NCBI GenBank assembly: GCA_000233775.1
Contig: CP003096.1
Location: forward strand, 1,204,501 to 1,268,500
DNA length: 64,000 nt
Direction of reading: 5' to 3'
Source of the DNA: Thermovirga lienii DSM 17291
GTDB taxonomy: Bacteria; Synergistota; Synergistia; Synergistales; Thermovirgaceae
The notes below the pieces were generated by a model. That model had not been told where the DNA came from. It was given only the letters and a program-made list of their open reading frames with translations, and ran no database searches. Both the position numbers and the translations under genes were made by a program. Positions 1 through 64,000 of this stretch are shown in pieces (position 1 is the first letter of the stretch; each line of letters opens with the position of its first letter).

Positions 1-1
1 T

Positions 2-661
2 TGGGTATTAAAGGAATCAGTAAGAGGACTCGCTCAAGCTGCAAAGGACTTGGAATGCCCTGTCGTCTCTGGAAACGTAAGTCTATACAATGAATCACCA
101 GGGAAAAAAATCCTCCCCTCCCCTCTCGTTGGCATAGTAGGACTCCTAAGGGATCTTGACACCTTCCTCCCCTCTGGAAGAATGGAAGCAAAAGACATTT
201 TATTCCTGGTGGGTCCTGAGAAAGGTTCCTTAGCAGGAAGCCTCTTCCAAAGGATTATGGACGGAACCATACAGGGTAAACCTACCCCATATGATGCCGA
301 CCTAGAAAGAAAATTCAAAGAAAGGGCCATCAAAACTTCCAAAGAAAAATGCTGCTCATCTGTAAGAGTCATAGGAAGCGGTGGCCTTGCAATCTCCATT
401 GCCAAGGAATGCATCTTTGCTCAGAAAGGAGCTAGGATAAATATAGCCCCCGAGCTGCTCAAAAGACCTGAATTTTTGTTCGGCGAAGGAAGACCAAGAG
501 CAATATACTCTGTCAAACCCAGCATGGTAAGCCTCTTTGAAAGCATATGGAGGGATTTTGGCTTATTAAAGATCGGTACTGTCATTGAGGATCATACATT
601 GGATATATCTGGGCTTGCCAACTTTACCCTACAGGAAATATTAGGGTGCTGGAGAGGATGA
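2..661 (+). CDS. purL: Phosphoribosylformylglycinamidine synthase II, C-terminal part (cut by window edge)
   Basis: This is the C-terminal third of PurL, which converts FGAR to FGAM in purine synthesis. The frame is open from base 2, so the gene begins upstream of the window. The PurL/AIR-synthase hallmark SGNVSLYNES appears near the left edge, followed by the C-terminal ATP-binding-like half with a conserved GSGGLAISIAKE stretch. It ends at TGA 659-661, 7 bases before purF, and is the first visible gene of the pur operon. The fold is shared with PurM, but the position directly before purF and the motif fit PurL. Confidence 0.9.
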   Translation, partial: WVLKESVRGLAQAAKDLECPVVSGNVSLYNESPGKKILPSPLVGIVGLLRDLDTFLPSGRMEAKDILFLVGPEKGSLAGSLFQRIMDGTIQGKPTPYDADLERKFKERAIKTSKEKCCSSVRVIGSGGLAISIAKECIFAQKGARINIAPELLKRPEFLFGEGRPRAIYSVKPSMVSLFESIWRDFGLLKIGTVIEDHTLDISGLANFTLQEILGCWRG

Positions 662-668
662 TATAACG

Positions 669-2051
669 ATGTGCGGAGTGTTTGGAGCTTTCTCAAAGAA
701 CGGCCAATCCGTGCTTGAGGACGTTTATTTAGGCCTATACGCCCTTCAGCATAGGGGACAAGAATCCTCCGGAATGGCCTGGATTGCAAAAAACAGCGCA
801 GGTTGTGAGCTCAGGGTCACAAAGGGAATGGGCCTTGTACATCTTGCTTTGGACCAGAAGGAACTGTCATCCTCCCATTCCAACTGTGCCATAGGGCACA
901 CTAGGTACTCTACAGCGGGGGGATCCTTTCTATCCAACGCTCAACCCATAACTGCCAACTACTCTCGGGGCTCCGTGGCTATAGCTCACAACGGCAACAT
1001 AACCAACGCCACAGGCATTAGAAGGTATTTGGAAAATCGCGGAGCCATTTTCCAATCTACGAGCGACACCGAGACCATCCTTCATTTAATGGCCCATCAA
1101 TCACATAAACCTCCTCTCGATGCCCTTATCAGTGCTCTAAAAACCCTTAAAGGAGCCTACAGTCTGGCTGTGATCATAAACAACCGCCTGGTAGCAGCTA
1201 GAGACCCATGGGGATTCAGACCACTCGTTTTAGGCAGAAGAGGAGAAACCACTTACATAGCATCGGAAAGCTGCGCGCTTGATATTGTCGGAGCCACATT
1301 GGTAAGGGACATAAAACCTGGAGAAGTGGTAGTAATAGATGAAGATGGAGAAAAAAGCCTACTCATCCCCAAAGAAACAGAACGCAAGTTTACTTGTGCC
1401 TTTGAGTACGTCTACTTCGCAAGACCAGACAGCTTTCTCGACGGAAAATCAGTATATGACGTCAGGAAAAAACTTGGGCAAAAACTAGCACAATCGGCTC
1501 CATGTCCAGAGGCAGACATGGTAACTGGGATGCCTGACAGTGGCACCATCTCCGCCATGGGATATGCCGAGGAATCGGGCCTGCGCTACGAAAAAGCCAT
1601 AGTAAGGAACCGGTATGTCGGAAGAACGTTCATAGAACCCACCCAAAGGGTAAGAGAGCTTGGGGTAAGAATAAAGCTGAACCCCATAGGGGAAATCATG
1701 AAGGACAAAAAGATTGTAATAGTCGATGACTCGATCGTCAGAGGAACCACCGTACAACGAGTCATCGCAATGGTGCGAGAAAGCGGTGCCAAAGAAGTAC
1801 ATATAAGAATAGCATCTCCTCCTGTAAAGTTTCCCTGTTATTATGGGATCGACACTCCAACCTCCGAGGAGTTGGCTGCAGCACGAATGAACATAGAAGA
1901 ACTATGCAAAGAGATAGGGGCTGATTCTTTAAGCTACATATCAGTATCGGAGATGTTGGATGCCATTGGATTACCTCACCACAACGTCTGCACTGCCTGT
2001 TTCAGTGGGGACTATCTGAATGGAGGCAAAGACGATGAATTGGACTTATGA
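669..2051 (+). CDS. purF: Amidophosphoribosyltransferase
   Basis: PurF makes 5-phosphoribosylamine from PRPP and glutamine, the committed step of purine synthesis. The protein is 460 aa. It starts MCGVFGAF, so Cys2 becomes the N-terminal nucleophile of the glutaminase domain without a long propeptide. The C-terminal phosphoribosyltransferase half carries the PRPP loop IVDDSIVRGTT near residues 351-361. The start ATG follows an AGAGGATG-like ribosome site. Its end overlaps the start of purM, which indicates translational coupling. Length and motifs are normal for the family. Confidence 0.96.
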   Translation: MCGVFGAFSKNGQSVLEDVYLGLYALQHRGQESSGMAWIAKNSAGCELRVTKGMGLVHLALDQKELSSSHSNCAIGHTRYSTAGGSFLSNAQPITANYSRGSVAIAHNGNITNATGIRRYLENRGAIFQSTSDTETILHLMAHQSHKPPLDALISALKTLKGAYSLAVIINNRLVAARDPWGFRPLVLGRRGETTYIASESCALDIVGATLVRDIKPGEVVVIDEDGEKSLLIPKETERKFTCAFEYVYFARPDSFLDGKSVYDVRKKLGQKLAQSAPCPEADMVTGMPDSGTISAMGYAEESGLRYEKAIVRNRYVGRTFIEPTQRVRELGVRIKLNPIGEIMKDKKIVIVDDSIVRGTTVQRVIAMVRESGAKEVHIRIASPPVKFPCYYGIDTPTSEELAAARMNIEELCKEIGADSLSYISVSEMLDAIGLPHHNVCTACFSGDYLNGGKDDELDL

Positions 2052-3024
2052 GAAAGCAGGGGTGGACCTTAAAAAAGCTCAAGACTGGGTAGATGTCATC
2101 AAGAAAATCGTATCTAAAAATAAAAGTTCCCGAACTATTGGTGGCATAGGTGGGTTTGCAGGACTTTACAGGTTAGATGAAGAGAACTTAATAGCTGCCT
2201 GTACAGATGGAGTTGGGACCAAAGTAGAAATAGCAAGAATCTTAAACAGATACGATACCATTGGACAAGATCTGGTGGCCATGAACGTGAACGATTTGGT
2301 AACGTGTGGCGCTAAGCCCCTATTTTTCCTTGATTACATAGCCTGCTCAAAGCTTGATATCGCAGTGTTGGAGCCCATAATACAAAGCATCGCGGACGCT
2401 TGTTACCAATCTGGCTGTGTGCTGCTAGGCGGTGAAACCGCTGAAATGCCCGATGTCTACGATTACGGCAAGCTTGATTTAGCAGGCTTTGCAGTTGGCA
2501 TTGTAAAAGAAAAAGATCTAATTACAGGGCAAAACATTCAAAAAGGGGACATAGTCCTGGGGCTTAAAAGCTCTGGCCTCCATAGCAACGGTTATTCACT
2601 AGCCCGGAAGGTATTGTTGGGAGAAGACACTGGGGAGCTTGACAGCACCTTACCCATTTTGGGAGAAAAACTTGGAGACAGCCTCCTTAAGCCCACAAGG
2701 TTATATGTGAGGCAAGCCATGAAGGCAGCAGAAACCGGCCTCGTCAAGGGAATGGCTCATATAACAGGAGGAGGTCTGAAGGAGAATATTGAAAGGATCC
2801 TTCCTCCATCCCGAACCCTTTTCATTGATTTCAACTCTTGGGAGCGTCCATCAATCTTCAAGCTTATATCCTCTAAAGGTGTTTCAGAAGAGGAGATGAG
2901 AAAAGTATTCAATTTAGGAATTGGTTTCGTCTTCATCGTCTCACCTTCTGATGTACCTACAATAAAAGAAGTGATGAAAAAGGAAAACGAGGACCTCTAC
3001 GAAATTGGGGAGATAAGCCGATGA
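2035..3024 (+). CDS. purM: Phosphoribosylformylglycinamidine cyclo-ligase (AIR synthase)
   Basis: PurM closes the imidazole ring, converting FGAM to AIR with ATP. I chose ATG 2035 (MNWTYEKAGV) over the in-frame ATG 2020 because GGAGG lies 8 bases upstream of it; this gives 329 aa. Visible family motifs are GGIGGFAGLY, the catalytic-core stretch DGVGTKVEIA, and LGGETAEMPDVY. It overlaps the end of purF by 17 bases and ends in an ATGA overlap with purN, so all three are probably translated as one coupled unit. Confidence 0.95.
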   Translation: MNWTYEKAGVDLKKAQDWVDVIKKIVSKNKSSRTIGGIGGFAGLYRLDEENLIAACTDGVGTKVEIARILNRYDTIGQDLVAMNVNDLVTCGAKPLFFLDYIACSKLDIAVLEPIIQSIADACYQSGCVLLGGETAEMPDVYDYGKLDLAGFAVGIVKEKDLITGQNIQKGDIVLGLKSSGLHSNGYSLARKVLLGEDTGELDSTLPILGEKLGDSLLKPTRLYVRQAMKAAETGLVKGMAHITGGGLKENIERILPPSRTLFIDFNSWERPSIFKLISSKGVSEEEMRKVFNLGIGFVFIVSPSDVPTIKEVMKKENEDLYEIGEISR

Positions 3025-3614
3025 CATCTGTAGCAGTGCTTATATCTGGTAGAGGCACCAACATGGAAACCATCGTAAAAAACTGTCAAGCAGGCAAGAT
3101 ACCTGCGACCGTGGCATTCGTGGGAAGCAGCAAGAAAAACGCAGAAGGCCTCAAGAAAGCAAAAAACCTTGGTATTCCAACTGTAGTGTTACCATACCAA
3201 GAAGGAGTCGAGACAGCAGAAAAAACACTACTCGAAGAGCTTAAAAACCACCACGTAGAATGGATTATCCTAGCAGGGTTCATGAGAATACTGTCTCCTA
3301 AGGTAGTAAGAAGCTATCCAAACAGGATAGTCAACATACATCCATCCTTACTACCTTCCTTCCCAGGGGTCGATGCCATAAGACAGGCATTCGAATACGG
3401 CGTGAAGGTGACTGGAGTTACGGTACATCTGGTCGATGAAGAAGTGGATCATGGGCCTATATTGGCTCAAATGCCCGTTAGAATTTCCCCTTATGACACT
3501 TTAGAGACACTGGAGGAAAAGATACACCGGGTAGAGCACTATCTGTATACCGAAGTATTGAAAGACCTATTTACAAACGGACAAAGTGCAACAAGAATGA
3601 GGAGGGATGTGTAA
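3021..3614 (+). CDS. purN: Phosphoribosylglycinamide formyltransferase
   Basis: PurN transfers a formyl group from 10-formyl-THF to GAR. The protein is 197 aa. It opens with the motif VLISGRGTNMETIV. The formyltransferase signature follows: NIHPSLLPSFPG with the catalytic Asn-His pair, then HLVDEEVDHGPI containing the conserved Asp. It starts in an ATGA overlap with purM and ends in a TAATG overlap with purH. Length is typical. Confidence 0.95.
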   Translation: MTSVAVLISGRGTNMETIVKNCQAGKIPATVAFVGSSKKNAEGLKKAKNLGIPTVVLPYQEGVETAEKTLLEELKNHHVEWIILAGFMRILSPKVVRSYPNRIVNIHPSLLPSFPGVDAIRQAFEYGVKVTGVTVHLVDEEVDHGPILAQMPVRISPYDTLETLEEKIHRVEHYLYTEVLKDLFTNGQSATRMRRDV

Positions 3615-5143
3615 TGCCTAGAAAAAGAGCCCTTGTCTCTGTATACGATAAAGAAGGAATTGTGGATTTTGCGAAGGGGCTAGTTGAATTAGGATATGAG
3701 TTGGTATCAAGCTCTGGCACCGCAAAACACCTTGCCGCCTCGGGGGTAAGCGTAAAGGAAGTAGCAGATCTTACAGGATACCCCCACATGCTGGGAGGCA
3801 GAGTCAAAACTCTCCACCCATCAATCATAGGCGGCATTTTGGCAAGAAGGCATTTTCAGGAAGACTTGAATGACGTTGAGACATTCAATATCCCCCTGAT
3901 CGATATGGTAATATGCAACCTTTATCCCTTTGAACGGGCATGGGAAGAAGGTGCCGATCTGGAAAATCTCCTAGAAAACATAGATATAGGAGGTGTAACC
4001 CTTATAAGGGCTGCAGCAAAAAATTATCACCAGGTAGTTTGTGTCGTCGATAAGGCTGACTACAATAGGATACTCAAAGAAATAAATGACGAGGGCAACG
4101 TAACCCTAAAGACCAGGGGCGAATTGGCTCTTAAAGCTTTCTCATACACTTCCTGGTACGACACTGCCATTTACAGGGGGTTAATGTCTCAAATAGCGGC
4201 CATAGATGAGGAACTACCTGAGATGATACCCTTATCGCTGCGAAGGGACATATCCCTTCGCTACGGCGAAAACCCCCATCAGAAAGCGGGCCTTTACACC
4301 ATTCCGATAGCCGATAAGGCTTGGATTCAACTTTCAGGGAAACCTCTGTCCTACAACAACATCCTGGACATGGATTGTGCATTCAGAGCCATATCCATAT
4401 TACAGCAGGATTGCGCATGCGTAATAATAAAACATACGACGCCCTGTGGAGTCGCCGTGGGAGAAACGACACAGCAGGCCTATAAAAAAGCCCTAGCTTG
4501 CGATCCAGTATCAGCCTTTGGAGGTATTATTGGCTTTTCAAGAAAAGTTGATCTTGCAACGGCCAAGGAACTCGCAGAGAAATTCGTGGAAGTGGTTGTT
4601 GCTCCGGGATATGAACAGGAAGCAGTCGAATATATAAAAGAAAAAAGAGAAAACACTAGACTAATAGAATGGAAAGGGCAACGTTTCATGCCCCTACAGC
4701 TCACAGGAACTTGGAGCGGAATCCTCGTTCAAGAAGACAAACTTCCACCCCTTCCAGACCCGAACGCTGGCGAATGGGTGGGTAAACCAAGACTTGACCT
4801 TTGGGATGACTTAATAACCGCTTGGAAATCTGTCTATCTATGCAAAAGTAATGCTATAGCTATAGTAAAAGACCTAGCTACCGTTGGACTAGGCTCGGGC
4901 TTTACCAGCCGTGTCGATGCAGTCAAATGGGCAATCAATCAGGCCGGCGAAAAAGCCCTAGGAGCTGTGTTAGCATCCGATGCATTCTTCCCATTCCCCG
5001 ACTCCGTTGAATATGCTAAGGAAGCAGGAATAGCAGTCATAATACAGCCAGGAGGATCCGTAAACGACCATAAGGTCAAGGAGGCCGCAATGAAGGCAGG
5101 GATAAGTATGTTCCTTAGTGGCTGGAGAACCTTCCGCCACTAA
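3614..5143 (+). CDS. purH: Bifunctional AICAR formyltransferase / IMP cyclohydrolase
   Basis: PurH carries out the last two steps to IMP. The protein is 509 aa. The N-terminal IMP cyclohydrolase (MGS-like) domain covers about residues 1-190, with [13 protein letters not shown] and GGRVKTLHP. The AICAR formyltransferase domain follows, with the signature [11 protein letters not shown] near residue 272 and a C-terminal GGSVND. The start overlaps the purN stop (TAATG) and GGAGG lies 8 bases upstream. Size and domain order are standard. Confidence 0.95.
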
Positions 5144-5178
5144 CAGCTATGCCTTCAAAGAAAGGAGGAACAACTGGA

Positions 5179-6462
5179 ATGAAAGTACTCGTCCTCGGAG
5201 GTGGTGGGAGGGAGCATGCCATAGTTTGGGCCCTTTCCAGATCTCCCAGAGTAAAGGAAATTCATTGTATGCCTGGCAACGGGGGAATACAGGACCTTGC
5301 TGCTCTCCACAAGGGGGACCACACAAATCCTGATGAAGTCTTGAAGATATGTAAACATATAAATCCCAATCTGGTTGTTATAGGTCCTGAAGCTCCCCTG
5401 GTAAATGGCGTAGCAGACACATTGAGGCAAGAAGGATTTCTGGTGTTTGGCCCCAACAGATTGGCAGCTCGCCTCGAGGGAAGCAAAGCCTTCGCAAAAT
5501 CTTTCATGGCCAGAAACAACGTTCCCACGGCGCCATTTGACATATGCACGCAACTTCCCGAGGCCTTGGAAGCTCTAAAGAAGAGGACCCCACCATATAT
5601 AGTGAAAGCAGATGGGCTGGCTGCTGGGAAAGGGGCCTTCGTCATAAACGACTTTGAAGAAGCCCGCGAAATATGCGACGGACTCTTGAACAAGGGATAT
5701 CTTAAGGAAGCTGGCAAAACCATAGTCATAGAGGACTTCCTGCCGGGCCGTGAACTTACTGTATTAGTCATAACTGACGGCTCTGATTACATAATGCTGT
5801 CGCCAAGTCAAGACCATAAAAGAGCATGGGATAACGACAAGGGACCCAACACGGGAGGAATGGGTGCTTACTCTCCTGTGCCCTGGGTTGATGAAAGGTT
5901 ATCATCAAAAATAGAAGAGAAGATAATCAAACCGACCATAGCAGGACTCGAAAAGGAAAACATTTCATTCATGGGTGTTTTGTATTTTGGCCTGATGATA
6001 GACAAAGAAGGCAACTGCAATGTGCTGGAGTACAACGTTAGAATGGGAGACCCTGAAACTCAAGTGGTCCTTCCTATTTTTGAAGGAGACCTAGCAGAAG
6101 TTATGTTGGCCTGCAGCATGGGATCTTTAAAGGATGTAAGGGTTCCCAAACCTGAAAAAGCTGCAGTGGGAGTAGTTGTAGCTTCCGGGGGCTACCCCGA
6201 ATCTTATGAAACGGGCTTTGAGATTCACGGTATAGAGAAGTTGTCTTGTATAGATGACATACTGGTGTTTCATGCTGGCACCAAAAAGGAAAAAAATAAA
6301 TACCTTACTGCAGGTGGAAGGGTTCTCACCGTAGTGGGACTCGGTGAAGACATAACCGAAGCAAGGAAAAAAGTATATGAGAATATAGGTGCCATATCCT
6401 TCGAAGGTCATTTTTACAGAAAGGATATTGCAGCAAGATTGGAGGGACCCCAAAATGAATAA
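5179..6462 (+). CDS. purD: Phosphoribosylamine-glycine ligase (GAR synthetase)
   Basis: PurD is an ATP-grasp ligase joining phosphoribosylamine and glycine. I place the start at ATG 5179 ([14 protein letters not shown]) rather than the in-frame ATG 5149, because AAAGGAGG sits 10 bases before it and the family begins with this glycine-rich motif; this gives 427 aa. The ATP-grasp core includes [16 protein letters not shown] and, near the C-terminal part, [12 protein letters not shown]. Its end overlaps the purE start by 8 bases. Confidence 0.94.
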
Positions 6463-6973
6463 ACCGCTAGTAGGAATAGTCATGGGATCATCGTCAGATC
6501 TGAGAATAGGCCAAAAGATATATGAGGAACTCAAATCTTTCAACATTCCATGCGAGGTAACGGTAGCCTCTGCGCACAGAACCCCAGAGGATGCCGCAAA
6601 GTACGCTGCAAATGCATGTTCAAGGGGGCTTAGGGTAATAATAGCTGTAGCTGGATTATCTGCGGCCCTACCAGGAGTTATCGCCGCTCATACAACCCTC
6701 CCAGTAATCGGCGTACCCGTAGCTGCTGGAACCTTGGGAGGCATTGATGCCCTCTTGGCAATTGCTCAAATGCCTCCAGGGGTTCCAAGTGTATCGGTAG
6801 GAATAGATGGTGCAAAAAACGCTGCCCTAATGGCCATTAGGATCCTGGCCCTAGAGGATGAAAAATTGCAAAAAGCTCTTGATGATTACCGGAAAAAGAA
6901 CGAAGAAAAGATTAGAAATTCAAGAACCAGCCTTACTGGTGTAACAACTGCCCCACCAGAAGCCTTCCTTTAA
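6455..6973 (+). CDS. purE: N5-carboxyaminoimidazole ribonucleotide mutase (PurE class I)
   Basis: PurE moves the carboxylate of N5-CAIR to give CAIR. The start ATG 6455 has GGAGGG about 9 bases upstream and gives 172 aa, the usual size; a longer upstream reading inside purD lacks a ribosome site. Seen motifs are [10 protein letters not shown] and the active-site SAHRTPED. The following loop reads [15 protein letters not shown] where E. coli PurE has AGGAAHLPG. That is a variant, and the alignment still looks like class I. Last pur gene of the operon. Confidence 0.92.
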
Positions 6974-7002
6974 GCCAAAGGCGGGCTGACGGGAGTAAAG
7001 CG

Positions 7003-7941
7003 ATGGAAAAGGAACTATTTCGAAGCTGGTCCAAGGTCCTTAAAGAGCGCTGGGGGAAAAGAGTTCAGAAGATCTCCCTCGACGTGGGGGCTGGTTGCCC
7101 CCACAGAGAGGGCCTTGAAGCAGGAGGCTGTATTTTCTGCGATTACCTAGGAGGTGGAAGTGGAGCTTCGTTGCGTGGAGAAACGCTGCAGGAGCAGATA
7201 GAAAAAGGTTTCAAGGTTCTAGCTAAAAGATATAAAACTGATATGGCCATACTCTATTTTCAAAGCTATTCATCGACCAACATGCCTTTAGATAAGCTCA
7301 AAGATGCCATCCTATTTGCCATAGAAACGGGCATGAAGCTGGGACAGGTCAAAGGGCTCTCCGTCGGTGCGAGGCCTGATCAGATTCCCAAAGATTTTCT
7401 GGATTTTTTGGCCAGCTTAGAAGGCCCCGACATGGGAATATGGCTTGAGCTAGGTATTCAGACAATTGATCCTTCCGGCCTTGAGTGGTTAAACAGAGGG
7501 CACGGCTTTGAAGCCATAAAACGGAGTCTCGACCTGATACGAACCTATGAGCAAATACAGCTCTGCGCCCATCTCATAGCAGGAATACCAGGGGAAAACC
7601 CAAAGCAACTTGCAATATCAGCCAAATGGCTTTGTGAGAACGGTGCTAAGGGGCTTAAGTTCCATCCACTTCACGTACTAAAAAACACGCCCCTGGAGCG
7701 GCTTTATGTGAACCAAGCCTACCATCCCTTGTCAATGGAAGAATACATAAGGAAGGTGGCTGAAGCGCTGAGATTCATAAGCCCAGAAACCATAATTCAG
7801 CGCTTAACTGCAGATGCAACATCCCACAGGCTAGTAGCACCCAAATGGATATCTCAAAAAGCTATCGTAATAGAGAGGCTTAAGAAGTATATGGAAGAGA
7901 ATGGAATTACGCAGGGGGATTCTTGGGGGAAATCCCCCTAG
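7003..7941 (+). CDS. Radical SAM protein, YhcC/TIGR01212-like
   Basis: A 312-aa radical SAM protein. The N-terminal region has the family-type cluster motif, with Cys in CPHREG and then GGCIFCDY, so three cysteines can bind the 4Fe-4S cluster, as in the YhcC (TIGR01212) group. The following LYFQSYSSTN and LELGIQT stretches also fit that group. The start ATG follows GGGAG. It lies 29 bases after purE and may be co-transcribed. The molecular function of this family was not clear to me, so I make no substrate claim. Confidence 0.82.
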   Translation: MEKELFRSWSKVLKERWGKRVQKISLDVGAGCPHREGLEAGGCIFCDYLGGGSGASLRGETLQEQIEKGFKVLAKRYKTDMAILYFQSYSSTNMPLDKLKDAILFAIETGMKLGQVKGLSVGARPDQIPKDFLDFLASLEGPDMGIWLELGIQTIDPSGLEWLNRGHGFEAIKRSLDLIRTYEQIQLCAHLIAGIPGENPKQLAISAKWLCENGAKGLKFHPLHVLKNTPLERLYVNQAYHPLSMEEYIRKVAEALRFISPETIIQRLTADATSHRLVAPKWISQKAIVIERLKKYMEENGITQGDSWGKSP

Positions 7942-7954
7942 CGTACTTTCTGAA

Positions 7955-8167
7955 TCAATGCCTTATCTTTGTTCCCAAATACCCCAAGAAGAGCAATATA
8001 GGAACGAACACGAACTTTGATGGACCCTCTATGGCGCTTCTTACGGCATCCACGGAAAGCAGCATCTTAAACCCCACCGCCATGGAGATACTGATCAGCA
8101 AAATCATACCCCAAAAGTTCCTGCTGCTCCTGTTGTTTTCGTTCCCGGAATTATCTTCTTTTCTCAC
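7955..8167 (-). CDS. Small two-helix membrane protein, unknown
   Basis: A 70-aa open frame starting with GTG, with GGGAG 9 bases upstream. A polar N-terminus of about 17 residues is followed by two hydrophobic segments, roughly residues 18-40 and 50-66, ending in a basic tail. It begins 21 bases after the stop of the dehydratase-like gene and is probably the last gene of that transcript. I do not recognise a family. The good ribosome site and membrane-protein composition favour a real gene. Confidence 0.55.
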   Translation of the reverse strand: MRKEDNSGNENNRSSRNFWGMILLISISMAVGFKMLLSVDAVRSAIEGPSKFVFVPILLFLGYLGTKIRH

Positions 8168-8188
8168 CGCGTTTGACTCCCTAACATT

Positions 8189-9172
8189 TTAGGATGAGTA
8201 TTTATTTAAAACCTTTACTAACTTTTTATCGTCTATATTACCTCCTGATATGAACACACCGACCTTCTTACCTTTAGTGTCCACCTTGCCTGACAGGAGC
8301 GCGGCAACTCCTGTGGCTCCTGCTCCCTCTATTACCTGGTGATGCTTTTCGTGAATGAAAGCTATAGCCTTCTCCAGATCCTCTTCAGTTACTGGTATGA
8401 CACCAGCAAGCACTCCACGCAAATGTTCATACAAGATTTGAGAAGCTGCTCCCGATAAAGCATCGGCCAAAGTATCTTCTTCCTCAACCGGCTCTACTCT
8501 ACCTACCTCCCAGGCCTTGCTCCATGACGGGTTGGCATCGGCATGGACACCCCAAATTTCTATTCCTGGGCGTAGCGCCTTTGCTGCCAAGGATATACCG
8601 GTTATGAGCCCTCCTCCACTGATAGGTACCAACAGCACGTCCAAATCTGGATAATCCTCTAAAAATTCCAGGCCCGCCGTACCCTGGCCGCTGATCACAT
8701 ATCTATCCTCATAGGCGGAAACGTACACTAATCCTTCCTCATCGCTCAACCTTTTGGCTTCAGCCTCGGCTTCATCATAGAACCTCCCTATGACCTTCAA
8801 CTCTACCCACTCGCCACCACGCCTCTTGATGGCTTCTTTCTTCGTATCCGGGCAATTGCCTGGAACACAAATTACAGCCTTTACTCCCAACATCTTTGCC
8901 GCAGTTGCCACGCCTTGGGCGTGGTTGCCAGAGGAAGAGGTTATGACACCTTTTTCCCTCTCTTCTGCAGTTAGAGAGAACATCTTATATAAAGCCCCCC
9001 TTATCTTAAAGGAGCCACAAAGCTGCATGTTCTCCCACTTTACAACCACCTCGCCATCGGCTATGTCGCTCAAAAATGGCGATACCTCCGAGGGAGTATG
9101 TCTAACCCTGCCCTTGAGGAACCTTCTGGCAAGCAAAACATCCGTTATCGTGGGAACAACACCTTGGCTCAT
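8189..9172 (-). CDS. Threonine dehydratase-like PLP enzyme (catabolic type, no ACT domain)
   Basis: A 327-aa fold-type II PLP enzyme. The Schiff-base lysine is K56 in GSFKIRGAL. The substrate loop SSGNHAQG and the phosphate-binding SGGGLITG are present. There is no C-terminal regulatory ACT domain, so it resembles catabolic TdcB/serine-threonine dehydratases rather than biosynthetic IlvA. The start ATG follows AGGAGGG. Only 17 bases separate it from an ornithine cyclodeaminase-like gene. That pairing resembles eutB-eutC of ectoine use and also hydroxyaspartate enzymes, so the substrate may not be threonine. Confidence 0.85.
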   Translation of the reverse strand: MSQGVVPTITDVLLARRFLKGRVRHTPSEVSPFLSDIADGEVVVKWENMQLCGSFKIRGALYKMFSLTAEEREKGVITSSSGNHAQGVATAAKMLGVKAVICVPGNCPDTKKEAIKRRGGEWVELKVIGRFYDEAEAEAKRLSDEEGLVYVSAYEDRYVISGQGTAGLEFLEDYPDLDVLLVPISGGGLITGISLAAKALRPGIEIWGVHADANPSWSKAWEVGRVEPVEEEDTLADALSGAASQILYEHLRGVLAGVIPVTEEDLEKAIAFIHEKHHQVIEGAGATGVAALLSGKVDTKGKKVGVFISGGNIDDKKLVKVLNKYSS

Positions 9173-9189
9173 ACTGGATCCCTCCTATC

Positions 9190-10185
9190 CTACATCTGAA
9201 CCAACATCCCAATGTCTTTTTTCTCCGCCCTTTCCAGGGCCATTTGAGCGGTAATTATATCCTGCAAAGCCATCCCTGTGGAATCAAACACCGTTATCTG
9301 CTCGTCAGAGGTTCTTCCCTGAACTTTTCCTTCGAGCACATCGCCTATCTCAAGGATATCTTCAGGCCTTAAAATACCTTTTCTGCAGGCTGTCTGACAT
9401 TCTCCTTGCCGTACCACTTGCTCCCTGGAATCCCCTACAACAAGGGCTTTGGACAAAATTCCTTCCTCCAGTTCCTGCTTGCCTGGGAAGTCTGCCCCAA
9501 TTGCATTTATATGGGTCCCAGGCCTCACATAATCCTCCTTGATCAAGGCTTTGTGAGAAGGCGTACATGTCACGATGATATCCGAATTCAGTGCAGCATC
9601 CTTAAGTTCCTGGGAAGATACAGCAGAGAAACTTACATGGGGATACTTGGCACTCATTTCCGCAACATAAGCTTCCACGTTCGAGGGGGTTCTACCGAAA
9701 ACCCTTATCATCCTTACGGCGGGCATAACATGAAGCAACCCCTCAATCTGAGCCCTTCCCTGAGCACCAGTTCCCACCAACAGGACCTTTTCTGAGTTGG
9801 GTCTTGCGAGGGCTTTTGCGCCCACAGCTCCTGCTGCTCCCGTCCTGATATTGGTTATGGTCATACCGTCCACCAAACCCAGGGGGCGTCCTGTCTCAAC
9901 AGACATCACTATAACAAGTCCCGCAAGAGCCGGTATTCCTCTAAGTTTAGGATTATCTGACGAATATCCTACGACCTTCAAGCCATAAATCCCAGCGCCC
10001 TCAAGGTGCCCCGACTTTATGTCCATCTCCTTTTTTTCTGGCTCAAACTCATGGGCTATTATGGGGAAAACTCCCGCTTCCTTCCTTGCAAAAAGCCTGT
10101 AAGCCCTTTCTACGGCCTCGATAGCATCGGCCATCGAAATAACCTTCATTACATCTCTTCCGTTCAACACACGCATAGAGTACAT
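9190..10185 (-). CDS. Ornithine cyclodeaminase / mu-crystallin family protein
   Basis: A 331-aa member of the ornithine cyclodeaminase/mu-crystallin family. Enzymes of this family are NAD(P)-dependent cyclodeaminases, imino-acid reductases or alanine dehydrogenases. The Rossmann motif GTGAQGRAQIEG is clear near the middle, and DSTGMALQD near the C-terminus is typical. ATG follows GGAGGGGGG. It is first in a small operon with the dehydratase-like gene. The family has several activities, so the exact reaction cannot be read from sequence. Confidence 0.85.
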   Translation of the reverse strand: MYSMRVLNGRDVMKVISMADAIEAVERAYRLFARKEAGVFPIIAHEFEPEKKEMDIKSGHLEGAGIYGLKVVGYSSDNPKLRGIPALAGLVIVMSVETGRPLGLVDGMTITNIRTGAAGAVGAKALARPNSEKVLLVGTGAQGRAQIEGLLHVMPAVRMIRVFGRTPSNVEAYVAEMSAKYPHVSFSAVSSQELKDAALNSDIIVTCTPSHKALIKEDYVRPGTHINAIGADFPGKQELEEGILSKALVVGDSREQVVRQGECQTACRKGILRPEDILEIGDVLEGKVQGRTSDEQITVFDSTGMALQDIITAQMALERAEKKDIGMLVQM

Positions 10186-10222
10186 ATTACCCCCCTCCCC
10201 CTCAATATCTAAGTCAAAGGAA

Positions 10223-11468
10223 CTAAAAGTATCTAGTATAGGTAATCCCTACTATGTGGGTCTGACCATTATGCAGGTCTCCCTCGTAAACTCCATCACT
10301 TGATCTTTCATATATGTGTCTGTCCTCGATTATCAGATAGGAATAAGAGAAGTCCAAATTCCAGTCATCTTCGGAGTACCCGAACCCCAAGGAAATAATA
10401 TGCCTGTCGTTGGCCGGCAGCTGGTAATCGATGGTTTCGTCCGGTATAGGAGATTCGTCGTACACATATCCCACTCTCCATGTCCAATTGGGTGAGGTAA
10501 CCCATTCAACTCCTACGTTGTACCTCCACGTGTCCTTGTAGTTTTTGACAGAAGTGGTTTTGTTCGATGATGGATCTAGAGGATTGAGAGAATCATCGTA
10601 GTTTATCTCCAGTTTGTCGTAGGAACTCCAGTTGGTCCTAACTACACCTAACTCTACAGTAGTCTTATTGCCCGTTTGTATGCAAACACCTCCAAAGAAC
10701 ATCTCAGGAAGAGTTATTTTCGCATTGGCTCCCGTATCAGGAAAATATCCTGGTGGGGTTTCATCGGGCTTAATAAACGTAGCTTCTCCCTTTATTTTTT
10801 GCTCCACCTCGCTTTTGTAAGCAAGGCCCCACCTGACCTTTTCTGAAGCTTGTTGCCATATACCCACGTTCCACCCATAGGCAGTACCGTCACCTTTAAG
10901 TTTTGCATCTATGTCTCCAACACCTGGGAATAGTTTCTTCTTAGACTCATATTCAAACCACATAGCCTCTATCCCTAAAGCAAAAGACGTGTTTTCCCCA
11001 ATTTTTCGCACGTAGTTGGGATTTACGCTGACGCTTTTTATCGCAGCGTAGTAGCTGTTATATCGACCTTTCCAGTCAGGTTGGAATTCTGTACCCAAGC
11101 CAAACCTGGAAAAGACGCCCAAACCGAACCATGATTGGTCACTTAGCTGTTTCGTGTAGTAAAAATGAGGGGGTATCCAGATGTTCTCCTCCGACGAGAA
11201 CCTACCGCCATCGGTAAAGTCCATATCCACCTTTGGCAATATAAAGGAAGCCCCTAACTGAATGGCAGATCCGTCAATCTGCACTATGCCGGCAGGATTA
11301 AACGCAATTGCAGAAGGGTCATCGGCTCTACCCACCATTGCCCCTCCAAGAAAGAGCGTTACCCCTAGCACCGAACTCATAAAGAGCAAAACCTGCCGCT
11401 AAGGCTCCGGTGCAAAAAAATCCGAGTAAAAATCCCCCCAAGACCATACATGTAAGCAGCTTTTTCAT
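10223..11468 (-). pseudogene. FadL/OmpP1-type outer-membrane transport protein, frameshifted near the N-terminus
   Basis: An outer-membrane beta-barrel of the OmpP1/FadL/TodX family. ATG 11468 (AGGAGG upstream) opens a signal peptide, MKKLLTCMVLGGF onward, running into AGFALYEFGARGNALS. That frame stops shortly after. The rest of the gene, GGAMVGRADDPSAIAFNPAG to a C-terminal TYTRYF ending in Phe, continues one base out of phase. Joining them needs one base fewer within AACGCTCTTTCTTGG (about 11347-11360), giving the expected GNALLGGAMVGRADD. This is a true mutation or a sequencing error. A TATAAT-like -10 lies at 11504-11509. Substrate (hydrophobic molecules) is by family only. Confidence 0.8.
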
Positions 11469-11556
11469 CGTATTCCTCCTTCACTCAACATAGCAATGGA
11501 GCCATTATAACCTAAGGAAGCACCCCATAAAACAACTAGAAGGGGGGAGCTGCGTT

Positions 11557-11587
11557 GAGGGGGAAGCCTCTGCTTCACTTCCCCCTC
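11557..11587 (-). terminator. Hairpin after homoserine dehydrogenase
   Basis: The arms GAGGGGGAAG (11557-11566) and CTTCCCCCTC (11578-11587) pair perfectly around an 11-base loop, shortly after the stop of the minus-strand homoserine dehydrogenase gene. There is no clear T-run, so it may act as a weak terminator or as mRNA 3' end protection. Confidence 0.55.
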
Positions 11588-11603
11588 GCATTCCGTTTGA
11601 ACA

Positions 11604-12632
11604 TCATGAGGTCTTTCTGTATATGGTCAATAGGTCGTCGATAACTCCATAAGCGGTATCATATAGGTCTGGCGCTTCTTGGGTGATCATGATGGGACCC
11701 ATTAGGTCGGTTTTAATGCGAACAACAGATCCCTCTCCCCTGACGGTAGCAAAAAAGTGTTCTTTGTCTATCAGTGTGGGTTCCACCGTTGCCTCCACGT
11801 GTTGATCCCTTTTTTTCGCACTGCAGACCAGCTTAATGCACTTGTTTTTTTGCCTGGCCCCTTTTAAGTCCTCAGGAGTTACTTCTTTTATGCCCTTTCT
11901 TTTAACTTCCCTTGGGGTTATTTGAGCTCCCATGATGACGTTGGCAAGGACACATATCTTAGCCGCTGCATCCCATCCGTCGACGTCATTGGAGGGATCT
12001 GCTTCTGCAAAACCTTTCTCTTGAGCTTCCTTTATTGCATCCTGGAGGGTTGCTCCCTCTTCCATTCGCATCAAAATGTAATTGGTGGTAGAGTTCAATA
12101 TTCCATCTATTTCAACCACACTGCACCCCTTAAGGCAGTTTCTGACCATGTTGAACACTGGGGCTCCATCCATTACCGTGCTCTCGAACAGCAACCTGAC
12201 ATTTTTTTCTTCAGCCAGCCTTTTAAGTTCGTGGTAAGCGAAAGCCAAGGGCCCCTTGTTCGCCGAAACAACATGCTTTGCCCGTCTTAAGGCTGCTTTT
12301 ATATGCGAGAGCGCCGGTTCTCCCTCCCTCTCTATGGACAAGGTGGAAAGTTCCAACAGCACATCGTAATCAAGGGTTTGAGCTGCCTCCTGAGCTTCCA
12401 TGTCGCAGTATCCTTTCATGGTTGGTATGAACCTGCCATACCGTTCCACAGTCTCCACAGCGGAAGCCAAATCAACTCCCTCGTGGTCTATTAAGCAACC
12501 CTTGGTCCTCGTAAATATCCCAACCACCCTGATATCAAGATCTTGCAGCCCCTGAAAACGATGTTTCTCCACTGACAATATTTTTGCTAGGGTTCTACCG
12601 ACGTTTCCAAATCCAATTAAAATAGCTCTCAT
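11604..12632 (-). CDS. hom: Homoserine dehydrogenase (short form)
   Basis: Reduces aspartate semialdehyde to homoserine, leading to threonine and methionine. I place the start at the ATG beginning MRAILIGFGNVGRTLA, with AGAGGA 7 bases upstream; this gives 342 aa. Seen features are the N-terminal NAD(P)-binding GFGNVG, the conserved ANKGPLAF, and the GILNSTTNYIL and ADPSNDVDGWDAAAK signatures of the catalytic domain. No C-terminal ACT domain is present, so feedback control by threonine is not expected by that route. The stop of the upstream class V gene lies 25 bases before the start. Confidence 0.9.
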   Translation of the reverse strand: MRAILIGFGNVGRTLAKILSVEKHRFQGLQDLDIRVVGIFTRTKGCLIDHEGVDLASAVETVERYGRFIPTMKGYCDMEAQEAAQTLDYDVLLELSTLSIEREGEPALSHIKAALRRAKHVVSANKGPLAFAYHELKRLAEEKNVRLLFESTVMDGAPVFNMVRNCLKGCSVVEIDGILNSTTNYILMRMEEGATLQDAIKEAQEKGFAEADPSNDVDGWDAAAKICVLANVIMGAQITPREVKRKGIKEVTPEDLKGARQKNKCIKLVCSAKKRDQHVEATVEPTLIDKEHFFATVRGEGSVVRIKTDLMGPIMITQEAPDLYDTAYGVIDDLLTIYRKTS

Positions 12633-12657
12633 CCTGCTGTTCCTCTTTACCAACCAT

Positions 12658-13902
12658 CTATCTGCTCTTGGCAGCAATTTCTGAGACGGCCTCTATTAAC
12701 CTTTCCACTTCTTCTTTGGTGTTATATAGGGAAACTCCCACACGGGTAACTCCGCCCTTTTCCAGTAAGCCTAAGACCTCTATGGGCCTTATGCCGTAAA
12801 AATGCCCATCCCATGCACATATGCCCTTCTCATTCAAAAAGCTGCACACTTCGATTGGGTCTTTTCCCTCCAGAGTAAAGGAGATCGTAGGAGCCCTCCT
12901 TGGAACATCGAAGCTAGGGCCGATGATCTGCACTCCAGGGATTTCAGACAAACCATCATATATCATCTTGCCCAAATAGTGTTCATACTCAGCCAGCCTG
13001 TTCATTGCCGATACAATTTGCTGTCTTAATGTCTGACCTTCTCCAAAACTCGCTATATATTCAATCGCAGCCTTAATCCCCGCTATCGCCGCATGGTTTA
13101 AAGTACCGGTCTCTATGCAATAAGGGGCCCTTTGTTCTTGGGTCCGCAAGGAGTAAGTTGGAAGCATCTCCAACAGCCCCTCCTTACTGTAAAGGATACC
13201 CATGTGGGGGCCGTAAAATTTGTAGGAGGAACAAAGCAGGAAGTCCACACCCAGGGCAGAAACGTCAATGGGAAAGTGAGGGGCGTAATGCACTGCATCC
13301 ACCAAAAGCCATGCTCCTACCTTGTAGGTCATCTCCCTTACCTTTTCAACATCGTTCACGGTTCCCGTCGTATTGGCGGAAAACCCCATGGCTACCAACC
13401 TGGTCCTTTCGTTCAGCTTATCTTCAAGGTCCTCGTAGTCAAGGGTGGCATCTTCTTTTATCCTGACTTCTCTAACCACTATGCCCTGCTCTCTTAGGGC
13501 CAACCATGGACCTCTGTTTGCCTCATGGTCCAACTGGGTTATCAAGATCTCGTCATTTGGTTGCAAGAACTTGCCTATGGCCCTACTGAGCATATAGTTC
13601 AACGTGGTCATGTTGTGGCCAAAAGAAATATTTTGGCCGCTTTTAGCACCTAAAAACGTTGCCACGACTTCTCTTGTCTCCTCTATCATCCTGTCCGATT
13701 CATTGGTCGTTATGAAAAAACCATGGGTGTTAGAATTGCAAGTTTTGTAATACCACGAGACGGCATCAATGACCTTTGTTGGAACCTGAGTCCCACCAGG
13801 TCCATCGAAATAAGCTAGCGGGTATCCATTGTGTGTCCTCGCTAACGATGGAAAATCTTCCCTGTGCTTGATGAAATCCTCGTACTTGCTCAAACTTGCC
13901 AT
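12658..13902 (-). CDS. Class V aminotransferase, cysteine-desulfurase-like (VC1184/TIGR01976-like)
   Basis: A PLP enzyme of the class V aminotransferase/cysteine desulfurase group. ATG 13902 (MASLSKYEDF) has GGGGAG upstream and gives 414 aa; the longer reading has no ribosome site. The N-terminal YFDGPGGTQVP matches the VC1184-type subgroup as I know it. The PLP lysine is in SSYKFYGPHMG. No SufU/IscU scaffold gene lies nearby, so a role in Fe-S assembly is not supported; it may be a catabolic lyase or desulfurase. Confidence 0.8.
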   Translation of the reverse strand: MASLSKYEDFIKHREDFPSLARTHNGYPLAYFDGPGGTQVPTKVIDAVSWYYKTCNSNTHGFFITTNESDRMIEETREVVATFLGAKSGQNISFGHNMTTLNYMLSRAIGKFLQPNDEILITQLDHEANRGPWLALREQGIVVREVRIKEDATLDYEDLEDKLNERTRLVAMGFSANTTGTVNDVEKVREMTYKVGAWLLVDAVHYAPHFPIDVSALGVDFLLCSSYKFYGPHMGILYSKEGLLEMLPTYSLRTQEQRAPYCIETGTLNHAAIAGIKAAIEYIASFGEGQTLRQQIVSAMNRLAEYEHYLGKMIYDGLSEIPGVQIIGPSFDVPRRAPTISFTLEGKDPIEVCSFLNEKGICAWDGHFYGIRPIEVLGLLEKGGVTRVGVSLYNTKEEVERLIEAVSEIAAKSR

Positions 13903-13969
13903 TTTCTCTCTCCCCCAATTTCTAATGTTAAATTTTCCTTCGCTATAAAATTGTCCATATCCAACATGA

Positions 13970-14010
13970 TATGATACCATAAATAGCATACATCCTTAAT
14001 GCGTATCATA
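13970..14010. promoter_or_regulatory. Inverted repeat in a divergent intergenic region
   Basis: TATGATAC (13970-13977) and its reverse complement GTATCATA (14003-14010) flank 25 bases between the class V gene (minus) and the HD-domain gene (plus). This could be a shared operator. No known regulator consensus is recognised. Confidence 0.35.
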
Positions 14011-14033
14011 CTACTTTTCATGGGGGTAGCGAA

Positions 14034-14633
14034 ATGAATGGTGATGACCTATCAAAGATCCTAGATTTTATGTTTGTCGTGGACAGGGCTAAAACCATTG
14101 AAAGAGCAGGATATATACATGACCAAACCAGACATGAAACCGATGGAGAGCATATGTGGCACGCAGCATTATGGGCCATGGTACTCCATAAAACAACGAA
14201 GGCTGATTGGGATTTATGCCGAGTGCTGTGCATGCTCTTAATACACGACCTAGTGGAGATATACGCGGGAGATACATATGCCTACGACGAAGGCGCAAAA
14301 GCATCCCAGGCGGAAAGAGAAAACAAAGCCGCAGCAAAACTGTTCTCCTCTCTGCCTGAAGATCTGCGTCATTGGATAACAGAACTATGGACGGAATTTA
14401 CAGAAGAACAAACACCAGAAGCCCTATACGCAAACGCGATAGACAGGCTGCAAGGATTCGCTCAAAACTGCATATCTGGAGGCCGATCCTGGAAAGAAAA
14501 CAAAATAACCAAAGAAACAACCTTTCCCAGGACCAGCCTTCCGAGAAGCCTAGATAACTACATGGCTGCAATCGTAGAGAAACTCTACGAAATCGCCGAC
14601 TCCAAAAAATTGTGGCACGAACAGGATAAATAA
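14034..14633 (+). CDS. HD-domain hydrolase (YfbR/HDDC2-like 5'-nucleotidase)
   Basis: A 199-aa HD-domain metal phosphohydrolase. The first metal His lies in ETDGEHMWHAAL and the HD pair in LIHDLVEIYAGD, the pattern of the YfbR/HDDC2 group, several members of which are 5'-deoxynucleotidases. GGGGG lies before the ATG. The gene stands alone on the plus strand between minus-strand genes and is convergent with the iron alcohol dehydrogenase. A nucleotide salvage role is inferred from the family only. Confidence 0.75.
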   Translation: MNGDDLSKILDFMFVVDRAKTIERAGYIHDQTRHETDGEHMWHAALWAMVLHKTTKADWDLCRVLCMLLIHDLVEIYAGDTYAYDEGAKASQAERENKAAAKLFSSLPEDLRHWITELWTEFTEEQTPEALYANAIDRLQGFAQNCISGGRSWKENKITKETTFPRTSLPRSLDNYMAAIVEKLYEIADSKKLWHEQDK

Positions 14634-14638
14634 GACCT

Positions 14639-15799
14639 TTATTGCTCCATCAATTTCTTCAGCACTGTCAGGTAATCTTCGACATCCATAGGCCTTGGAT
14701 TGCTGGGATTACTCCCGTTTCTGAAGGAGTTGTTGGCTAGCTCCTCCAAATCTTCCTCTCTTACTCCCAAAGAAGAAAAAGGCGGTAATCCCACATCCTC
14801 TGCCAATTTCTTCACTTCAAGCACAGCCATCCGGGCTCCTTCCTCCACTGAAGAGAAACTTAATCCCATGGCCCTAGCTATCTCGCTGTACTTTTCCAGA
14901 CAAAAAGGTAAATTGTATTCCATGATTTCCGGCAACACCACGGAATTGCACAACCCATGGGGCGCATCGTACTTACCTCCCAAGGCTTCAGCTATACAGT
15001 GGACAGAAGCAACGTCAGAGTGACTGAAAGAGATGCCCGCCAGTATACTCCCCACCAGCATATTGCTTCTAGCCTCCAGATCTGATCCATCTTCCACTGC
15101 TTTTCTTATATTTTTGGATATCAGCCCTACGGCATATAATCCACATGCCTCCGCAATGGGTTCTGCTTCCGTGGACGTATATCCCTCTATAGCATGGGTA
15201 AGAGCATCCATGCCTGTAGCTGCCGTAAGTAGGGGCGGTAAGGATACAGTAAGCTCTGGATCAGCAATAGCCACCCTCGGAGCGATGTCTTCAGCTCTTA
15301 TGCTGAACTTGAACTTTTCTTGGCTGTCGGTAATCACAGAACTAAACGTAACTTCACTGCCGGTGCCGGCAGTTGTGGGAATCGCAATCACCGGAACCAG
15401 GGGAACTGAGAAATGGTTTTGCCCCTCATAATCTCTCGGCCTACCTCCAAGGGTCACTAAAATCGATATGGCCTTGGCGCAATCTATGGAGCTTCCTCCT
15501 CCCAAAGCTATTATGAGGTCTGTGCCATAATCTTTTGCTAACTTTGCCCCTTCCTCGACGTTGCTATCCTTGGGGTTGGCTTCAACTCCCTCAAAAACCT
15601 TATATTCAGATACAACCTCCGACAACAAACTCTCAACTATGGACAATATACCAGCCTTTACGATGCCTGGATCTGTAACAATAAAGGGTCTTTGGGCACC
15701 TTTTTCCCTTACTATTTCGGGCAACATTTTTATCTTCCCGACCCCAAATTCTATCCTGGTCGGCAAAACGAAACTGAAATCCTGCACCTTACCCATCAC
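14639..15799 (-). CDS. Iron-containing alcohol dehydrogenase
   Basis: A 386-aa group III (iron-type) alcohol dehydrogenase. The nucleotide-binding GGGSSIDCAKAI and AIPTTAGTGSE motifs are present. The metal ligands are expected in GMDALTHAIEGY (Asp and His), in HCIAEALGG and in YDAPHGLCNSVVLP (His). GTG 15799 and the following ATG share a GAGGAG ribosome site, so the start is uncertain by one codon. A likely role is reduction of an aldehyde from amino-acid fermentation to an alcohol. The substrate is not predictable. Confidence 0.87.
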   Translation of the reverse strand: MMGKVQDFSFVLPTRIEFGVGKIKMLPEIVREKGAQRPFIVTDPGIVKAGILSIVESLLSEVVSEYKVFEGVEANPKDSNVEEGAKLAKDYGTDLIIALGGGSSIDCAKAISILVTLGGRPRDYEGQNHFSVPLVPVIAIPTTAGTGSEVTFSSVITDSQEKFKFSIRAEDIAPRVAIADPELTVSLPPLLTAATGMDALTHAIEGYTSTEAEPIAEACGLYAVGLISKNIRKAVEDGSDLEARSNMLVGSILAGISFSHSDVASVHCIAEALGGKYDAPHGLCNSVVLPEIMEYNLPFCLEKYSEIARAMGLSFSSVEEGARMAVLEVKKLAEDVGLPPFSSLGVREEDLEELANNSFRNGSNPSNPRPMDVEDYLTVLKKLMEQ

Positions 15800-15828
15800 G
15801 ATCTGACTCCTCTCTACTTATCTGAAAG

Positions 15829-16821
15829 TCAATCCCACATATAATCTTCAGGATTAACTATATTTTTGGGTTTCTTTCCTTCAAGGAATCGTTTTACGTT
15901 TTCTGCTGCCCTTTCCGCGGCCAGCGGATAAATCTCGGGTACCAGGTTGGAGTTATGGGGGGAACCCAAGAAGTTGTCCAAATCAAAGAACGGATAATTC
16001 ACCTTGAATTCACCGTGGGTAAAGGGCTCTATCCACCAAGCATCAATGCCCACTTTGAAATCTGGATGGGTCTTCATGTGCTCAAAAAGGGCCTTTTCTT
16101 GGATTATCTCTCCCCTTGCCGGGTTGATTAGGATAGCATCGGGTTTCATCAAGCCAAGTTCTCTCTCTCCTATCAGCCCCTTAGTATGACGAGTAAGAGG
16201 TACAGCTATTATTACCACATGAGACTCAGACAAGACCTTGTCCATGTCCTTTATAGAGCCAATAAAATCTATGTTATCATCTGTTTTGCCCGAGGTATTG
16301 ACGGCCATGATTTTCATCCCCAGGGCCTTGAGAAGCTTGGCTGTAGCCTTTGAAATTCCGCCATATCCTATAAAACCTGCGGTTTTGCCCAAAAACCAAA
16401 TATTGTATTCGTCTCGGTAAAATTCCCCTGCAGCCAGTTTTTTATGGCATTTGAGCAAATTTTTCCCAAGAGCCAGCATCATACAAAGTATATGTTCTGC
16501 CATTGGTTCTGCCCAAGCTCCAGCATTGCAGCACAAAACCACGCTTTTGGGGATTATGGAGAAAGGTACTGCATCAACGCCTGCAAGGAGAGTCTGAATT
16601 AGAATACCTTCTCTCAAGTACTCAAATTCTTCCTTTTTAAGCTCGTTGTGCACCATGAAAGAAAGTAGTGCATCAGCGTTTTCGATGGCTTTCCTTCTCT
16701 CCTGCTCTGTTTGATATTCCGCCAGATAACTCAAGTTAGCTGCTTCGCTCAAAACTTTTTCCATTGCTTCTTTCCACTCTGGTTCTGGAGAAAACGTAAC
16801 AAGAACATTCTTTTTTCCCAT
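15829..16821 (-). CDS. D-isomer specific 2-hydroxyacid dehydrogenase
   Basis: An NAD(P)-dependent reductase of 2-oxo acids. ATG 16821 (MGKKNVLVTF) has AGAGG upstream and gives 330 aa; a GTG four codons earlier has no site. The Rossmann motif GFIGYGGISKAT and the catalytic residues INPARGE (Arg) and GSPHNSN (His) are visible. The gene follows a Cys/Met PLP lyase-type gene by 26 bases, so its substrate could be a 2-oxo acid such as 2-oxobutyrate. That is inference from context. Confidence 0.83.
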   Translation of the reverse strand: MGKKNVLVTFSPEPEWKEAMEKVLSEAANLSYLAEYQTEQERRKAIENADALLSFMVHNELKKEEFEYLREGILIQTLLAGVDAVPFSIIPKSVVLCCNAGAWAEPMAEHILCMMLALGKNLLKCHKKLAAGEFYRDEYNIWFLGKTAGFIGYGGISKATAKLLKALGMKIMAVNTSGKTDDNIDFIGSIKDMDKVLSESHVVIIAVPLTRHTKGLIGERELGLMKPDAILINPARGEIIQEKALFEHMKTHPDFKVGIDAWWIEPFTHGEFKVNYPFFDLDNFLGSPHNSNLVPEIYPLAAERAAENVKRFLEGKKPKNIVNPEDYMWD

Positions 16822-16847
16822 ATCTTTCTTCACCTCTTGTTTCAGGA

Positions 16848-18035
16848 TTAGGATAATTTGTCCAAGGAATTGCTAATGTCTTTCCATATGACTTCCAGGG
16901 GTTCTATGCCTACTGAGAGTCTTATCAAGCTGTTCGATATCCCCTTGGACAAACGCACGTCCTCTGGAACAGCCCTGTGCGAAGTTTTGGCAGGAATTGA
17001 CAATATAGTTGACACCGAAGCCAAACTAGGAACTAATTCTATTAACTCCAAGTTTTCCAAAAAATTATTCAGTTCAGCCTCATCTGCCAAAAGCTCGAAG
17101 CTGAGCATTCCACCAAAGCCACCCTCAAGCACCTTGCGGGCTATACCATAGGTTTTTTGCCTTTCCAAACCAGGATAATAAACTTTTCCTACCTTTGGGT
17201 GGTTCTCTAAAAGCCGCGCTAAGGCCATGGCGTTCTCCGAATGGACCTTCATTCTTGCATGGAGGGTTTTGATTCCTCTCAACGTCAACCAAGCATCAAA
17301 AGGACTCATGCAACCACCAATTATTGTCCTAATCTTCAATAATTTCTCCATAAATGTTTTTTCTCCAGCAACCATACCCCCTGTAACATCGCTATGGCCG
17401 TTTATATATTTCGTAAGACTGTGAATGACCACATTGGCCCCCAACATTACGGGATTACATAGCACTGGAGAAGCAAAAGTATTATCGACAAAAAGTAAAA
17501 TGCCGTTTTCCTTCGCCAAACTAGACAGAGATGGAATATCAGCAACTTCCATCATGGGATTTGATATGGTCTCACAATATATGACCTTGGTGTTTTGCCT
17601 TATAGACCTTTTTACTGCTTCTACATCGAATATATCCACGAAATCTACTTCCACATCCCATGAACCAAGAATATCCTTGAACAAAGCATAGCTTCCTCCA
17701 TATATAACATCACTTACAACCACGTGATCTCCAGGCTTAAGAGCGGCCATTAAGGAATGAGATATAGCCGCCATGCCAGAGGAAAAAACTAAAGCCTGCT
17801 CTGATAGCTCAAGTTCCGCAAGAACATCTTCAAGCAACTTGTTTGTGGGGTTGTCTATCCTCGAATAAATAAATCCATGACTTTTCCCCTCAAAGACCCG
17901 GTCCATATCTTCCAATCGATCGAAGGAAAACACAGAGGTCGCGTAAATTGGAGGGACTTCTGGCCTGGAAACTCCGAGACGCTCACTTTTTTTGCTTCCG
18001 CTGAATCCTCTATAAACCTTTTCAAACCCCTTCAC
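16848..18035 (-). CDS. Cys/Met metabolism PLP enzyme (cystathionine gamma-synthase/lyase or methionine gamma-lyase type)
   Basis: A trans-sulfuration family PLP enzyme. GTG 18035 (MKGFEKVYRG) has GGAGGA 6 bases upstream and gives 395 aa. Seen are YSRIDNPT, FSSGMAAISHSL and the PLP lysine in IHSLTKYINGHSD. The position that carries an active-site Cys in true methionine gamma-lyases (consensus LYGCT) reads IYGGSYALF here. A cystathionine- or homocysteine-type activity is therefore as likely as methionine breakdown. Confidence 0.82.
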   Translation of the reverse strand: MKGFEKVYRGFSGSKKSERLGVSRPEVPPIYATSVFSFDRLEDMDRVFEGKSHGFIYSRIDNPTNKLLEDVLAELELSEQALVFSSGMAAISHSLMAALKPGDHVVVSDVIYGGSYALFKDILGSWDVEVDFVDIFDVEAVKRSIRQNTKVIYCETISNPMMEVADIPSLSSLAKENGILLFVDNTFASPVLCNPVMLGANVVIHSLTKYINGHSDVTGGMVAGEKTFMEKLLKIRTIIGGCMSPFDAWLTLRGIKTLHARMKVHSENAMALARLLENHPKVGKVYYPGLERQKTYGIARKVLEGGFGGMLSFELLADEAELNNFLENLELIELVPSLASVSTILSIPAKTSHRAVPEDVRLSKGISNSLIRLSVGIEPLEVIWKDISNSLDKLS

Positions 18036-18130
18036 CCTTACTCCTCCCCCCTCCACAATTCAAAATATAATAAAGTATACCCTCAAAATCGATATTCTTA
18101 TTCACCTGTAAAACTCTCAATTAATATACG

Positions 18131-18613
18131 TCAGAGGTGAAAATGGGACACTAGCCACGGGTAGTACTGTTCCAATGCTCTGGGAACCAAGCAATATACT
18201 ACGTAGCTTCCCATTGCTATAGATGATTGAATCACTACTGTTATATCTTTCCTGGGTTCCTTGTGAGCCAGATAACCTAGCGCGGAAAGACAAGCTATAA
18301 AAGCAGCGACATGAAAACCCCAGCCTTGCGTTAAACCTCTTGAACTTATTGCCTCTAAAGCGCGCAAGACACAGTAGGCCCCCCAACCGGCCTGGATGTA
18401 AGTTTCACCTAGGAAAAAAACCGCCTTCAATGGGTACCATACTGTTTTTAACACCTTATGCGATGTAGCTTCTTCCATGACGCCTTCCCCGTCATTACCA
18501 ACAAGACTGGCAAAAACACGGGTCACAAACAGAACTGGCATCCTTACTAAGTAGGTATATAAAACCCCAAAGGAAATAGATGCCGCCAACATCGAAATAA
18601 AAAATAGAACCAT
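18131..18613 (-). CDS. Membrane protein, unknown
   Basis: A 160-aa protein with ATG and a strong GGGGGGA ribosome site 6 bases upstream. It has an N-terminal hydrophobic helix (about residues 1-32), an amphipathic middle, and two to three further hydrophobic segments in the C-terminal half. It follows the AlaX-type gene on the same strand by 37 bases. I recognise no family. Composition and ribosome site support a real gene. Confidence 0.6.
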   Translation of the reverse strand: MVLFFISMLAASISFGVLYTYLVRMPVLFVTRVFASLVGNDGEGVMEEATSHKVLKTVWYPLKAVFFLGETYIQAGWGAYCVLRALEAISSRGLTQGWGFHVAAFIACLSALGYLAHKEPRKDITVVIQSSIAMGSYVVYCLVPRALEQYYPWLVSHFHL

Positions 18614-18650
18614 AAACTTCCCCCCGTTTGAAGTTTTAGTAACTTCAAAT

Positions 18651-19838
18651 TTATATTTTATAATATTTCTGAAGGGCTGTTCTCCACTCCTTCATGGAAA
18701 CACACTCAGTTATTCCCTGTACCCAATTGGAGGCCCCTCCACCTTTAGCCTTTAAAGTCGGAGACCCTTTCAAAAAATCTCTTACATCTATATTGCAAGA
18801 TTCTCCTCTCGCCATTATGAACCGCGCAGATCCTTCTGAAGCTTGATCTTTAAATAGGCATAAAACAATGGATTTGGGAGACTCTAAGACCTTTTTCTTT
18901 ACAGCCGGGGAACACATATCGGCCAACGCTCCTTCAACGAGGGCATAGTAGAAGTCAGCATCGCCAAAGGAATCTTTCTCCCAAGGAAGACATATGTACT
19001 TTCTTGCTTTATCCATTGCGTTAGACAAATTTTTTCTTTCTTCTTGCAGCGAGGCAAATACTGACTCTAGTTTATCTAGAGGACAGCCGATCTTCCTCAT
19101 TAGTTTCCTGACTGCTTTTGAGTAGTTTTGAAGATATTTATCTACATGCACTGTAAACGAAACGCTCCAGTTGGGTGGGGAGCCATTGAAACCTGTAACA
19201 AAAATTCCTCCAACCTCCAATGTAGATCCGACATGAGACCCTGAACACGCTATCAAGTCAAACTCAGGGACAACCACCACCCTGACGGTATCCCCCTTTA
19301 TCCTGTCTATGTTTATCTTCAGATCTTTCATGGCCTTTGCCTCTTCTTTTGTAAGGTTCTTTACATATACAGGTAAGTCTTTCTGGATTATTTCATTTGC
19401 TTTCTCTTCTGCAGAAAAAAGTTTTTCCCAATCTAGATTTCCGTCGTAAGACAAATAAATGGAACTCTCTTCCTCTGATATGTTCACCTTATTAACTCTT
19501 AAGCCCTCAATCTCCGTCTCAAGCACCCTGGATAATATATGTTCTCCCGTGTGCATTCGGGACAGAACCCTGTGCCTTTCCTCGTCAACTGAAGCTTTGA
19601 CTTTCATGCCCACCTTTGGAACTCCCTTTATGATATGAACGTCCAGAAACTTCCTACCATCCACGAGCAAGCAATCTCTGACATCGCCAAGGAACTCTTC
19701 CCCTTCCAATGTCCCGCTATCGCCTGGTTGACCCCCTCCAGCTGGATGATAAGGCATATGAGCCAAAGAAATAATACATCTTTTACCCTTTAGATCCCTT
19801 ACTTCCACTATATTCGTTAGATTCTCATCGTTCCTCAT
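18651..19838 (-). CDS. Alanyl-tRNA editing protein (AlaX-type with C-terminal DHHA1-like domain)
   Basis: A 395-aa stand-alone editing domain related to the C-terminal half of alanyl-tRNA synthetase. It would hydrolyse Ser- or Gly-tRNA(Ala). The zinc-site motifs RMHTGEHILS and CSGSHVGS are intact. The C-terminal KGGGASNWVQGI resembles the DHHA1 tail of AlaRS. No aminoacylation domain is present. ATG 19838 follows AAGGGGTGATAGG. It is divergent from the acylphosphatase gene. Confidence 0.85.
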   Translation of the reverse strand: MRNDENLTNIVEVRDLKGKRCIISLAHMPYHPAGGGQPGDSGTLEGEEFLGDVRDCLLVDGRKFLDVHIIKGVPKVGMKVKASVDEERHRVLSRMHTGEHILSRVLETEIEGLRVNKVNISEEESSIYLSYDGNLDWEKLFSAEEKANEIIQKDLPVYVKNLTKEEAKAMKDLKINIDRIKGDTVRVVVVPEFDLIACSGSHVGSTLEVGGIFVTGFNGSPPNWSVSFTVHVDKYLQNYSKAVRKLMRKIGCPLDKLESVFASLQEERKNLSNAMDKARKYICLPWEKDSFGDADFYYALVEGALADMCSPAVKKKVLESPKSIVLCLFKDQASEGSARFIMARGESCNIDVRDFLKGSPTLKAKGGGASNWVQGITECVSMKEWRTALQKYYKI

Positions 19839-19956
19839 GACCTATCACCCCTTAAAAGCAACCAACCCTGTAACGCAATTTATTAATAGCTTATCTCTTT
19901 TTGAGCATAAAATAAATGGTAGACTTTACAAGGAGAGCTCGACAGGAGGTGGTATT

Positions 19957-20235
19957 TTGTCACAAAAGGCAGCCCACGTACGCATCATCGGGCACGTTCA
20001 GGGAGTAGGATTCAGATGGCAAGCAATGCTTCTAGCCAGATCCCTCAATATAGATGGATGGATCAGAAATTGCCAAGACGGTACAGTGGAAGCTTTCATC
20101 CAAGGAGAGAAAGATGCTGTAACCCAAATGCTTCAATGGCTAAAGATCGGTCCTCCAAGAGCCAAAGTTGAAGCCCTTGAAGTTTCATGGTGTGAGACAG
20201 GCCACGAAATCAAGGGCTTCAATATAATCGGCTGA
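19957..20235 (+). CDS. acyP: Acylphosphatase
   Basis: A 92-aa acylphosphatase that hydrolyses acyl phosphates. The signature GHVQGVGFRW contains the catalytic Arg, and GWIRNCQDGTVE contains the catalytic Asn. The start is TTG 19957, preceded by AGGAGGTG at 6-base spacing; the frame is open further upstream but has no other site. The length fits the family. Convergent with argG. Confidence 0.9.
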   Translation: MSQKAAHVRIIGHVQGVGFRWQAMLLARSLNIDGWIRNCQDGTVEAFIQGEKDAVTQMLQWLKIGPPRAKVEALEVSWCETGHEIKGFNIIG

Positions 20236-20245
20236 AGTTGATCAA

Positions 20246-21487
20246 CTAATTTGCGCCGTTTCCTACGACCTTGAGGAAAGAAGGCTTCTCCGATTTTTCC
20301 TTGTGGACGCTCTTCCAAGTCACAGCGGGTAGCCCCCATATGGTGATGAACCCTTTTGCCGCCTCATGGTCAAATGCATCCTTATCGGAATAGGTCGCAA
20401 TATCTTCTTGATAAAGAGCCTTATCCGCTTTTATTCCCACCACCACTGCATTCCCCTTATACAGACGGATCCGAGCAGTTCCATTGACATATTTCTGAAT
20501 ATTGTCAAAGAAAGCATCCAGCGCTTCTTTTAATGGCGAGAACCAATATCCCACATAGGTTAGCTCCGCATACTTTAGAGACAAATCCATCTTGGTAGTT
20601 ATGACTTCCTTAGGAAGCGTCATTGATTCAACAGCCTGGTGGGCTTGCAGCAAAACAACCGTGGCCGGGCACTCATAAACCTCCCTGCTCTTGAATCCCA
20701 CCAACCTGTCTTCAATCATATCGATTCGACCTACACCATGTTTTCCAGCTATCTCGTTCAATTTCAATATCAAAGTTACACCATCCATCTGCTGGCCGTT
20801 GAGCGACACAGGAATACCATCTTTGAAACCAATTTCAACGTATTCCGGTTCATCGGGAGCCTCCCATGGATCAACAGTCATGGTAAAGGCATCACTTGGC
20901 GGTTCCACCCAAGGATCTTCGAGGGGGCCACATTCGATGGACCTTCCCCAAAGGTTAGAATCTATGGAATAGGGGGATTCTTTCGTTATAGGTATTGGAA
21001 TATCGTTGGCCTTGGCGTATTCTATCTCAGCATCCCTGGAAAAATGCCAGTCCCTCACCGGTGCTAGGACCTCAAGGTCCGGGTTCAATGCTTTGGAACA
21101 AACCTCTATCCTCACCTGGTCTTGTCCCTTTCCGGTGCAACCATGGGCAACAGCTACGGCCCCCTCCACTTCAGCAATCCAGGCCAGATATTTAGCTATA
21201 AGAGGCCTTGAGAGCGCAGAGTTGAGAGGGTATTTGCCCTCATAAAGCGCATTGGCCTTCAAAGCAGGCCATACCATGGTCTCAACGAATTCCTTTTTTA
21301 AATCCATGACATATGCATTGACAGCTCCTATCTTGAAGGCCTTTTCCTTTACTTCGTCCAGATCAATATTCTGCCCCACATCCGCAGTAAAGGTAACCAC
21401 ATCATATCCTTGCTCCTGGAGCCACTTAATGGCAACTGACGTATCCAAACCTCCGCTGTACGCCAAAACTACTTTCCCTTTATACAT
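20246..21487 (-). CDS. argG: Argininosuccinate synthase
   Basis: Joins citrulline and aspartate with ATP to give argininosuccinate in arginine synthesis. The protein is 413 aa. The N-terminal PP-loop VVLAYSGGLDTSVAIKWL is diagnostic, followed by AVAHGCTGKGQDQVR. ATG follows AAAAGGAGG. The gene is monocistronic as far as seen and lies behind a T-box leader and a strong promoter, so its expression should respond to tRNA charging. Confidence 0.96.
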   Translation of the reverse strand: MYKGKVVLAYSGGLDTSVAIKWLQEQGYDVVTFTADVGQNIDLDEVKEKAFKIGAVNAYVMDLKKEFVETMVWPALKANALYEGKYPLNSALSRPLIAKYLAWIAEVEGAVAVAHGCTGKGQDQVRIEVCSKALNPDLEVLAPVRDWHFSRDAEIEYAKANDIPIPITKESPYSIDSNLWGRSIECGPLEDPWVEPPSDAFTMTVDPWEAPDEPEYVEIGFKDGIPVSLNGQQMDGVTLILKLNEIAGKHGVGRIDMIEDRLVGFKSREVYECPATVVLLQAHQAVESMTLPKEVITTKMDLSLKYAELTYVGYWFSPLKEALDAFFDNIQKYVNGTARIRLYKGNAVVVGIKADKALYQEDIATYSDKDAFDHEAAKGFITIWGLPAVTWKSVHKEKSEKPSFLKVVGNGAN

Positions 21488-21525
21488 TCTGTATTCCTCC
21501 TTTTAAAATTATATTTGTCCAAATA

Positions 21526-21858
21526 AAAAGAGCTCGTCCCTGTCAGGGACGAGCTCTTTTGCCCGCGGTACCACCCTTTTTGCCTTTTCGAGGCCCCTCA
21601 CGGTCTTTTAAACCGTTTTGTCCCTACTTGGCCTAAGCCTTTCTTCGGGACCGGCTCAGGGGCTCTCTTCAGTCGGTTTCGTCAAGGAACGCTCTCAGCC
21701 TAGACATCCCCTCTCTGTTGACGAGCATCCGACTTACTCTTCCCCATCATCGCCGCATATTCCACCGCAGCTGTGAAAGAGTACCGGCGTCTTATTCGTC
21801 TAGCTCGTCTTATTCGGTTCTGCCACATATCTAGCGCTCCCTTTGTATCTTTGAAATT
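21526..21858 (-). promoter_or_regulatory. T-box riboswitch leader of argG
   Basis: This fills the 439-base gap between argG and surE. On the minus strand the T-box core AAGGGTGGTACCGCGG (21578-21563) is followed by a perfect intrinsic terminator, arms around 21526-21560, and a T-run. Upstream is GATGGGGAAGAGTA (about 21748-21735), the usual stem I start. Stem I arms AGTCGG and CCGACT and the inner arms CGTCAA and TTGACG pair. The specifier codon could not be read with certainty; arginine or aspartate would make sense for argG. About 100 extra 5' bases, with GAATAAGACG twice, precede stem I. Confidence 0.93.
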
Positions 21859-21864
21859 GCGAAC

Positions 21865-21893
21865 ATTATACTGTTAGTCATTACGAAAGTCAA
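21865..21893 (-). promoter_or_regulatory. Promoter of the argG T-box transcript
   Basis: TTGACT (21893-21888), a 17-base spacer and a consensus TATAAT (21870-21865) on the minus strand. Transcription would start near 21858, about 110 bases before the T-box stem I. Confidence 0.85.
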
Positions 21894-21926
21894 TAATCCG
21901 CGCGGAAAATTTTATTCAAAAAATCT

Positions 21927-22715
21927 TCAAAATTGTATCTTTATTTCTTCAAGTCCTGCCCTTTTCAGTTTATCGATAGAGGGGTAGTGAGTTAAATCCA
22001 TATGTATGGGCGTAATGGACACAAATCCATCTTTTACCGCTTTGACATCTGCTCCATCTTCAAGCTTGTCCTCTATTCTACCAGAAATCCAATAATAAAC
22101 GTTACCCTTCGGATCATTGAGCTTTGTCACCTTTTCCTCATACATTCTTATTCCCTTTTTGGTAACACTGAAACCCTTTATTGCTTTTATAGGCAGATTG
22201 GGTACGTTCACGTTGAGAAGCAAACTATCATAAAATCCTATATCGCAGAATTTGTTCAATATCGCTATGACAGCCTTTGCCGCAGTATCATACAGATGAC
22301 CATTTTCGTTTGCTTCACAGCATAAAGATACAGCCACAGCAGGTTTTCCTAAAAAATGAGCTTCCATTGCAGCAGAAACAGTACCAGAATATGTAAGGTC
22401 ATCACCTAAGTTGGGCCCTCTATTGATACCTGAAACAACAGCATCAGCTTCAGGCAATATTTCCTCAATTCCCAGCACCACGCAATCTGAAGGAGTACCA
22501 TCACAAGCCCAAACTTTAACGTTGTTTGGATAGACCCCACTCTCTATATTCCATAGCCTCAAGGGCTTGAACAAAGTTATAGCATGCCCTATGCTGCTTC
22601 TTTCTCTATCTGGGGCCACAACCCACACCTCGTGTCCCTCGGCCGCAAGATTGCTGGCCAAAGTTATAAGTCCTGGGGCAAATACTCCGTCATCGTTTGT
22701 CAATAGTAACTTCAT
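21927..22715 (-). CDS. surE: 5'/3'-nucleotidase SurE
   Basis: A metal-dependent nucleoside monophosphate phosphatase. The N-terminal MKLLLTNDDGVFAPG carries the paired aspartates that bind the metal. GINRGPNLGDDLTYSGTVSAA is the second family block, and VAPDRERSS is also typical. ATG 22715 is chosen because the family starts at this motif; it gives 262 aa. It is the last gene of a long minus-strand run and begins 26 bases after the M50 protease gene. Confidence 0.92.
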   Translation of the reverse strand: MKLLLTNDDGVFAPGLITLASNLAAEGHEVWVVAPDRERSSIGHAITLFKPLRLWNIESGVYPNNVKVWACDGTPSDCVVLGIEEILPEADAVVSGINRGPNLGDDLTYSGTVSAAMEAHFLGKPAVAVSLCCEANENGHLYDTAAKAVIAILNKFCDIGFYDSLLLNVNVPNLPIKAIKGFSVTKKGIRMYEEKVTKLNDPKGNVYYWISGRIEDKLEDGADVKAVKDGFVSITPIHMDLTHYPSIDKLKRAGLEEIKIQF

Positions 22716-22741
22716 TCTTCGATCACAGCCCCTTCCCAACT

Positions 22742-23347
22742 TCAGAATATGATTCTGAGCATAATGCTGATCAATGGGCTCATTATGGCCTGAATTACAC
22801 CACTCACAAGTAAAACCATGAGAATAAGGAAACTATATCGTTCCAAAAAGAAAAATTTGCCCAACCATCTGGGGGGCAAGACCAAGTACAAAAGCTTGGA
22901 ACCATCAAGAGGTGGTATGGGTATGAGATTGAACACGCCTAGACCAAGATTTATAACGGCCAATAATACGATAAACCTTCCTAGGGCCGGATACAAAATC
23001 AAAAATTTGCCCGGAATGATTCTGGCCAACACTCCACAAAAAGCAGCAGTTAAAAAATTACCTGTAACTCCAGCTATAGAAACCAAAGCTATATCTCTTG
23101 ACGGTTTTTTGAAGTACCTGGTATCTATAGGCACAGGCTTTGCCCATCCGAACCTGAAAAGCAAAAGCATAAGAGCCCCTATGGGATCTAAATGCGCCAG
23201 GGGATTAAGGGTCAGTCGACCTGCTCTCATGGCCGTGGGATCCCCTAATTTAAACGCCACGTAGCCATGACAAAATTCGTGAAAAGTAATAGCCCACAGT
23301 ACTGCGGGAACACTCAAGATAAGATCTCCTAATGCTGGAAAATGCAT
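22742..23347 (-). CDS. Site-2 protease family membrane metalloprotease (M50)
   Basis: A 201-aa small M50-type membrane protease. The zinc motif is HEFCH within ITFHEFCHGYVAFKLGD, and the third ligand is in LIPIPPLDGSKLLY. Four to five hydrophobic segments are visible. There is no PDZ domain. Small family members of this type are common and their substrates unknown. It sits 15 bases downstream of the tRNA nucleotidyltransferase gene. Confidence 0.85.
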   Translation of the reverse strand: MHFPALGDLILSVPAVLWAITFHEFCHGYVAFKLGDPTAMRAGRLTLNPLAHLDPIGALMLLLFRFGWAKPVPIDTRYFKKPSRDIALVSIAGVTGNFLTAAFCGVLARIIPGKFLILYPALGRFIVLLAVINLGLGVFNLIPIPPLDGSKLLYLVLPPRWLGKFFFLERYSFLILMVLLVSGVIQAIMSPLISIMLRIIF

Positions 23348-23362
23348 GGTTAATCTACACCC

Positions 23363-25984
23363 CTACTTTCTATCCATCTTGGGAAAATTTTTCAACACCC
23401 ATTCTATTTCCTCTTCCCTGGTTTCAACAAGACCATCTAATCTGGCGTTTCGTAAGCCCTTCAGAATATATCCTATCATTGGGCCCTCCCTGTAGCCCAA
23501 ATCCAATATATCTCTTCCGATAAGCATTGGTTCTATCTTCCTTAGCCTAGTCAGGTAAAGAAGGATCCTCCTTCTTACGCGCCACCTATTGGTTGCGGCT
23601 GCCCAATACAATGCTATAGCTGGATGGACCTTTGACAAAAATTCATATATCCTTGAGTTAGGTTTCTCTCCTCGCCCCCCTAGTATATGCTCGGCAGATC
23701 CCATTCCATCAATGCTTTCTATCACTATAGCTCTTTCTTTATCTGAGACATGGAGGCGATCCAAAACAGAAAGCATTCCATCCCTATGGGATTCAGAGAC
23801 CAGAGCACTTAGGTACGGCAACCAATCAGCACCTGCCATACTGGGTAAATCTCCGCTAAGTCTCCTTTTAAAGAAGCTTATTCTTCTCATTATCTTTATT
23901 GTATCCCGTCCAGGGTTAAGCCCCGGGAATAATGATCTCCACAGGCCAATCTGAGTGCACCTTTTGACTATCTTGTATGGAGCATCTTCTTTGAAGATTA
24001 GTTCCAATTCGCTCCTTAGTCTTACCCCTGAAAGCAGCGATACCAAGCCACCCTTTATACAATTAACCAACAACCTAAAGGTGTTTTCCTCTATAGTGAA
24101 CTCCAGTCGCTGCTCAAGCCTTATACCTCTTATCACCCTCGTGGGGTCCTCTACGAAGCTCAAATTGTGAAGAACCCTTAAAAGCTTTTTCTTAAGGTCC
24201 TGCCTACCTCCAAAATAGTCCACTAACGTTCCCCAGGTAGAACAATTTATTGAAATAGCCATGGCATTGACAGTGTAATCCCTTCTATAAAGGTCGTGCT
24301 TAAGAGAATCACTGGACACGGAAGGTTGAGCAACCGGATACTCATAAAATTCCCTTCTGGCTGTAGCTACATCTACCTTTTTGCCGTCAGGAAAAACTAT
24401 CGTTCCTGTCTTGAACTTCTTGTGGATTGCGACACGGCAGCCATCTTGTTCCCAAGATTTAATAAATTCTATAGCATCTCCTTCAATAACAACATCTAGA
24501 TCCTCGTTTTCTCTACCCAATAAAAGATCCCTTACAAAACCTCCAACTATGTATGCTTTTAGTCTCATCTCTTCTGCCCTTCCTCCCAGCTTGGCAAGAA
24601 GAGATATAACCCATGGTTTCAGCCTCTGAGCCATCGTTGAGGCCACATTTTCTGTCCAGGGCATCTCAATGGCGTGAGAACCTTTCTCGCTGGGCAGGGA
24701 ACGGGGATAAAGAGCTCTTAAGATATCCGTTCGAGTAACTATCCCGACCAACACTTCGTCCTTTACTACAGGCAATCTTCCTATGTTGCGCATTACCATG
24801 AGCCTGTGGGCCTCTGCTATGGAGGCTTCTGGAGAGATCCACACAGGGCGTTCAGTCATGAAATCTTCAACGGGAGCTTTCCCAAGACCGTGGACCGTGG
24901 CCTTGTCCAGGTCTTTTCTGGTTATTATCCCCCTCAGTTTACCTTTATCCGCCACTGGCAGCGCAGCGTGCCCATAGCGAATCATGACCTTGTAAGCATC
25001 CTCGATTAGGATCGAAGGATCCACGGCCATAACTGGACTTGTCATTATATCGCCTATGGTAATATTAGGTTTGATGGCATTTCCTAGTTTTCTCTCCAGC
25101 TCGTCTATAACCCTTTCGGGGTTACCTTCTGGCAACGTAACGGAAGCCGCCTGAGGATGACCGCCACCCCCCAAGGGGGCTAGAAATTGAGCCACGTCCA
25201 GAACATCTTCCCTGCTTCGCGCGACCACATAAATATGCCTTCCCATCTTAACGGCCGCTATTGCTACATCTGCCTCGAAATAATCTCTGAGCCTGTGAAC
25301 GAAAAGAGACAAACCTTCTACGTATTGTTCAAAGACAAGGGTGGAAAGCACTACCTTGGCTCCATTTATCAATCTTTCCCTGGCATTTTCTATAAGTTTA
25401 TCTTGGATCCTACGTTCAACAGGATCCAAAGAAAGCTCTATATGGAAAGGAATGGAGGTTAAGTCAGCTCCTATACTCTTGAGAAACATTACGGCGTTAA
25501 TATCCCTAATGGTGGTAGATCCGAAGGTCAAAGCCCCTGTATCCTCGTATATACCCATAGCAAACAATGTTGCTTCATGAGGAGAAATAGGGATATTTTC
25601 AGAAATCAGTTTCTCGACTATCAGCGTGGTAGTGGCTCCAAGGGGTTCTATAAGGGCAAAATCTGCCGGTATATCTTCGATCACCGCAGGGTGGTGATCG
25701 AAAACATGAACCTCCACTCCTGGTTTGTTTAAAAGCTCCGCGAACTGTCCTATCCTGTTAGGAGCTCGGGCATCAACGACCACCAATGACCTTATAGACT
25801 CAAATTCCACCTGTCTTGGAGTCAAAACTTCCCATTGGCCAGCATGCTTCATCAAAAACTCTCTAACGTTTCTACCTGCTGAGCCTGAAAAACAAAGAAC
25901 TCCCTCTCCATACAACTTCTTTGCGGCAACCATGCTGGCCAAAGAGTCAAAATCCGCACCTATATGCGTAGTTATAACCCTCAA
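23363..25984 (-). CDS. DHH-CBS-tRNA nucleotidyltransferase (CCA- or A-adding) multidomain protein
   Basis: An 873-aa protein. Residues 1-300 form a DHH phosphoesterase-like domain (HIGADFDSLAS; DHHP at 96-99; GGGGHPQAAS). Two CBS domains follow at about 308-430. From about residue 475 comes a class II nucleotidyltransferase (YIVGGFVRDLLLG, then EDLDVV with the metal carboxylates; RRDYTVNAMAI). This architecture is known from A-adding/CCA-adding enzymes of deep-branching bacteria. The start is TTG with GGAGG 10 bases upstream, overlapping the coaE-cutA stop by 4 bases. It probably acts in tRNA 3' end synthesis or repair. Confidence 0.9.
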   Translation of the reverse strand: MRVITTHIGADFDSLASMVAAKKLYGEGVLCFSGSAGRNVREFLMKHAGQWEVLTPRQVEFESIRSLVVVDARAPNRIGQFAELLNKPGVEVHVFDHHPAVIEDIPADFALIEPLGATTTLIVEKLISENIPISPHEATLFAMGIYEDTGALTFGSTTIRDINAVMFLKSIGADLTSIPFHIELSLDPVERRIQDKLIENARERLINGAKVVLSTLVFEQYVEGLSLFVHRLRDYFEADVAIAAVKMGRHIYVVARSREDVLDVAQFLAPLGGGGHPQAASVTLPEGNPERVIDELERKLGNAIKPNITIGDIMTSPVMAVDPSILIEDAYKVMIRYGHAALPVADKGKLRGIITRKDLDKATVHGLGKAPVEDFMTERPVWISPEASIAEAHRLMVMRNIGRLPVVKDEVLVGIVTRTDILRALYPRSLPSEKGSHAIEMPWTENVASTMAQRLKPWVISLLAKLGGRAEEMRLKAYIVGGFVRDLLLGRENEDLDVVIEGDAIEFIKSWEQDGCRVAIHKKFKTGTIVFPDGKKVDVATARREFYEYPVAQPSVSSDSLKHDLYRRDYTVNAMAISINCSTWGTLVDYFGGRQDLKKKLLRVLHNLSFVEDPTRVIRGIRLEQRLEFTIEENTFRLLVNCIKGGLVSLLSGVRLRSELELIFKEDAPYKIVKRCTQIGLWRSLFPGLNPGRDTIKIMRRISFFKRRLSGDLPSMAGADWLPYLSALVSESHRDGMLSVLDRLHVSDKERAIVIESIDGMGSAEHILGGRGEKPNSRIYEFLSKVHPAIALYWAAATNRWRVRRRILLYLTRLRKIEPMLIGRDILDLGYREGPMIGYILKGLRNARLDGLVETREEEIEWVLKNFPKMDRK

Positions 25985-26871
25985 CTACCACATTCCTCCA
26001 TTATCCATTTTCTAACATCGATAGAAGCTTTCTTCATCCTCTGAGCCGTGACAACTGGAAGATCGTAGCTGTGCTCATCCCTAACGACCCTTTCTATCTC
26101 TGGAAACAAACTCTCTATGCTTTTAAAAACAACCAAATATTCAGTTTCACTTTCTAGATTGCCCAGCCAAAGGTACCGAGATTCCACGTCAACTATGTTC
26201 GTACATGCCACAAGGTTCTTCTCCAATAACTTCTTAGCTATGCGCTCCGCCTCTTCGAAGGATCCACAGGTAAAAAAACCCTCGATGCAGCATGATATCT
26301 TCTTAAGGAAAACCATAAGTTTCTTAACTTCTACCCTTAGCTCATCCAATCTCCTATCGTTAGCTATCACCCAATCAGAAGCTTTGAGTTTGATCTCCTG
26401 GGGCATAAGCCATTTCTCGCGCCTTGTAAGTTCCAATTCATCCCAGCCTCTTTCGCTGTTTCTTTTAATCCTTTCCTCCATAGGAGATGTAACATAAACG
26501 GTAAAATCCACCCACCACGGGACACCATTTTCAAACAATAGAGGAATTTCAGCCACAATCAGACCAGAACCAAACAGTACTTTTGCCTCCATCTGCTCTC
26601 TGACTCTGGGATGAAGAAGATTGCATAGCCATTTGTATTCTCCTTCATCTTCAAAAATAATCTCAGAGATCCTCTCTGGTAAGGGAGTCCCTCCGTCTGA
26701 AAAGACCCTTGTTCCCCATCTGTCCTTCGCCGCTTTCAAAATATCTTCATCTTGCCAAAGTTCAGAAACTATTCTATCTGCGCTGATATACTGCGCACCC
26801 AGTTGTGACAGCATGGACGCAACTGTTGTCTTACCAGCCCCAACGTCGCCTGTCAAACCCACCACGAACAT
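25981..26871 (-). CDS. coaE: Dephospho-CoA kinase fused to a CutA-like domain
   Basis: A 296-aa single open frame with two domains. Residues 1 to about 190 are CoaE, the last step of CoA synthesis, with P-loop GLTGDVGAGKTTVA and the family stretch AEIPLLFENGVPWWVD. From about residue 193 to the end it is CutA1-like, with FFTCGSFEEAERIAKKLL, ACTNIVDVESRYLW and SYDLPVV. CutA is usually a free 100-110-aa trimer. ATG follows GGAGAGGAGG and lies inside the end of the helicase gene (41-base overlap). No internal start with a good ribosome site was noticed at the junction. Confidence 0.88.
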   Translation of the reverse strand: MFVVGLTGDVGAGKTTVASMLSQLGAQYISADRIVSELWQDEDILKAAKDRWGTRVFSDGGTPLPERISEIIFEDEGEYKWLCNLLHPRVREQMEAKVLFGSGLIVAEIPLLFENGVPWWVDFTVYVTSPMEERIKRNSERGWDELELTRREKWLMPQEIKLKASDWVIANDRRLDELRVEVKKLMVFLKKISCCIEGFFTCGSFEEAERIAKKLLEKNLVACTNIVDVESRYLWLGNLESETEYLVVFKSIESLFPEIERVVRDEHSYDLPVVTAQRMKKASIDVRKWIMEECGS

Positions 26872-28810
26872 CTGGGCAGACCTCCTCTCCCTGATCTTTC
26901 GTCTCCTTCAGGCTCTCTGGTATTTCCCACAAGAACCTAGAGAATCCATTCCGGGAAAGAGTACCAAAGAGAACTCGGCTCCGGGCTGCCGTAAGGTATA
27001 GTTTTTCTTCTGCTCTGGTCATACCCACGTAACAAAGCCTTCGTTCTTCCTCCAATAGCTCCTTATCGTCAATGCATTTATAATGAGGAAATATTGATTC
27101 TTCCATGCCAACTAGGAATACTACAGGGAACTCCAATCCCTTCCCAGCGTGCAAACTCAACATGTTTACTTTATCTGGACTTGTCTCCTTGGAAAGATCC
27201 ATATCTGTCAAAAGGGTTATCCCCGCCAACATGGACTCCAAGCCTTCGCTTGTATCGGCCACAGACACAAGTTCATATATGTTTTCTACCCTCTCCTGTC
27301 TTTTCTCCGTTGATTCGCCATCAAAGGTCTTCTCATACTCCATCTCTCTCAAGATGTAGTTTATGATGCCTGGGATATCGTTTTTAATTCGCAACATATT
27401 CAGCATATCCTTGGCAAGGGCCTTTACTCCAGTGGCAGCTTTCCCTCCAAGATTAGCTCCGCTCTTAGATAACTCTTCCCACACCTCTTCTGGTTCCATG
27501 TACCCGATTCCATTGATATAGGAAATCAACTTGCTCATACTCTTAGGGCCTAATCCTCTTGCAGGCACGTTACCAACCCGCTGTAATGAAACAGCATCCA
27601 GAGGGTTAACTATCAAGCGCATATAAGCCAAGATATCCTTTACTTCTTTCCTTTCATAGAAGGCAGTTCCTTTGAGAATGCTGTAGGGCACCCCATTTCT
27701 CAAGAAATATTCCTCGTAGAGTCGGCTCATGGCGTTTACCCTATAAAGCACGGCCATCTCGTTCCATCTATACCCTTGGGACCGCAATCTTAGGATCTCA
27801 TCCGTAATGAACGCCGCTTCTTCGTGTTCATTGCGGGCTAAAAAGACGGAAATCGGCTCTCCCTTTTCCCTATCTGTCCAAAGGACCTTGTCTGGCCTTT
27901 GTAAATTATTTCTTATGACTGCGTTTGCTGCCTCTAATATGGTCTTAGTCGACCTGTAATTCCTTTGAAGCATAAACACCTTGGAGTCAGGAAAGTCTTT
28001 ATCAAAATTTAAGATCATCCTCATATCGGCTCCACGCCATCCATAAATGGACTGGTCAGGATCTCCCACAACCATGATTTTACTGTCTTTGCCCTTCAGA
28101 GTTTTCAGCAAGAGGTACTGGAGTCGGTTGACATCCTGGTACTCATCCACCAATATCCAGGCATAGCGAGACTGCTCAAGCTCCCTTAGTTCTTTGTCCA
28201 TATGTAAAAGCTTCAGAGGCAAAACCAAGAGATCATCAAAATCTGCTGCACCCTGTGCCTTGAGATGATCTTCATACTTCTCCATGACCATGTCCAAAGG
28301 ACTGGTCAATTTTCTATAATCATAATAAGGAGGCAGGACATCCGATTTGCTCTTCGATATCTCTTCCATAACCCAATTTACTTCGTACTTTTTGGGATCT
28401 AGGTTGACATCCTTTATTATCCCTTTCAGCAGCGACTTGGAATCCTGTCTATCGAAAATCGTCTTCATCTTTCTACCCAAAAGCCTCTCCATCCTCTTGG
28501 CATGCCTCATCAAAAAGCGCAAACCAAAAGAATGAAAGGTGGAAACTTCGAGGGAGGTACCCATCTCACCGATAAGGGTCTGCACTCTATGCCTCATCTC
28601 TCGCGCCGCCTTATTGGTGAAAGTCACGGCCAGTATCCTTGATGGGTGTATGCCTTCCTCTGCCACCAAATACGCAAACTTATGAGCCAGAACCCTTGTT
28701 TTGCCACTTCCAGCTCCAGCAAGAACTAGCATTGAGCTATCAGTATGTTTAACCGCTTCAGCTTGCTCCTTGTTCAAAGATTCAAGAAGTTTTGACGTTT
28801 CTATCTTCAT
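26831..28810 (-). CDS. UvrD/PcrA/Rep-family superfamily I DNA helicase
   Basis: A 3'-5' DNA helicase, about 659 aa from ATG 28810, which overlaps the hypB stop as ATGA. Motif I is LAGAGSGKTRVL, motif Ia AVTFTNKAAREM, motif II VDEYQDVN, motif III GDPDQSIYGWRGAD, motif IV QRNYRST, motif V LSLHAGKGLEFPVVF and motif VI YVGMTRAEEKLYL. All are intact. The C-terminal tail is shorter than in typical PcrA. It works in repair or replication restart. Its place between hypB and coaE is probably just operon packing. Confidence 0.92.
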   Translation of the reverse strand: MKIETSKLLESLNKEQAEAVKHTDSSMLVLAGAGSGKTRVLAHKFAYLVAEEGIHPSRILAVTFTNKAAREMRHRVQTLIGEMGTSLEVSTFHSFGLRFLMRHAKRMERLLGRKMKTIFDRQDSKSLLKGIIKDVNLDPKKYEVNWVMEEISKSKSDVLPPYYDYRKLTSPLDMVMEKYEDHLKAQGAADFDDLLVLPLKLLHMDKELRELEQSRYAWILVDEYQDVNRLQYLLLKTLKGKDSKIMVVGDPDQSIYGWRGADMRMILNFDKDFPDSKVFMLQRNYRSTKTILEAANAVIRNNLQRPDKVLWTDREKGEPISVFLARNEHEEAAFITDEILRLRSQGYRWNEMAVLYRVNAMSRLYEEYFLRNGVPYSILKGTAFYERKEVKDILAYMRLIVNPLDAVSLQRVGNVPARGLGPKSMSKLISYINGIGYMEPEEVWEELSKSGANLGGKAATGVKALAKDMLNMLRIKNDIPGIINYILREMEYEKTFDGESTEKRQERVENIYELVSVADTSEGLESMLAGITLLTDMDLSKETSPDKVNMLSLHAGKGLEFPVVFLVGMEESIFPHYKCIDDKELLEEERRLCYVGMTRAEEKLYLTAARSRVLFGTLSRNGFSRFLWEIPESLKETKDQGEEVCPDVRGGFDRRRWGW

Positions 28811-29463
28811 CTTCTTTTTTCCACCAACCACTTCTCAATGATCTCGCTCCATGCATCCATGCCTATGCCCGATGGAGACGCAACTTCCAGTTGGAAGGCA
28901 TGAGGATTCAATTTTCTTACATCCCCCCAAAATAGCTCTCTGTCAAAATTAAAGTGTTCCAAGAAATCAACTTTGGTTAAAAGAACCGCACCTGCGCGAT
29001 AGAAAAGATGAGGATATTTGAGAGGTTTATCAGGCCCTTCTGGAACACTGCACACAGCAACTTTATGGTCCTCTCCTAGGTCAAACTCAGCAGGACAAAC
29101 AAGGTTGCCCACGTTTTCCACGAATATGATATCCAGCTCATCCAAAGAAAAATCTTGGAGAGCCTTCCATACCAAGTGGGCCTCAAGATGACATCCGCCC
29201 TGAGTATTTATCTGGATGGCCGGAGCACCTGCCTGAGTAATCCTCTCTGCATCTCTTGAAGTAGCTACATCTCCTTCTATCACGGCTACTTTGTAGGGCA
29301 ATTTCTTTATGGTTGCTTCAAGCAACGTCGTCTTTCCAGCTCCAGGTGAACCTATTATATTCAGCATTAATATGCCTTTTTCCTTAAGCATCTCCCGTAT
29401 CTTTAAAGCATAACGTTCATCTGCCGCGAAGACAGATTGTCTTACACTAATTTTCCGTGACAT
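28807..29463 (-). CDS. hypB: Hydrogenase/urease nickel incorporation protein HypB
   Basis: A GTPase delivering nickel to [NiFe]-hydrogenase precursors. The protein is 218 aa. The P-loop is IIGSPGAGKTTLLEA, the metal-site region reads GGCHLEAHL, and FVENVGNLVCPAEFDLGE is diagnostic. The N-terminus has no histidine-rich stretch, so nickel storage is unlikely. It overlaps hypA by 17 bases and the helicase gene by 4. The only [NiFe]-hydrogenase in the window is the mbh cluster 24 kb away, a plausible client. Confidence 0.94.
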   Translation of the reverse strand: MSRKISVRQSVFAADERYALKIREMLKEKGILMLNIIGSPGAGKTTLLEATIKKLPYKVAVIEGDVATSRDAERITQAGAPAIQINTQGGCHLEAHLVWKALQDFSLDELDIIFVENVGNLVCPAEFDLGEDHKVAVCSVPEGPDKPLKYPHLFYRAGAVLLTKVDFLEHFNFDRELFWGDVRKLNPHAFQLEVASPSGIGMDAWSEIIEKWLVEKRR

Positions 29464-29812
29464 TGATATCCTCCACCTCCAACGACTCTATTTCCAGTTC
29501 CATGCCATTCAAAAGTTCCACATCTACACTTCCACATTCTTCACATAAGCCTGTCGTAGCCTTTTCTTCACTCCATTCTTTCCCACAAGTCCTGCACTTC
29601 CACCTTATTGGCACCACATCCAGTTCCAACTTGGCCCCATCAAGGAAGGTTCCCTCCGTAGCTACTTGAAATGCAAACACCATCACCTCTGGAATAACTT
29701 GTCTCATGGCGCCAACCTTAAGGTTGACCTTTAAGATCTTACCCCATTCGTTAGACTTACTTTGGTTATCCAGCTCCTCTATTAGAGCCTCTATTAAAGA
29801 TAGTTCGTGCAT
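29447..29812 (-). CDS. hypA: Hydrogenase maturation nickel metallochaperone HypA
   Basis: A 121-aa HypA. The N-terminal MHELS provides the nickel-binding His2. The zinc domain has four cysteines, CRTCG and CEECG. ATG follows GGGGGAAAATAG. It overlaps hypB and follows the molybdopterin oxidoreductase gene by 31 bases. Acts with HypB. Confidence 0.94.
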   Translation of the reverse strand: MHELSLIEALIEELDNQSKSNEWGKILKVNLKVGAMRQVIPEVMVFAFQVATEGTFLDGAKLELDVVPIRWKCRTCGKEWSEEKATTGLCEECGSVDVELLNGMELEIESLEVEDINVTEN

Positions 29813-29843
29813 CTATTTTCCCCCATCCCATCCGCAAGTTCAC

Positions 29844-31730
29844 CTATAGTCTTCTCAAGGTCACAAAACTTTCATGGAAAGGCGCTCCGTATCCTGGTGA
29901 AACCCTTGGGGTTGTTAGCTCGTTTACCCAAGGATACCCCTGAACCATGATACAGTAACCCGAATTCATTGTTTTGTCGATTCGACAAACTCCTTTGAGG
30001 TCGAATCCTTTCGCCGTAAGTACCACAAGGTCATTGTCTTTTATACCCCTATCAAGGGCATCTTTCTCTGAAAGGAAAATTTCCGGTACCTCTGGTTCTC
30101 CAACTCCGAAGGTTTGTCCATTTATGAACTCTGAGGAGTGGACAGATACCAACCTTAACGTTTCAGAACTTTTATTCTCTTCTGTAATCGCTGTAAGATC
30201 GTCGGGAAGAAAAACTTCAATAGCCTTTTTTTCACACCACGTATCTTCCTCTTTGAAAGAATAAACTCCCTTAGAGATCTGTTTTACCAATGGCGAGCTT
30301 TTCAACATTTGATCCATTACGTTTCTTGCCTTTTCTAAATCCATGCTTAAACCCAATTTTTGAGCCAAGAGAGTGAAAATGGTTGTCTCGGGAAGGGCCT
30401 CACCAGGAGGATCCATAACCTTTTCGCTCCTCAAGAGATATCCGTGCCACCATGAGCCCAACCAATCTGGCCCTTCTTCCAAGAAGCATGCGGCCGGAAG
30501 CACCAAATCACAGAGCTTGGCCGTCTCCGACATTTCTATATCTATGCATACCTTGAAAGAAATATCCGCCATTGCTCTCCTGAAGGCTTCGCCTCCAGGA
30601 GACTGTTTAGCAGGATTGCAACAGGTAAAGAGCGCTGTTTTTATCTTTGGACTGTAGCGAGAGACGTTTAAAACCCAATCGCCTATGGGGACTCTTCTAC
30701 GCACTGGCGGCACACCCACCAACTCCACAGGAAACATCCGATCTTCGTCTTTTCCAAATACCACTCCCGCCCCTCTTAAATCAAAGGCACCAAGCAAAAG
30801 AGAAAGGGCCACAAGCAAGTGAAAGGTAGACGATCCTGACATGTACCTTTGCGGTCCATAACCTGCATATATGGCAACTGGCCTATTAGCCAAAAGCCAT
30901 GAGTAGATTGTTTCAAATGTAGGTTTGTCCAAACCAGTAAACTCCAACAACTTCCCTTCATTCAGCCCCTCTAATGCTTCCTGGAAACCATCGGCGTTTT
31001 TTGCCCTTTTGCGCCAGGATGGCCAAGCATCACCACTCTCCAACAACCTCTTACAAAGCAATGCCGCAAGCGCCCCGTCACTCCCAGGCCTTATCCTCCA
31101 CCATACATCTGCAAAATCTGTCGTTGATGTGCGTCGTATTTCCAAAGCTCCAACCTTGACATCTTTTTTAATCCTCAACTCTCTAATGATTGGCAATAAG
31201 TGGGGGTGAGTTTCAACTGCGTTTCGCCCCCAAAATAGAACCCCTCGCGCATGCTTTAAGTTATCTGGCTTATAAACAGGCGTAAAGCCAAAAGCCTTTT
31301 TGAGTCCTGCACCTCCAGCTGAACCACATAAAGAACCTCTAGGCTCAGTATAGCCACCTAGATCGACAAACAATTTCTTGAAAAGCTTCTTCGAATAGTA
31401 CAAAGAGCCTGCTCCCTGATAGACAAAGTTAGAAAGAGGTCCTTCGGACGATACTGCCTCTTGGATTTGGTGAGCCCAAAGCGCAATTGCCCTTTCCCAT
31501 GAAATCTCTTTCCACCCGGCAGCATCTCTGACAAGTGGTAGCTTCAACCTTCTAGGTGACCTAACTCGCTCTTCCCATCTCTTTCCTTTCTTACAAATCC
31601 AACCTCCGCCTGTCAAAGGAAACTGAGGGTTGCCCTTCAATTTAACAGTTAAGCCATCTAGTCTTTCCACCAGCATGGAACAGCTGTCCGGACAGTCATA
31701 AGGGCAACAAGAGATAAAGCTTTTTACCAT
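29844..31730 (-). CDS. Molybdopterin (Mo/W) oxidoreductase with one N-terminal 4Fe-4S cluster
   Basis: A 628-aa enzyme of the DMSO reductase superfamily. The cluster motif is CPYDCPDSCSM with a fourth Cys in WICKKGK (C46). The candidate Mo/W ligand is C135 in GSLCGSAGG, a Cys rather than selenocysteine. The C-terminal cofactor-binding domain (about 510-628) is present. No twin-arginine signal is seen, so it is probably cytoplasmic. No partner subunit genes lie nearby. Candidates include thiosulfate/polysulfide-type reductases, formate dehydrogenase-like or hydratase-like proteins; the substrate is unknown. Confidence 0.85.
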   Translation of the reverse strand: MVKSFISCCPYDCPDSCSMLVERLDGLTVKLKGNPQFPLTGGGWICKKGKRWEERVRSPRRLKLPLVRDAAGWKEISWERAIALWAHQIQEAVSSEGPLSNFVYQGAGSLYYSKKLFKKLFVDLGGYTEPRGSLCGSAGGAGLKKAFGFTPVYKPDNLKHARGVLFWGRNAVETHPHLLPIIRELRIKKDVKVGALEIRRTSTTDFADVWWRIRPGSDGALAALLCKRLLESGDAWPSWRKRAKNADGFQEALEGLNEGKLLEFTGLDKPTFETIYSWLLANRPVAIYAGYGPQRYMSGSSTFHLLVALSLLLGAFDLRGAGVVFGKDEDRMFPVELVGVPPVRRRVPIGDWVLNVSRYSPKIKTALFTCCNPAKQSPGGEAFRRAMADISFKVCIDIEMSETAKLCDLVLPAACFLEEGPDWLGSWWHGYLLRSEKVMDPPGEALPETTIFTLLAQKLGLSMDLEKARNVMDQMLKSSPLVKQISKGVYSFKEEDTWCEKKAIEVFLPDDLTAITEENKSSETLRLVSVHSSEFINGQTFGVGEPEVPEIFLSEKDALDRGIKDNDLVVLTAKGFDLKGVCRIDKTMNSGYCIMVQGYPWVNELTTPRVSPGYGAPFHESFVTLRRL

Positions 31731-31790
31731 CTAAACACCTCTTTCCATCTACTTCAAACATTCAATATACATGGTAGATGGCAATCATGC

Positions 31791-31824
31791 AAAAAAATTA
31801 TGGCGGGATTGCTCCCGCCATAAT
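31791..31824 (-). terminator. Intrinsic terminator of hpf
   Basis: On the minus strand the perfect stem ATTATGGCGGGA/TCCCGCCATAAT with a 4-base loop is followed by seven Ts, shortly after the hpf stop. Confidence 0.93.
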
Positions 31825-31850
31825 GCTTGAACTTTAATTTGCAGCTTTTA

Positions 31851-32399
31851 TCATTCTTCGGGGACCAAAAGACCGAACCCTCCGTTTTTTCTCCTATATA
31901 TTACGTTTATCCCTCCATTTTCTGCATTTTTAAAGACGTAAAAATTGTGCCCCAACAGATCCATTTGCATTGAAGCTTCTTTTGCAGTCATGGGCCGAAG
32001 AGGGAAACGCTTTACCTTCACGACGTCATTGAAGGACTCCTCTGCTTCCCCGCTAACCTCGTTAATAAACTCGCCGATCTCAAAAGTCAATTCTTCATGG
32101 GATTTCATCCTGGCCTTGTCTTTTAGAAATTCTTTGTGCTTTTTAACCTGTCGCTCAATATTTTTTAGTCCTTTATCGAAGGCCTTTCTTATATCTTGAG
32201 CGTATTCCTCACCTCTCATTATGACTCCGTTCACATCAGCCGTTATCTCAACTACATACATGCCTCTGGTGAAATCAACCTCAACCTGGACGTCCAATAT
32301 CCGGTCGAAAAACTTCTCCAACTTTGAAAGCTTCCTTTCCATGTACTCCTTCATTTCATCCTGCAACTCAACGTGCTTGGTTACAAAACGGACATCCAT
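31851..32399 (-). CDS. hpf: Ribosome hibernation-promoting factor, long form
   Basis: A 182-aa long HPF that dimerises ribosomes into inactive 100S particles. The N-terminal domain (1 to about 95) is the RaiA/HPF fold. The C-terminal domain from about residue 130 (RFPLRPMTAKEASMQMDLLGH) is the dimerisation domain of long forms. ATG follows GGAGGGG. It is a single gene with its own terminator. Confidence 0.93.
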   Translation of the reverse strand: MDVRFVTKHVELQDEMKEYMERKLSKLEKFFDRILDVQVEVDFTRGMYVVEITADVNGVIMRGEEYAQDIRKAFDKGLKNIERQVKKHKEFLKDKARMKSHEELTFEIGEFINEVSGEAEESFNDVVKVKRFPLRPMTAKEASMQMDLLGHNFYVFKNAENGGINVIYRRKNGGFGLLVPEE

Positions 32400-32502
32400 G
32401 AGATCCCCTCCATTCTCTTTCTATCTATGGTTTTATTTTACCACTATCCTTTATTATTTTAAAGTATTCTAGCAATTTATTGTTCTAACGTTCTATTTAC
32501 TG

Positions 32503-32531
32503 TTGTTAATTAACACGACCCACCTTATAAT
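32503..32531 (+). promoter_or_regulatory. Promoter of the class I aminotransferase gene
   Basis: TTGTTA (32503-32508), a 17-base spacer and TATAAT (32526-32531). Just downstream, TACAC (32545-32549) and GTGTA (32556-32560) form a small inverted repeat that could be an operator or a 5' hairpin. Confidence 0.8.
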
Positions 32532-32588
32532 TCAACTTGTTGGCTACACCTTGTTGTGTATCTCTTATGAGACTGGAGGGGTTTTCAG

Positions 32589-33779
32589 ATGAAACTTTCA
32601 CAAAGGGCTCTCAGAATGGAGCCATCTGCTACTCTCGCGGTAGTAGGAAAAGCCAAAAAACTTAAAGCGGAAGGGAAACCGGTAATTTCCTTTGGCGCCG
32701 GCGAACCAGATTTCAATTCCCCCGCCGCGGCTCTGGCATACGCCAAAGAGGCAATGGAGAGAGGAGAAACCCATTACACTATAGCTACAGGCATTCCAAA
32801 ACTGAAAGAACTGGTGGTCGATTATTATAAAAACAGGTTCAACATAGAGACAAAGCCTGAGCAGGTCATAATAGGAGCAGGAGCAAAACCCCTTATCTAC
32901 GAGGCTTTGGCTTGCCTTTTGGATCCTGGGGATGAAGTGTTGGTGTTCTCTCCCGCATGGGTAAGCTACGTGGAACAGATAAGATTATGTGAAGGAAAAG
33001 AGGTAATAGTCGAAACATCGGATACCGATTTCATCCCTTCCATAGAGAGAGTCAAACAGGCCATAACAGATAAAACTGTCGGCATGATCATAAATACCCC
33101 CAATAACCCAACAGGTGCCGTTTATGACAAAAAAACCCTTGCTGAGTTGGCAGAACTGGCCAAGGAGAAAGACCTTTGGATAATTTACGATGAAATCTAT
33201 GAACGGCTAGTTTATGAAAATGAAACTCATCACTGCATTCTAAGCCTCGTTCCGGAGATAGAGGACAGAACAATCCTTATAAACGGTGTAAGCAAGGCTT
33301 TCGCTATGACAGGATGGAGAATCGGCTATGGAATAGCTCCAACGTGGCTTGCACCTAAGATGGGAGCTTTCCAGGGACATCTGACCTCAAATCCATGTTC
33401 CATTGCCCAGTGGGCCGCTGTGGGGGCCCTTGAAAAGGCAGAGGACGATGTAGTAAAAATGCATAAGGCCTTTAGTGAAAGAAGAAAGCTTATAGTGGAG
33501 CTACTAAGTACGATGCCCCATATTAGCTTCACAGCCCCTAAAGGTGCCTTTTACGTGTTCGTCAATATAAAAGGAACTTTGGGCAAAAAGCACGGCAACG
33601 ATTTAATTGACACCGATATCACTTTTTGTACTCAACTCTTGGAGAAAAAATACGTGGCCGCTGTACCTGGAACAGCGTTTCTTGCGCCTGGCCATATCCG
33701 CTTGGGATATGCGAATTCCGCCGAAGAGATCACTGAAGGAATGAACAGACTTAAGAGCTTCCTAGAAGAAATAAAGTAA
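32589..33779 (+). CDS. Class I/II pyridoxal phosphate aminotransferase (aspartate-aminotransferase-like)
   Basis: A 396-aa fold-type I aminotransferase of the AspC Ib type. Seen are ISFGAGEPDFNSP, TPNNPTGAVYD, YDEIYERLVY and the PLP lysine in NGVSKAFAMTGWRIGYG. The C-terminal Arg for the substrate carboxylate is in HIRLGYA. GGAGGGG precedes ATG. It is a single gene with a clear promoter and terminator. Its likely role is amino-group transfer between amino acids and 2-oxoglutarate. Confidence 0.92.
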   Translation: MKLSQRALRMEPSATLAVVGKAKKLKAEGKPVISFGAGEPDFNSPAAALAYAKEAMERGETHYTIATGIPKLKELVVDYYKNRFNIETKPEQVIIGAGAKPLIYEALACLLDPGDEVLVFSPAWVSYVEQIRLCEGKEVIVETSDTDFIPSIERVKQAITDKTVGMIINTPNNPTGAVYDKKTLAELAELAKEKDLWIIYDEIYERLVYENETHHCILSLVPEIEDRTILINGVSKAFAMTGWRIGYGIAPTWLAPKMGAFQGHLTSNPCSIAQWAAVGALEKAEDDVVKMHKAFSERRKLIVELLSTMPHISFTAPKGAFYVFVNIKGTLGKKHGNDLIDTDITFCTQLLEKKYVAAVPGTAFLAPGHIRLGYANSAEEITEGMNRLKSFLEEIK

Positions 33780-33798
33780 AAAGGAACCAAGAAAACAA

Positions 33799-33828
33799 AA
33801 AATGGGGGCACAGAGATGCCCCCATTTT
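33799..33828. terminator. Bidirectional terminator between the aminotransferase and arcC
   Basis: The stem AAAATGGGGGCA/TGCCCCCATTTT with a 6-base loop has A- and T-rich flanks on both sides and serves the two convergent genes. Confidence 0.9.
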
Positions 33829-33857
33829 CATTACATAAAGCTGAACAAACACAAAAG

Positions 33858-34802
33858 TTAAGGGGTTATCTGAGTTCCAGCTTCACCCTCGAGAGCCTGA
33901 AGGGCCTCATTCAGGCTTGCAATGATGGCTCTCTTGCCTCCATTTTTGACGAAGCGTAAGGCCGCAGCAACTTTTGGCCCCATGCTTCCGGCCTTGAAAT
34001 GCCCCTCTTCTTGATACTTAGCCAACTCTTCGGCAGAGACATGACCCAACCATGTTTCATCAGGTTTTCCGTAGTTCAATGCCACTTTCGGAACATCGGT
34101 GAGGATCATGAAAACATCAGCGTTTACTTCCTGAGCAAGCCTTTCAGAAGCAAGGTCTTTATCTATAACGGCTTCCACTCCCTTGTAAAGGCCATCTGCT
34201 CCTTTTACTACAGGGATACCGCCACCTCCTGAAGCTATAACAGTGTAACCCCTGTCTACAAGATCTCTTATGGGATCAGCCTCAACTATATGGATAGGAT
34301 TAGGAGATGGAACGACTCTTCTCCAGCCTCTTCCAGCATCGTTTATCCAAGTCTCTTGTTTTTCGGCCATTCTCTGTCTTGCAACTTCCTCTGAATAAAA
34401 CGGTCCTACTGGTTTAGTGGGGTTCTTGAAAGCCTCATCGTTTGGATCAACTTCAACCCTGGTCACGCAACAGACAGGACGTCTACCTTCTATGTTTCTC
34501 AAGGTCAGCATGTTATCTATTGCCTGAACGAGCATGTATCCAATTAAACCCTGGCTTTCCGCGCCACATACATCCATCGGCATGGGTGGCACCTGTTTAG
34601 AACCAAGCTCGTTTTGTATGAGTATCGCTCCTACCTGTGGACCATTTCCATGGCTAACCACCACTTCATATCCTTTTTCTATCATCTCCACTATTTGACG
34701 TGCAGTAACCATGACGTTGGCCATTTGCTCTTCTGCAGTACCTTTTTGACCTCTCTGAAGTATGGCGTTACCCCCTAGAGCCACTACAACCTTCTGAACC
34801 AT
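33858..34802 (-). CDS. arcC: Carbamate kinase
   Basis: Makes ATP from carbamoyl phosphate and ADP. The protein is 314 aa. It has [14 protein letters not shown] at the N-terminus, [11 protein letters not shown], and the later [10 protein letters not shown] and [13 protein letters not shown] blocks, all typical. ATG follows GGGGGGAAA. No ornithine transcarbamylase or arginine deiminase gene is adjacent. In this organism it may serve arginine, purine or citrulline fermentation. Confidence 0.94.
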
Positions 34803-34876
34803 TGGATTTCCCCCCGTTTAATATCATAAATTTCTGAAATCACGTCTTTGTGTTGCACGACCTATAGCATAGGAGG

Positions 34877-34906
34877 ATTATATATCTTTTGGGAAAAACT
34901 TGGCAA
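34877..34906 (-). promoter_or_regulatory. Promoter of arcC
   Basis: On the minus strand TTGCCA (34906-34901), an 18-base spacer and TATAAT (34882-34877), about 75 bases before the arcC start. Confidence 0.75.
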
Positions 34907-34941
34907 GCATTTTATAAACTTTTCTCTAGGTGCAGTTTAAT

Positions 34942-34988
34942 AACCCCCGAAGCATAGACGCTTGGGTTGACGTCTTACCTCGGGGGTT
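34942..34988 (-). terminator. Long hairpin after frr
   Basis: The arms AACCCCCGA and TCGGGGGTT (9 bp) enclose an inner AGACG/CGTCT helix, 36 bases after the frr stop and upstream of the arcC promoter. It lacks a T-run. The internal GCATAG could instead pair with CTATGC near 34999-35004. Terminator is the simplest reading. Confidence 0.6.
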
Positions 34989-35023
34989 TCACTTGCAGCT
35001 ATGCGCCTGTAGCAAGAAGGCAA

Positions 35024-35581
35024 TTACTTTTCCAGTATTTCCTTCTCCTTTTCCTCGGCCAATTCGTCTATCTTTTTGATAAACTCATCGGTTATTTTTT
35101 GTATACGCTCCAAATAATCGTGCATTTGGTCTTCGCTTATCTCTCCGCTTTTCTCTTTCTTTTTTATGTTATCGTTACCCTCTCTTCGAAGGTTTCTTAC
35201 TGCTATTCTGGCATCTTCAGCATATTTCTTGACCAGTTTTGAAAGCTCCTGCCGTCTTTCGCCTGTTAGTTCTGGAATATTAAGTCTTATAACATCTCCA
35301 TCCACCTGAGGATTTATTCCCAAGGGGGAAGCCTGAATCGCCTTTTCTATGGGCTTCACGGCTGTCTTATCCCAAGGAGCTATTAGAATCTGTCTTGGAT
35401 CCGGTATGGAGACCGTTGCCATCTGAGAAATGGGGACCATGCTTCCGTAATATTCCACCTTGATATCCTCAACTAATGCTGGATGGGCCCTCCCTGTCCG
35501 TATACCTTGCAGCTCTTTCTTTAGATGCTCTACGGCTTTTTCCATGCGCTCCTTCAAGTCTTTGAATTCTTTTTCAGCCAT
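35024..35581 (-). CDS. frr: Ribosome recycling factor
   Basis: Releases ribosomes from mRNA after termination with EF-G. ATG 35581 (MAEKEFKDLK) has AAGGAG 8 bases upstream and gives 185 aa, the standard length. Seen blocks are LQGIRTGRAHPALVEDI, DPRQILIAPWDK and VRNLRREGND. It follows pyrH by 5 bases and ends the rpsB-tsf-pyrH-frr operon. Confidence 0.95.
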   Translation of the reverse strand: MAEKEFKDLKERMEKAVEHLKKELQGIRTGRAHPALVEDIKVEYYGSMVPISQMATVSIPDPRQILIAPWDKTAVKPIEKAIQASPLGINPQVDGDVIRLNIPELTGERRQELSKLVKKYAEDARIAVRNLRREGNDNIKKKEKSGEISEDQMHDYLERIQKITDEFIKKIDELAEEKEKEILEK

Positions 35582-35586
35582 CTCAT

Positions 35587-36309
35587 TCACTCCTTTTTAG
35601 CGTGGACAATTGTACCTATTTTCTTTCCTTCCAGTAATATTTTGGTCAACGTACTTTCCTTCAATATATTGGCAACAATTATTGGAATATTGTTTTCCAT
35701 GCACAGGGAGAACGCTGCAGCGTCCATTACTTTGAGTTGTTCTTTTATGGCTTCTTCATAGGTTAGCTCTTTCAACAACTTGGCATCAGCATTCAGCGAT
35801 GGATCCTTATCATATATACCATCCACCTTGGTAACTTTCAATAGGCACTCAGCACCAATTTCTGCTGCTCGTAGGGCGGCCGCCGTATCTGTAGAGAAAT
35901 AGGGTGACCCTGTACCTGCAGCAAAGATAACTACCCTGCCTTTCTCCAAATGTCTAAGGGCTCTTCTTCTGATAAACGGTTCCGCTATCGCTTTCATTTC
36001 TATGGCTGTTTGGACTCTAGTTGGCACTCCAAGCTTCTCCAAGGCACTCTGCAAAGCCAAGGAGTTAATTACCGTGGCAAGCATTCCCATATAATCGCCT
36101 TGCGCCCTGTCCAGGTTGAGCTTTTCAGCATTTACGCCCCTAAAAATATTCCCTCCACCCACAACTATTGCTATCTCAATTCCAGCCTTGGCAAGTTCAG
36201 CCATGTCCTTACATATTCTCAGCACCACATCCATATCAAGCCCAAAACCTTTTGCTCCCGCTAAAACCTCACCTGAAAGCTTTATAAGAACACGCTTGTA
36301 AGGCAACAT
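35587..36309 (-). CDS. pyrH: UMP kinase
   Basis: Phosphorylates UMP to UDP. ATG 36309 ([18 protein letters not shown]) gives 240 aa, with AGGAGGG upstream. It has the N-terminal [15 protein letters not shown] and the [20 protein letters not shown] block that defines bacterial PyrH. A terminator-like hairpin separates it from tsf, so its expression may be partly attenuated or driven by readthrough. Confidence 0.95.
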
Positions 36310-36339
36310 CCCTACTTCTTCCCTCCTGAAATCAATACT

Positions 36340-36369
36340 AAAAGAGCGGGGATTAATCCCCGCTCTTTT
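36340..36369 (-). terminator. Hairpin between tsf and pyrH
   Basis: AAAAGAGCGGGGA/TCCCCGCTCTTTT forms a strong stem with a tiny loop and T-runs on both strands. Placed inside the operon, it may reduce transcription into pyrH-frr. Confidence 0.88.
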
Positions 36370-36385
36370 TTCCTGCTTGATCAAA

Positions 36386-36979
36386 CTATTCTCCTATCGA
36401 AAAACGAGAGAACCTTCTTACCACGATGTTTTCACCAAGAACGGCTATTTTCTCAATTATGAGGTCCTTTATCTTCTTCTCAGGGTCCCTAATATATTTT
36501 TGCTCCAAAAGACATGTCTCTTCGTAAAATTTAGCCAATCGACCCTCTGCTATCTTTTCAACTATATGCTCTGGTTTGCCTTCTTCGAGAGCCTGAGCCT
36601 TGTATATTTCCTTTTCCCTCTCCAAGTCTTCAGCAGGCACGTCGTCAACGGAAACATACAAGGGAGCAGCAGCTGCTATATGCATGGCTATTTCCTTGCC
36701 AAGCTCCTGGAACTCATCAGTTCTGGCAACGAAGTCAGTCTCGCAGTTGAGCTCAACCAACGTTCCGATCTTTCCATTAGTGTGAATGTAGCTGAAAACA
36801 AGCCCCTCAGAAGCCGTTCTCCCTGCTTTCTTTGCGGCTTTGGCTAGCCCCTTTTCTCTCAAATAATCCACAGCTTTTTCGATATCTCCATCGCACTCCT
36901 GTAAGGCTTTTTTGCAATCTAAAACCCCAGCACCAGAGCGATGTCTAAGTTCTTTGACAGCTTCCATATCAATAGACAT
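36386..36979 (-). CDS. tsf: Elongation factor Ts (short form)
   Basis: The nucleotide exchange factor for EF-Tu. The protein is 197 aa, the short type seen in several non-proteobacterial lineages. The N-terminal [19 protein letters not shown] and the core [12 protein letters not shown] are conserved, and [13 protein letters not shown] is near the C-terminus. It lies 3 bases after rpsB. Confidence 0.95.
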
Positions 36980-36982
36980 AAA

Positions 36983-37840
36983 CTAATCCTCCTTCCAACC
37001 TTTGCGGCCTTCAAGTTCTTTATCCAACAATTTATCTTCCACAACACCGTAATTTTCTTGGAGTTTCTCCCTTACTGTGATAGTATCTTCCTCAAATGCA
37101 CCCACCGTCTTGACGGGCTCTGCTTCTTCCTCGCTTGGGGCCTCTGCAACCCCGTCTACACCCTGTTTGCCTTCTATGATTGCATTAGCCAGCGTCCCGA
37201 TTATCAATCTGATTGCCCTTATAGCATCGTCGTTTCCTGGGATAGGAAAGTCAATCAAATCGGGGTCACAGTTAGTGTCAACTATAGCAACGATGGGAAT
37301 ATTGAGTTTTCTAGCCTCCATAACAGCTATGTTCTCTCTCCTGGGATCTACTATAACCAGTGCATCAGGAAGACTCCTCATATCCTTGATACCCAAGAGG
37401 AATTTCTCTAATTTTGCTCTCTCTTTTTTCAATGCAGCAAGCTCTTTCTTGCTCATTCTTTCCATAGACTCTTTCTCTTCTAGCTCCTGGAGTTCGATCA
37501 TCCTGTTGACCCTGCGCCTTATCGTAGAAAAGTTTGTCAGAAGGCCACCCAACCACCTGTGGTTGATGTAGAACTGTCCACACCTGAGGGCCTCATCCCT
37601 TATGGTTTCCTGGGCCTGCTTCTTGGTTCCTACGAAAAGAACTGATCCTCCGCCTTTGGAAACCTCTCTCAAAAAGTCATAAGCTCTTTCCAAACCTTTG
37701 ACAGTCTTCTGGAGATCCAATATATAAACCCCGTTCCTCTCGGTGAAGATATAGGGTTTCATCTTTGGATTCCACCTGCGAGTTTGGTGACCAAAATGGA
37801 CACCACTTTCCAACAACTGTTTCATAGAAACTACCGACAC
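36983..37840 (-). CDS. rpsB: Ribosomal protein S2
   Basis: A small-subunit protein, 285 aa from GTG 37840 (GGAGGG 6 bases upstream). It has the S2 signatures [25 protein letters not shown] and [24 protein letters not shown]. Beyond the usual end (about residue 225) there is an acidic, low-complexity tail of about 60 residues, as in some other S2 proteins. First gene of the operon. Confidence 0.95.
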
Positions 37841-37953
37841 AACTATCCCTCCCGTTTTTGGTTTTCCCTCCACATCCATCCTCTGGAATCACAATCCCGA
37901 TGAAAGGACACCAGTGATCCCATCAGAATGTGTGAGTATTAAGACCAAAGGGG

Positions 37954-37983
37954 AGTATAACATAATTGGGCATTGACCAGCAA
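37954..37983 (-). promoter_or_regulatory. Promoter of rpsB operon
   Basis: On the minus strand TTGCTG (37983-37978), an 18-base spacer and TATACT (37959-37954). It gives a leader of roughly 105 bases before the S2 start. Its -35 abuts that of the divergent repressor gene. Confidence 0.7.
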
Positions 37984-38001
37984 CAATTTTCTGTTTAGCA
38001 T
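37973..38001 (+). promoter_or_regulatory. Promoter of the CsoR/CstR-like gene with candidate operator
   Basis: TTGACC (37973-37978), a 17-base spacer and TAGCAT (37996-38001). Directly downstream lies ATACCCTGTAT (about 38002-38012), a small inverted repeat containing the TACCC core common in CsoR-family operators. This suggests autoregulation. Confidence 0.65.
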
Positions 38002-38035
38002 ATACCCTGTATCACTATCAAAAAGGAGGAGCATC

Positions 38036-38365
38036 ATGTCAAAAAAATCTCTAATAGACAAACTGGAAAACATGCCTTCCGATAGAAAGGCCTTGCTAAA
38101 CAGGCTCAAGAGAGTTGAAGGTCAGCTGAGAGGAATACAGAGAATGATAATAGAGGACAAGCCGTGCCATGATATCCTTTTACAATTATCGGCAGCACGT
38201 AAGGCAATGCAAAATGCTTGTATAGCAATTCTAAAAAATTATATTAAAAACTGCATAGAAGAATCCAAGAGTCCTGACCTGGAACAAATGGAAAGACTTA
38301 TAGGAACCCTCATAGAGATAAGTCCCCCAGCTTCATGCACATCAGAAGACGAGGACGACAATTAA
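38036..38365 (+). CDS. CsoR/CstR-family transcriptional repressor (DUF156), non-copper fingerprint
   Basis: A 109-aa all-helical repressor; ATG follows AAGGAGGAG. The family core LNRLKRVEGQLRGIQRMI is clear. In copper-sensing CsoR the ligands follow a Cys-His-Cys spacing of 25 and 29 residues. Here they are C44, Y69 and C73. The histidine is replaced, while both cysteines remain. That fits a CstR-like persulfide or redox sensor better than a Cu(I) sensor. C62 is an extra cysteine. No obvious target gene follows, because the next gene is convergent. Confidence 0.85.
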   Translation: MSKKSLIDKLENMPSDRKALLNRLKRVEGQLRGIQRMIIEDKPCHDILLQLSAARKAMQNACIAILKNYIKNCIEESKSPDLEQMERLIGTLIEISPPASCTSEDEDDN

Positions 38366-38375
38366 CGTGACACCC

Positions 38376-38427
38376 ATGTCCTCAGAGAGAGTTAGTTTCC
38401 TTCGACCAATCCTTTCTCTGAGGACAT
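38376..38427. terminator. 13-bp hairpin between convergent genes, overlapping a stop codon
   Basis: ATGTCCTCAGAGA (38376-38388) pairs with TCTCTGAGGACAT (38415-38427). The right arm is also the last coding stretch of the minus-strand unknown gene, whose stop lies in the loop. No long T-run on either side. Confidence 0.6.
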
Positions 38428-38889
38428 TACTATGGATAGCCACACGCTCCCAGCTATTTTCTTCGAGGTTACAGTATCCACTGCCTGGTTGTCATCCAAA
38501 TACCATATACGCCAGCATATACATACCTTGTCTTCAGCAACAGAAGGCCAAACAGACCTCAGAAAAGATCTCCAGCCTCCTCTACCTTCCATCTCAGCGG
38601 CCATCAAAGCCCTGCGTACAGCCTCGCCCTTCTCTATATTAACAGGAAGCCTCACTCCCACTGGTGGCTCCTTGTCCTCTATCTTGATCTTTTTAGTTGG
38701 AAAAAACTCCACAGTACCGCCTGATGCCTCAACGACAGCTAACTTATGCACATATTGGGGACGAGACAACAATCCTGTTTTGAATATCTCTAAAGGAATC
38801 ACATAGACCGGTTGGAGTATCAGTTTATTTGAGGTTAGATCTTTATCAGTTTTTATGTATCCCTTTGGGGTTTCTTTTTCTTTGTGCAA
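38392..38889 (-). CDS. Protein of unknown function, 165 aa
   Basis: An open frame of 165 codons from TTG 38889, with AAGGAAGG about 12 bases upstream. It lies 19 bases after the SRP RNA gene on the same strand. The protein is soluble in composition, with a basic lysine-rich N-terminus and a tryptophan-rich middle (WRSFLRSVW, CWRIWYLDD). No family is recognised. It may be co-transcribed with the SRP RNA. The start codon is uncertain. Confidence 0.6.
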   Translation of the reverse strand: MHKEKETPKGYIKTDKDLTSNKLILQPVYVIPLEIFKTGLLSRPQYVHKLAVVEASGGTVEFFPTKKIKIEDKEPPVGVRLPVNIEKGEAVRRALMAAEMEGRGGWRSFLRSVWPSVAEDKVCICWRIWYLDDNQAVDTVTSKKIAGSVWLSIVMSSEKGLVEGN

Positions 38890-38908
38890 CTGTTCTTTAC
38901 CTTCCTTT

Positions 38909-39035
38909 CGGTTTCTTCGTGGAGATCCAGTTTACTCGCATCACCCAAAAATATCCGCTTACCGTTGCTCCCTTCCAGGCCTGGCGGGGTTCGCGGCTTT
39001 TTGCCGTGCGAGGCTGGATCTCCACGAAGAAACCG
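38909..39035 (-). ncRNA. ffs: Signal recognition particle RNA, small bacterial type
   Basis: The minus strand contains the conserved SRP domain IV core GCCAGGCCTGGAAGGGAGCA followed by ACGGTAAGC. The ends, CGGTTTCTTCGTGGAGATCC (mature 5' arm) and its exact complement, form a perfect 22-bp terminal helix, giving about 127 nt. There is no Alu domain, so this is the short 4.5S-like form. It sits between tRNA-Ser and an unknown gene. Confidence 0.95.
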
Positions 39036-39072
39036 AAATCTTGGTCTTAATTTAGGCCTAGCTTAAATAAGA

Positions 39073-39162
<90 letters not shown>

Positions 39163-39211
39163 GCATTGCGCACCAATTCATATCTATCATTTATTATATC
39201 ATCTTTTCCCT

Positions 39212-39304
39212 TGGCGGAGAGAGTGGGATTTGAACCCACGAGACGGCTCATCACCGCCTAGACGATTTCGAGTCGCCCGCCTTCGACCACTCGGCCACCT
39301 CTCC
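39212..39304 (-). tRNA. tRNA-Ser(CGA)
   Basis: A class II tRNA with acceptor starting GGAGAGG, anticodon loop CTCGAAA, long variable arm (GGCGGTGATGAGCCGTC) and encoded CCA. It reads UCG. Close upstream is tadA and downstream is tRNA-Ser(GGA). Confidence 0.96.
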
Positions 39305-39319
39305 ACCTCGCTGAAAACT

Positions 39320-39775
39320 CTAAGCTCTTAGTTTCTCGAAAAACCCTTGCAGGATTTTAGCACATTCTTGCTCAAGAATTCCACCTGATATTTTACAGTT
39401 GTGATTGAGCCTGCCGTCCTCAGGTATATCGTAAAGAGTTCCACAGGCACCCCACTTGGGGTCGAAGGCTCCAAAGTAGACATGCCTTATCCTAGCTAGA
39501 ACTAGAGCCCCTGCACACATGGGGCAAGGCTCTAAAGTAACAAAAAGATCGCAATCGTTGAGCCTCCAAGTGCCAACTTTACGAGCTGCCTCCCTCAAGG
39601 CTAGGATCTCTGCGTGAGCTGTAGGATCCTGCATCTGGATGGTCTTATTGTATCCTTCTCCTACAACCTCTCCGTTTCTTGCGACTACAGCCCCGACCGG
39701 AACCTCTCCTTGCGAGGCGCCCTCCTCCGCAAGCTCAATAGCCCTTCTCATCATTCTTTTCAAGGTATCATCCAA
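39320..39775 (-). CDS. tadA: tRNA-specific adenosine-34 deaminase
   Basis: Converts A34 to inosine in tRNA-Arg(ACG); a matching tRNA-Arg(ACG) gene lies at 48137. Zinc-site motifs are HAEILALREAAR and PCPMCAGAL. I favour TTG 39775 as the start (GGGGAG 9 bases upstream), giving 151 aa; a TTG 15 codons earlier is also open but has no such site. The length is normal. Confidence 0.92.
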   Translation of the reverse strand: MDDTLKRMMRRAIELAEEGASQGEVPVGAVVARNGEVVGEGYNKTIQMQDPTAHAEILALREAARKVGTWRLNDCDLFVTLEPCPMCAGALVLARIRHVYFGAFDPKWGACGTLYDIPEDGRLNHNCKISGGILEQECAKILQGFFEKLRA

Positions 39776-39872
39776 CGGGCCAATCTCCCCTCGAACACGG
39801 ACCGGGAGGAATTTTACCAAAATTATTTTAAGTTGAGAAGAGGCAATTTAAAATTAGGCTCTCCATGCATAT

Positions 39873-40199
39873 TTATCTTTGTCGTTTAATGCTTTTGAAG
39901 CTGAGGAGGATAAACAAAAGCACAAGTCCAACACAGATTGATGCTACAAACAGCACCAACCACGAGATATGGTACCCTACCCCCAGCAAACCCGATCTCT
40001 TTTCTTTTGTTCCTTTCTTTTCTCCAGTGTCTAAGCCCTTTATTTGCAAATCGCCACTCTCGCTCTTAGTAACGAAAACAGCCCCACCATCAAAGTTCCA
40101 TCCTCGATACATTTTATCCCACAAAGAAGCAAGTATTTCTGGTTTGTTTCTCATTAGAAGCAATAATAACGGTTCTTCATTCTCGCCACTCAGCGTCAT
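39873..40199 (-). CDS. C-terminal segment of the BcsB-like protein, in the -1 frame
   Basis: A 108-codon frame beginning at an ATG that overlaps the stop of the preceding gene (ATGA). It contains MTLSGENEEPLLLLL, a soluble stretch, and one C-terminal transmembrane helix (WLVLFVASICVGLVLLF) with a basic tail. BcsB-type proteins end with such a helix, which the 699-aa upstream frame lacks. The two are probably one gene joined by a -1 frameshift at T TTT TTG (40212-40205), or translated by stop-start coupling. Confidence 0.7.
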   Translation of the reverse strand: MTLSGENEEPLLLLLMRNKPEILASLWDKMYRGWNFDGGAVFVTKSESGDLQIKGLDTGEKKGTKEKRSGLLGVGYHISWLVLFVASICVGLVLLFILLSFKSIKRQR

Positions 40200-42295
40200 G
40201 AAAGCAAAAAAACCTTATTATTCAAATCATTGTTGGACAGTTTTTCACCAAATAAACCTTGAAACTCCTTCAAAAGATAATCTTTCCCTCTCTCCCCCAC
40301 TTTAGCAATAATGATCCCAGGCTTTCTTTCCTCTAAAATGGATTCTATTCCCTTGGCATCCTCCAGGAAAAAATTGACCTTTCCTCTGGTAACGTTTTCC
40401 AGGCTTCTTAGGATCGAAGTCAGCAAACTCAAATCCTCAGAACCAATTGAGGGAACACACCATATGCCTATCTTTTTGCCAACCCATAGGTAAGGTAAAT
40501 CCTTTAATGTAAAATCCAAAACCTTTTCTCTTGTGACACTTTCCACATAAAGGGAAAGTTCATCCAAAACCACCCACATACCTTTTACAGGATTCTTCAT
40601 CATATCAGCCTTAATGGGTTCCATCTTTAAGCCAAAGGTCACATCAAGAGGCCTACCTGTCACTATATCTTTGGGTTCTATGGGGATTGAAAGCTCCCCA
40701 AATCCCTTCGACATTGTCGCCTCTTCTAGCTTTCTTTTTTTCTTTTTTCCTCCTATCTCTATCCAAACCTCGGTTTTTCTTGAAGAGACAACGGGAGAAG
40801 CCTTAAATTTGATAATCAACTTACTTTTTGTGATCTTTCCCAATTCCTTTGGCAAAGAAAACTTGTAGGTCCTCTTATAATCAAGGACATTCCTGATAAC
40901 TACACTCTCATTTACAACTGGCACTTTAAGCAAGTAGTTATCTAAATATAGGTTAACCATATTATTCAAATCTTCATCTTTCAGCGTCAAGGTAGCCACA
41001 GAGGGCAAGTTTACAGGATCTCTAGAAGAAATGAATTCTACAACCCTCTGCAGTAAAACCTTGTCTTTCGAAGCAATAATGAAGCGGGCTGCCCCTTTTT
41101 TGTTCCTGTAGCAGGATAAGAAAGCTTCATCCTCTTCCACATCATCTCCGATTTGGAAGCTTTTTTTCAAAAAATCAGGAAAACCTTGCAATAATCCTAA
41201 AAATATCATGTTACGCTCTGAAAAATCGACACCATTTGAAGATCTTTCAAGCACAGATGCCATGGATTCAAATTTCAACTTTCCTTTTGCACTAAGTGCC
41301 AGAGAAAGAGCAGCTTTATAAAGATCAAGCGGTGGGTTGTCAGGCATTACGAGCAGAACCTCTGGGAGCTCTCCATTATCCTGATCCATAAGTTCATACA
41401 GATCAGAAAGCACCAAAGGCCCTTCTGATTTGGAAGTAATAGTCACGTTGCTGAACTTAGAGATCTTGATCCATCCTTTAGGGCTATCCAGAAAAGCCAA
41501 TATCTCCAGCTCATTGATACCCTTTTTGATCTCTTCGTTATTAATGGGCACCTCAAAAACTTTGTCTTGCTCTTCAAAACCCTCTAGGACAAAAGTCTTT
41601 TCTGGGTATCCATTGAAAAAAACAGTAATATACGATAGACCCGTTACTATGCCACCATAGCTCAAATTAAACGCAACCACAGCATTTTCGTTCTTGAGCA
41701 ATCCTTCTTCGAAATCTAGTTTCACAACCTTATGTGTAATTCCTGGCCTGAAAACCACGTCTTCCTGAAAGATTCGAAAGGTACTTTTTTCTTCTGTTAC
41801 GGAAGAGATGTCATTGCTCTTGTCCAATCCCAGGTTGCGATGGGATCTTGCCCTTACTCCCCCAAAATAAAAGGTCTTCAGAGGAAAAGGAGGAGTTTCA
41901 CCTTTTGGATATAAGTCCACCACTATACGAGGTGGATTGTCCACTTTGTAAACGTTTGCTTCCATTCCCACTTTGCCAGGATCTATAAAAATCTTTGTGA
42001 CTGAATTCTTCACCTCAACACGATAAGAAGCATTAGATTTGCTTCCAGGGAAAGAGCCAACTCTAGGAATTCTTTCCAGAGGCAGATCTTCTATTACCAA
42101 GATAACAAGCTTTCCATTAGTCTCATAGGCAAAGTGAGACTCTTCGGTTAAATCTGCCACCAACCTCAACCCTTTGGGCTGGACTCCTGTCCTTATCGAA
42201 ACTACTTTCGCTTCTGCACAGCGGGATAAAAAGCTTTCTGCACAAATGAATAGAACTACCAAAGCTAGGAATCGGCAAAATTGCTTAAAATGCAT
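40196..42295 (-). CDS. Envelope protein with N-terminal AMIN-like and BcsB-like domains
   Basis: A 699-aa exported protein. A signal peptide (FLALVVLFICAESF) is followed by an AMIN-like domain at about 30-135 (GLRLVADLTEE, PPRIVVDLYPKGE). From about 165 the layout resembles the cellulose synthase regulatory subunit BcsB: FNLSYGG and TVFFNGYPEKTF, carbohydrate-binding-like segments, repeated alpha/beta domains. The frame ends without the expected C-terminal helix (see 39873-40199). It begins 8 bases after grdX. No cellulose synthase catalytic gene is nearby, so its glycan partner is unknown. Confidence 0.7.
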   Translation of the reverse strand: MHFKQFCRFLALVVLFICAESFLSRCAEAKVVSIRTGVQPKGLRLVADLTEESHFAYETNGKLVILVIEDLPLERIPRVGSFPGSKSNASYRVEVKNSVTKIFIDPGKVGMEANVYKVDNPPRIVVDLYPKGETPPFPLKTFYFGGVRARSHRNLGLDKSNDISSVTEEKSTFRIFQEDVVFRPGITHKVVKLDFEEGLLKNENAVVAFNLSYGGIVTGLSYITVFFNGYPEKTFVLEGFEEQDKVFEVPINNEEIKKGINELEILAFLDSPKGWIKISKFSNVTITSKSEGPLVLSDLYELMDQDNGELPEVLLVMPDNPPLDLYKAALSLALSAKGKLKFESMASVLERSSNGVDFSERNMIFLGLLQGFPDFLKKSFQIGDDVEEDEAFLSCYRNKKGAARFIIASKDKVLLQRVVEFISSRDPVNLPSVATLTLKDEDLNNMVNLYLDNYLLKVPVVNESVVIRNVLDYKRTYKFSLPKELGKITKSKLIIKFKASPVVSSRKTEVWIEIGGKKKKRKLEEATMSKGFGELSIPIEPKDIVTGRPLDVTFGLKMEPIKADMMKNPVKGMWVVLDELSLYVESVTREKVLDFTLKDLPYLWVGKKIGIWCVPSIGSEDLSLLTSILRSLENVTRGKVNFFLEDAKGIESILEERKPGIIIAKVGERGKDYLLKEFQGLFGEKLSNNDLNNKVFLLS

Positions 42296-42303
42296 TTTCC
42301 AGA

Positions 42304-42672
42304 TTACCTTCTTCCTAATAAATTGTCCAAAAAATCCAAATCCAAAAATGCGTAATCCTCTGGTTTATTGGCCTTTATTTTATTCCATTCTTCAATGTGA
42401 CAAGAAAGCTTATCCAAAGCATTTTGAAGAAGTACTAAATCATAACTTCTTGTCTGTGCATACCCCTCGAATTCAACAACTACCGTTCGGTAGGGACTTT
42501 TAAACAAAGAGACATTAGGTGGCAGGGGTAAGCTGAAAAGATGGTAACCATTCATTACATACTCCATGGCTTTCCTCAGTACGTCGGAGGGCATTCCTTC
42601 TACTTTGATTACTTCATCAGGGTATTTCTCCACCACAAGGGGATTATTGGTTATCAAAATCTTATGACCCAT
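42304..42672 (-). CDS. grdX: GrdX-like protein
   Basis: A 122-aa protein starting MGHKILITNNPLVVEKYPDE; ATG has GGAG 8 bases upstream. The ITNNPLV opening and the middle segment PYRTVVVEFEG resemble GrdX, a small protein of unknown function found in glycine/betaine reductase clusters. It lies about 130 bases after grdB on the same strand, beyond a hairpin, and is followed closely by the BcsB-like gene. Assignment by similarity from memory and by context. Confidence 0.75.
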   Translation of the reverse strand: MGHKILITNNPLVVEKYPDEVIKVEGMPSDVLRKAMEYVMNGYHLFSLPLPPNVSLFKSPYRTVVVEFEGYAQTRSYDLVLLQNALDKLSCHIEEWNKIKANKPEDYAFLDLDFLDNLLGRR

Positions 42673-42733
42673 CAATCATGCTCCATTCTGCGAAATGGTA
42701 AATTAGTAGCTTTCATTATACATCTACAATTAT

Positions 42734-42770
42734 GGGGGAGGGACAACAAAAATTCCAGCTTCCCTCCCCC
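42734..42770 (-). terminator. Hairpin after grdB
   Basis: GGGGGAGGGA (42734-42743) pairs with TCCCTCCCCC (42761-42770) in the grdB-grdX gap. There is no T-run. It may attenuate transcription into grdX. Confidence 0.65.
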
Positions 42771-42801
42771 TCAATAAACGGCTTTAAAAGATAACTTTTT
42801 G

Positions 42802-44115
42802 CTATTTATTGAAAATGGTTTGTTCCTTTATTTCAGTCTGTATAGCCTTGAGGGCCCGTTCAAGGAGCTGGCGCCTCACCATTTTATCGACCTCTTCACC
42901 TTTATCTGGGGCTCCAACTGGATGAGGTATTGCTACACCAGGCACTATCCTATTGGCACCCACGGTCAACATTATGGGAACAATCGTTGCTATCTGGACC
43001 ACTGGAATGCCAGCTGCAGCCTCGATTTCTCTTGCCATCGATGCACCGCATCGCGTGCAGGTTCCTCAGGTAGATGTAAGAATTACGGCATCCACTCCTG
43101 CTTTTTTGAGCTCCTCACCTATTTCCTCACCAAACCTCTCAGCATTGGCTACAGAAGTTCCCGTACCCGTTGTGGTGTAAACGTAATCATACAACTTCCC
43201 GAAAACTCCTTCTTTCTCCAGCTGGCGCATTACGTCCACTGGCAGCACCACGTCAGGATCCTCGTTAGCCCATACCCTATCGTAGCCCCCGTGTATAGAT
43301 TCGAATATTTCAGGAGTGAGGTCATCTATGCCCGAAATATCATACCGTCCGTAGCTTTCTGCTGATGAAACCCTTATCTTATCAGGGTTTCCTTTAGGAA
43401 CTATTCCACCGGAAGACACAAGAGCTATCGTTGCTTTCCTAATGTCCTTCACCGGTTTTGCAGGGGGAACCCTCTTAAATACCGGCATCTCGTACTCCGT
43501 CTTGAAAGGTTCACCCTTCAACTTCTTCAACAGCATGTCCACGGCCCTTTTCGCTCCATTTTCCTCGTAGAAGAAATTCTTCCTTACACCCCTGTGGAAG
43601 TACCCCTCTTCCTCAGCAGGTCCCATCTCTTGTTTTTTCAACAATTTAAGGCCTAGCCTTGCCATGTTTTCTAGCGCTTCCTTCATCCCCCTGGCGCTGT
43701 CGGCAGTCTTGACTATAAACGTCTTAGTAGAATAAAGTTCCACACCGGGGTTTTCACAGTACATCCCTGTAACTGTAGGAATCCCTAATAGCTCACCTGT
43801 AATTGCGCATATATCACCACATGCTACTCCATATCTTCCTGCATTGAACGCTGGTCCAGCTATTAACAAATCTGGAGAGAAGCTCTTTATTAGTTCCATA
43901 CACTTCTCTCGTGCGGCTTCCATATTCTCCCCATAATAACTGTCACCGCAAACTACTGTCCCCACAACTTGGGCGTCTTCCCCCAAAAGAGAGTTTATTT
44001 GAGCCGCAGGGCCTATGGGTTCCCCCTTGGCAAAGGGCTCCTGATGAGCTGCCTCTTCTCCACCCATTCCAGCAAAAAACTGGTTTATATAACATACCAC
44101 TCTGTAAGCCACCAC
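42802..44115 (-). CDS. grdB: Glycine/sarcosine/betaine reductase component B, selenoprotein subunit
   Basis: The selenoprotein subunit of component B, which takes an amine substrate and transfers a carboxymethyl group to the GrdA selenoprotein. The frame is interrupted by TGA at 43068-43066 and continues in phase to 42802. The context reads ILTST, then selenocysteine, then GTCTRCGASMAREIE, the known GrdB active site with CxxC following. GTG 44115 (GGAGGTGA upstream) gives 437 residues with selenocysteine at about 350, the family size. ATG 44127 is an alternative start. It could equally be GrdF (sarcosine) or GrdH (betaine). Confidence 0.93.
43042..43068 (-). promoter_or_regulatory. Selenocysteine UGA codon with candidate SECIS hairpin
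   Basis: Minus strand: UGA at 43068-43066, then six bases, then TGCAC (43059-43055), an 8-base loop GCGATGCG, and GTGCA (43046-43042). A short perfect hairpin just after the UGA is the bacterial SECIS layout. Confidence 0.8.
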
Positions 44116-44127
44116 ATTCACCTCCAT

Positions 44128-45414
44128 TTAAACCCATCGGGCCCCTATGGAGCCAAATCCTAATTCGCTAGTCGAGCCTATGATGGCTTGGAGCTCCACG
44201 TACATAGACCCATCCTCTCTTAAACTCTCCTCCGCTCCACCGGACAAGTTTTCTATAGCTTCTGAATATCCTATAACCTTATCCATCGGCGGCAACTCGA
44301 CCATCTCGTTGACATTACCTGTGGATACGAAGGCATCCATTTCCGGAGTAACGTCTGCCAAGCCTTGGCTCTTGCCGTCAGTGCCAGCCGCTTCATCGGA
44401 GATGATAACTGTCTTTATACCCAGTTTCTCGCAAACTTTCGCATTCATACATAGATCAGTATCAGGATTACCGTAACCCTCCTCAGAGATCACCACCCCA
44501 TCAGCACCCAGCATTTTGGCAAGCTTGGCATTGAACCACGCTGCGCGCTCCTTTCCAGCTAGCCTGGTATCCTCAATGGTTGGAATTACCCCTAGGAAAT
44601 TAAGGTCTTTCCCGTGACGACTATATAGTTCCTTCACTATGGGATCATTCTGATGATGATACGTAGTATTTTTATCGCACGCTGAAACACAGTTTCCAGA
44701 GACCATTGCCCCGTCAAATTTCTCATTGGGATGTATCAAAGTGGGTACTATGTGTTTCATGTCAGCACCGTAAAGGTAGGTATCATGCAATAATCCTTGG
44801 GTTATGGACATACAAAAATAAACCACCTTGGGAAGGTTTGGATATTTGGCATTTTCTTCGTCCAAACTACCTTTCTCATAAACCCTAACATTATCAGGTT
44901 GTGCGTTTCTACATTTATCTGCCAGGTAGTATGCCAACTTCAATCCCGCAATCCTTAAAGCTTCCTCATATTCATGTTTATCCAGTCCTTCCTTGGGCTT
45001 TGCTATCATAACTACATTGTTTGTGCGGGAAAAAGGAGTGTACATAGCCCCAGGTCCTGACATGTCTATTAGGCCCTCCTGAAAAGCTACTATTGGTCCA
45101 CACGTTACAACTGCAGCTCCTTTAAGAACCAGAGTGGCCCCTTCTCCTACTGTTTCCATGCCTCCAATGAAGCCTGGAAAAACCTCTCCTCTTCCCTCCA
45201 ACTTGCAGCGAGGCTCCACGACATCCTTGACCGGTATTATCCTAACGCTCTCGCCCGGCCGGGCCAGATCCAACTCCACAGAGTCAAAGCGAGGATCGTT
45301 GGCAACATAATCAATGGCTTCATCTTTATTAACGAACAATACACCATCGTTGACCTCGGTCTTTTCACCCCACTTTACGTCCGCAATCGAAACCTCTCTT
45401 AGCTCCAGCCTCAC
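44128..45414 (-). CDS. grdE: Glycine/sarcosine/betaine reductase component B, pro-protein subunit (GrdE type)
   Basis: A 428-aa pro-protein that is cleaved to give two subunits, one capped with a pyruvoyl-type carbonyl that forms a Schiff base with the amine substrate. The expected cleavage is N241-C242 in SGNCVSACDKNTTYHHQN; Cys242 is at the same number as I recall for characterised GrdE. Its stop lies directly before grdB. GrdG and GrdI are close relatives, so the substrate is unresolved. A divergent regulator lies upstream. Confidence 0.92.
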   Translation of the reverse strand: MRLELREVSIADVKWGEKTEVNDGVLFVNKDEAIDYVANDPRFDSVELDLARPGESVRIIPVKDVVEPRCKLEGRGEVFPGFIGGMETVGEGATLVLKGAAVVTCGPIVAFQEGLIDMSGPGAMYTPFSRTNNVVMIAKPKEGLDKHEYEEALRIAGLKLAYYLADKCRNAQPDNVRVYEKGSLDEENAKYPNLPKVVYFCMSITQGLLHDTYLYGADMKHIVPTLIHPNEKFDGAMVSGNCVSACDKNTTYHHQNDPIVKELYSRHGKDLNFLGVIPTIEDTRLAGKERAAWFNAKLAKMLGADGVVISEEGYGNPDTDLCMNAKVCEKLGIKTVIISDEAAGTDGKSQGLADVTPEMDAFVSTGNVNEMVELPPMDKVIGYSEAIENLSGGAEESLREDGSMYVELQAIIGSTSELGFGSIGARWV

Positions 45415-45523
45415 ATTGGTATCCCCCTTCTTGATTTTGTAGGCTTTTTTAAAAGTATATATTCATAAAGCTTATTTGTTATTGGTAGATTGAACTAAAA
45501 ACCCCTCCCACATATTTTATTTT

Positions 45524-45543
45524 TGTGCTATTGCACATATAAT
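45524..45543 (+). promoter_or_regulatory. -10 element and palindromic operator of the PucR/CdaR-like gene
   Basis: TATAAT at 45538-45543 is directly preceded by the perfect inverted repeat TGTGC-TATT-GCACA (45524-45537). A protein bound there would block the promoter. The grdE promoter must lie in the same 150-base gap. No strong -35 is seen. Confidence 0.6.
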
Positions 45544-45567
45544 TTTAGTCGAAAGAAGGTGATTACT

Positions 45568-46743
45568 TTGTTGGAAAGGTTTGCTCAAATCATATGTGAG
45601 ACCACATGGAAGATTATTGGCTATGAGGTAATAATCACCGACCCAAAAGCAGTAATCATTGGCTCCAGCAACCCAGAGAGGATAGGAACAATACATCAAC
45701 CATCGATTGAAGCCATGAAGTTAAAGCAAGAAATTTTCACAGATGAAATTGAGGCCACGAATTGGCCAGGGGTCAAACCTGGAGTTACATTGCCCATCTC
45801 TTTGGGAGGAGAAGTCGTAGGATCCATAGCCATAGCGGGAAATCACAAGGAAGTTGCTAAATACGGGCATTTAGTTCAAAAACACGCAGAGATATTCCTT
45901 CATGAACAAGTCCTCACCGAATCTAGCCTTGCAAGGGAAAGGGCCTTAAGTGATTTGGTATCTCTTTTGGCGTCTTTCAGACCATCAGAAGACGATCCTT
46001 CGGTGATACTTGTTAGAGGAAAGGAGCTTGGCTTCAACTTAAATAAACCAAGGATATGCCTGGCCATAGAATTGAACAACCCTAACACAGGGGAAACGGG
46101 GGAAATGGTCACGTTTAACACTGTAAGAAACACGATACTGCCCATCCTACGAAACGAATTCAATGATCCGGAGGATATAGTGGCTCACATAGGGGAGGTG
46201 CGCTTCTCTGTGATAAAAAGCCTCCCTTCCAGGATAGTTGAAGATCCCAAAACGATGCAAGACAAATTCATTGAAGCTTATCAAGCTCTGCAGAGAAACC
46301 TCGACAAGTATTCATACAAGGTTTACGTTGGAATAGGAAATCTTGCCAAGGGAGTGGAAGCCCTTCACGAATCATATAAAAACTCATGGAAAGCCATAAA
46401 CATAGCCTCCGACAAAGCCTTAGGCATATATTCCATTGGCAGCTATAGGATCGAAGAACTCCTGTCTACTGTGAATAAAAGCGATGCCAAGAGCTTCGTA
46501 TCCCAAACCCTAGGCGATCTAGAAAAGCTAAGTGATTGGAATGAGATAAGAAGAACCTTTATGGCCTGGATAGAAAATCCATTCAACCCCAGGATAGTAT
46601 CCAAGAAACTCAACATCCACAGGAACACACTGAATTACAGGCTGGACAAGATAAAGAAGACATCCCACCTGAATCCCCGAAATTTTAAAGATGCTTTCTG
46701 TTTGTTTTTGGCTATAACCATGCAGTCCAACAAAAACATATAA
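45568..46743 (+). CDS. PucR/CdaR-family transcriptional regulator
   Basis: The N-terminal about 135 residues resemble the sugar-diacid-recognition (CdaR) ligand domain (AQIICETTWKIIGYEVIITDP, ASPs in a PAS-like fold). The middle is GGDEF-like in layout. The C-terminus carries the PucR helix-turn-helix, FNPRIVSKKLNIHRNTLNYRL. I place the start at TTG 45568, after AAGGTGA at 5-base spacing (391 aa); an ATG 15 codons upstream is open but has no site. It is divergent from grdEB and is the probable regulator of that operon, sensing an unknown small molecule. Confidence 0.85.
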   Translation: MLERFAQIICETTWKIIGYEVIITDPKAVIIGSSNPERIGTIHQPSIEAMKLKQEIFTDEIEATNWPGVKPGVTLPISLGGEVVGSIAIAGNHKEVAKYGHLVQKHAEIFLHEQVLTESSLARERALSDLVSLLASFRPSEDDPSVILVRGKELGFNLNKPRICLAIELNNPNTGETGEMVTFNTVRNTILPILRNEFNDPEDIVAHIGEVRFSVIKSLPSRIVEDPKTMQDKFIEAYQALQRNLDKYSYKVYVGIGNLAKGVEALHESYKNSWKAINIASDKALGIYSIGSYRIEELLSTVNKSDAKSFVSQTLGDLEKLSDWNEIRRTFMAWIENPFNPRIVSKKLNIHRNTLNYRLDKIKKTSHLNPRNFKDAFCLFLAITMQSNKNI

Positions 46744-46799
46744 TTTGACATGAAATACAGCAGAAAGACAGCCACCACGTTTTATGTTATATTTCCACT

Positions 46800-48077
46800 A
46801 TGCCGGATTACGCAGATTTTCTTTTCAAATTAAGAAATAAAAAAATCCTAGGAGTGAACCCTCCCGTCAGAGACTTTGCCTTCTTTGATCTCTGGGCAAA
46901 ACCCTTGGGTCTTTTGTACCTTCTAGATGAACTTAGAACTTTAGGTAACCATGTAGAGCTCATCGATTGCATCTTTGAGGCAAAAGACAAGCCAAAGAGA
47001 TTCGGAAGATATATACCCAGAAAAACACTAATTCCTAAACCTGATGTATACAAAGCAGTTCCCAGAAAATATTATCATTTTGGACTCAATGAAGATGAAT
47101 TTGCAAAAAGACTGAAGGAAACGGAAAAACCCGATTTAGTCTTAGTTACCTCTGTAATGACCTATTGGTACCCCGGTGTGATATGGGCCATAAAACTTAT
47201 CAAAAAAATATTCCCCCACACACCTGTACTGCTAGGGGGCATCTATCCCAGGTTGTGCTCAACTCACGCAAAGCTCTCCGGGGCGGACATGATTCAAACT
47301 CAACCTTTATTCTTAAAGTTCGAAAAACCTGCAATGGACCTATATACAAATCCCCATTATGGGGTAACCCTTACCTCTATAGGATGCCCCTTAAGGTGCA
47401 ATTACTGCGCCTCTTCGATACTCTGGCCTGAACACAGAAAAAGAAACATACAAAAGATAATAAAAGAAATACAGTGGCAGTTGAGCTTGGGCAACATAGA
47501 AGATGTGGCATTCTATGATGATGCGCTTCTGGTAGGCAAGAAAGAGCACTTCTATCCCCTTTGTGATAACCTAATAAGCGACCTACCCCCGTTAAGGTAC
47601 CACACTCCTAATGGACTTCACGTAAAACTCATTGATAAAACCTGTGCTCGCTACCTGAAAAAAACTGGTTTTAAAACCATAAGACTGAGCCTGGAAGGTA
47701 TAGATGAAAACACACTACGAGCAAGTTCTTACAAAGCTGACGAAGTGTCCTTCGCTCAAGCAGTAGAAAACTTATTGGAAGCCGGGTTTACCAGAGAGGA
47801 GTTAGAAACGTACATACTCATCGGAGTACCTGGACAAACACTAGGTGATATAGAGAAAACTATCGCTTTTGCACATTCGCTGGGGGTGAAGGTTAAGACT
47901 GCTCAATTTTCGCCCATTCCTGGCACACCACTGTTTGAGAAAGCATCAGACATGGAACCCCAAATAAGGAAGGAACCTTTATTACACAATAATACTGTAT
48001 TCTGCACATATGTATCCAAACTCATGACCCCGGAAGAACTCCAATACATAAAAAACTTAGCTCACAATAGCATTTAA
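46800..48077 (+). CDS. B12-binding-type radical SAM protein
   Basis: A 425-aa protein. An N-terminal Rossmann-like cobalamin-binding-type region (about 15-150; PVLLGGIYPRLC) is followed by the radical SAM motif CPLRCNYC (three Cys) and the TIM-barrel strands ending LIGVPGQT. No Shine-Dalgarno site precedes ATG 46800. Instead TATATT (46788-46793) lies 6 bases upstream with an AAGACA at 17-base spacing, so the mRNA may be leaderless. The function is not recognised. The DxHxxG-type B12 motif is not obvious. Confidence 0.78.
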   Translation: MPDYADFLFKLRNKKILGVNPPVRDFAFFDLWAKPLGLLYLLDELRTLGNHVELIDCIFEAKDKPKRFGRYIPRKTLIPKPDVYKAVPRKYYHFGLNEDEFAKRLKETEKPDLVLVTSVMTYWYPGVIWAIKLIKKIFPHTPVLLGGIYPRLCSTHAKLSGADMIQTQPLFLKFEKPAMDLYTNPHYGVTLTSIGCPLRCNYCASSILWPEHRKRNIQKIIKEIQWQLSLGNIEDVAFYDDALLVGKKEHFYPLCDNLISDLPPLRYHTPNGLHVKLIDKTCARYLKKTGFKTIRLSLEGIDENTLRASSYKADEVSFAQAVENLLEAGFTREELETYILIGVPGQTLGDIEKTIAFAHSLGVKVKTAQFSPIPGTPLFEKASDMEPQIRKEPLLHNNTVFCTYVSKLMTPEELQYIKNLAHNSI

Positions 48078-48091
48078 AAAAACACATGAAG

Positions 48092-48125
48092 CAAAGGGGA
48101 CAAGGAATATTCCTTGTCCCCTTTG
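48092..48125. terminator. Perfect 34-base palindrome terminator
   Basis: CAAAGGGGACAAGGAAT and its exact complement, 17 bp with no loop bases to spare, follow the radical SAM stop and precede tRNA-Arg on the other strand. It would serve both directions. Confidence 0.88.
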
Positions 48126-48136
48126 TCTTATTCAAA

Positions 48137-48213
48137 TGGCGCGCCGGACAGGATTCGAACCCGTAACCTTCGGATCCGTAGTCCGATGCTCTATCCAGTT
48201 GAGCTACCGGCGC
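48137..48213 (-). tRNA. tRNA-Arg(ACG)
   Basis: Acceptor GCGCCGG/CCGGCGC, discriminator G, encoded CCA. The anticodon loop is CTACGGA in stem TCGGA/TCCGA. A34 is expected to be edited to inosine by TadA, whose gene is at 39320. Confidence 0.96.
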
Positions 48214-48229
48214 GCGTACTTGCTTTAAC

Positions 48230-48323
48230 TGGCGGTGGGACAGGGATTCGAACCCTGGAGGGAGGTTTCAGCCCCCCTACTCGCTTAGCAGGCGAGTGCC
48301 TTCAGCCTCTCGGCCACCCCACC
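48230..48323 (-). tRNA. tRNA-Ser(GCT)
   Basis: A class II tRNA with acceptor GGTGGGG/TCCCACC (one G-U), anticodon stem CTCGC/GCGAG with loop CTGCTAA, long variable arm and encoded CCA. It reads AGC/AGU. Lies 16 bases upstream (in transcription) of tRNA-Arg. Confidence 0.96.
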
Positions 48324-48372
48324 ACAACCATTTATCATGCGCGGTCTATTCTATGCATCACAGGCCCCTCTG

Positions 48373-49446
48373 TCAAGAATCAGAAGAGGCATTTTCTTCA
48401 GCATTGTCATTTGATGGCTTGTTATCATCAGAAGAAACCTCAACCGGCGGATTAAAGTACCCCTCGTCAACTATTTGAATGTCAGCCTTCTCCAATAGGC
48501 TTGAAAGATACTCTTGCTCTGCTTGCTGTCTCTTCTCGTTGGTTATGATATTTTTTACGTCTCCGCTCACTTCATCGTAGGATAATACCTTTGCTGGATT
48601 GTATTTTTTCTTCATCAACACAAGGTAATCCTCTTCACCTATTTTCTGGGGACCACCTATTTCCCCCAGCTTCAAATCCGCAAAGGCCTTCAAGTTCTCT
48701 GAAGCAAAGTCACTAGAAGAAACGAAAGCTGTCTTTCCCTCTTCCGTAGAACTTATCAAGCTTCCTTTGACCTCAGCCAAGGCTTCATTCCAACCAGTTC
48801 CCTCTGCAACCAGTTCTTTGAACTTTTTAGCATCATTCTCATCTTTGAACCTCGCATATGAGACATCATACCCTTCTGGCTGCTTGAAAAAGTAGTCTTT
48901 GGTTTTCTCATAGAAATCCTTGGCCTCTTCATCTGATACCTCTACATTGGCCGTAGACTCCTGAATCAACTTTTGCTGGGCAAGCCTTTCGCGGAGTTCT
49001 TTTTTGAGATCCTCCATTTTGATGTTGTTGTCATTCATGTAGGCCATGAAAGCTTCTTTGGTCGGGAAGCTCTTCTCTATGTTCTTTATCGCTTCTTCTA
49101 CTTCTTGTTCGTCAACTACAATCTTTTTGGCTTTAACTTCCTTCTGAAGCTCCTTGTATATAGCTATGTTGTTAAGTACACTCTTTCTCATTTCCGCTAT
49201 ATGCTTGGGATCTAATTCCTCAAAATTCATGTTCTCCGCCGCGTTTCTAATCGCTGTGTCTATCTGGGAGCGCATGACTTTTTGACCATCAACTTTTGCT
49301 ACCACATAGTCGCCTTGAGCATCGGACCTGCTTCTACTAGTTCCTCTCGAAATATACATGGTCACCAAAGACAATACAAAAACTACAACTATAACCAGCA
49401 TTATGCTTTTAGTTTTCGTCCTCAACGAGCGCATTAGCACTATCAA
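48373..49446 (-). CDS. SurA-N/PpiD-like membrane-anchored chaperone
   Basis: A 357-aa protein with one N-terminal transmembrane anchor (SIMLVIVVVFVLSLVTMYI) and a large extracytoplasmic domain rich in charged helices, with VAKVDGQKVMRSQIDTAI, the typical SurA/PrsA N-domain entry. The C-terminal half (QPEGYDVSYARF, GEEDYLVLM) resembles a parvulin-like region but I cannot confirm catalytic residues. The tail is acidic and Asn/Ser-rich. Likely a periplasmic folding factor. The start may be TTG 49446 or GTG 49440; GGAGG precedes both. Confidence 0.78.
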   Translation of the reverse strand: MIVLMRSLRTKTKSIMLVIVVVFVLSLVTMYISRGTSRSRSDAQGDYVVAKVDGQKVMRSQIDTAIRNAAENMNFEELDPKHIAEMRKSVLNNIAIYKELQKEVKAKKIVVDEQEVEEAIKNIEKSFPTKEAFMAYMNDNNIKMEDLKKELRERLAQQKLIQESTANVEVSDEEAKDFYEKTKDYFFKQPEGYDVSYARFKDENDAKKFKELVAEGTGWNEALAEVKGSLISSTEEGKTAFVSSSDFASENLKAFADLKLGEIGGPQKIGEEDYLVLMKKKYNPAKVLSYDEVSGDVKNIITNEKRQQAEQEYLSSLLEKADIQIVDEGYFNPPVEVSSDDNKPSNDNAEENASSDS

Positions 49447-49538
49447 TCGTCCTCCTTCTTATCTGTTGCGTCGGCTTCTCTTTCAAGCCGCATCTAATGA
49501 TAAGTAGATATCCCTAAGCTGTCAAAGAATATATTTCT

Positions 49539-52088
49539 CTAAATCTCTGCAAAAGTCCTTCCTGACTTTATTTCTACCTTGAGTGGAACATCAAGGTTAA
49601 CTACTTTCTCCATACTCTCCCTGAGGATTCCTTCAACTTCGCTCGCAATCCTCTCGCTACATTCGCACACCAAAGAATCGTGGACCTGAAGCACCAAGAA
49701 AGCATCCTTCGAATAGTTCCTAAGGGCCTCATCAACTCTTATCATGGCCAATTTAGCTATATCAGCGGCAGTACCTTGGATGGGAGTGTTTATGGCAACT
49801 CTCTCCAAGGCGTTCCCTCCTCTTTCCCCAATGGTTCCTACCTCATTTAAAGGTCGTATCCTTCCAAAAAGCGTTCTGGTCGTTCCCTCGCTTTTGGCCC
49901 TGGCAGCGCTATCCTCAAGATAACCCTTTACGTTTGGGAAAGAATCAAAGTATCTCTTTATCAATTCCCCTGCTTCTTTTCTGCTAATTCCCAGCCTTTT
50001 GGCAAGACCATACTCTCCCATACCGTACAGCAGGCCAAAATTAACCATTTTCGCCAAGCGTCTTTGCTCTTCAGAAGGAACACCACTGTTTTCTCCAAAT
50101 ATCCATCGGGCTGTTTCGCTGTGTATGTCTCTTCCTTTCTCGAAGGCCTCAATAAGTTTCTCCTCTTTTGAGAGGTGCGCCAACACTCTCAACTCTATTT
50201 GAGAATAATCTCCCGCAATGAAAACCCCATCGTCAAAATGAGGGACTAAGGACTTTCTGAAGGTCTCCGCCCATTTGCCATACATAGGAAGATTTTGCAA
50301 ATTTGGATCCCTACTGCTTAAACGCCCCGTTCCTGTGGAAGTTTGTTCCAATGTTGTGTGTACACATCCTGTACTATCATCGACACTCTTAATAAGCGGT
50401 TGAACAAACCCACTAAGCATCTTCGTTAGTTCTCTATATTCCAGCACCAAAGCAGGCACCCTTCTATCTAAGATGCTCATGGATGCCAAAGCTTCTAAAA
50501 CCTCGCTATCCGTGGAGTACCCAGTCTTCGTTTTCTTTATGGGGGGATATTTCATGTGTTCAAAAAGAAGCCAGCTCATCTGTTTAGGCGAATTTAGGTT
50601 TACAGGGCAACCAGCTACGGCCTCTATCTCTTCATTTATTTCTTGCAACCTGCGAGTCAGCTCTGCCTCCAATTTGACAAGTTGTGGAACCTCAACCTTA
50701 ATCCCCTTTTTTTCCATATCTGCCAGAACTGGAGATAAAGGGAGCTCTATCCTATGAAACACCTCTTGTAGCCCCAAGGATTCGATGGAGTCTTTTCCTT
50801 CTTTATAGAACGCCAAAAGCCTGGAAGCGTTTTCCTCGTTGGACAGTCGCTTATCTACTATCGTGGGAGGTCTATCAGGGTGCAACAGATATGAAGCTAT
50901 TTTTACATCCCAAACGTGATCGCGCAAATCTCTAGCACTATCTAAAGCACAACACAGCTCCTTATATCCCCATAAAACCAGTGTCTTTCCTGTAGCATCT
51001 TCCCGCAAAACCTTAACTACACTACAGAAATCTTCGCCACTACCACTCCAAACCTCACCAGCATCAGAACACATAGTAACGTTTTTTATTTGAAATTTCT
51101 GAGGATAAGTTCCATCTCCCTCCCAGTAAATGCCAACGACATCGTTCTTCACTAATTGTTCAATAGGGGTAACGGTAAAAACCGATTCAGATGACCTATC
51201 CTTCGATTTCATTTCTTCACTCTTCACGTTCATGCTTTTGGAGAGCCTCTCGGCCAATTTTCTCATCTCAAGCCCATGTAATAACTCAAAAAGCTCGGGT
51301 TTGGGCTTTCTCACCTCTATGTCCTCTATTTTCAAAGGATTACTAAGTCTCAACCTCACGAGGTCCCTAGACATGAAGACCTGTTCTTTTTGCTCTTTCA
51401 GTTTCTCACTTATAGAAGGTTTGATCTCATCTATCGATTCATATATGCCTTCCAGGGTTTTGTACTCTTTCAAAAGAGCTCTAGCTGTCTTATCACCAAT
51501 TCCTCTAACCCCTGGAATGTTGTCAACCTTGTCTCCCACCAAGGCTAGGTAATCAGGGAAAGAAGTCGGAGGGAAACCATACTCCTCAATAAAAACTCGT
51601 TCATCATATTCCTTGAAAGTGCTAACTCCTTTATTAGGTCTTATGACCTTTATTCCTTCCCCAAGTATCTGAAAAATATCTTTGTCTGCTGTAAGGATAA
51701 TGACTTTGTAACCTAATTTGGAAGCCTCCAAGGCTGTGGCAGCTATCACATCATCGGCCTCCACACCTTCTTGCACAACAACTTTCAACCCCAAATAATC
51801 CGCAAGTTTTTTTATGTATGGCAGTTGTTCCTTGAACAACTCAGGAGTCGGTCTCCTGCCTTCTTTGTATTCCTTAAACGCTTCATGTCTGAACGTCGGA
51901 GCAGCTGCATCGAAGACTACGCCCACGAACCTAGGGGATACATCTTCCATGATCTTAACGAGCATGTTCGCAAATCCCAATACCGCATTGGTAGGAATCC
52001 CTTCTTTAGTGCTCAGCTCCGGCAAAGCATAGAAAGCCCTGTAAGCAAGGCCGTGACCATCCACAAGCAAAACTACATTTCCTTCCAA
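49539..52088 (-). CDS. polA: DNA polymerase I
   Basis: About 849 aa. The N-terminal 5' nuclease domain (1-290) has VLLVDGHGLAYRAFY and EADDVIAATAL and the helix-hairpin-helix PGVRGIGDKTARALL. The middle region lacks the Asp/Glu residues of an active 3'-5' exonuclease, so proofreading is unlikely. Polymerase motifs are DYSQIELRVLAHLS (A), RRLAKMVNFGLLYGMG (B) and VLQVHDSLVCE (C). TTG 52088 has AGGAG 8 bases upstream and is preferred over the GTG inside that site. Confidence 0.94.
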   Translation of the reverse strand: MEGNVVLLVDGHGLAYRAFYALPELSTKEGIPTNAVLGFANMLVKIMEDVSPRFVGVVFDAAAPTFRHEAFKEYKEGRRPTPELFKEQLPYIKKLADYLGLKVVVQEGVEADDVIAATALEASKLGYKVIILTADKDIFQILGEGIKVIRPNKGVSTFKEYDERVFIEEYGFPPTSFPDYLALVGDKVDNIPGVRGIGDKTARALLKEYKTLEGIYESIDEIKPSISEKLKEQKEQVFMSRDLVRLRLSNPLKIEDIEVRKPKPELFELLHGLEMRKLAERLSKSMNVKSEEMKSKDRSSESVFTVTPIEQLVKNDVVGIYWEGDGTYPQKFQIKNVTMCSDAGEVWSGSGEDFCSVVKVLREDATGKTLVLWGYKELCCALDSARDLRDHVWDVKIASYLLHPDRPPTIVDKRLSNEENASRLLAFYKEGKDSIESLGLQEVFHRIELPLSPVLADMEKKGIKVEVPQLVKLEAELTRRLQEINEEIEAVAGCPVNLNSPKQMSWLLFEHMKYPPIKKTKTGYSTDSEVLEALASMSILDRRVPALVLEYRELTKMLSGFVQPLIKSVDDSTGCVHTTLEQTSTGTGRLSSRDPNLQNLPMYGKWAETFRKSLVPHFDDGVFIAGDYSQIELRVLAHLSKEEKLIEAFEKGRDIHSETARWIFGENSGVPSEEQRRLAKMVNFGLLYGMGEYGLAKRLGISRKEAGELIKRYFDSFPNVKGYLEDSAARAKSEGTTRTLFGRIRPLNEVGTIGERGGNALERVAINTPIQGTAADIAKLAMIRVDEALRNYSKDAFLVLQVHDSLVCECSERIASEVEGILRESMEKVVNLDVPLKVEIKSGRTFAEI

Positions 52089-52191
52089 TAAACTCACTCC
52101 TTTGCTATATTTACAAAGATATAATACTATCTTCGGGAAAGAAATCTACAGAACAAGTAGTAAAGCCAAACAATCTGAAGGGGTGGGTTAC

Positions 52192-53505
52192 ATGGAAGAA
52201 AAAGTAAGAGTTCGGTTTGCTCCAAGCCCCACTGGAGCTCTACATATTGGAGGAGCCCATACAGCGCTATTCAACTGGCTGTGGGCAAGAAAAAACAATG
52301 GTGTTTTCGTACTCAGGATAGAGGACACCGACAGAGAAAGGTCTACAAAGGAATTCGAGGAAACCATTCTAAAAGGAATGAAATGGTTAGGGCTTGATTG
52401 GGATGAAGGCCCAGACGTTGGAGGTCCCAAGGGCCCCTACAGACAATCAGAACGAAACGAAATATACCATGAATACGCAGAACAGCTTTTAAGAGAGGGC
52501 ATGGCTTATAGAGAGGGGCCGGCCATAATATTCAAGGTTCCTCCTGGGTTGACCTTGGGCTTTGACGATATAGTATATGGCAGGATAGAAGTGCAAAGCG
52601 ATACATTAAAGGATATAGTCTTGATTAAAAGCGATGGTTCTCCTACGTACAACTTCGCAGTTGTCGTGGACGATTACACTATGGGAATCAACTACGTAAT
52701 CAGAGGCGAAGACCACATTTCCAATACGCCTAAACAGGTGCTGTTGTATCAAAGCTTGAATTGGCCGCTACCTAAATTCGCTCACCTTCCGATGATCTTG
52801 GGAAAAGACAAGAAAAAATTATCCAAAAGGCACGGCGCCACAAGTGTATATGAATACCGTAACATGGGATACCTGCCAGAAGGGCTTTTCAACTACTTTG
52901 CGCTCCTTGGGTGGTCCCCTGGGGATGACAGAGAGATATTTACGAAAGAAGAGGCCATAAAGATGTTTGACCTGAAAAGGGTTACCAAAAGGGCCGCGGT
53001 CTTCGACATGGAAAAGTTGAACCACATAAACCAAGCTCACATCAACCTATTGGATCCTTACAAGAGAGTGGAGCTGGTAATTCCCTTCTGGAAGGAACTA
53101 GGTTTAGATGTAGAACGTCACGATAAAGACTACCTAGCGAAGGCCTTGGAACTACTGGAGGGAAGAGGGCAAACATTGAAGGAGGTTGCAGAGTACAGCG
53201 ATTACCTTTTAGATTTCGAAGTGGTCAAAAAACGGTACGACGCTTCAGACCTTACAGAAACCCAGAAGGACATAATCAAGGAGTTCTCTAGAGAACTCGT
53301 TAATATAGATGAATGGGATGCCTTCAAAATGGCTGAGTTCGCTAAAAATTGGGCAGCACAGAAAGGTTTAAAAATGAAAGACATAGCAATGCCTTTAAGA
53401 TGGGCATTAACTGGCCGCAAGGTCAGTCCAGGGATATTTGAAGTAGCCGCTTTCTTGGGAAGGGAAGAAACTAAGTCAAGGCTTTCCTATTACGGCCTTC
53501 TTTAG
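52192..53505 (+). CDS. gltX: Glutamyl-tRNA synthetase, compact form
   Basis: ATG 52192 follows AAGGGGTGGG and gives 437 aa, shorter than the usual 460-490. The class I signatures HIGG (18-21) and KKLSKRHG (near 208) are intact and the anticodon-binding C-terminus is complete. The segment between REGMAY and IIFKVPPG is only a few residues long. Typical bacterial enzymes have about 40 more there, including the CYC-type zinc motif. It charges tRNA-Glu, possibly also tRNA-Gln in an indirect pathway. Divergent from polA, with TATAAT at 52120-52125. Confidence 0.93.
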   Translation: MEEKVRVRFAPSPTGALHIGGAHTALFNWLWARKNNGVFVLRIEDTDRERSTKEFEETILKGMKWLGLDWDEGPDVGGPKGPYRQSERNEIYHEYAEQLLREGMAYREGPAIIFKVPPGLTLGFDDIVYGRIEVQSDTLKDIVLIKSDGSPTYNFAVVVDDYTMGINYVIRGEDHISNTPKQVLLYQSLNWPLPKFAHLPMILGKDKKKLSKRHGATSVYEYRNMGYLPEGLFNYFALLGWSPGDDREIFTKEEAIKMFDLKRVTKRAAVFDMEKLNHINQAHINLLDPYKRVELVIPFWKELGLDVERHDKDYLAKALELLEGRGQTLKEVAEYSDYLLDFEVVKKRYDASDLTETQKDIIKEFSRELVNIDEWDAFKMAEFAKNWAAQKGLKMKDIAMPLRWALTGRKVSPGIFEVAAFLGREETKSRLSYYGLL

Positions 53506-53522
53506 AGCGCTTCAATGAAACC

Positions 53523-53568
53523 AAATAGCTAAGGGGTCCCTGCTTGAGCAGGGACCCTTTAGCTATTT
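53523..53568. terminator. Bidirectional terminator between gltX and the mbh operon
   Basis: AAATAGCTAAGGGGTCCCTGC pairs with GCAGGGACCCTTTAGCTATTT around a TTGA loop, one imperfect position. It ends both convergent transcripts. Confidence 0.9.
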
Positions 53569-53575
53569 CAAGCGT

Positions 53576-54217
53576 TTATTCTTTTGGGTGAATTGCCTTA
53601 ACTGGACACGCGTCAGCGCACGCACCGCACCCAACACAAGCGTTCTCATCTATTACGTGAGGTTCCTTCAAATTTCCGCTTATTGCCTTCACGGGACAAA
53701 TACGAGCGCACTTGGTACAACCTATGCATTTCTCTTTGTCTATGACGTAAACCGTCTTCTGTGTCTTCTTACCCTCATCGTCGGAGCTTTCCTCTTCCGA
53801 AGCTTTCTCTCTAGGACCAGAATCCACCACAACTTGTTCTTTCCTGTTATAAGATGCAAAAGCAAACTCCTCGGTCATCCATATGCATTTTACAGGACAT
53901 ATCTCTGTACATTGAGCACAGAAACAGCATCTGTCCATATGGAAACGCACCTTTTTGTCCTCTTGATCATAGGAGATCGCATTGGCAGGACAAACCCTCA
54001 TACACATCTTACAACCTATACATGCTGCCCTGTCGTACCCTATCTTGCCCCTAAAGTTTTCAGGGACAGGAACAGGAGGGTTGAGTTCCAACCGTCCTTC
54101 CGCTGCAGCTTCCAAGGCTTCGGTAAGGCTATCCGGCATGTGTTTGGTTGGGAAAGGGTTCGTAGCCGGATCATCAACCCACTGTCTAAGTATTTGTATC
54201 AGCATTCTGTTCAGCAT
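53576..54217 (-). CDS. mbhN: Membrane-bound hydrogenase ferredoxin-like subunit, four 4Fe-4S motifs (MbhN/NuoI type)
   Basis: A 213-aa iron-sulfur protein. Residues 64-113 carry the two clusters of MbhN/NuoI ([24 protein letters not shown]). After an acidic linker (about 138-156, [17 protein letters not shown] region) there is an extra ferredoxin-like pair ([12 protein letters not shown] at 164-175; [12 protein letters not shown] at 194-205). The archaeal MbhN has only the first pair as I know it. It passes electrons from ferredoxin to MbhJ. Last gene of the cluster. Confidence 0.9.
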
Positions 54218-54229
54218 GGTGACACCACC

Positions 54230-55219
54230 TTAAAGGATAACATCCAGAGAAAGTAAAACCATTCCCGCCAAGGCTAAGCCTGCAACTTGATACCAATAGA
54301 GACGAGAGGCCTGCCATATCTTTAGGCGACCAAAGGTCGTGCGGATTATAGTCACAAATATGACCTGAACCAGGAAAACCTTTACCCAGAAGAAAAGGAA
54401 ATCTACAAGGAAAAACGCCATACCAGAAAGATTGAGAAGTTTTCCTAAAGACCACGGGAAGAACAACGAAACCACAACCGCACACATGGCCAAAGTCCTA
54501 AGAGAGAAAGCCATCTTGAACATGGCCAGGTTTCTTCCTGAATACTCGCATATCAAACCATCGAGTATCTCCGTTTTTGCCTCTGCTATATCCATCGGCA
54601 CCTTACCTGTTTCGGCGGGAACCACAAACAACAAGGAGACAAGAAGCGCCAAAAGGCCAAACGTGCCTGTCCATCCAGCAACACTCCATACAGGCATAGC
54701 TACATATGTCTCCAAACTGAAAGGTGCTCCTGGCATCCCTGTCCTGTAAGCAAACCACGCCAAGGAAACCACAACAGTAGCAAGAGGCAACTCATAGCTC
54801 ATCATCAGAACCATCTCACGCTGGGCTCCTATATTTGCATACACAGAACCGCTAGCAAAGCCCCCAATGGCCATAGCAACGGCAGAAAATCCCAAGAGGT
54901 ACATTATAAGGATTAAATCACCTTCCCCACTTAGGATGGGAGGAAGAGACCCCATGGGAACATAAAGAAACACCATCAAAGCAGTAGCCGCAGCAAGCCA
55001 CGGAGCACCATTAAAAGCCCAAGGAATAGCTCTTCTGGGAACTATATTCTCCTTCCCCAATAGCTTTAACACGTCGTAAAACGGCTGAAGCAAGGGTGGG
55101 CCAATCCTAAGCTGCATCCTCGCATGAAAAATGCGGTCTACCCCTTCAAACAACAGGGACAGGAGCGACGCAAAAGCAAGAAGGGCCAACCCCGCTAGAA
55201 TTTTACTCAGCAAAATCAT
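54230..55219 (-). CDS. mbhM: Membrane-bound hydrogenase subunit M (NuoH/complex I ND1-like)
   Basis: A 329-aa polytopic membrane protein of the NuoH/HycD family, with about eight hydrophobic segments. The conserved loop GVDRIFHARMQLRIGPP and the later DIAEAKTEILDGLICEYSGRN match this family. It links the soluble hydrogenase module to the ion-translocating membrane arm. It overlaps mbhL by 4 bases. Confidence 0.92.
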   Translation of the reverse strand: MILLSKILAGLALLAFASLLSLLFEGVDRIFHARMQLRIGPPLLQPFYDVLKLLGKENIVPRRAIPWAFNGAPWLAAATALMVFLYVPMGSLPPILSGEGDLILIMYLLGFSAVAMAIGGFASGSVYANIGAQREMVLMMSYELPLATVVVSLAWFAYRTGMPGAPFSLETYVAMPVWSVAGWTGTFGLLALLVSLLFVVPAETGKVPMDIAEAKTEILDGLICEYSGRNLAMFKMAFSLRTLAMCAVVVSLFFPWSLGKLLNLSGMAFFLVDFLFFWVKVFLVQVIFVTIIRTTFGRLKIWQASRLYWYQVAGLALAGMVLLSLDVIL

Positions 55220-56454
55220 GCTCCCATCAACCTCCTAGTCTTTTCCCTGCAGCTCTGCAAGAGTTCACTTTTCGTCACGACTTGCTTGCTTCCCTTACGA
55301 ACATCGGTCACAAGCATCCTCTCCATGCAGGAGATACATGGATCGACACTGTTTATAATCAATGGTGCATCTGCTACATCGTTACCTCTGAACATTATGG
55401 GCCAGGATACAGCATTGGCATACGTCGGGGCCCTTACCTTCCACCAAGTAATATTCTCCTGACCTCCAGTCAGCTTGACCACATGGATATCATCACCTCT
55501 AGGCCCCTCTATTGAGCCTACCCCCATGCCTTCTGCTTGTTTCAAGTAGCTAAGGAGTTTAGGTAACTTGGGTTCCCACATGAGGTCCCCTTCTGGTAAA
55601 CCCTCAAGACACTTCTCAATAATCTCAAGGGATTGGTAGACCTCCAAGACCCTAACCAGGAACCTGTCGTAAACGTCTCCATAGACTTCTCCGGTGTAGT
55701 CTTGAGGAACCACAGGCTTGACGTCAAGATCTGCGTAGGCCTCATAAGGCGCTGACCAACGCAGGTCTACCCTTAACCCGCTTCCTCTTGCCGTGGGTCC
55801 CAAGGCACAATGAGTTATAGCATCCTCTTTTGACAGAACACCTACGTTTCTCAACCTTGCCAATGCAACGGGATCACCAACTGCAACGTCATAGAATAAA
55901 GAAAATTCACTCTTGTAGAAAGCAATCATGTCCTTAATGGCCTTCTCTACCTTGGGAGTTATGTCTCTACGAACTCCACCTATGGTGCCTGTACCATAGT
56001 TAACCCTGTTCCCGGTGAGCGCCTCCAGGACATCCATAACCTTCTCCCTCAGGATCATCCCCAGATGGAAGGCAGAATCGTATCCAAAGGTATAACACGC
56101 CACGCCTGCCCACAAAATATGGGAATGGATACGCTCCAATTCCAGCACTATGGTTCTGATATATTGAGCTCTCGCAGGCACTGGTATCTTGGCAGCATCT
56201 TCAACTGCCCTTATGAATGCCTCTATGTGGGTAAAAGAGCATATCCCACATATTCTCTCGGCAAGATAGATAACCTGAATGGGGTTCCTATCCCTTGCCA
56301 TGAATTCAATTCCTCTGTGGATCGCTCCAGGCCTTATGGTAGCATCGACAATTCTTTCTCCATCAACATCTAACCATGCTGTTATAGGCTCTTTTAAGCC
56401 TACATGAACAGGTCCAATTGGTACCTTGTATGTTTTTCCTGTCCCTATAGCCAT
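55216..56454 (-). CDS. mbhL: [NiFe]-hydrogenase large subunit (group 4, MbhL)
   Basis: The catalytic subunit, 412 aa. Both nickel-binding CxxC pairs are intact: C69/C72 in AERICGICSFTH and C373/C376 in DPCISCMER. This separates it from NuoD and from sulfur-reducing Mbs/Mbx relatives, which lack some of these cysteines. After R379 a 33-residue tail follows, as expected for a precursor cleaved by a HycI-type protease after maturation. Reduces protons with electrons from ferredoxin (inferred). Follows mbhK by 11 bases. Confidence 0.94.
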   Translation of the reverse strand: MAIGTGKTYKVPIGPVHVGLKEPITAWLDVDGERIVDATIRPGAIHRGIEFMARDRNPIQVIYLAERICGICSFTHIEAFIRAVEDAAKIPVPARAQYIRTIVLELERIHSHILWAGVACYTFGYDSAFHLGMILREKVMDVLEALTGNRVNYGTGTIGGVRRDITPKVEKAIKDMIAFYKSEFSLFYDVAVGDPVALARLRNVGVLSKEDAITHCALGPTARGSGLRVDLRWSAPYEAYADLDVKPVVPQDYTGEVYGDVYDRFLVRVLEVYQSLEIIEKCLEGLPEGDLMWEPKLPKLLSYLKQAEGMGVGSIEGPRGDDIHVVKLTGGQENITWWKVRAPTYANAVSWPIMFRGNDVADAPLIINSVDPCISCMERMLVTDVRKGSKQVVTKSELLQSCREKTRRLMGA

Positions 56455-56465
56455 ATGGGCACCTC

Positions 56466-57017
56466 CTATGATAGTTCCCTGACGTCTTCAGGAGAAGGCC
56501 CGGTATCGTCTCTTCGCCAGGGCTTGATATCTTCATCCCAATCCTCAGGCAAGAAAATCAAGCCTTTATTTGGAAGCCCCTCAAAATCTACACCGAGCAT
56601 TTCCCTCATTTCTCGTTCGCTGTACTCTACCCCTGGGATCCTGCCCCATAGAGAGGGCATCCTAAGGTCATCTTTTGGCACAGCGACAGAGATGCAAAGC
56701 CCAATTTCTTTCCCTCGTTCGCTGCTCCTGAACAGAGTGCAGTGATAATTAAGGGTCACAACATCTCCGTCATCGTTACCTGACATGACCTGAAAATGAA
56801 GGAAATCGAACGTCATTAAGGTGTCTATCAAATCCAGGAACTTCTCCCTTTTAACCTTTAAGTACATGTCTTTGTACTGAACTTCGTTGCTGATGCCGCC
56901 CTTGTACTCCCTTATTTCCAAGCTTTCCAAGGCATCTTCAAATCGCTCTTGCAGGCAACCTGCCACTTCTTCCGGTTTTTTGCTATCTTTCACGTATTCA
57001 GGTTTGCATCTACTCAT
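56466..57017 (-). CDS. mbhK: Membrane-bound hydrogenase subunit K (NuoC-like)
   Basis: A 183-aa homologue of the 30-kDa complex I subunit. The family block PSLWGRIPGVEYSEREMREMLGVDFEG is clear, with LRMP and DWDED near the end. It is a structural partner of MbhL on the cytoplasmic side and overlaps mbhJ by 4 bases. Confidence 0.9.
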   Translation of the reverse strand: MSRCKPEYVKDSKKPEEVAGCLQERFEDALESLEIREYKGGISNEVQYKDMYLKVKREKFLDLIDTLMTFDFLHFQVMSGNDDGDVVTLNYHCTLFRSSERGKEIGLCISVAVPKDDLRMPSLWGRIPGVEYSEREMREMLGVDFEGLPNKGLIFLPEDWDEDIKPWRRDDTGPSPEDVRELS

Positions 57018-57475
57018 TTAGGGGCACCTGCCTTCTTCAGCTCTTCTTTCATCTTTTCCAGCTTCATTACGGCCTTAGCTGCACCCTCAATTATAGCCTC
57101 AGGTCTTGGGGGGCATCCGTGAACATATACATCCACTGGAATGATGTTATCCACAGGTCCCTCCAAGTTGTAGGATTTGTAAAACACATCTCCGGACGCA
57201 GCACAGTTACCAACCGCAATAACAACCTTGGGATCAGGCATCTGGGCATAGATTCTCTTGAGTTTATTAGCCATAAACTTTGTTACAGGCCCCGTGACCA
57301 GCAAGACATCTGCGTGCCGTGGAGTTCCTACAAGTTTCATCCCAAATCTCTCTATATCGTATCTTGGTGTGAGGGTTGCCACTATTTCGATATCGCATCC
57401 ATTACAGGAGCCGCTGTTACATAGAAAAACCCAGATAGACTTGGAGAGAATGTCTATATATCGTTCAAGTTTCAT
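57014..57475 (-). CDS. mbhJ: [NiFe]-hydrogenase small subunit (MbhJ, NuoB-like)
   Basis: 153 aa. It holds the 4Fe-4S cluster nearest to the NiFe site. Its likely ligands are C24 and C27 in SGSCNGCDIE, C91 in AVGNCAASG and C121 in VHGCPPRPE. There is no signal peptide and no further cluster domain, as in group 4 enzymes. It starts 12 bases after mbhI. Confidence 0.93.
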   Translation of the reverse strand: MKLERYIDILSKSIWVFLCNSGSCNGCDIEIVATLTPRYDIERFGMKLVGTPRHADVLLVTGPVTKFMANKLKRIYAQMPDPKVVIAVGNCAASGDVFYKSYNLEGPVDNIIPVDVYVHGCPPRPEAIIEGAAKAVMKLEKMKEELKKAGAPK

Positions 57476-57487
57476 AACTACCCCTCC

Positions 57488-57829
57488 TTAAAGCAGCACC
57501 AAAACCGCAAGCACTGCTGCAACTACAACCATGTACCCTACGTAGTCGTTGGTCAAACCACTATGCATCCCAGTGAGCAGCTCGTAGTATCCTTTCAACG
57601 CCTCAACGAATCCCCAATAAGCAGAGCTTGCAGGGACTTGTATCTCACTTCCATCTTCAGGTACTGCATTGGAACCATAAAATATTTCATCTTGTTCCGT
57701 TCCCTTTTTGTAATCGCTTCTACCCATGCTCCTGATCCAAAGCACGAGTCCCGAAGCTATAAAGAAGAAGATTATCCAGCTATAAACATCCCAATAACCA
57801 AAACCAGTAAACACATTACTCCACATCAC
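57488..57829 (-). CDS. mbhI: Membrane-bound hydrogenase subunit I-like membrane protein
   Basis: 113 aa with two hydrophobic helices (about 16-34 and 94-113) and a hydrophilic middle. Direct similarity is weak, but it lies exactly where mbhI lies in archaeal clusters, between the MrpD-like and small-subunit genes. There it connects the antiporter and hydrogenase modules. Overlaps mbhH by 4 bases. Confidence 0.75.
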   Translation of the reverse strand: MMWSNVFTGFGYWDVYSWIIFFFIASGLVLWIRSMGRSDYKKGTEQDEIFYGSNAVPEDGSEIQVPASSAYWGFVEALKGYYELLTGMHSGLTNDYVGYMVVVAAVLAVLVLL

Positions 57830-59391
57830 AGGCCACCTCCTACCACGGCCGAGATGTAGCCTGCTTGGTCTACAAGAGCCTTGGCCGCAGGTTCAACCAG
57901 GTTGGACAATGACCAAGTTGGGAATAGGGTTAAGCCTATTATCACTATGGTCAAAACAGACATTCCGAGGAGCATACCCGCCGGAACTTCCTTGACATGG
58001 GACAATCTAGCCTTCGCAGGCCCTAAAAATGCTGTCTGGAACACTTTCACAAAGGAGGCCAAAGTCAAGACCGAAGTAACAAGGGCCATTATCGAAAGAA
58101 TAGGATATACAGCAAAGGTTGACTCATATATTAGCAACTTAGACACAAACCCATTGAACGGCGGTAGTCCAGCTATCGCTGCTGCCGCTATTACGAACAT
58201 GAAAGTTGTATACGGCATGTTCCTTGCCAAACCACCTAAGTCATTTAGGTTTCTAGACCCAGCCGCGTAATACAGTGCCCCAGCCGTCAAAAACAGCAGA
58301 CCTTTATAGACAGTGTAGTTTATTAGATGGTATATACCACCCTTCATGGCTGTGAAACCATAATCAGCCATAGCTTGCGGGTCAGAAAGGGCCAATAGCC
58401 CAACTCCCAATCCAAGGAGCATGTAACCGATCTGAGACACTGAATGGTAAGCCATAAGGCGCTTGATTTCCTTTTGAACGACCGCCATGCTCACCCCAAT
58501 GAACATGGAGAGAACACCCATGACTATTATCGTCCAAGGCACAACAGCACTTCCAAGGCTTGCTCCATAGATGGAGAAACAGACCCTGAAAAGTCCATAA
58601 AGAGAGGCCTGACTTACAGCGATCAGCAAGCATGTAACACCAGCAGGCGCCTCAGTATATGCATCTGGAGTCCACATGTGCATTGGGACGGTACCGCACT
58701 TCATGGCAAGAGCAACGATCAAGAACACCAACGCCACTTTTTCTGCATATCCAAGCCTAAGCACATTGGCGACAGCAGCCATGTTAACCGCGTTGTATCT
58801 GCCGTACAAAAATGCAATAGCTATTAAAACCATCATCGCACCAATGGTTGAAACGACCATGTACTTGAAGCTTGCTTCTATGGCCTCGGGTCGATCCCTC
58901 CAGAAAGCCACCAATCCAAAGGAAGCAACCGAGGCTATTTCCAGGAACACAAAGAAGTTGAACAAGTCTCCAGTTAGGACCATTCCCAACATACCAGTGG
59001 TAAGAAGGAAGTAAAGGGCAGTAAATTTGTCCAAACCAGAGAACTTCTCCATATAGTTAGTGGAGAAAATTGCTCCTGCCAAGGCAGCAATACTCCCAAC
59101 CAAAGCCATAAAAGCACTGAAAGCATCGACTTCCAGAATTATCCGTATAGGCAAACTCATTCCCGAAGGCAACGAAAGGTTAAAGGCTTCACCACCCATC
59201 ACGTAGATAGCAGTCCCGGAAGCTAATACCTGTTGCCACAGGAGAACGCTCAAGATTGCCGTCAAGGCAGAAACCCCTACAAGCCAGAAATTCCTTGCCG
59301 CTTTACCCAGCATAGAAGCCACAGGAGCAACAAATGCACCCAAAAGCGGCACCGCGATCATAAGAGCCGGGAGATGTACATGCCAACTCAT
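57826..59391 (-). CDS. mbhH: Antiporter-like subunit H (MrpD/NuoN family)
   Basis: A 521-aa proton-translocating subunit with about 14 transmembrane segments. The family block FLIVALAMKCGTVPMHMWTPDAYTEAP carries the conserved lysine, and LMAYHSVSQIGYMLLG follows. It would pump ions coupled to hydrogenase turnover. Confidence 0.93.
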   Translation of the reverse strand: MSWHVHLPALMIAVPLLGAFVAPVASMLGKAARNFWLVGVSALTAILSVLLWQQVLASGTAIYVMGGEAFNLSLPSGMSLPIRIILEVDAFSAFMALVGSIAALAGAIFSTNYMEKFSGLDKFTALYFLLTTGMLGMVLTGDLFNFFVFLEIASVASFGLVAFWRDRPEAIEASFKYMVVSTIGAMMVLIAIAFLYGRYNAVNMAAVANVLRLGYAEKVALVFLIVALAMKCGTVPMHMWTPDAYTEAPAGVTCLLIAVSQASLYGLFRVCFSIYGASLGSAVVPWTIIVMGVLSMFIGVSMAVVQKEIKRLMAYHSVSQIGYMLLGLGVGLLALSDPQAMADYGFTAMKGGIYHLINYTVYKGLLFLTAGALYYAAGSRNLNDLGGLARNMPYTTFMFVIAAAAIAGLPPFNGFVSKLLIYESTFAVYPILSIMALVTSVLTLASFVKVFQTAFLGPAKARLSHVKEVPAGMLLGMSVLTIVIIGLTLFPTWSLSNLVEPAAKALVDQAGYISAVVGGGL

Positions 59392-59735
59392 CCTCGTAAC
59401 CTCCTAATCTCCCGGACGTCCAACGTCCCATAATGTTTGTACAGCATCATTATCAGCGAAAGCATAAGCGCCGATGTGGCCAGACCTATAACTATCGCTG
59501 TCAGCGTCAAAGCTTGTGGAACAGGCAAAACCATCTTTTCCACTTTGCCCGCCAAAGTAAATACGGGTATGCTTCCGCCGGCCCTATAGCCAAGAACGAT
59601 AAGCAGAAGGTTTGCGGAAGCTTCTATCAAAGTGATACCTATTGCTATCTTTATGAGGTTCTTCTCAAAAAGAACCGCATAAAGTCCCAACAAGAAAATT
59701 ATTCCGACAACAAGATATGGTAGATTACCCGTCAT
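59388..59735 (-). CDS. mbhG: Antiporter-like subunit G (MrpC/NuoK family)
   Basis: 115 aa from ATG 59735 (AGGAG 7 bases upstream), with three transmembrane helices. The LIEASANLLLIVLGY segment has the NuoK/MrpC-type glutamate. It overlaps mbhH by 4 and mbhF by 11 bases. Confidence 0.9.
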   Translation of the reverse strand: MTGNLPYLVVGIIFLLGLYAVLFEKNLIKIAIGITLIEASANLLLIVLGYRAGGSIPVFTLAGKVEKMVLPVPQALTLTAIVIGLATSALMLSLIMMLYKHYGTLDVREIRRLRG

Positions 59736-60219
59736 GGCCCGTCTCCTCACTTCCGCTTTCTTCGTATAACCTTATTCCTTTGAACATGTAGTAGAGGATC
59801 AAGGAAAGCCCACCAATGACCTCCAGCCCCACAGCCATGTTCATGAGCGCAATGGTTCCAGAGCTGTTGAGTACACCACTATTGGGTCCTATTGGAACAG
59901 GAGAGCCGAAGAGACCGCCTTGGCCTGCCAGGAAGTTGTAGAAAAAGGTGGTCCCCAGTCCAAGAAGACCTGTTCCTATGAAAACCAAAAGACCAATCGT
60001 CTCAAACCATGAAAAAAGATTGGACTTGTAGAAAGAAACAAACTTTTTCCCACCATATGCGACCAAGAGAAAGGCAAACAAAGTTGCTACCACTGCCCCT
60101 CCCTGGAAACCTCCACCTGGGGTCAAATGGCCGTGAACTATGACATACACCCCAAAAACAGCCAAAAACCAGGCGAAAACATCGCAAATAGTCCTAACTA
60201 TCACCGACAAGGAGTACAT
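59725..60219 (-). CDS. mbhF: Antiporter-like subunit F (MrpB/MnhB family)
   Basis: 164 aa. It has the MnhB signature VHGHLTPGGGFQGGAVVA and four hydrophobic segments. Fits the Mrp B subunit by order and motif. Starts exactly at the mbhE stop. Confidence 0.91.
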   Translation of the reverse strand: MYSLSVIVRTICDVFAWFLAVFGVYVIVHGHLTPGGGFQGGAVVATLFAFLLVAYGGKKFVSFYKSNLFSWFETIGLLVFIGTGLLGLGTTFFYNFLAGQGGLFGSPVPIGPNSGVLNSSGTIALMNMAVGLEVIGGLSLILYYMFKGIRLYEESGSEETGHDG

Positions 60220-60491
60220 TAATTATGCCCTCCTTTCCTGAAAACGACCAATACAGAACAAACAGCAGTAAAAAGCACAGCGGCCTCACCTAAAGTATCA
60301 AATCCCCTGTAATCGAAAACGATTGATGTCACAATGTTGTTCACAGATCTTTCCGCCTGAGCATTATATAGATAATAGTCGTCCATCGGGGCTATAACAG
60401 GATCCCCAAACTGGTGTATCCTGCTCAACCCTCCCCAAAGAGTACCTACCATTATTACGAGGGCCATCAAGAACAATACATGTTTTTTCAT
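60219..60491 (-). CDS. mbhE: Antiporter-like subunit E (Mrp/MbhE)
   Basis: A 90-aa membrane protein. NIVTSIVFDYRGFDTLGEAAVLFTAV matches the segment found at the C-terminus of MrpA/before MrpB in other systems, here as a separate gene. Overlaps mbhD by 4 bases. Confidence 0.87.
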   Translation of the reverse strand: MKKHVLFLMALVIMVGTLWGGLSRIHQFGDPVIAPMDDYYLYNAQAERSVNNIVTSIVFDYRGFDTLGEAAVLFTAVCSVLVVFRKGGHN

Positions 60492-60751
60492 CGACGATCA
60501 CCCCCGTTGCCCTTCCTCAGAGCCTTGCATCCTCTAAGCGCTATTATATATATGGCTGTGGTTAGCCCGGCACCTATACCTGCCTCAGCAATAGCCACAT
60601 CTGGTGCCTGCAATATGTAAAACTCCAAAGAGAGAAGCAAGCTAAAAACAGCAAGAGAGATTACAGAGGAAAGCAAATCTTTGAACCATATGGCAAAAAA
60701 GGCTGAAACCGTTATAAGTGCCAGCACAAAGAAATGAAATACCCCGTTCAT
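60488..60751 (-). CDS. mbhD: Antiporter-like subunit D (Mrp/MbhD, DUF4040-type)
   Basis: An 87-aa protein with three hydrophobic stretches. The block LQAPDVAIAEAGIGAGLTTAIYIIAL is the one shared by MbhD and the MrpA C-terminal region. It overlaps mbhC by 4 bases. Confidence 0.88.
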   Translation of the reverse strand: MNGVFHFFVLALITVSAFFAIWFKDLLSSVISLAVFSLLLSLEFYILQAPDVAIAEAGIGAGLTTAIYIIALRGCKALRKGNGGDRR

Positions 60752-61119
60752 GCCGAAACACCACCTTTTTTCTTTTGGTCTTCGGCTAGCCTATCCACCA
60801 CGGCAAACTTGGGCATTATTCCGCTCCTATGAGCAGCCCTAGCTAAAGCATGCGCGCCAGTCGGGTTTGTGATCAACAAAGCAGCCACCGCTATAATGGC
60901 GTGCACTGCCAATGTACCAAACCTACCCTCGCCGCTAACGACCAATTTTTGCAAAGCAAAAAGCACCACAGCTGCCGAAGTGAAAATGGAGCCAAATGTA
61001 GTACACTTTGTGGTCCCATGCAGCCTTGTGTAAACGTCTGGAAATCTGTAAAGAGCCACGGTACCTAACAAGTTGAACAAAGTTCCTATTACCAAGAAAA
61101 GTACTATGAGCGCATTCAT
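60748..61119 (-). CDS. mbhC: Antiporter subunit C (MrpG family)
   Basis: A 123-aa protein with three helices. The signature FPDVYTRLHGTTKCTTFGSIF and ITNPTGAHALARAAH are those of MrpG/PhaG. Its start lies 2 bases after the mbhB stop. Confidence 0.92.
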   Translation of the reverse strand: MNALIVLFLVIGTLFNLLGTVALYRFPDVYTRLHGTTKCTTFGSIFTSAAVVLFALQKLVVSGEGRFGTLAVHAIIAVAALLITNPTGAHALARAAHRSGIMPKFAVVDRLAEDQKKKGGVSA

Positions 61120-61121
61120 CG

Positions 61122-61382
61122 TTACATGCCTCCTTCGATGTACCGGGCCAAAAACAAAGTTCCCACAAAGGAAAGGCCAGCATAAACTATCGCTACGTCC
61201 ACCATAACTACCGAGTCATATACAACGGCCAACAAGATCATAAGGGCCACTACCAACGTGTTCATAGAGTCCAAAGCCACTGCTCTGTCTGCCACCGTAG
61301 GTCCGGCTATCAACCTTCCGGACATCAAAAAAGCACATAGGGCTATTATTCCTGCGGCCCACATAAAGACCGTCAAAGTCAT
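61122..61382 (-). CDS. mbhB: Antiporter subunit B (MrpF family)
   Basis: An 86-aa protein with three helices. GPTVADRAVALDSMNTLVVA is the conserved MrpF/PhaF block, including an Asp thought to matter for cation passage. Overlaps mbhA by 4 bases. Confidence 0.92.
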   Translation of the reverse strand: MTLTVFMWAAGIIALCAFLMSGRLIAGPTVADRAVALDSMNTLVVALMILLAVVYDSVVMVDVAIVYAGLSFVGTLFLARYIEGGM

Positions 61383-61876
61383 TCAGCAACCCTCCTCGCC
61401 CATTTCCCAAAAGTGCCATAAACCAGCTCTTCTTCTGGGTTCTCATCTGTTACGTTTATCCAGTGAATGTAGAACAGGTTCCCACCTTCTGGATCTTCAT
61501 TGATATCCACTGTCAAGGTACCTGGAGTCAAGGTTATGGAGTTAGCTAGCATTGTGGTGGCCAAAGTGCCCTTCAATCCAGAATTGATCTTGACTATGCC
61601 CGGCCTTATCTTCCCTGTTATAACTCTCATGGCGACATCCAAGTTAGCTTTCACCATGCCCAGAAAGAAAGGGCCGAAAAGGTACGCAACAAACATCCCC
61701 CACCTGACGGGATTCAGACCGTACAAGCTAAAAAATCTCCTGGGATTCCAAACCCTGGCAGCGAAGGCGAGAATGGCACCCAATACAATTCCTATAACAA
61801 CTTCTGCCATATCTATTCCGTTGCCGCTCCAGGCCAAAAGCAAATAAACAAGCACTGAGAACACGAAAATGACCAT
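61379..61876 (-). CDS. mbhA: Antiporter subunit A (MrpE family)
   Basis: First gene of the cluster, 165 aa from ATG 61876 (AAGGGGG 8 bases upstream; a GTG inside that site is less likely). It has two N-terminal helices and a conserved soluble part, LANSITLTPGTLTVDI, diagnostic of MrpE. A possible promoter (TTGGCT with GATAAA, minus strand, near 61940-61914) lies upstream. Confidence 0.92.
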   Translation of the reverse strand: MVIFVFSVLVYLLLAWSGNGIDMAEVVIGIVLGAILAFAARVWNPRRFFSLYGLNPVRWGMFVAYLFGPFFLGMVKANLDVAMRVITGKIRPGIVKINSGLKGTLATTMLANSITLTPGTLTVDINEDPEGGNLFYIHWINVTDENPEEELVYGTFGKWARRVAE

Positions 61877-61971
61877 ACATTTCACCCCCTTAACTAAAAA
61901 GTTGAATGTTTGTTTTTATCTTAAAAACACGCTATAAGCCAAGACTGCCGCCAGCACCCCAGAATTCTCTG

Positions 61972-62400
61972 CTATTCTATTTTGACTTTATCCTTTACCC
62001 TAACCCTGCCTCCAGAAACTACCTTTAAGAAATATCCCACATCAGGCAGCAAACACCACCCCATATAACTATAAGTATGGGGCTCATCAGGCCTTTTGCC
62101 ACGCTCTACCACTTCTAATATCACGTTTTCGCCTAACCTCAGCTTGGAACCTATCTTTATTAAGGAGGGGCAATCCAATTTGATTCGCAGGTTCTCAGCC
62201 AAAGAACCTGGAGGGAATTTTATTTTGGCCCTGTCCTCTGCCACTGCAACATCTGATGACAACAAAAGGCTGACTTCTCTGCCTTTTGTTCCCAAGTGAC
62301 AATCTCCTTCTATCCCACCTGGCAAGAACAAAGCTTCACTTACAGGCTCCTTTGGTTTATCCTTAAAGGCACCTATACATATAGCTTCGACGATTCCCAA
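61972..62400 (-). CDS. MOSC-domain protein
   Basis: A 142-aa single MOSC domain (a sulfur-carrier fold linked to molybdenum cofactor enzymes). Seen are the N-terminal ICIGAFKD, GGIEGDCHLGTKGREVSLL and FPPGSLAENLRI, and PHTYSYMG. The conserved MOSC cysteine is not obvious at its usual place, though cysteines are present. TTG 62400 has GGGGGG 7 bases upstream, and TATAAT (62433-62428) precedes it. A molybdopterin enzyme gene is in the window at 29844. Confidence 0.83.
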   Translation of the reverse strand: MGIVEAICIGAFKDKPKEPVSEALFLPGGIEGDCHLGTKGREVSLLLSSDVAVAEDRAKIKFPPGSLAENLRIKLDCPSLIKIGSKLRLGENVILEVVERGKRPDEPHTYSYMGWCLLPDVGYFLKVVSGGRVRVKDKVKIE

Positions 62401-62509
62401 AATTACGCCCCCCTACCCCGAGGATACATTATACAACACATGGGAAGGTTGCGTCTCATTTTTTTGCCTCCGTCCCACAAAATTTTAGTTCGAAGGTATT
62501 TTTTCGAAA

Positions 62510-62518
62510 TTTTACGTG
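62510..62518. repeat. Target site duplication, left copy
   Basis: TTTTACGTG directly before the IS element; the same 9 bases follow it. Confidence 0.85.
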
Positions 62519-63914
62519 GGTCAAGTCCAAATTTGTGTGTAAATTCCCTCTGGCAGATAAGATCACCCCGTTTTAAGCTACATTTACCTGGGTATCGGCA
62601 TTATTCACCTCCTTCTGCTGTTTTTCTGTGTTAGCCTTCCACTCCCAATACTCTGCCATATCAAAGTAGCGCTTTCCTGTGGTCCACACCTCGTCGATCT
62701 CTACAAGCACTGCTCCGATCAGTCTCACAGCCGACTCCTCGTTAGGGAAGATTCGGATCACCCGCTCCCGCCGGCGGATCTCCTGGTTGAGCCGCTCGAC
62801 TCCATTGGTGGTGCGCAGCCGCTTCCGGTAGCGCCCTGGTAGTGCCATCACCGCCATTGCGTCCTCGAAACCAGCTTCAAGTCGCTCTACCGCCTTTGGC
62901 GCCCGGGCGCCAAAGGCCTCTATCGTTTCGTTCAGCAACCGCCTGGCCGTCTCCATATCCGGCGCGTCGAAGATCAACCGCAGTCGCCCGTGCAGGTCGC
63001 CCTGGAGGCTCTTAGGACAGGCGTCCAGGATGTTCCGGATAAAGTGGGTCTGGCACCGCTGCCATGTCGCTCCTTGGAAGTGGGTTTCTATCGCATTGAT
63101 CAAGCCCTTGTGATCATCCGAAACAACCAAGTCCACTCCCTTGAGACCGCGCTCCTTGAGCCGGCCGAAGAACTCCGACCAAGCAGCCTCTGATTCGCTA
63201 TCCCCGAGCATAAGCCCTAAAATCTCCCGGTATCCCTCCCGGTTGATCCCTGTAGCGAGAAGTACGCTTGAAAGCCGTACCCGGCCGCCTTTACGCACCC
63301 GGATGACAATGGCATCTACCAGGAGAAATGGGTATTCCTGGCTGCTCAAATCTCGCTCGTTCCACTCCTTTACGATGTCGTCCAGTCTTTTGCACAGGCT
63401 GGATACGGTGGATTTGGAGAACTCCGTGCCGCATAGTTCATCAACAACCGCCCTTACCTTCCTGGTGGATACGCCGTTCACGACCATCTCGACCATGGCC
63501 AGCAAGAGCGCCTGCTCGCTCCGCTGGTACCGCTCGAAAAGCTCCGTGGAGAAGTGCCCGCTCCGGAGACGGGGAACCATAAGCGTAAGTTCTCCTACGC
63601 GAGACTTGAGCAGCTTATCCCGATACCCGTTGCGGTACCCCTGCCGCTCTTCGGTACGTTCGTATGGCTTGGCCCTGAGTTGTTCGGTAGCCTGAGCATC
63701 GAGTATCTGATTCACGATGTTCTCCACCAACCGAGCCAATCCATCATCCCGAATAAATAATCCTTGCAAGAGATCACAGTCTACGGTAACCTGGTAGTGA
63801 GCCATCTTTTCTCCCTCCTGATGATTAAGATTAAGCTACTTCTTATCTACCAGAGGGAGGGGTGGCTCTCCTGCTTCAAGCCATCAATTTTACACCATCA
63901 TAATGGACACTACT
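62519..63914 (-). mobile_element. IS256-family insertion sequence, 1396 bp, intact
   Basis: It encodes one full transposase and is flanked by the 9-bp duplication TTTTACGTG. The imperfect ends (left GGTCAAGTCCAAATTTGTG, right reverse AGTAGTGTCCATTATGATG) share GTCCA and TGTAAA blocks. A longer subterminal repeat, TCCCTCTGGCAGATAAG (62545-62561) and its inverted copy (63842-63858, one mismatch), lies inside. Its GC is visibly higher than the surroundings. It sits between the MOSC gene and a divergent gene starting at 63966, so it may alter that gene's promoter. Confidence 0.93.
62573..63805 (-). CDS. IS256-family (mutator-type) transposase
   Basis: A full-length 410-aa DDE transposase. Typical blocks are ERQGYRNGYRDK, the DDE region FLLVDAIVIRVRKGG (first Asp) and LVVSDDHKGLINAI (second Asp), WQRCQTHFIRN, and the C-terminal RLRTTNGVERLNQEIRRRERVIRIFPNEES with the catalytic Glu. 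No stop or shift, so probably active or recently so. Codon use is GC-rich compared with neighbours. Confidence 0.96.
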   Translation of the reverse strand: MAHYQVTVDCDLLQGLFIRDDGLARLVENIVNQILDAQATEQLRAKPYERTEERQGYRNGYRDKLLKSRVGELTLMVPRLRSGHFSTELFERYQRSEQALLLAMVEMVVNGVSTRKVRAVVDELCGTEFSKSTVSSLCKRLDDIVKEWNERDLSSQEYPFLLVDAIVIRVRKGGRVRLSSVLLATGINREGYREILGLMLGDSESEAAWSEFFGRLKERGLKGVDLVVSDDHKGLINAIETHFQGATWQRCQTHFIRNILDACPKSLQGDLHGRLRLIFDAPDMETARRLLNETIEAFGARAPKAVERLEAGFEDAMAVMALPGRYRKRLRTTNGVERLNQEIRRRERVIRIFPNEESAVRLIGAVLVEIDEVWTTGKRYFDMAEYWEWKANTEKQQKEVNNADTQVNVA

Positions 63915-63923
63915 TTTTACGTG
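63915..63923. repeat. Target site duplication, right copy
   Basis: TTTTACGTG directly after the IS element, identical to the left copy. Confidence 0.85.
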
Positions 63924-63965
63924 ATATTAGGAAATATTTTAAACCTACTCGAAAGGTGAAGCTAC

Positions 63966-64000
63966 ATGAAAAAAAAGATAATTATCTCTCTAGCGTTGAT
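63966..64000 (+). CDS. Start of a secreted or membrane protein gene (cut by window edge)
   Basis: AAAGGTGAAGC precedes ATG 63966, which opens MKKKIIISLAL before the window ends. The lysines and hydrophobic run are a typical signal peptide. The function cannot be read. The IS element lies only 51 bases upstream. Confidence 0.65.
   Translation, partial: MKKKIIISLAL

Follow-up and report, generated by a model that had tools for sequence, protein, structure and literature searches.

Descriptions of selenocysteine (Sec) in GrdB go back to 1995 (Kreimer and Andreesen, as cited in PMC9312934). The described pairs closest to the locus studied here are GrdB/GrdE, for glycine, GrdF/GrdG, for sarcosine, GrdH/GrdI, for betaine, and FarB/FarE, for fluoroacetate. 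The phylum Synergistota is known to be rich in selenoproteins (PMC5029168), and eight such Sec-containing GrdB genes have been predicted in one of its members, Cloacibacillus porcorum (PMC10838667). The FarB/FarE pair of this bacterium is a protein B thought to share GrdA and GrdC, in which FarB lacks the CxxC and FarE lacks cysteines (PMC10838667). The hairpin that marks a UGA for Sec, the bacterial SECIS, is expected to carry a small loop with G in its first two positions on a stem of 4-16 bp, at 16-37 nt from the UGA (PMC13188914).

In this study, we analyzed a 64-kb stretch of Thermovirga lienii DNA, referred to as the window. We found that a gene on its minus strand almost certainly codes for a Sec-containing beta subunit of a glycine-reductase-type protein B, whose UGA is predicted to be decoded through a SECIS (Table 1). 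This confirms a Sec call made from the raw sequence. The finding is correct but ordinary, as the product belongs to a known kind of selenoprotein. What remains of value is the substrate of the protein B clade to which it belongs (at least 62% identity), which is present in about 46 of the 151 Synergistota genomes sampled, roughly a third.

Table 1. Features of the reductase locus (positions in the window).
Feature	Positions	Strand	Evidence
GrdX family protein, usual companion of grd operons	42304..42675	-	NF038093, 72 bits (cut-off 40)
GrdB/GrdF-family beta subunit of a glycine/sarcosine/betaine-type protein B	42802..44115	-	Pfam PF07355, TIGR01918, TIGR01917, NF040794
Bacterial SECIS, stem CGAUGC / loop GGU / stem GCAUCG	43028..43065	-	Rfam RF01990 SECIS_4, covariation
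In-frame TGA read as Sec, the U of UxxCxxC, residue 350 from GTG 44115	43066..43068	-	sequence, relatives
Alpha subunit, GrdE/GrdG-type proprotein of the same protein B	44128..45414	-	PF09338, 684 bits; NF040793 GrdG; alignment
Divergent CdaR/PucR-type regulator	45523..46743	+	PF05651 Diacid_rec, PF13556 HTH_30

The reading frame runs from GTG 44115 (or 44112) to the TAG at 42804-42802. Its sole interruption is the TGA, with ILTST before it and GTCTRCG after it, exactly as the first-pass annotation had described. Beyond the TGA the frame stays open for 87 codons, and this stretch was open in only 177 of 20,000 base shuffles. Read through, the gene gives a protein of 436-438 amino acids of the GrdB family. 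The PF07355 (GRDB) match, with 555.8 bits, reaches as far as the residue preceding Sec; the NCBIfam models that span the whole of selenoprotein B match the beta subunit on both sides of the UGA. It had also been anticipated that automatic annotation would split such a gene or call it a pseudogene. This holds for a plain ORF caller, which ends the gene at the TGA (43066-44127, 353 amino acids), but not for curated annotation, which now reads such genes through; grdF of Peptoclostridium acidaminophilum, for instance, is annotated as a single 1,311-nt CDS. Translation probably starts at one of the two GTG codons. Both are preceded by a GGAGG at 44125-44121, with which the ATG at 44127 overlaps, and the GTG at 44112 agrees with the MAYRVV start of the paralogue. 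Solved structures offered no sequence match to the reductase protein, and scans for promoters and terminators remained at chance level.

The genome searched (two contigs, 1,999,646 bases, 99.96% complete) contains three genes of the GrdB type, and each of them has an in-frame TGA. The first, at C1:1357334-1358635, is the grdB of a canonical operon of the order grdX-grdE-grdA-grdB-grdC-grdD, which has an AgcS-type amino acid carrier nearby. The second lies in a betaine cluster that also includes a grdA and a BCCT transporter for glycine betaine. The third belongs to the window pair, which is followed downstream by GrdX and accompanied by a CdaR-type regulator in divergent orientation. Hence, the name grdB initially given to the window gene was right as to the family and too specific beyond it, since there is a third protein B, of which the product is the beta subunit (GrdB/F type), and the glycine-operon grdB lies elsewhere.

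The window pair shares with the canonical GrdB/GrdE of the genome the family, the length, a Sec in UxxCxxC, SECIS_4 and a nearby GrdX, at 60% (beta) and 62% (alpha) identity. However, it falls into a separate clade, its cluster holds no grdA, grdC or grdD of its own (several relatives do have grdA there), its regulator is of the CdaR type, and its SECIS stem carries A-U instead of U-A. GrdF/GrdG of P. acidaminophilum resemble it in the same Sec site and the NC...C motif of the alpha subunit, with a beta subunit 58% identical, and one copy there is likewise an orphan pair with GrdX; they differ in clade and in having a sigma-54 type regulator where the window has CdaR. The family and the Sec site are also shared with GrdH/GrdI, the window protein being 47% identical to the genome's own betaine copy, but the N-C...C motif is missing from betaine alpha subunits and no BCCT transporter adjoins the window pair. 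Unlike FarB/FarE, the window pair keeps both the CxxC and the cysteines, and the FarE model gives 221 bits, with a cut-off of 675. In the tree, the window clade stands apart from the glycine clade, from P. acidaminophilum GrdF and from the betaine clade (support 98/93), and the glycine-type copies among the matches listed show about 56-61% identity. The beta subunit narrowly passes the cut-off of TIGR01917, the GrdB glycine reductase model (617.5 against 602 bits), yet this is not diagnostic of the substrate, because the GrdF model and TIGR01918 (629 bits) score higher and the tree separates the operon copies. Two of the genomes, G072 and G135, hold nine and eight GrdB-family matches, respectively, so that protein B types are greatly expanded there.

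The alpha subunit has the conserved cysteines for pyruvoyl formation and keeps NCVSAC, an N-C...C proprotein motif that aligns with the glycine and sarcosine copies and is absent from the betaine copies. The retention of this motif and of UxxCxxC in the beta subunit points to an amine substrate, which may be sarcosine, glycine or a related amine. That the substrate is sarcosine, and the pair GrdGF proper, is plausible if on the whole somewhat doubtful. GrdF is the best-scoring NCBIfam model for the beta subunit, the order grdX-grdG-grdF without an adjacent grdA in P. acidaminophilum is comparable, and a sarcosine protein B is reported from the Synergistota bacterium C. porcorum (PMC10838667). 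Nevertheless, both subunits stay below the curated cut-offs, with 641 against 800 bits for GrdF (NF040794) and 571 against 780 bits for GrdG (NF040793), and the genome's own glycine GrdB reaches a higher score (705) on the GrdF model. Moreover, the tree places P. acidaminophilum GrdF outside the window clade, and no gene for sarcosine transport or demethylation adjoins the window pair.

It is also conceivable, though short of probable, that the substrate of the same selenoprotein is none of glycine, sarcosine and betaine, but another small amine that the divergent CdaR-type regulator senses. Such a substrate would fit a separate, conserved clade that coexists with glycine and betaine protein B in one genome, as well as a divergent Diacid_rec regulator that is conserved in relatives, and new substrates have a precedent within the phylum, the FarEB fluoroacetate system (PMC10838667). 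On the other hand, the neighboring genes name no substrate, and the active-site motifs (UxxCxxC, NC...C) are canonical, unlike those of FarEB. We also put forward, tentatively and as a rather unlikely proposition, that the Synergistota clade to which this pair belongs constitutes a further biochemical type of protein B, with another small amine as substrate and control by a CdaR-type regulator; the present lineage would borrow GrdA, GrdC and GrdD from elsewhere in the genome.

The reading of the in-frame TGA as Sec is supported by homology, by an Rfam SECIS with covariation, by conservation of the TGA throughout the phylum and by a complete sel machinery. In a search of 151 Synergistota genomes, the TGA was kept in every GrdB-family match among those listed. 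Compared with the closest relative (L038), differences fall mostly on the third codon position on both sides of the TGA, the counts at positions 1, 2 and 3 being 35, 18 and 190 upstream and 11, 2 and 49 downstream; this concentration indicates that the part downstream of the TGA is under protein selection. There is next to no chance that the gene is a pseudogene whose TGA reflects a sequencing error or a genuine nonsense mutation. In one genome, a lone stop within an open frame would indeed look no different, but relatives and paralogues, independent assemblies included, carry TGA at the same codon, the downstream region is under selection, the SECIS covaries, and conservation across the phylum refutes this reading. 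A reassigned genetic code was likewise rejected, as TGA terminates ordinary genes in this genome. The extra TAA seen in the glycine copies of three genomes (G066, G072 and G135) is apparently a normal stop placed about two residues earlier, and not a second recoding event.

The hairpin noticed after the TGA in the first pass was borne out by a search of the entire window against all Rfam families, which returned SECIS_4 with 40.6 bits (gathering threshold 38). The match begins at the base directly 3' of the TGA and has a 3-nt loop starting with GG, a 6-bp stem and 18 nt between UGA and loop, all within the bacterial SECIS limits. An isolated stretch of 51 nt folds no better than its shuffles (z -0.32), and the structure of lowest energy predicted for it differs from the SECIS. 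As single-sequence folding was uninformative, we relied on covariation, leaving L070 out of the counts. All six pairs of the upper stem are formed in 32 of 32 distinct relatives (100% paired), whereas slid stem registers reach at most about 70%. Among these relatives, pair 15/25 occurs as UA, AU, GU or CG, and pair 13/27 as CG or AU. Changes on both sides of a pair amount to 19 cells against a shuffled mean of 7.6, and none of 500 shuffles was as high.

Most glycine, sarcosine and betaine copies read CGU UGC GGN GCA ACG (Arg-Cys-Gly-Ala-Thr) and have U-A in the stem, whereas the window clade, with CGA or CGG UGC GGN GCA UCG (Arg-Cys-Gly-Ala-Ser), has A-U in the window copy. The stem is preserved because the synonymous Arg change CGU to CGA and the replacement of Thr ACG by Ser UCG occur together, a clean case of SECIS pairing and protein sequence changing together. 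This compensated exchange can explain why the window copy barely exceeds the gathering threshold, when the paralogues score 57.5 and 61.8. The A-U version typical of the window clade (CGATGC/GCATCG) was also observed in a glycine-clade GrdB, L114 (G049 C16), which suggests that the exchange arose more than once.

SelA, SelB, SelC and SelD, predicted from the Sec call, all have genes in the genome. selA adjoins selB, selC is a tRNA-Sec with a UCA anticodon, and selD itself carries an in-frame TGA (TSG-U-AAK; L013 1501-2433, which is C1:54102-55034 of the genome). Thus, selD is itself predicted to encode a selenoprotein, one on which its own production depends. Two grdA genes, both with an in-frame TGA, as well as grdC and grdD are present. 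Among named relatives, a Thermovirga MAG comes closest, with 88% identity.

With the gene, its UGA, the SECIS, the machinery and the partner genes observed, we infer that Sec is actually inserted: SelB with Sec-tRNA (UCA anticodon) would bind the SECIS just 3' of the UGA, and the chain would not be ended there. By analogy with the known glycine reductase mechanism, the beta subunit and the alpha subunit, encoded just upstream, may bind a small substrate of the amine type via a carbonyl group, after which the Sec selenolate would attack the carbon adjoining the amine. The carboxymethyl group would then be handed on to GrdA, a selenoprotein, and, through GrdC/D, yield acetyl phosphate and finally ATP. 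GrdA, GrdC and GrdD would be shared from elsewhere in the genome.

The PF09338 alpha and PF07355 beta genes adjoin, the pairing of a protein B. We sampled 20 neighborhood regions and read the gene order in all but six of these. GrdX lies downstream of the pair in many sampled relatives. The regulator family occurs in most of the regions and is divergent beside the pair in the relatives parsed; in the window, the CdaR/PucR-type gene is the probable regulator of the reductase pair. A B12-binding radical SAM protein is encoded beyond this regulator (46800-48077, plus strand) and recurs at this position in several relatives. In the gap that separates the reductase gene from grdX, an inverted repeat, GGGGGAGGGA ... 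TCCCTCCCCC, G-rich and C-rich with a loop of about 17 nt (42736-42770, minus strand), possibly forms an intercistronic hairpin setting relative expression. Elsewhere in the window, a T-box leader (Rfam RF00230, 96.2 bits) lies at 21542-21759 on the minus strand.
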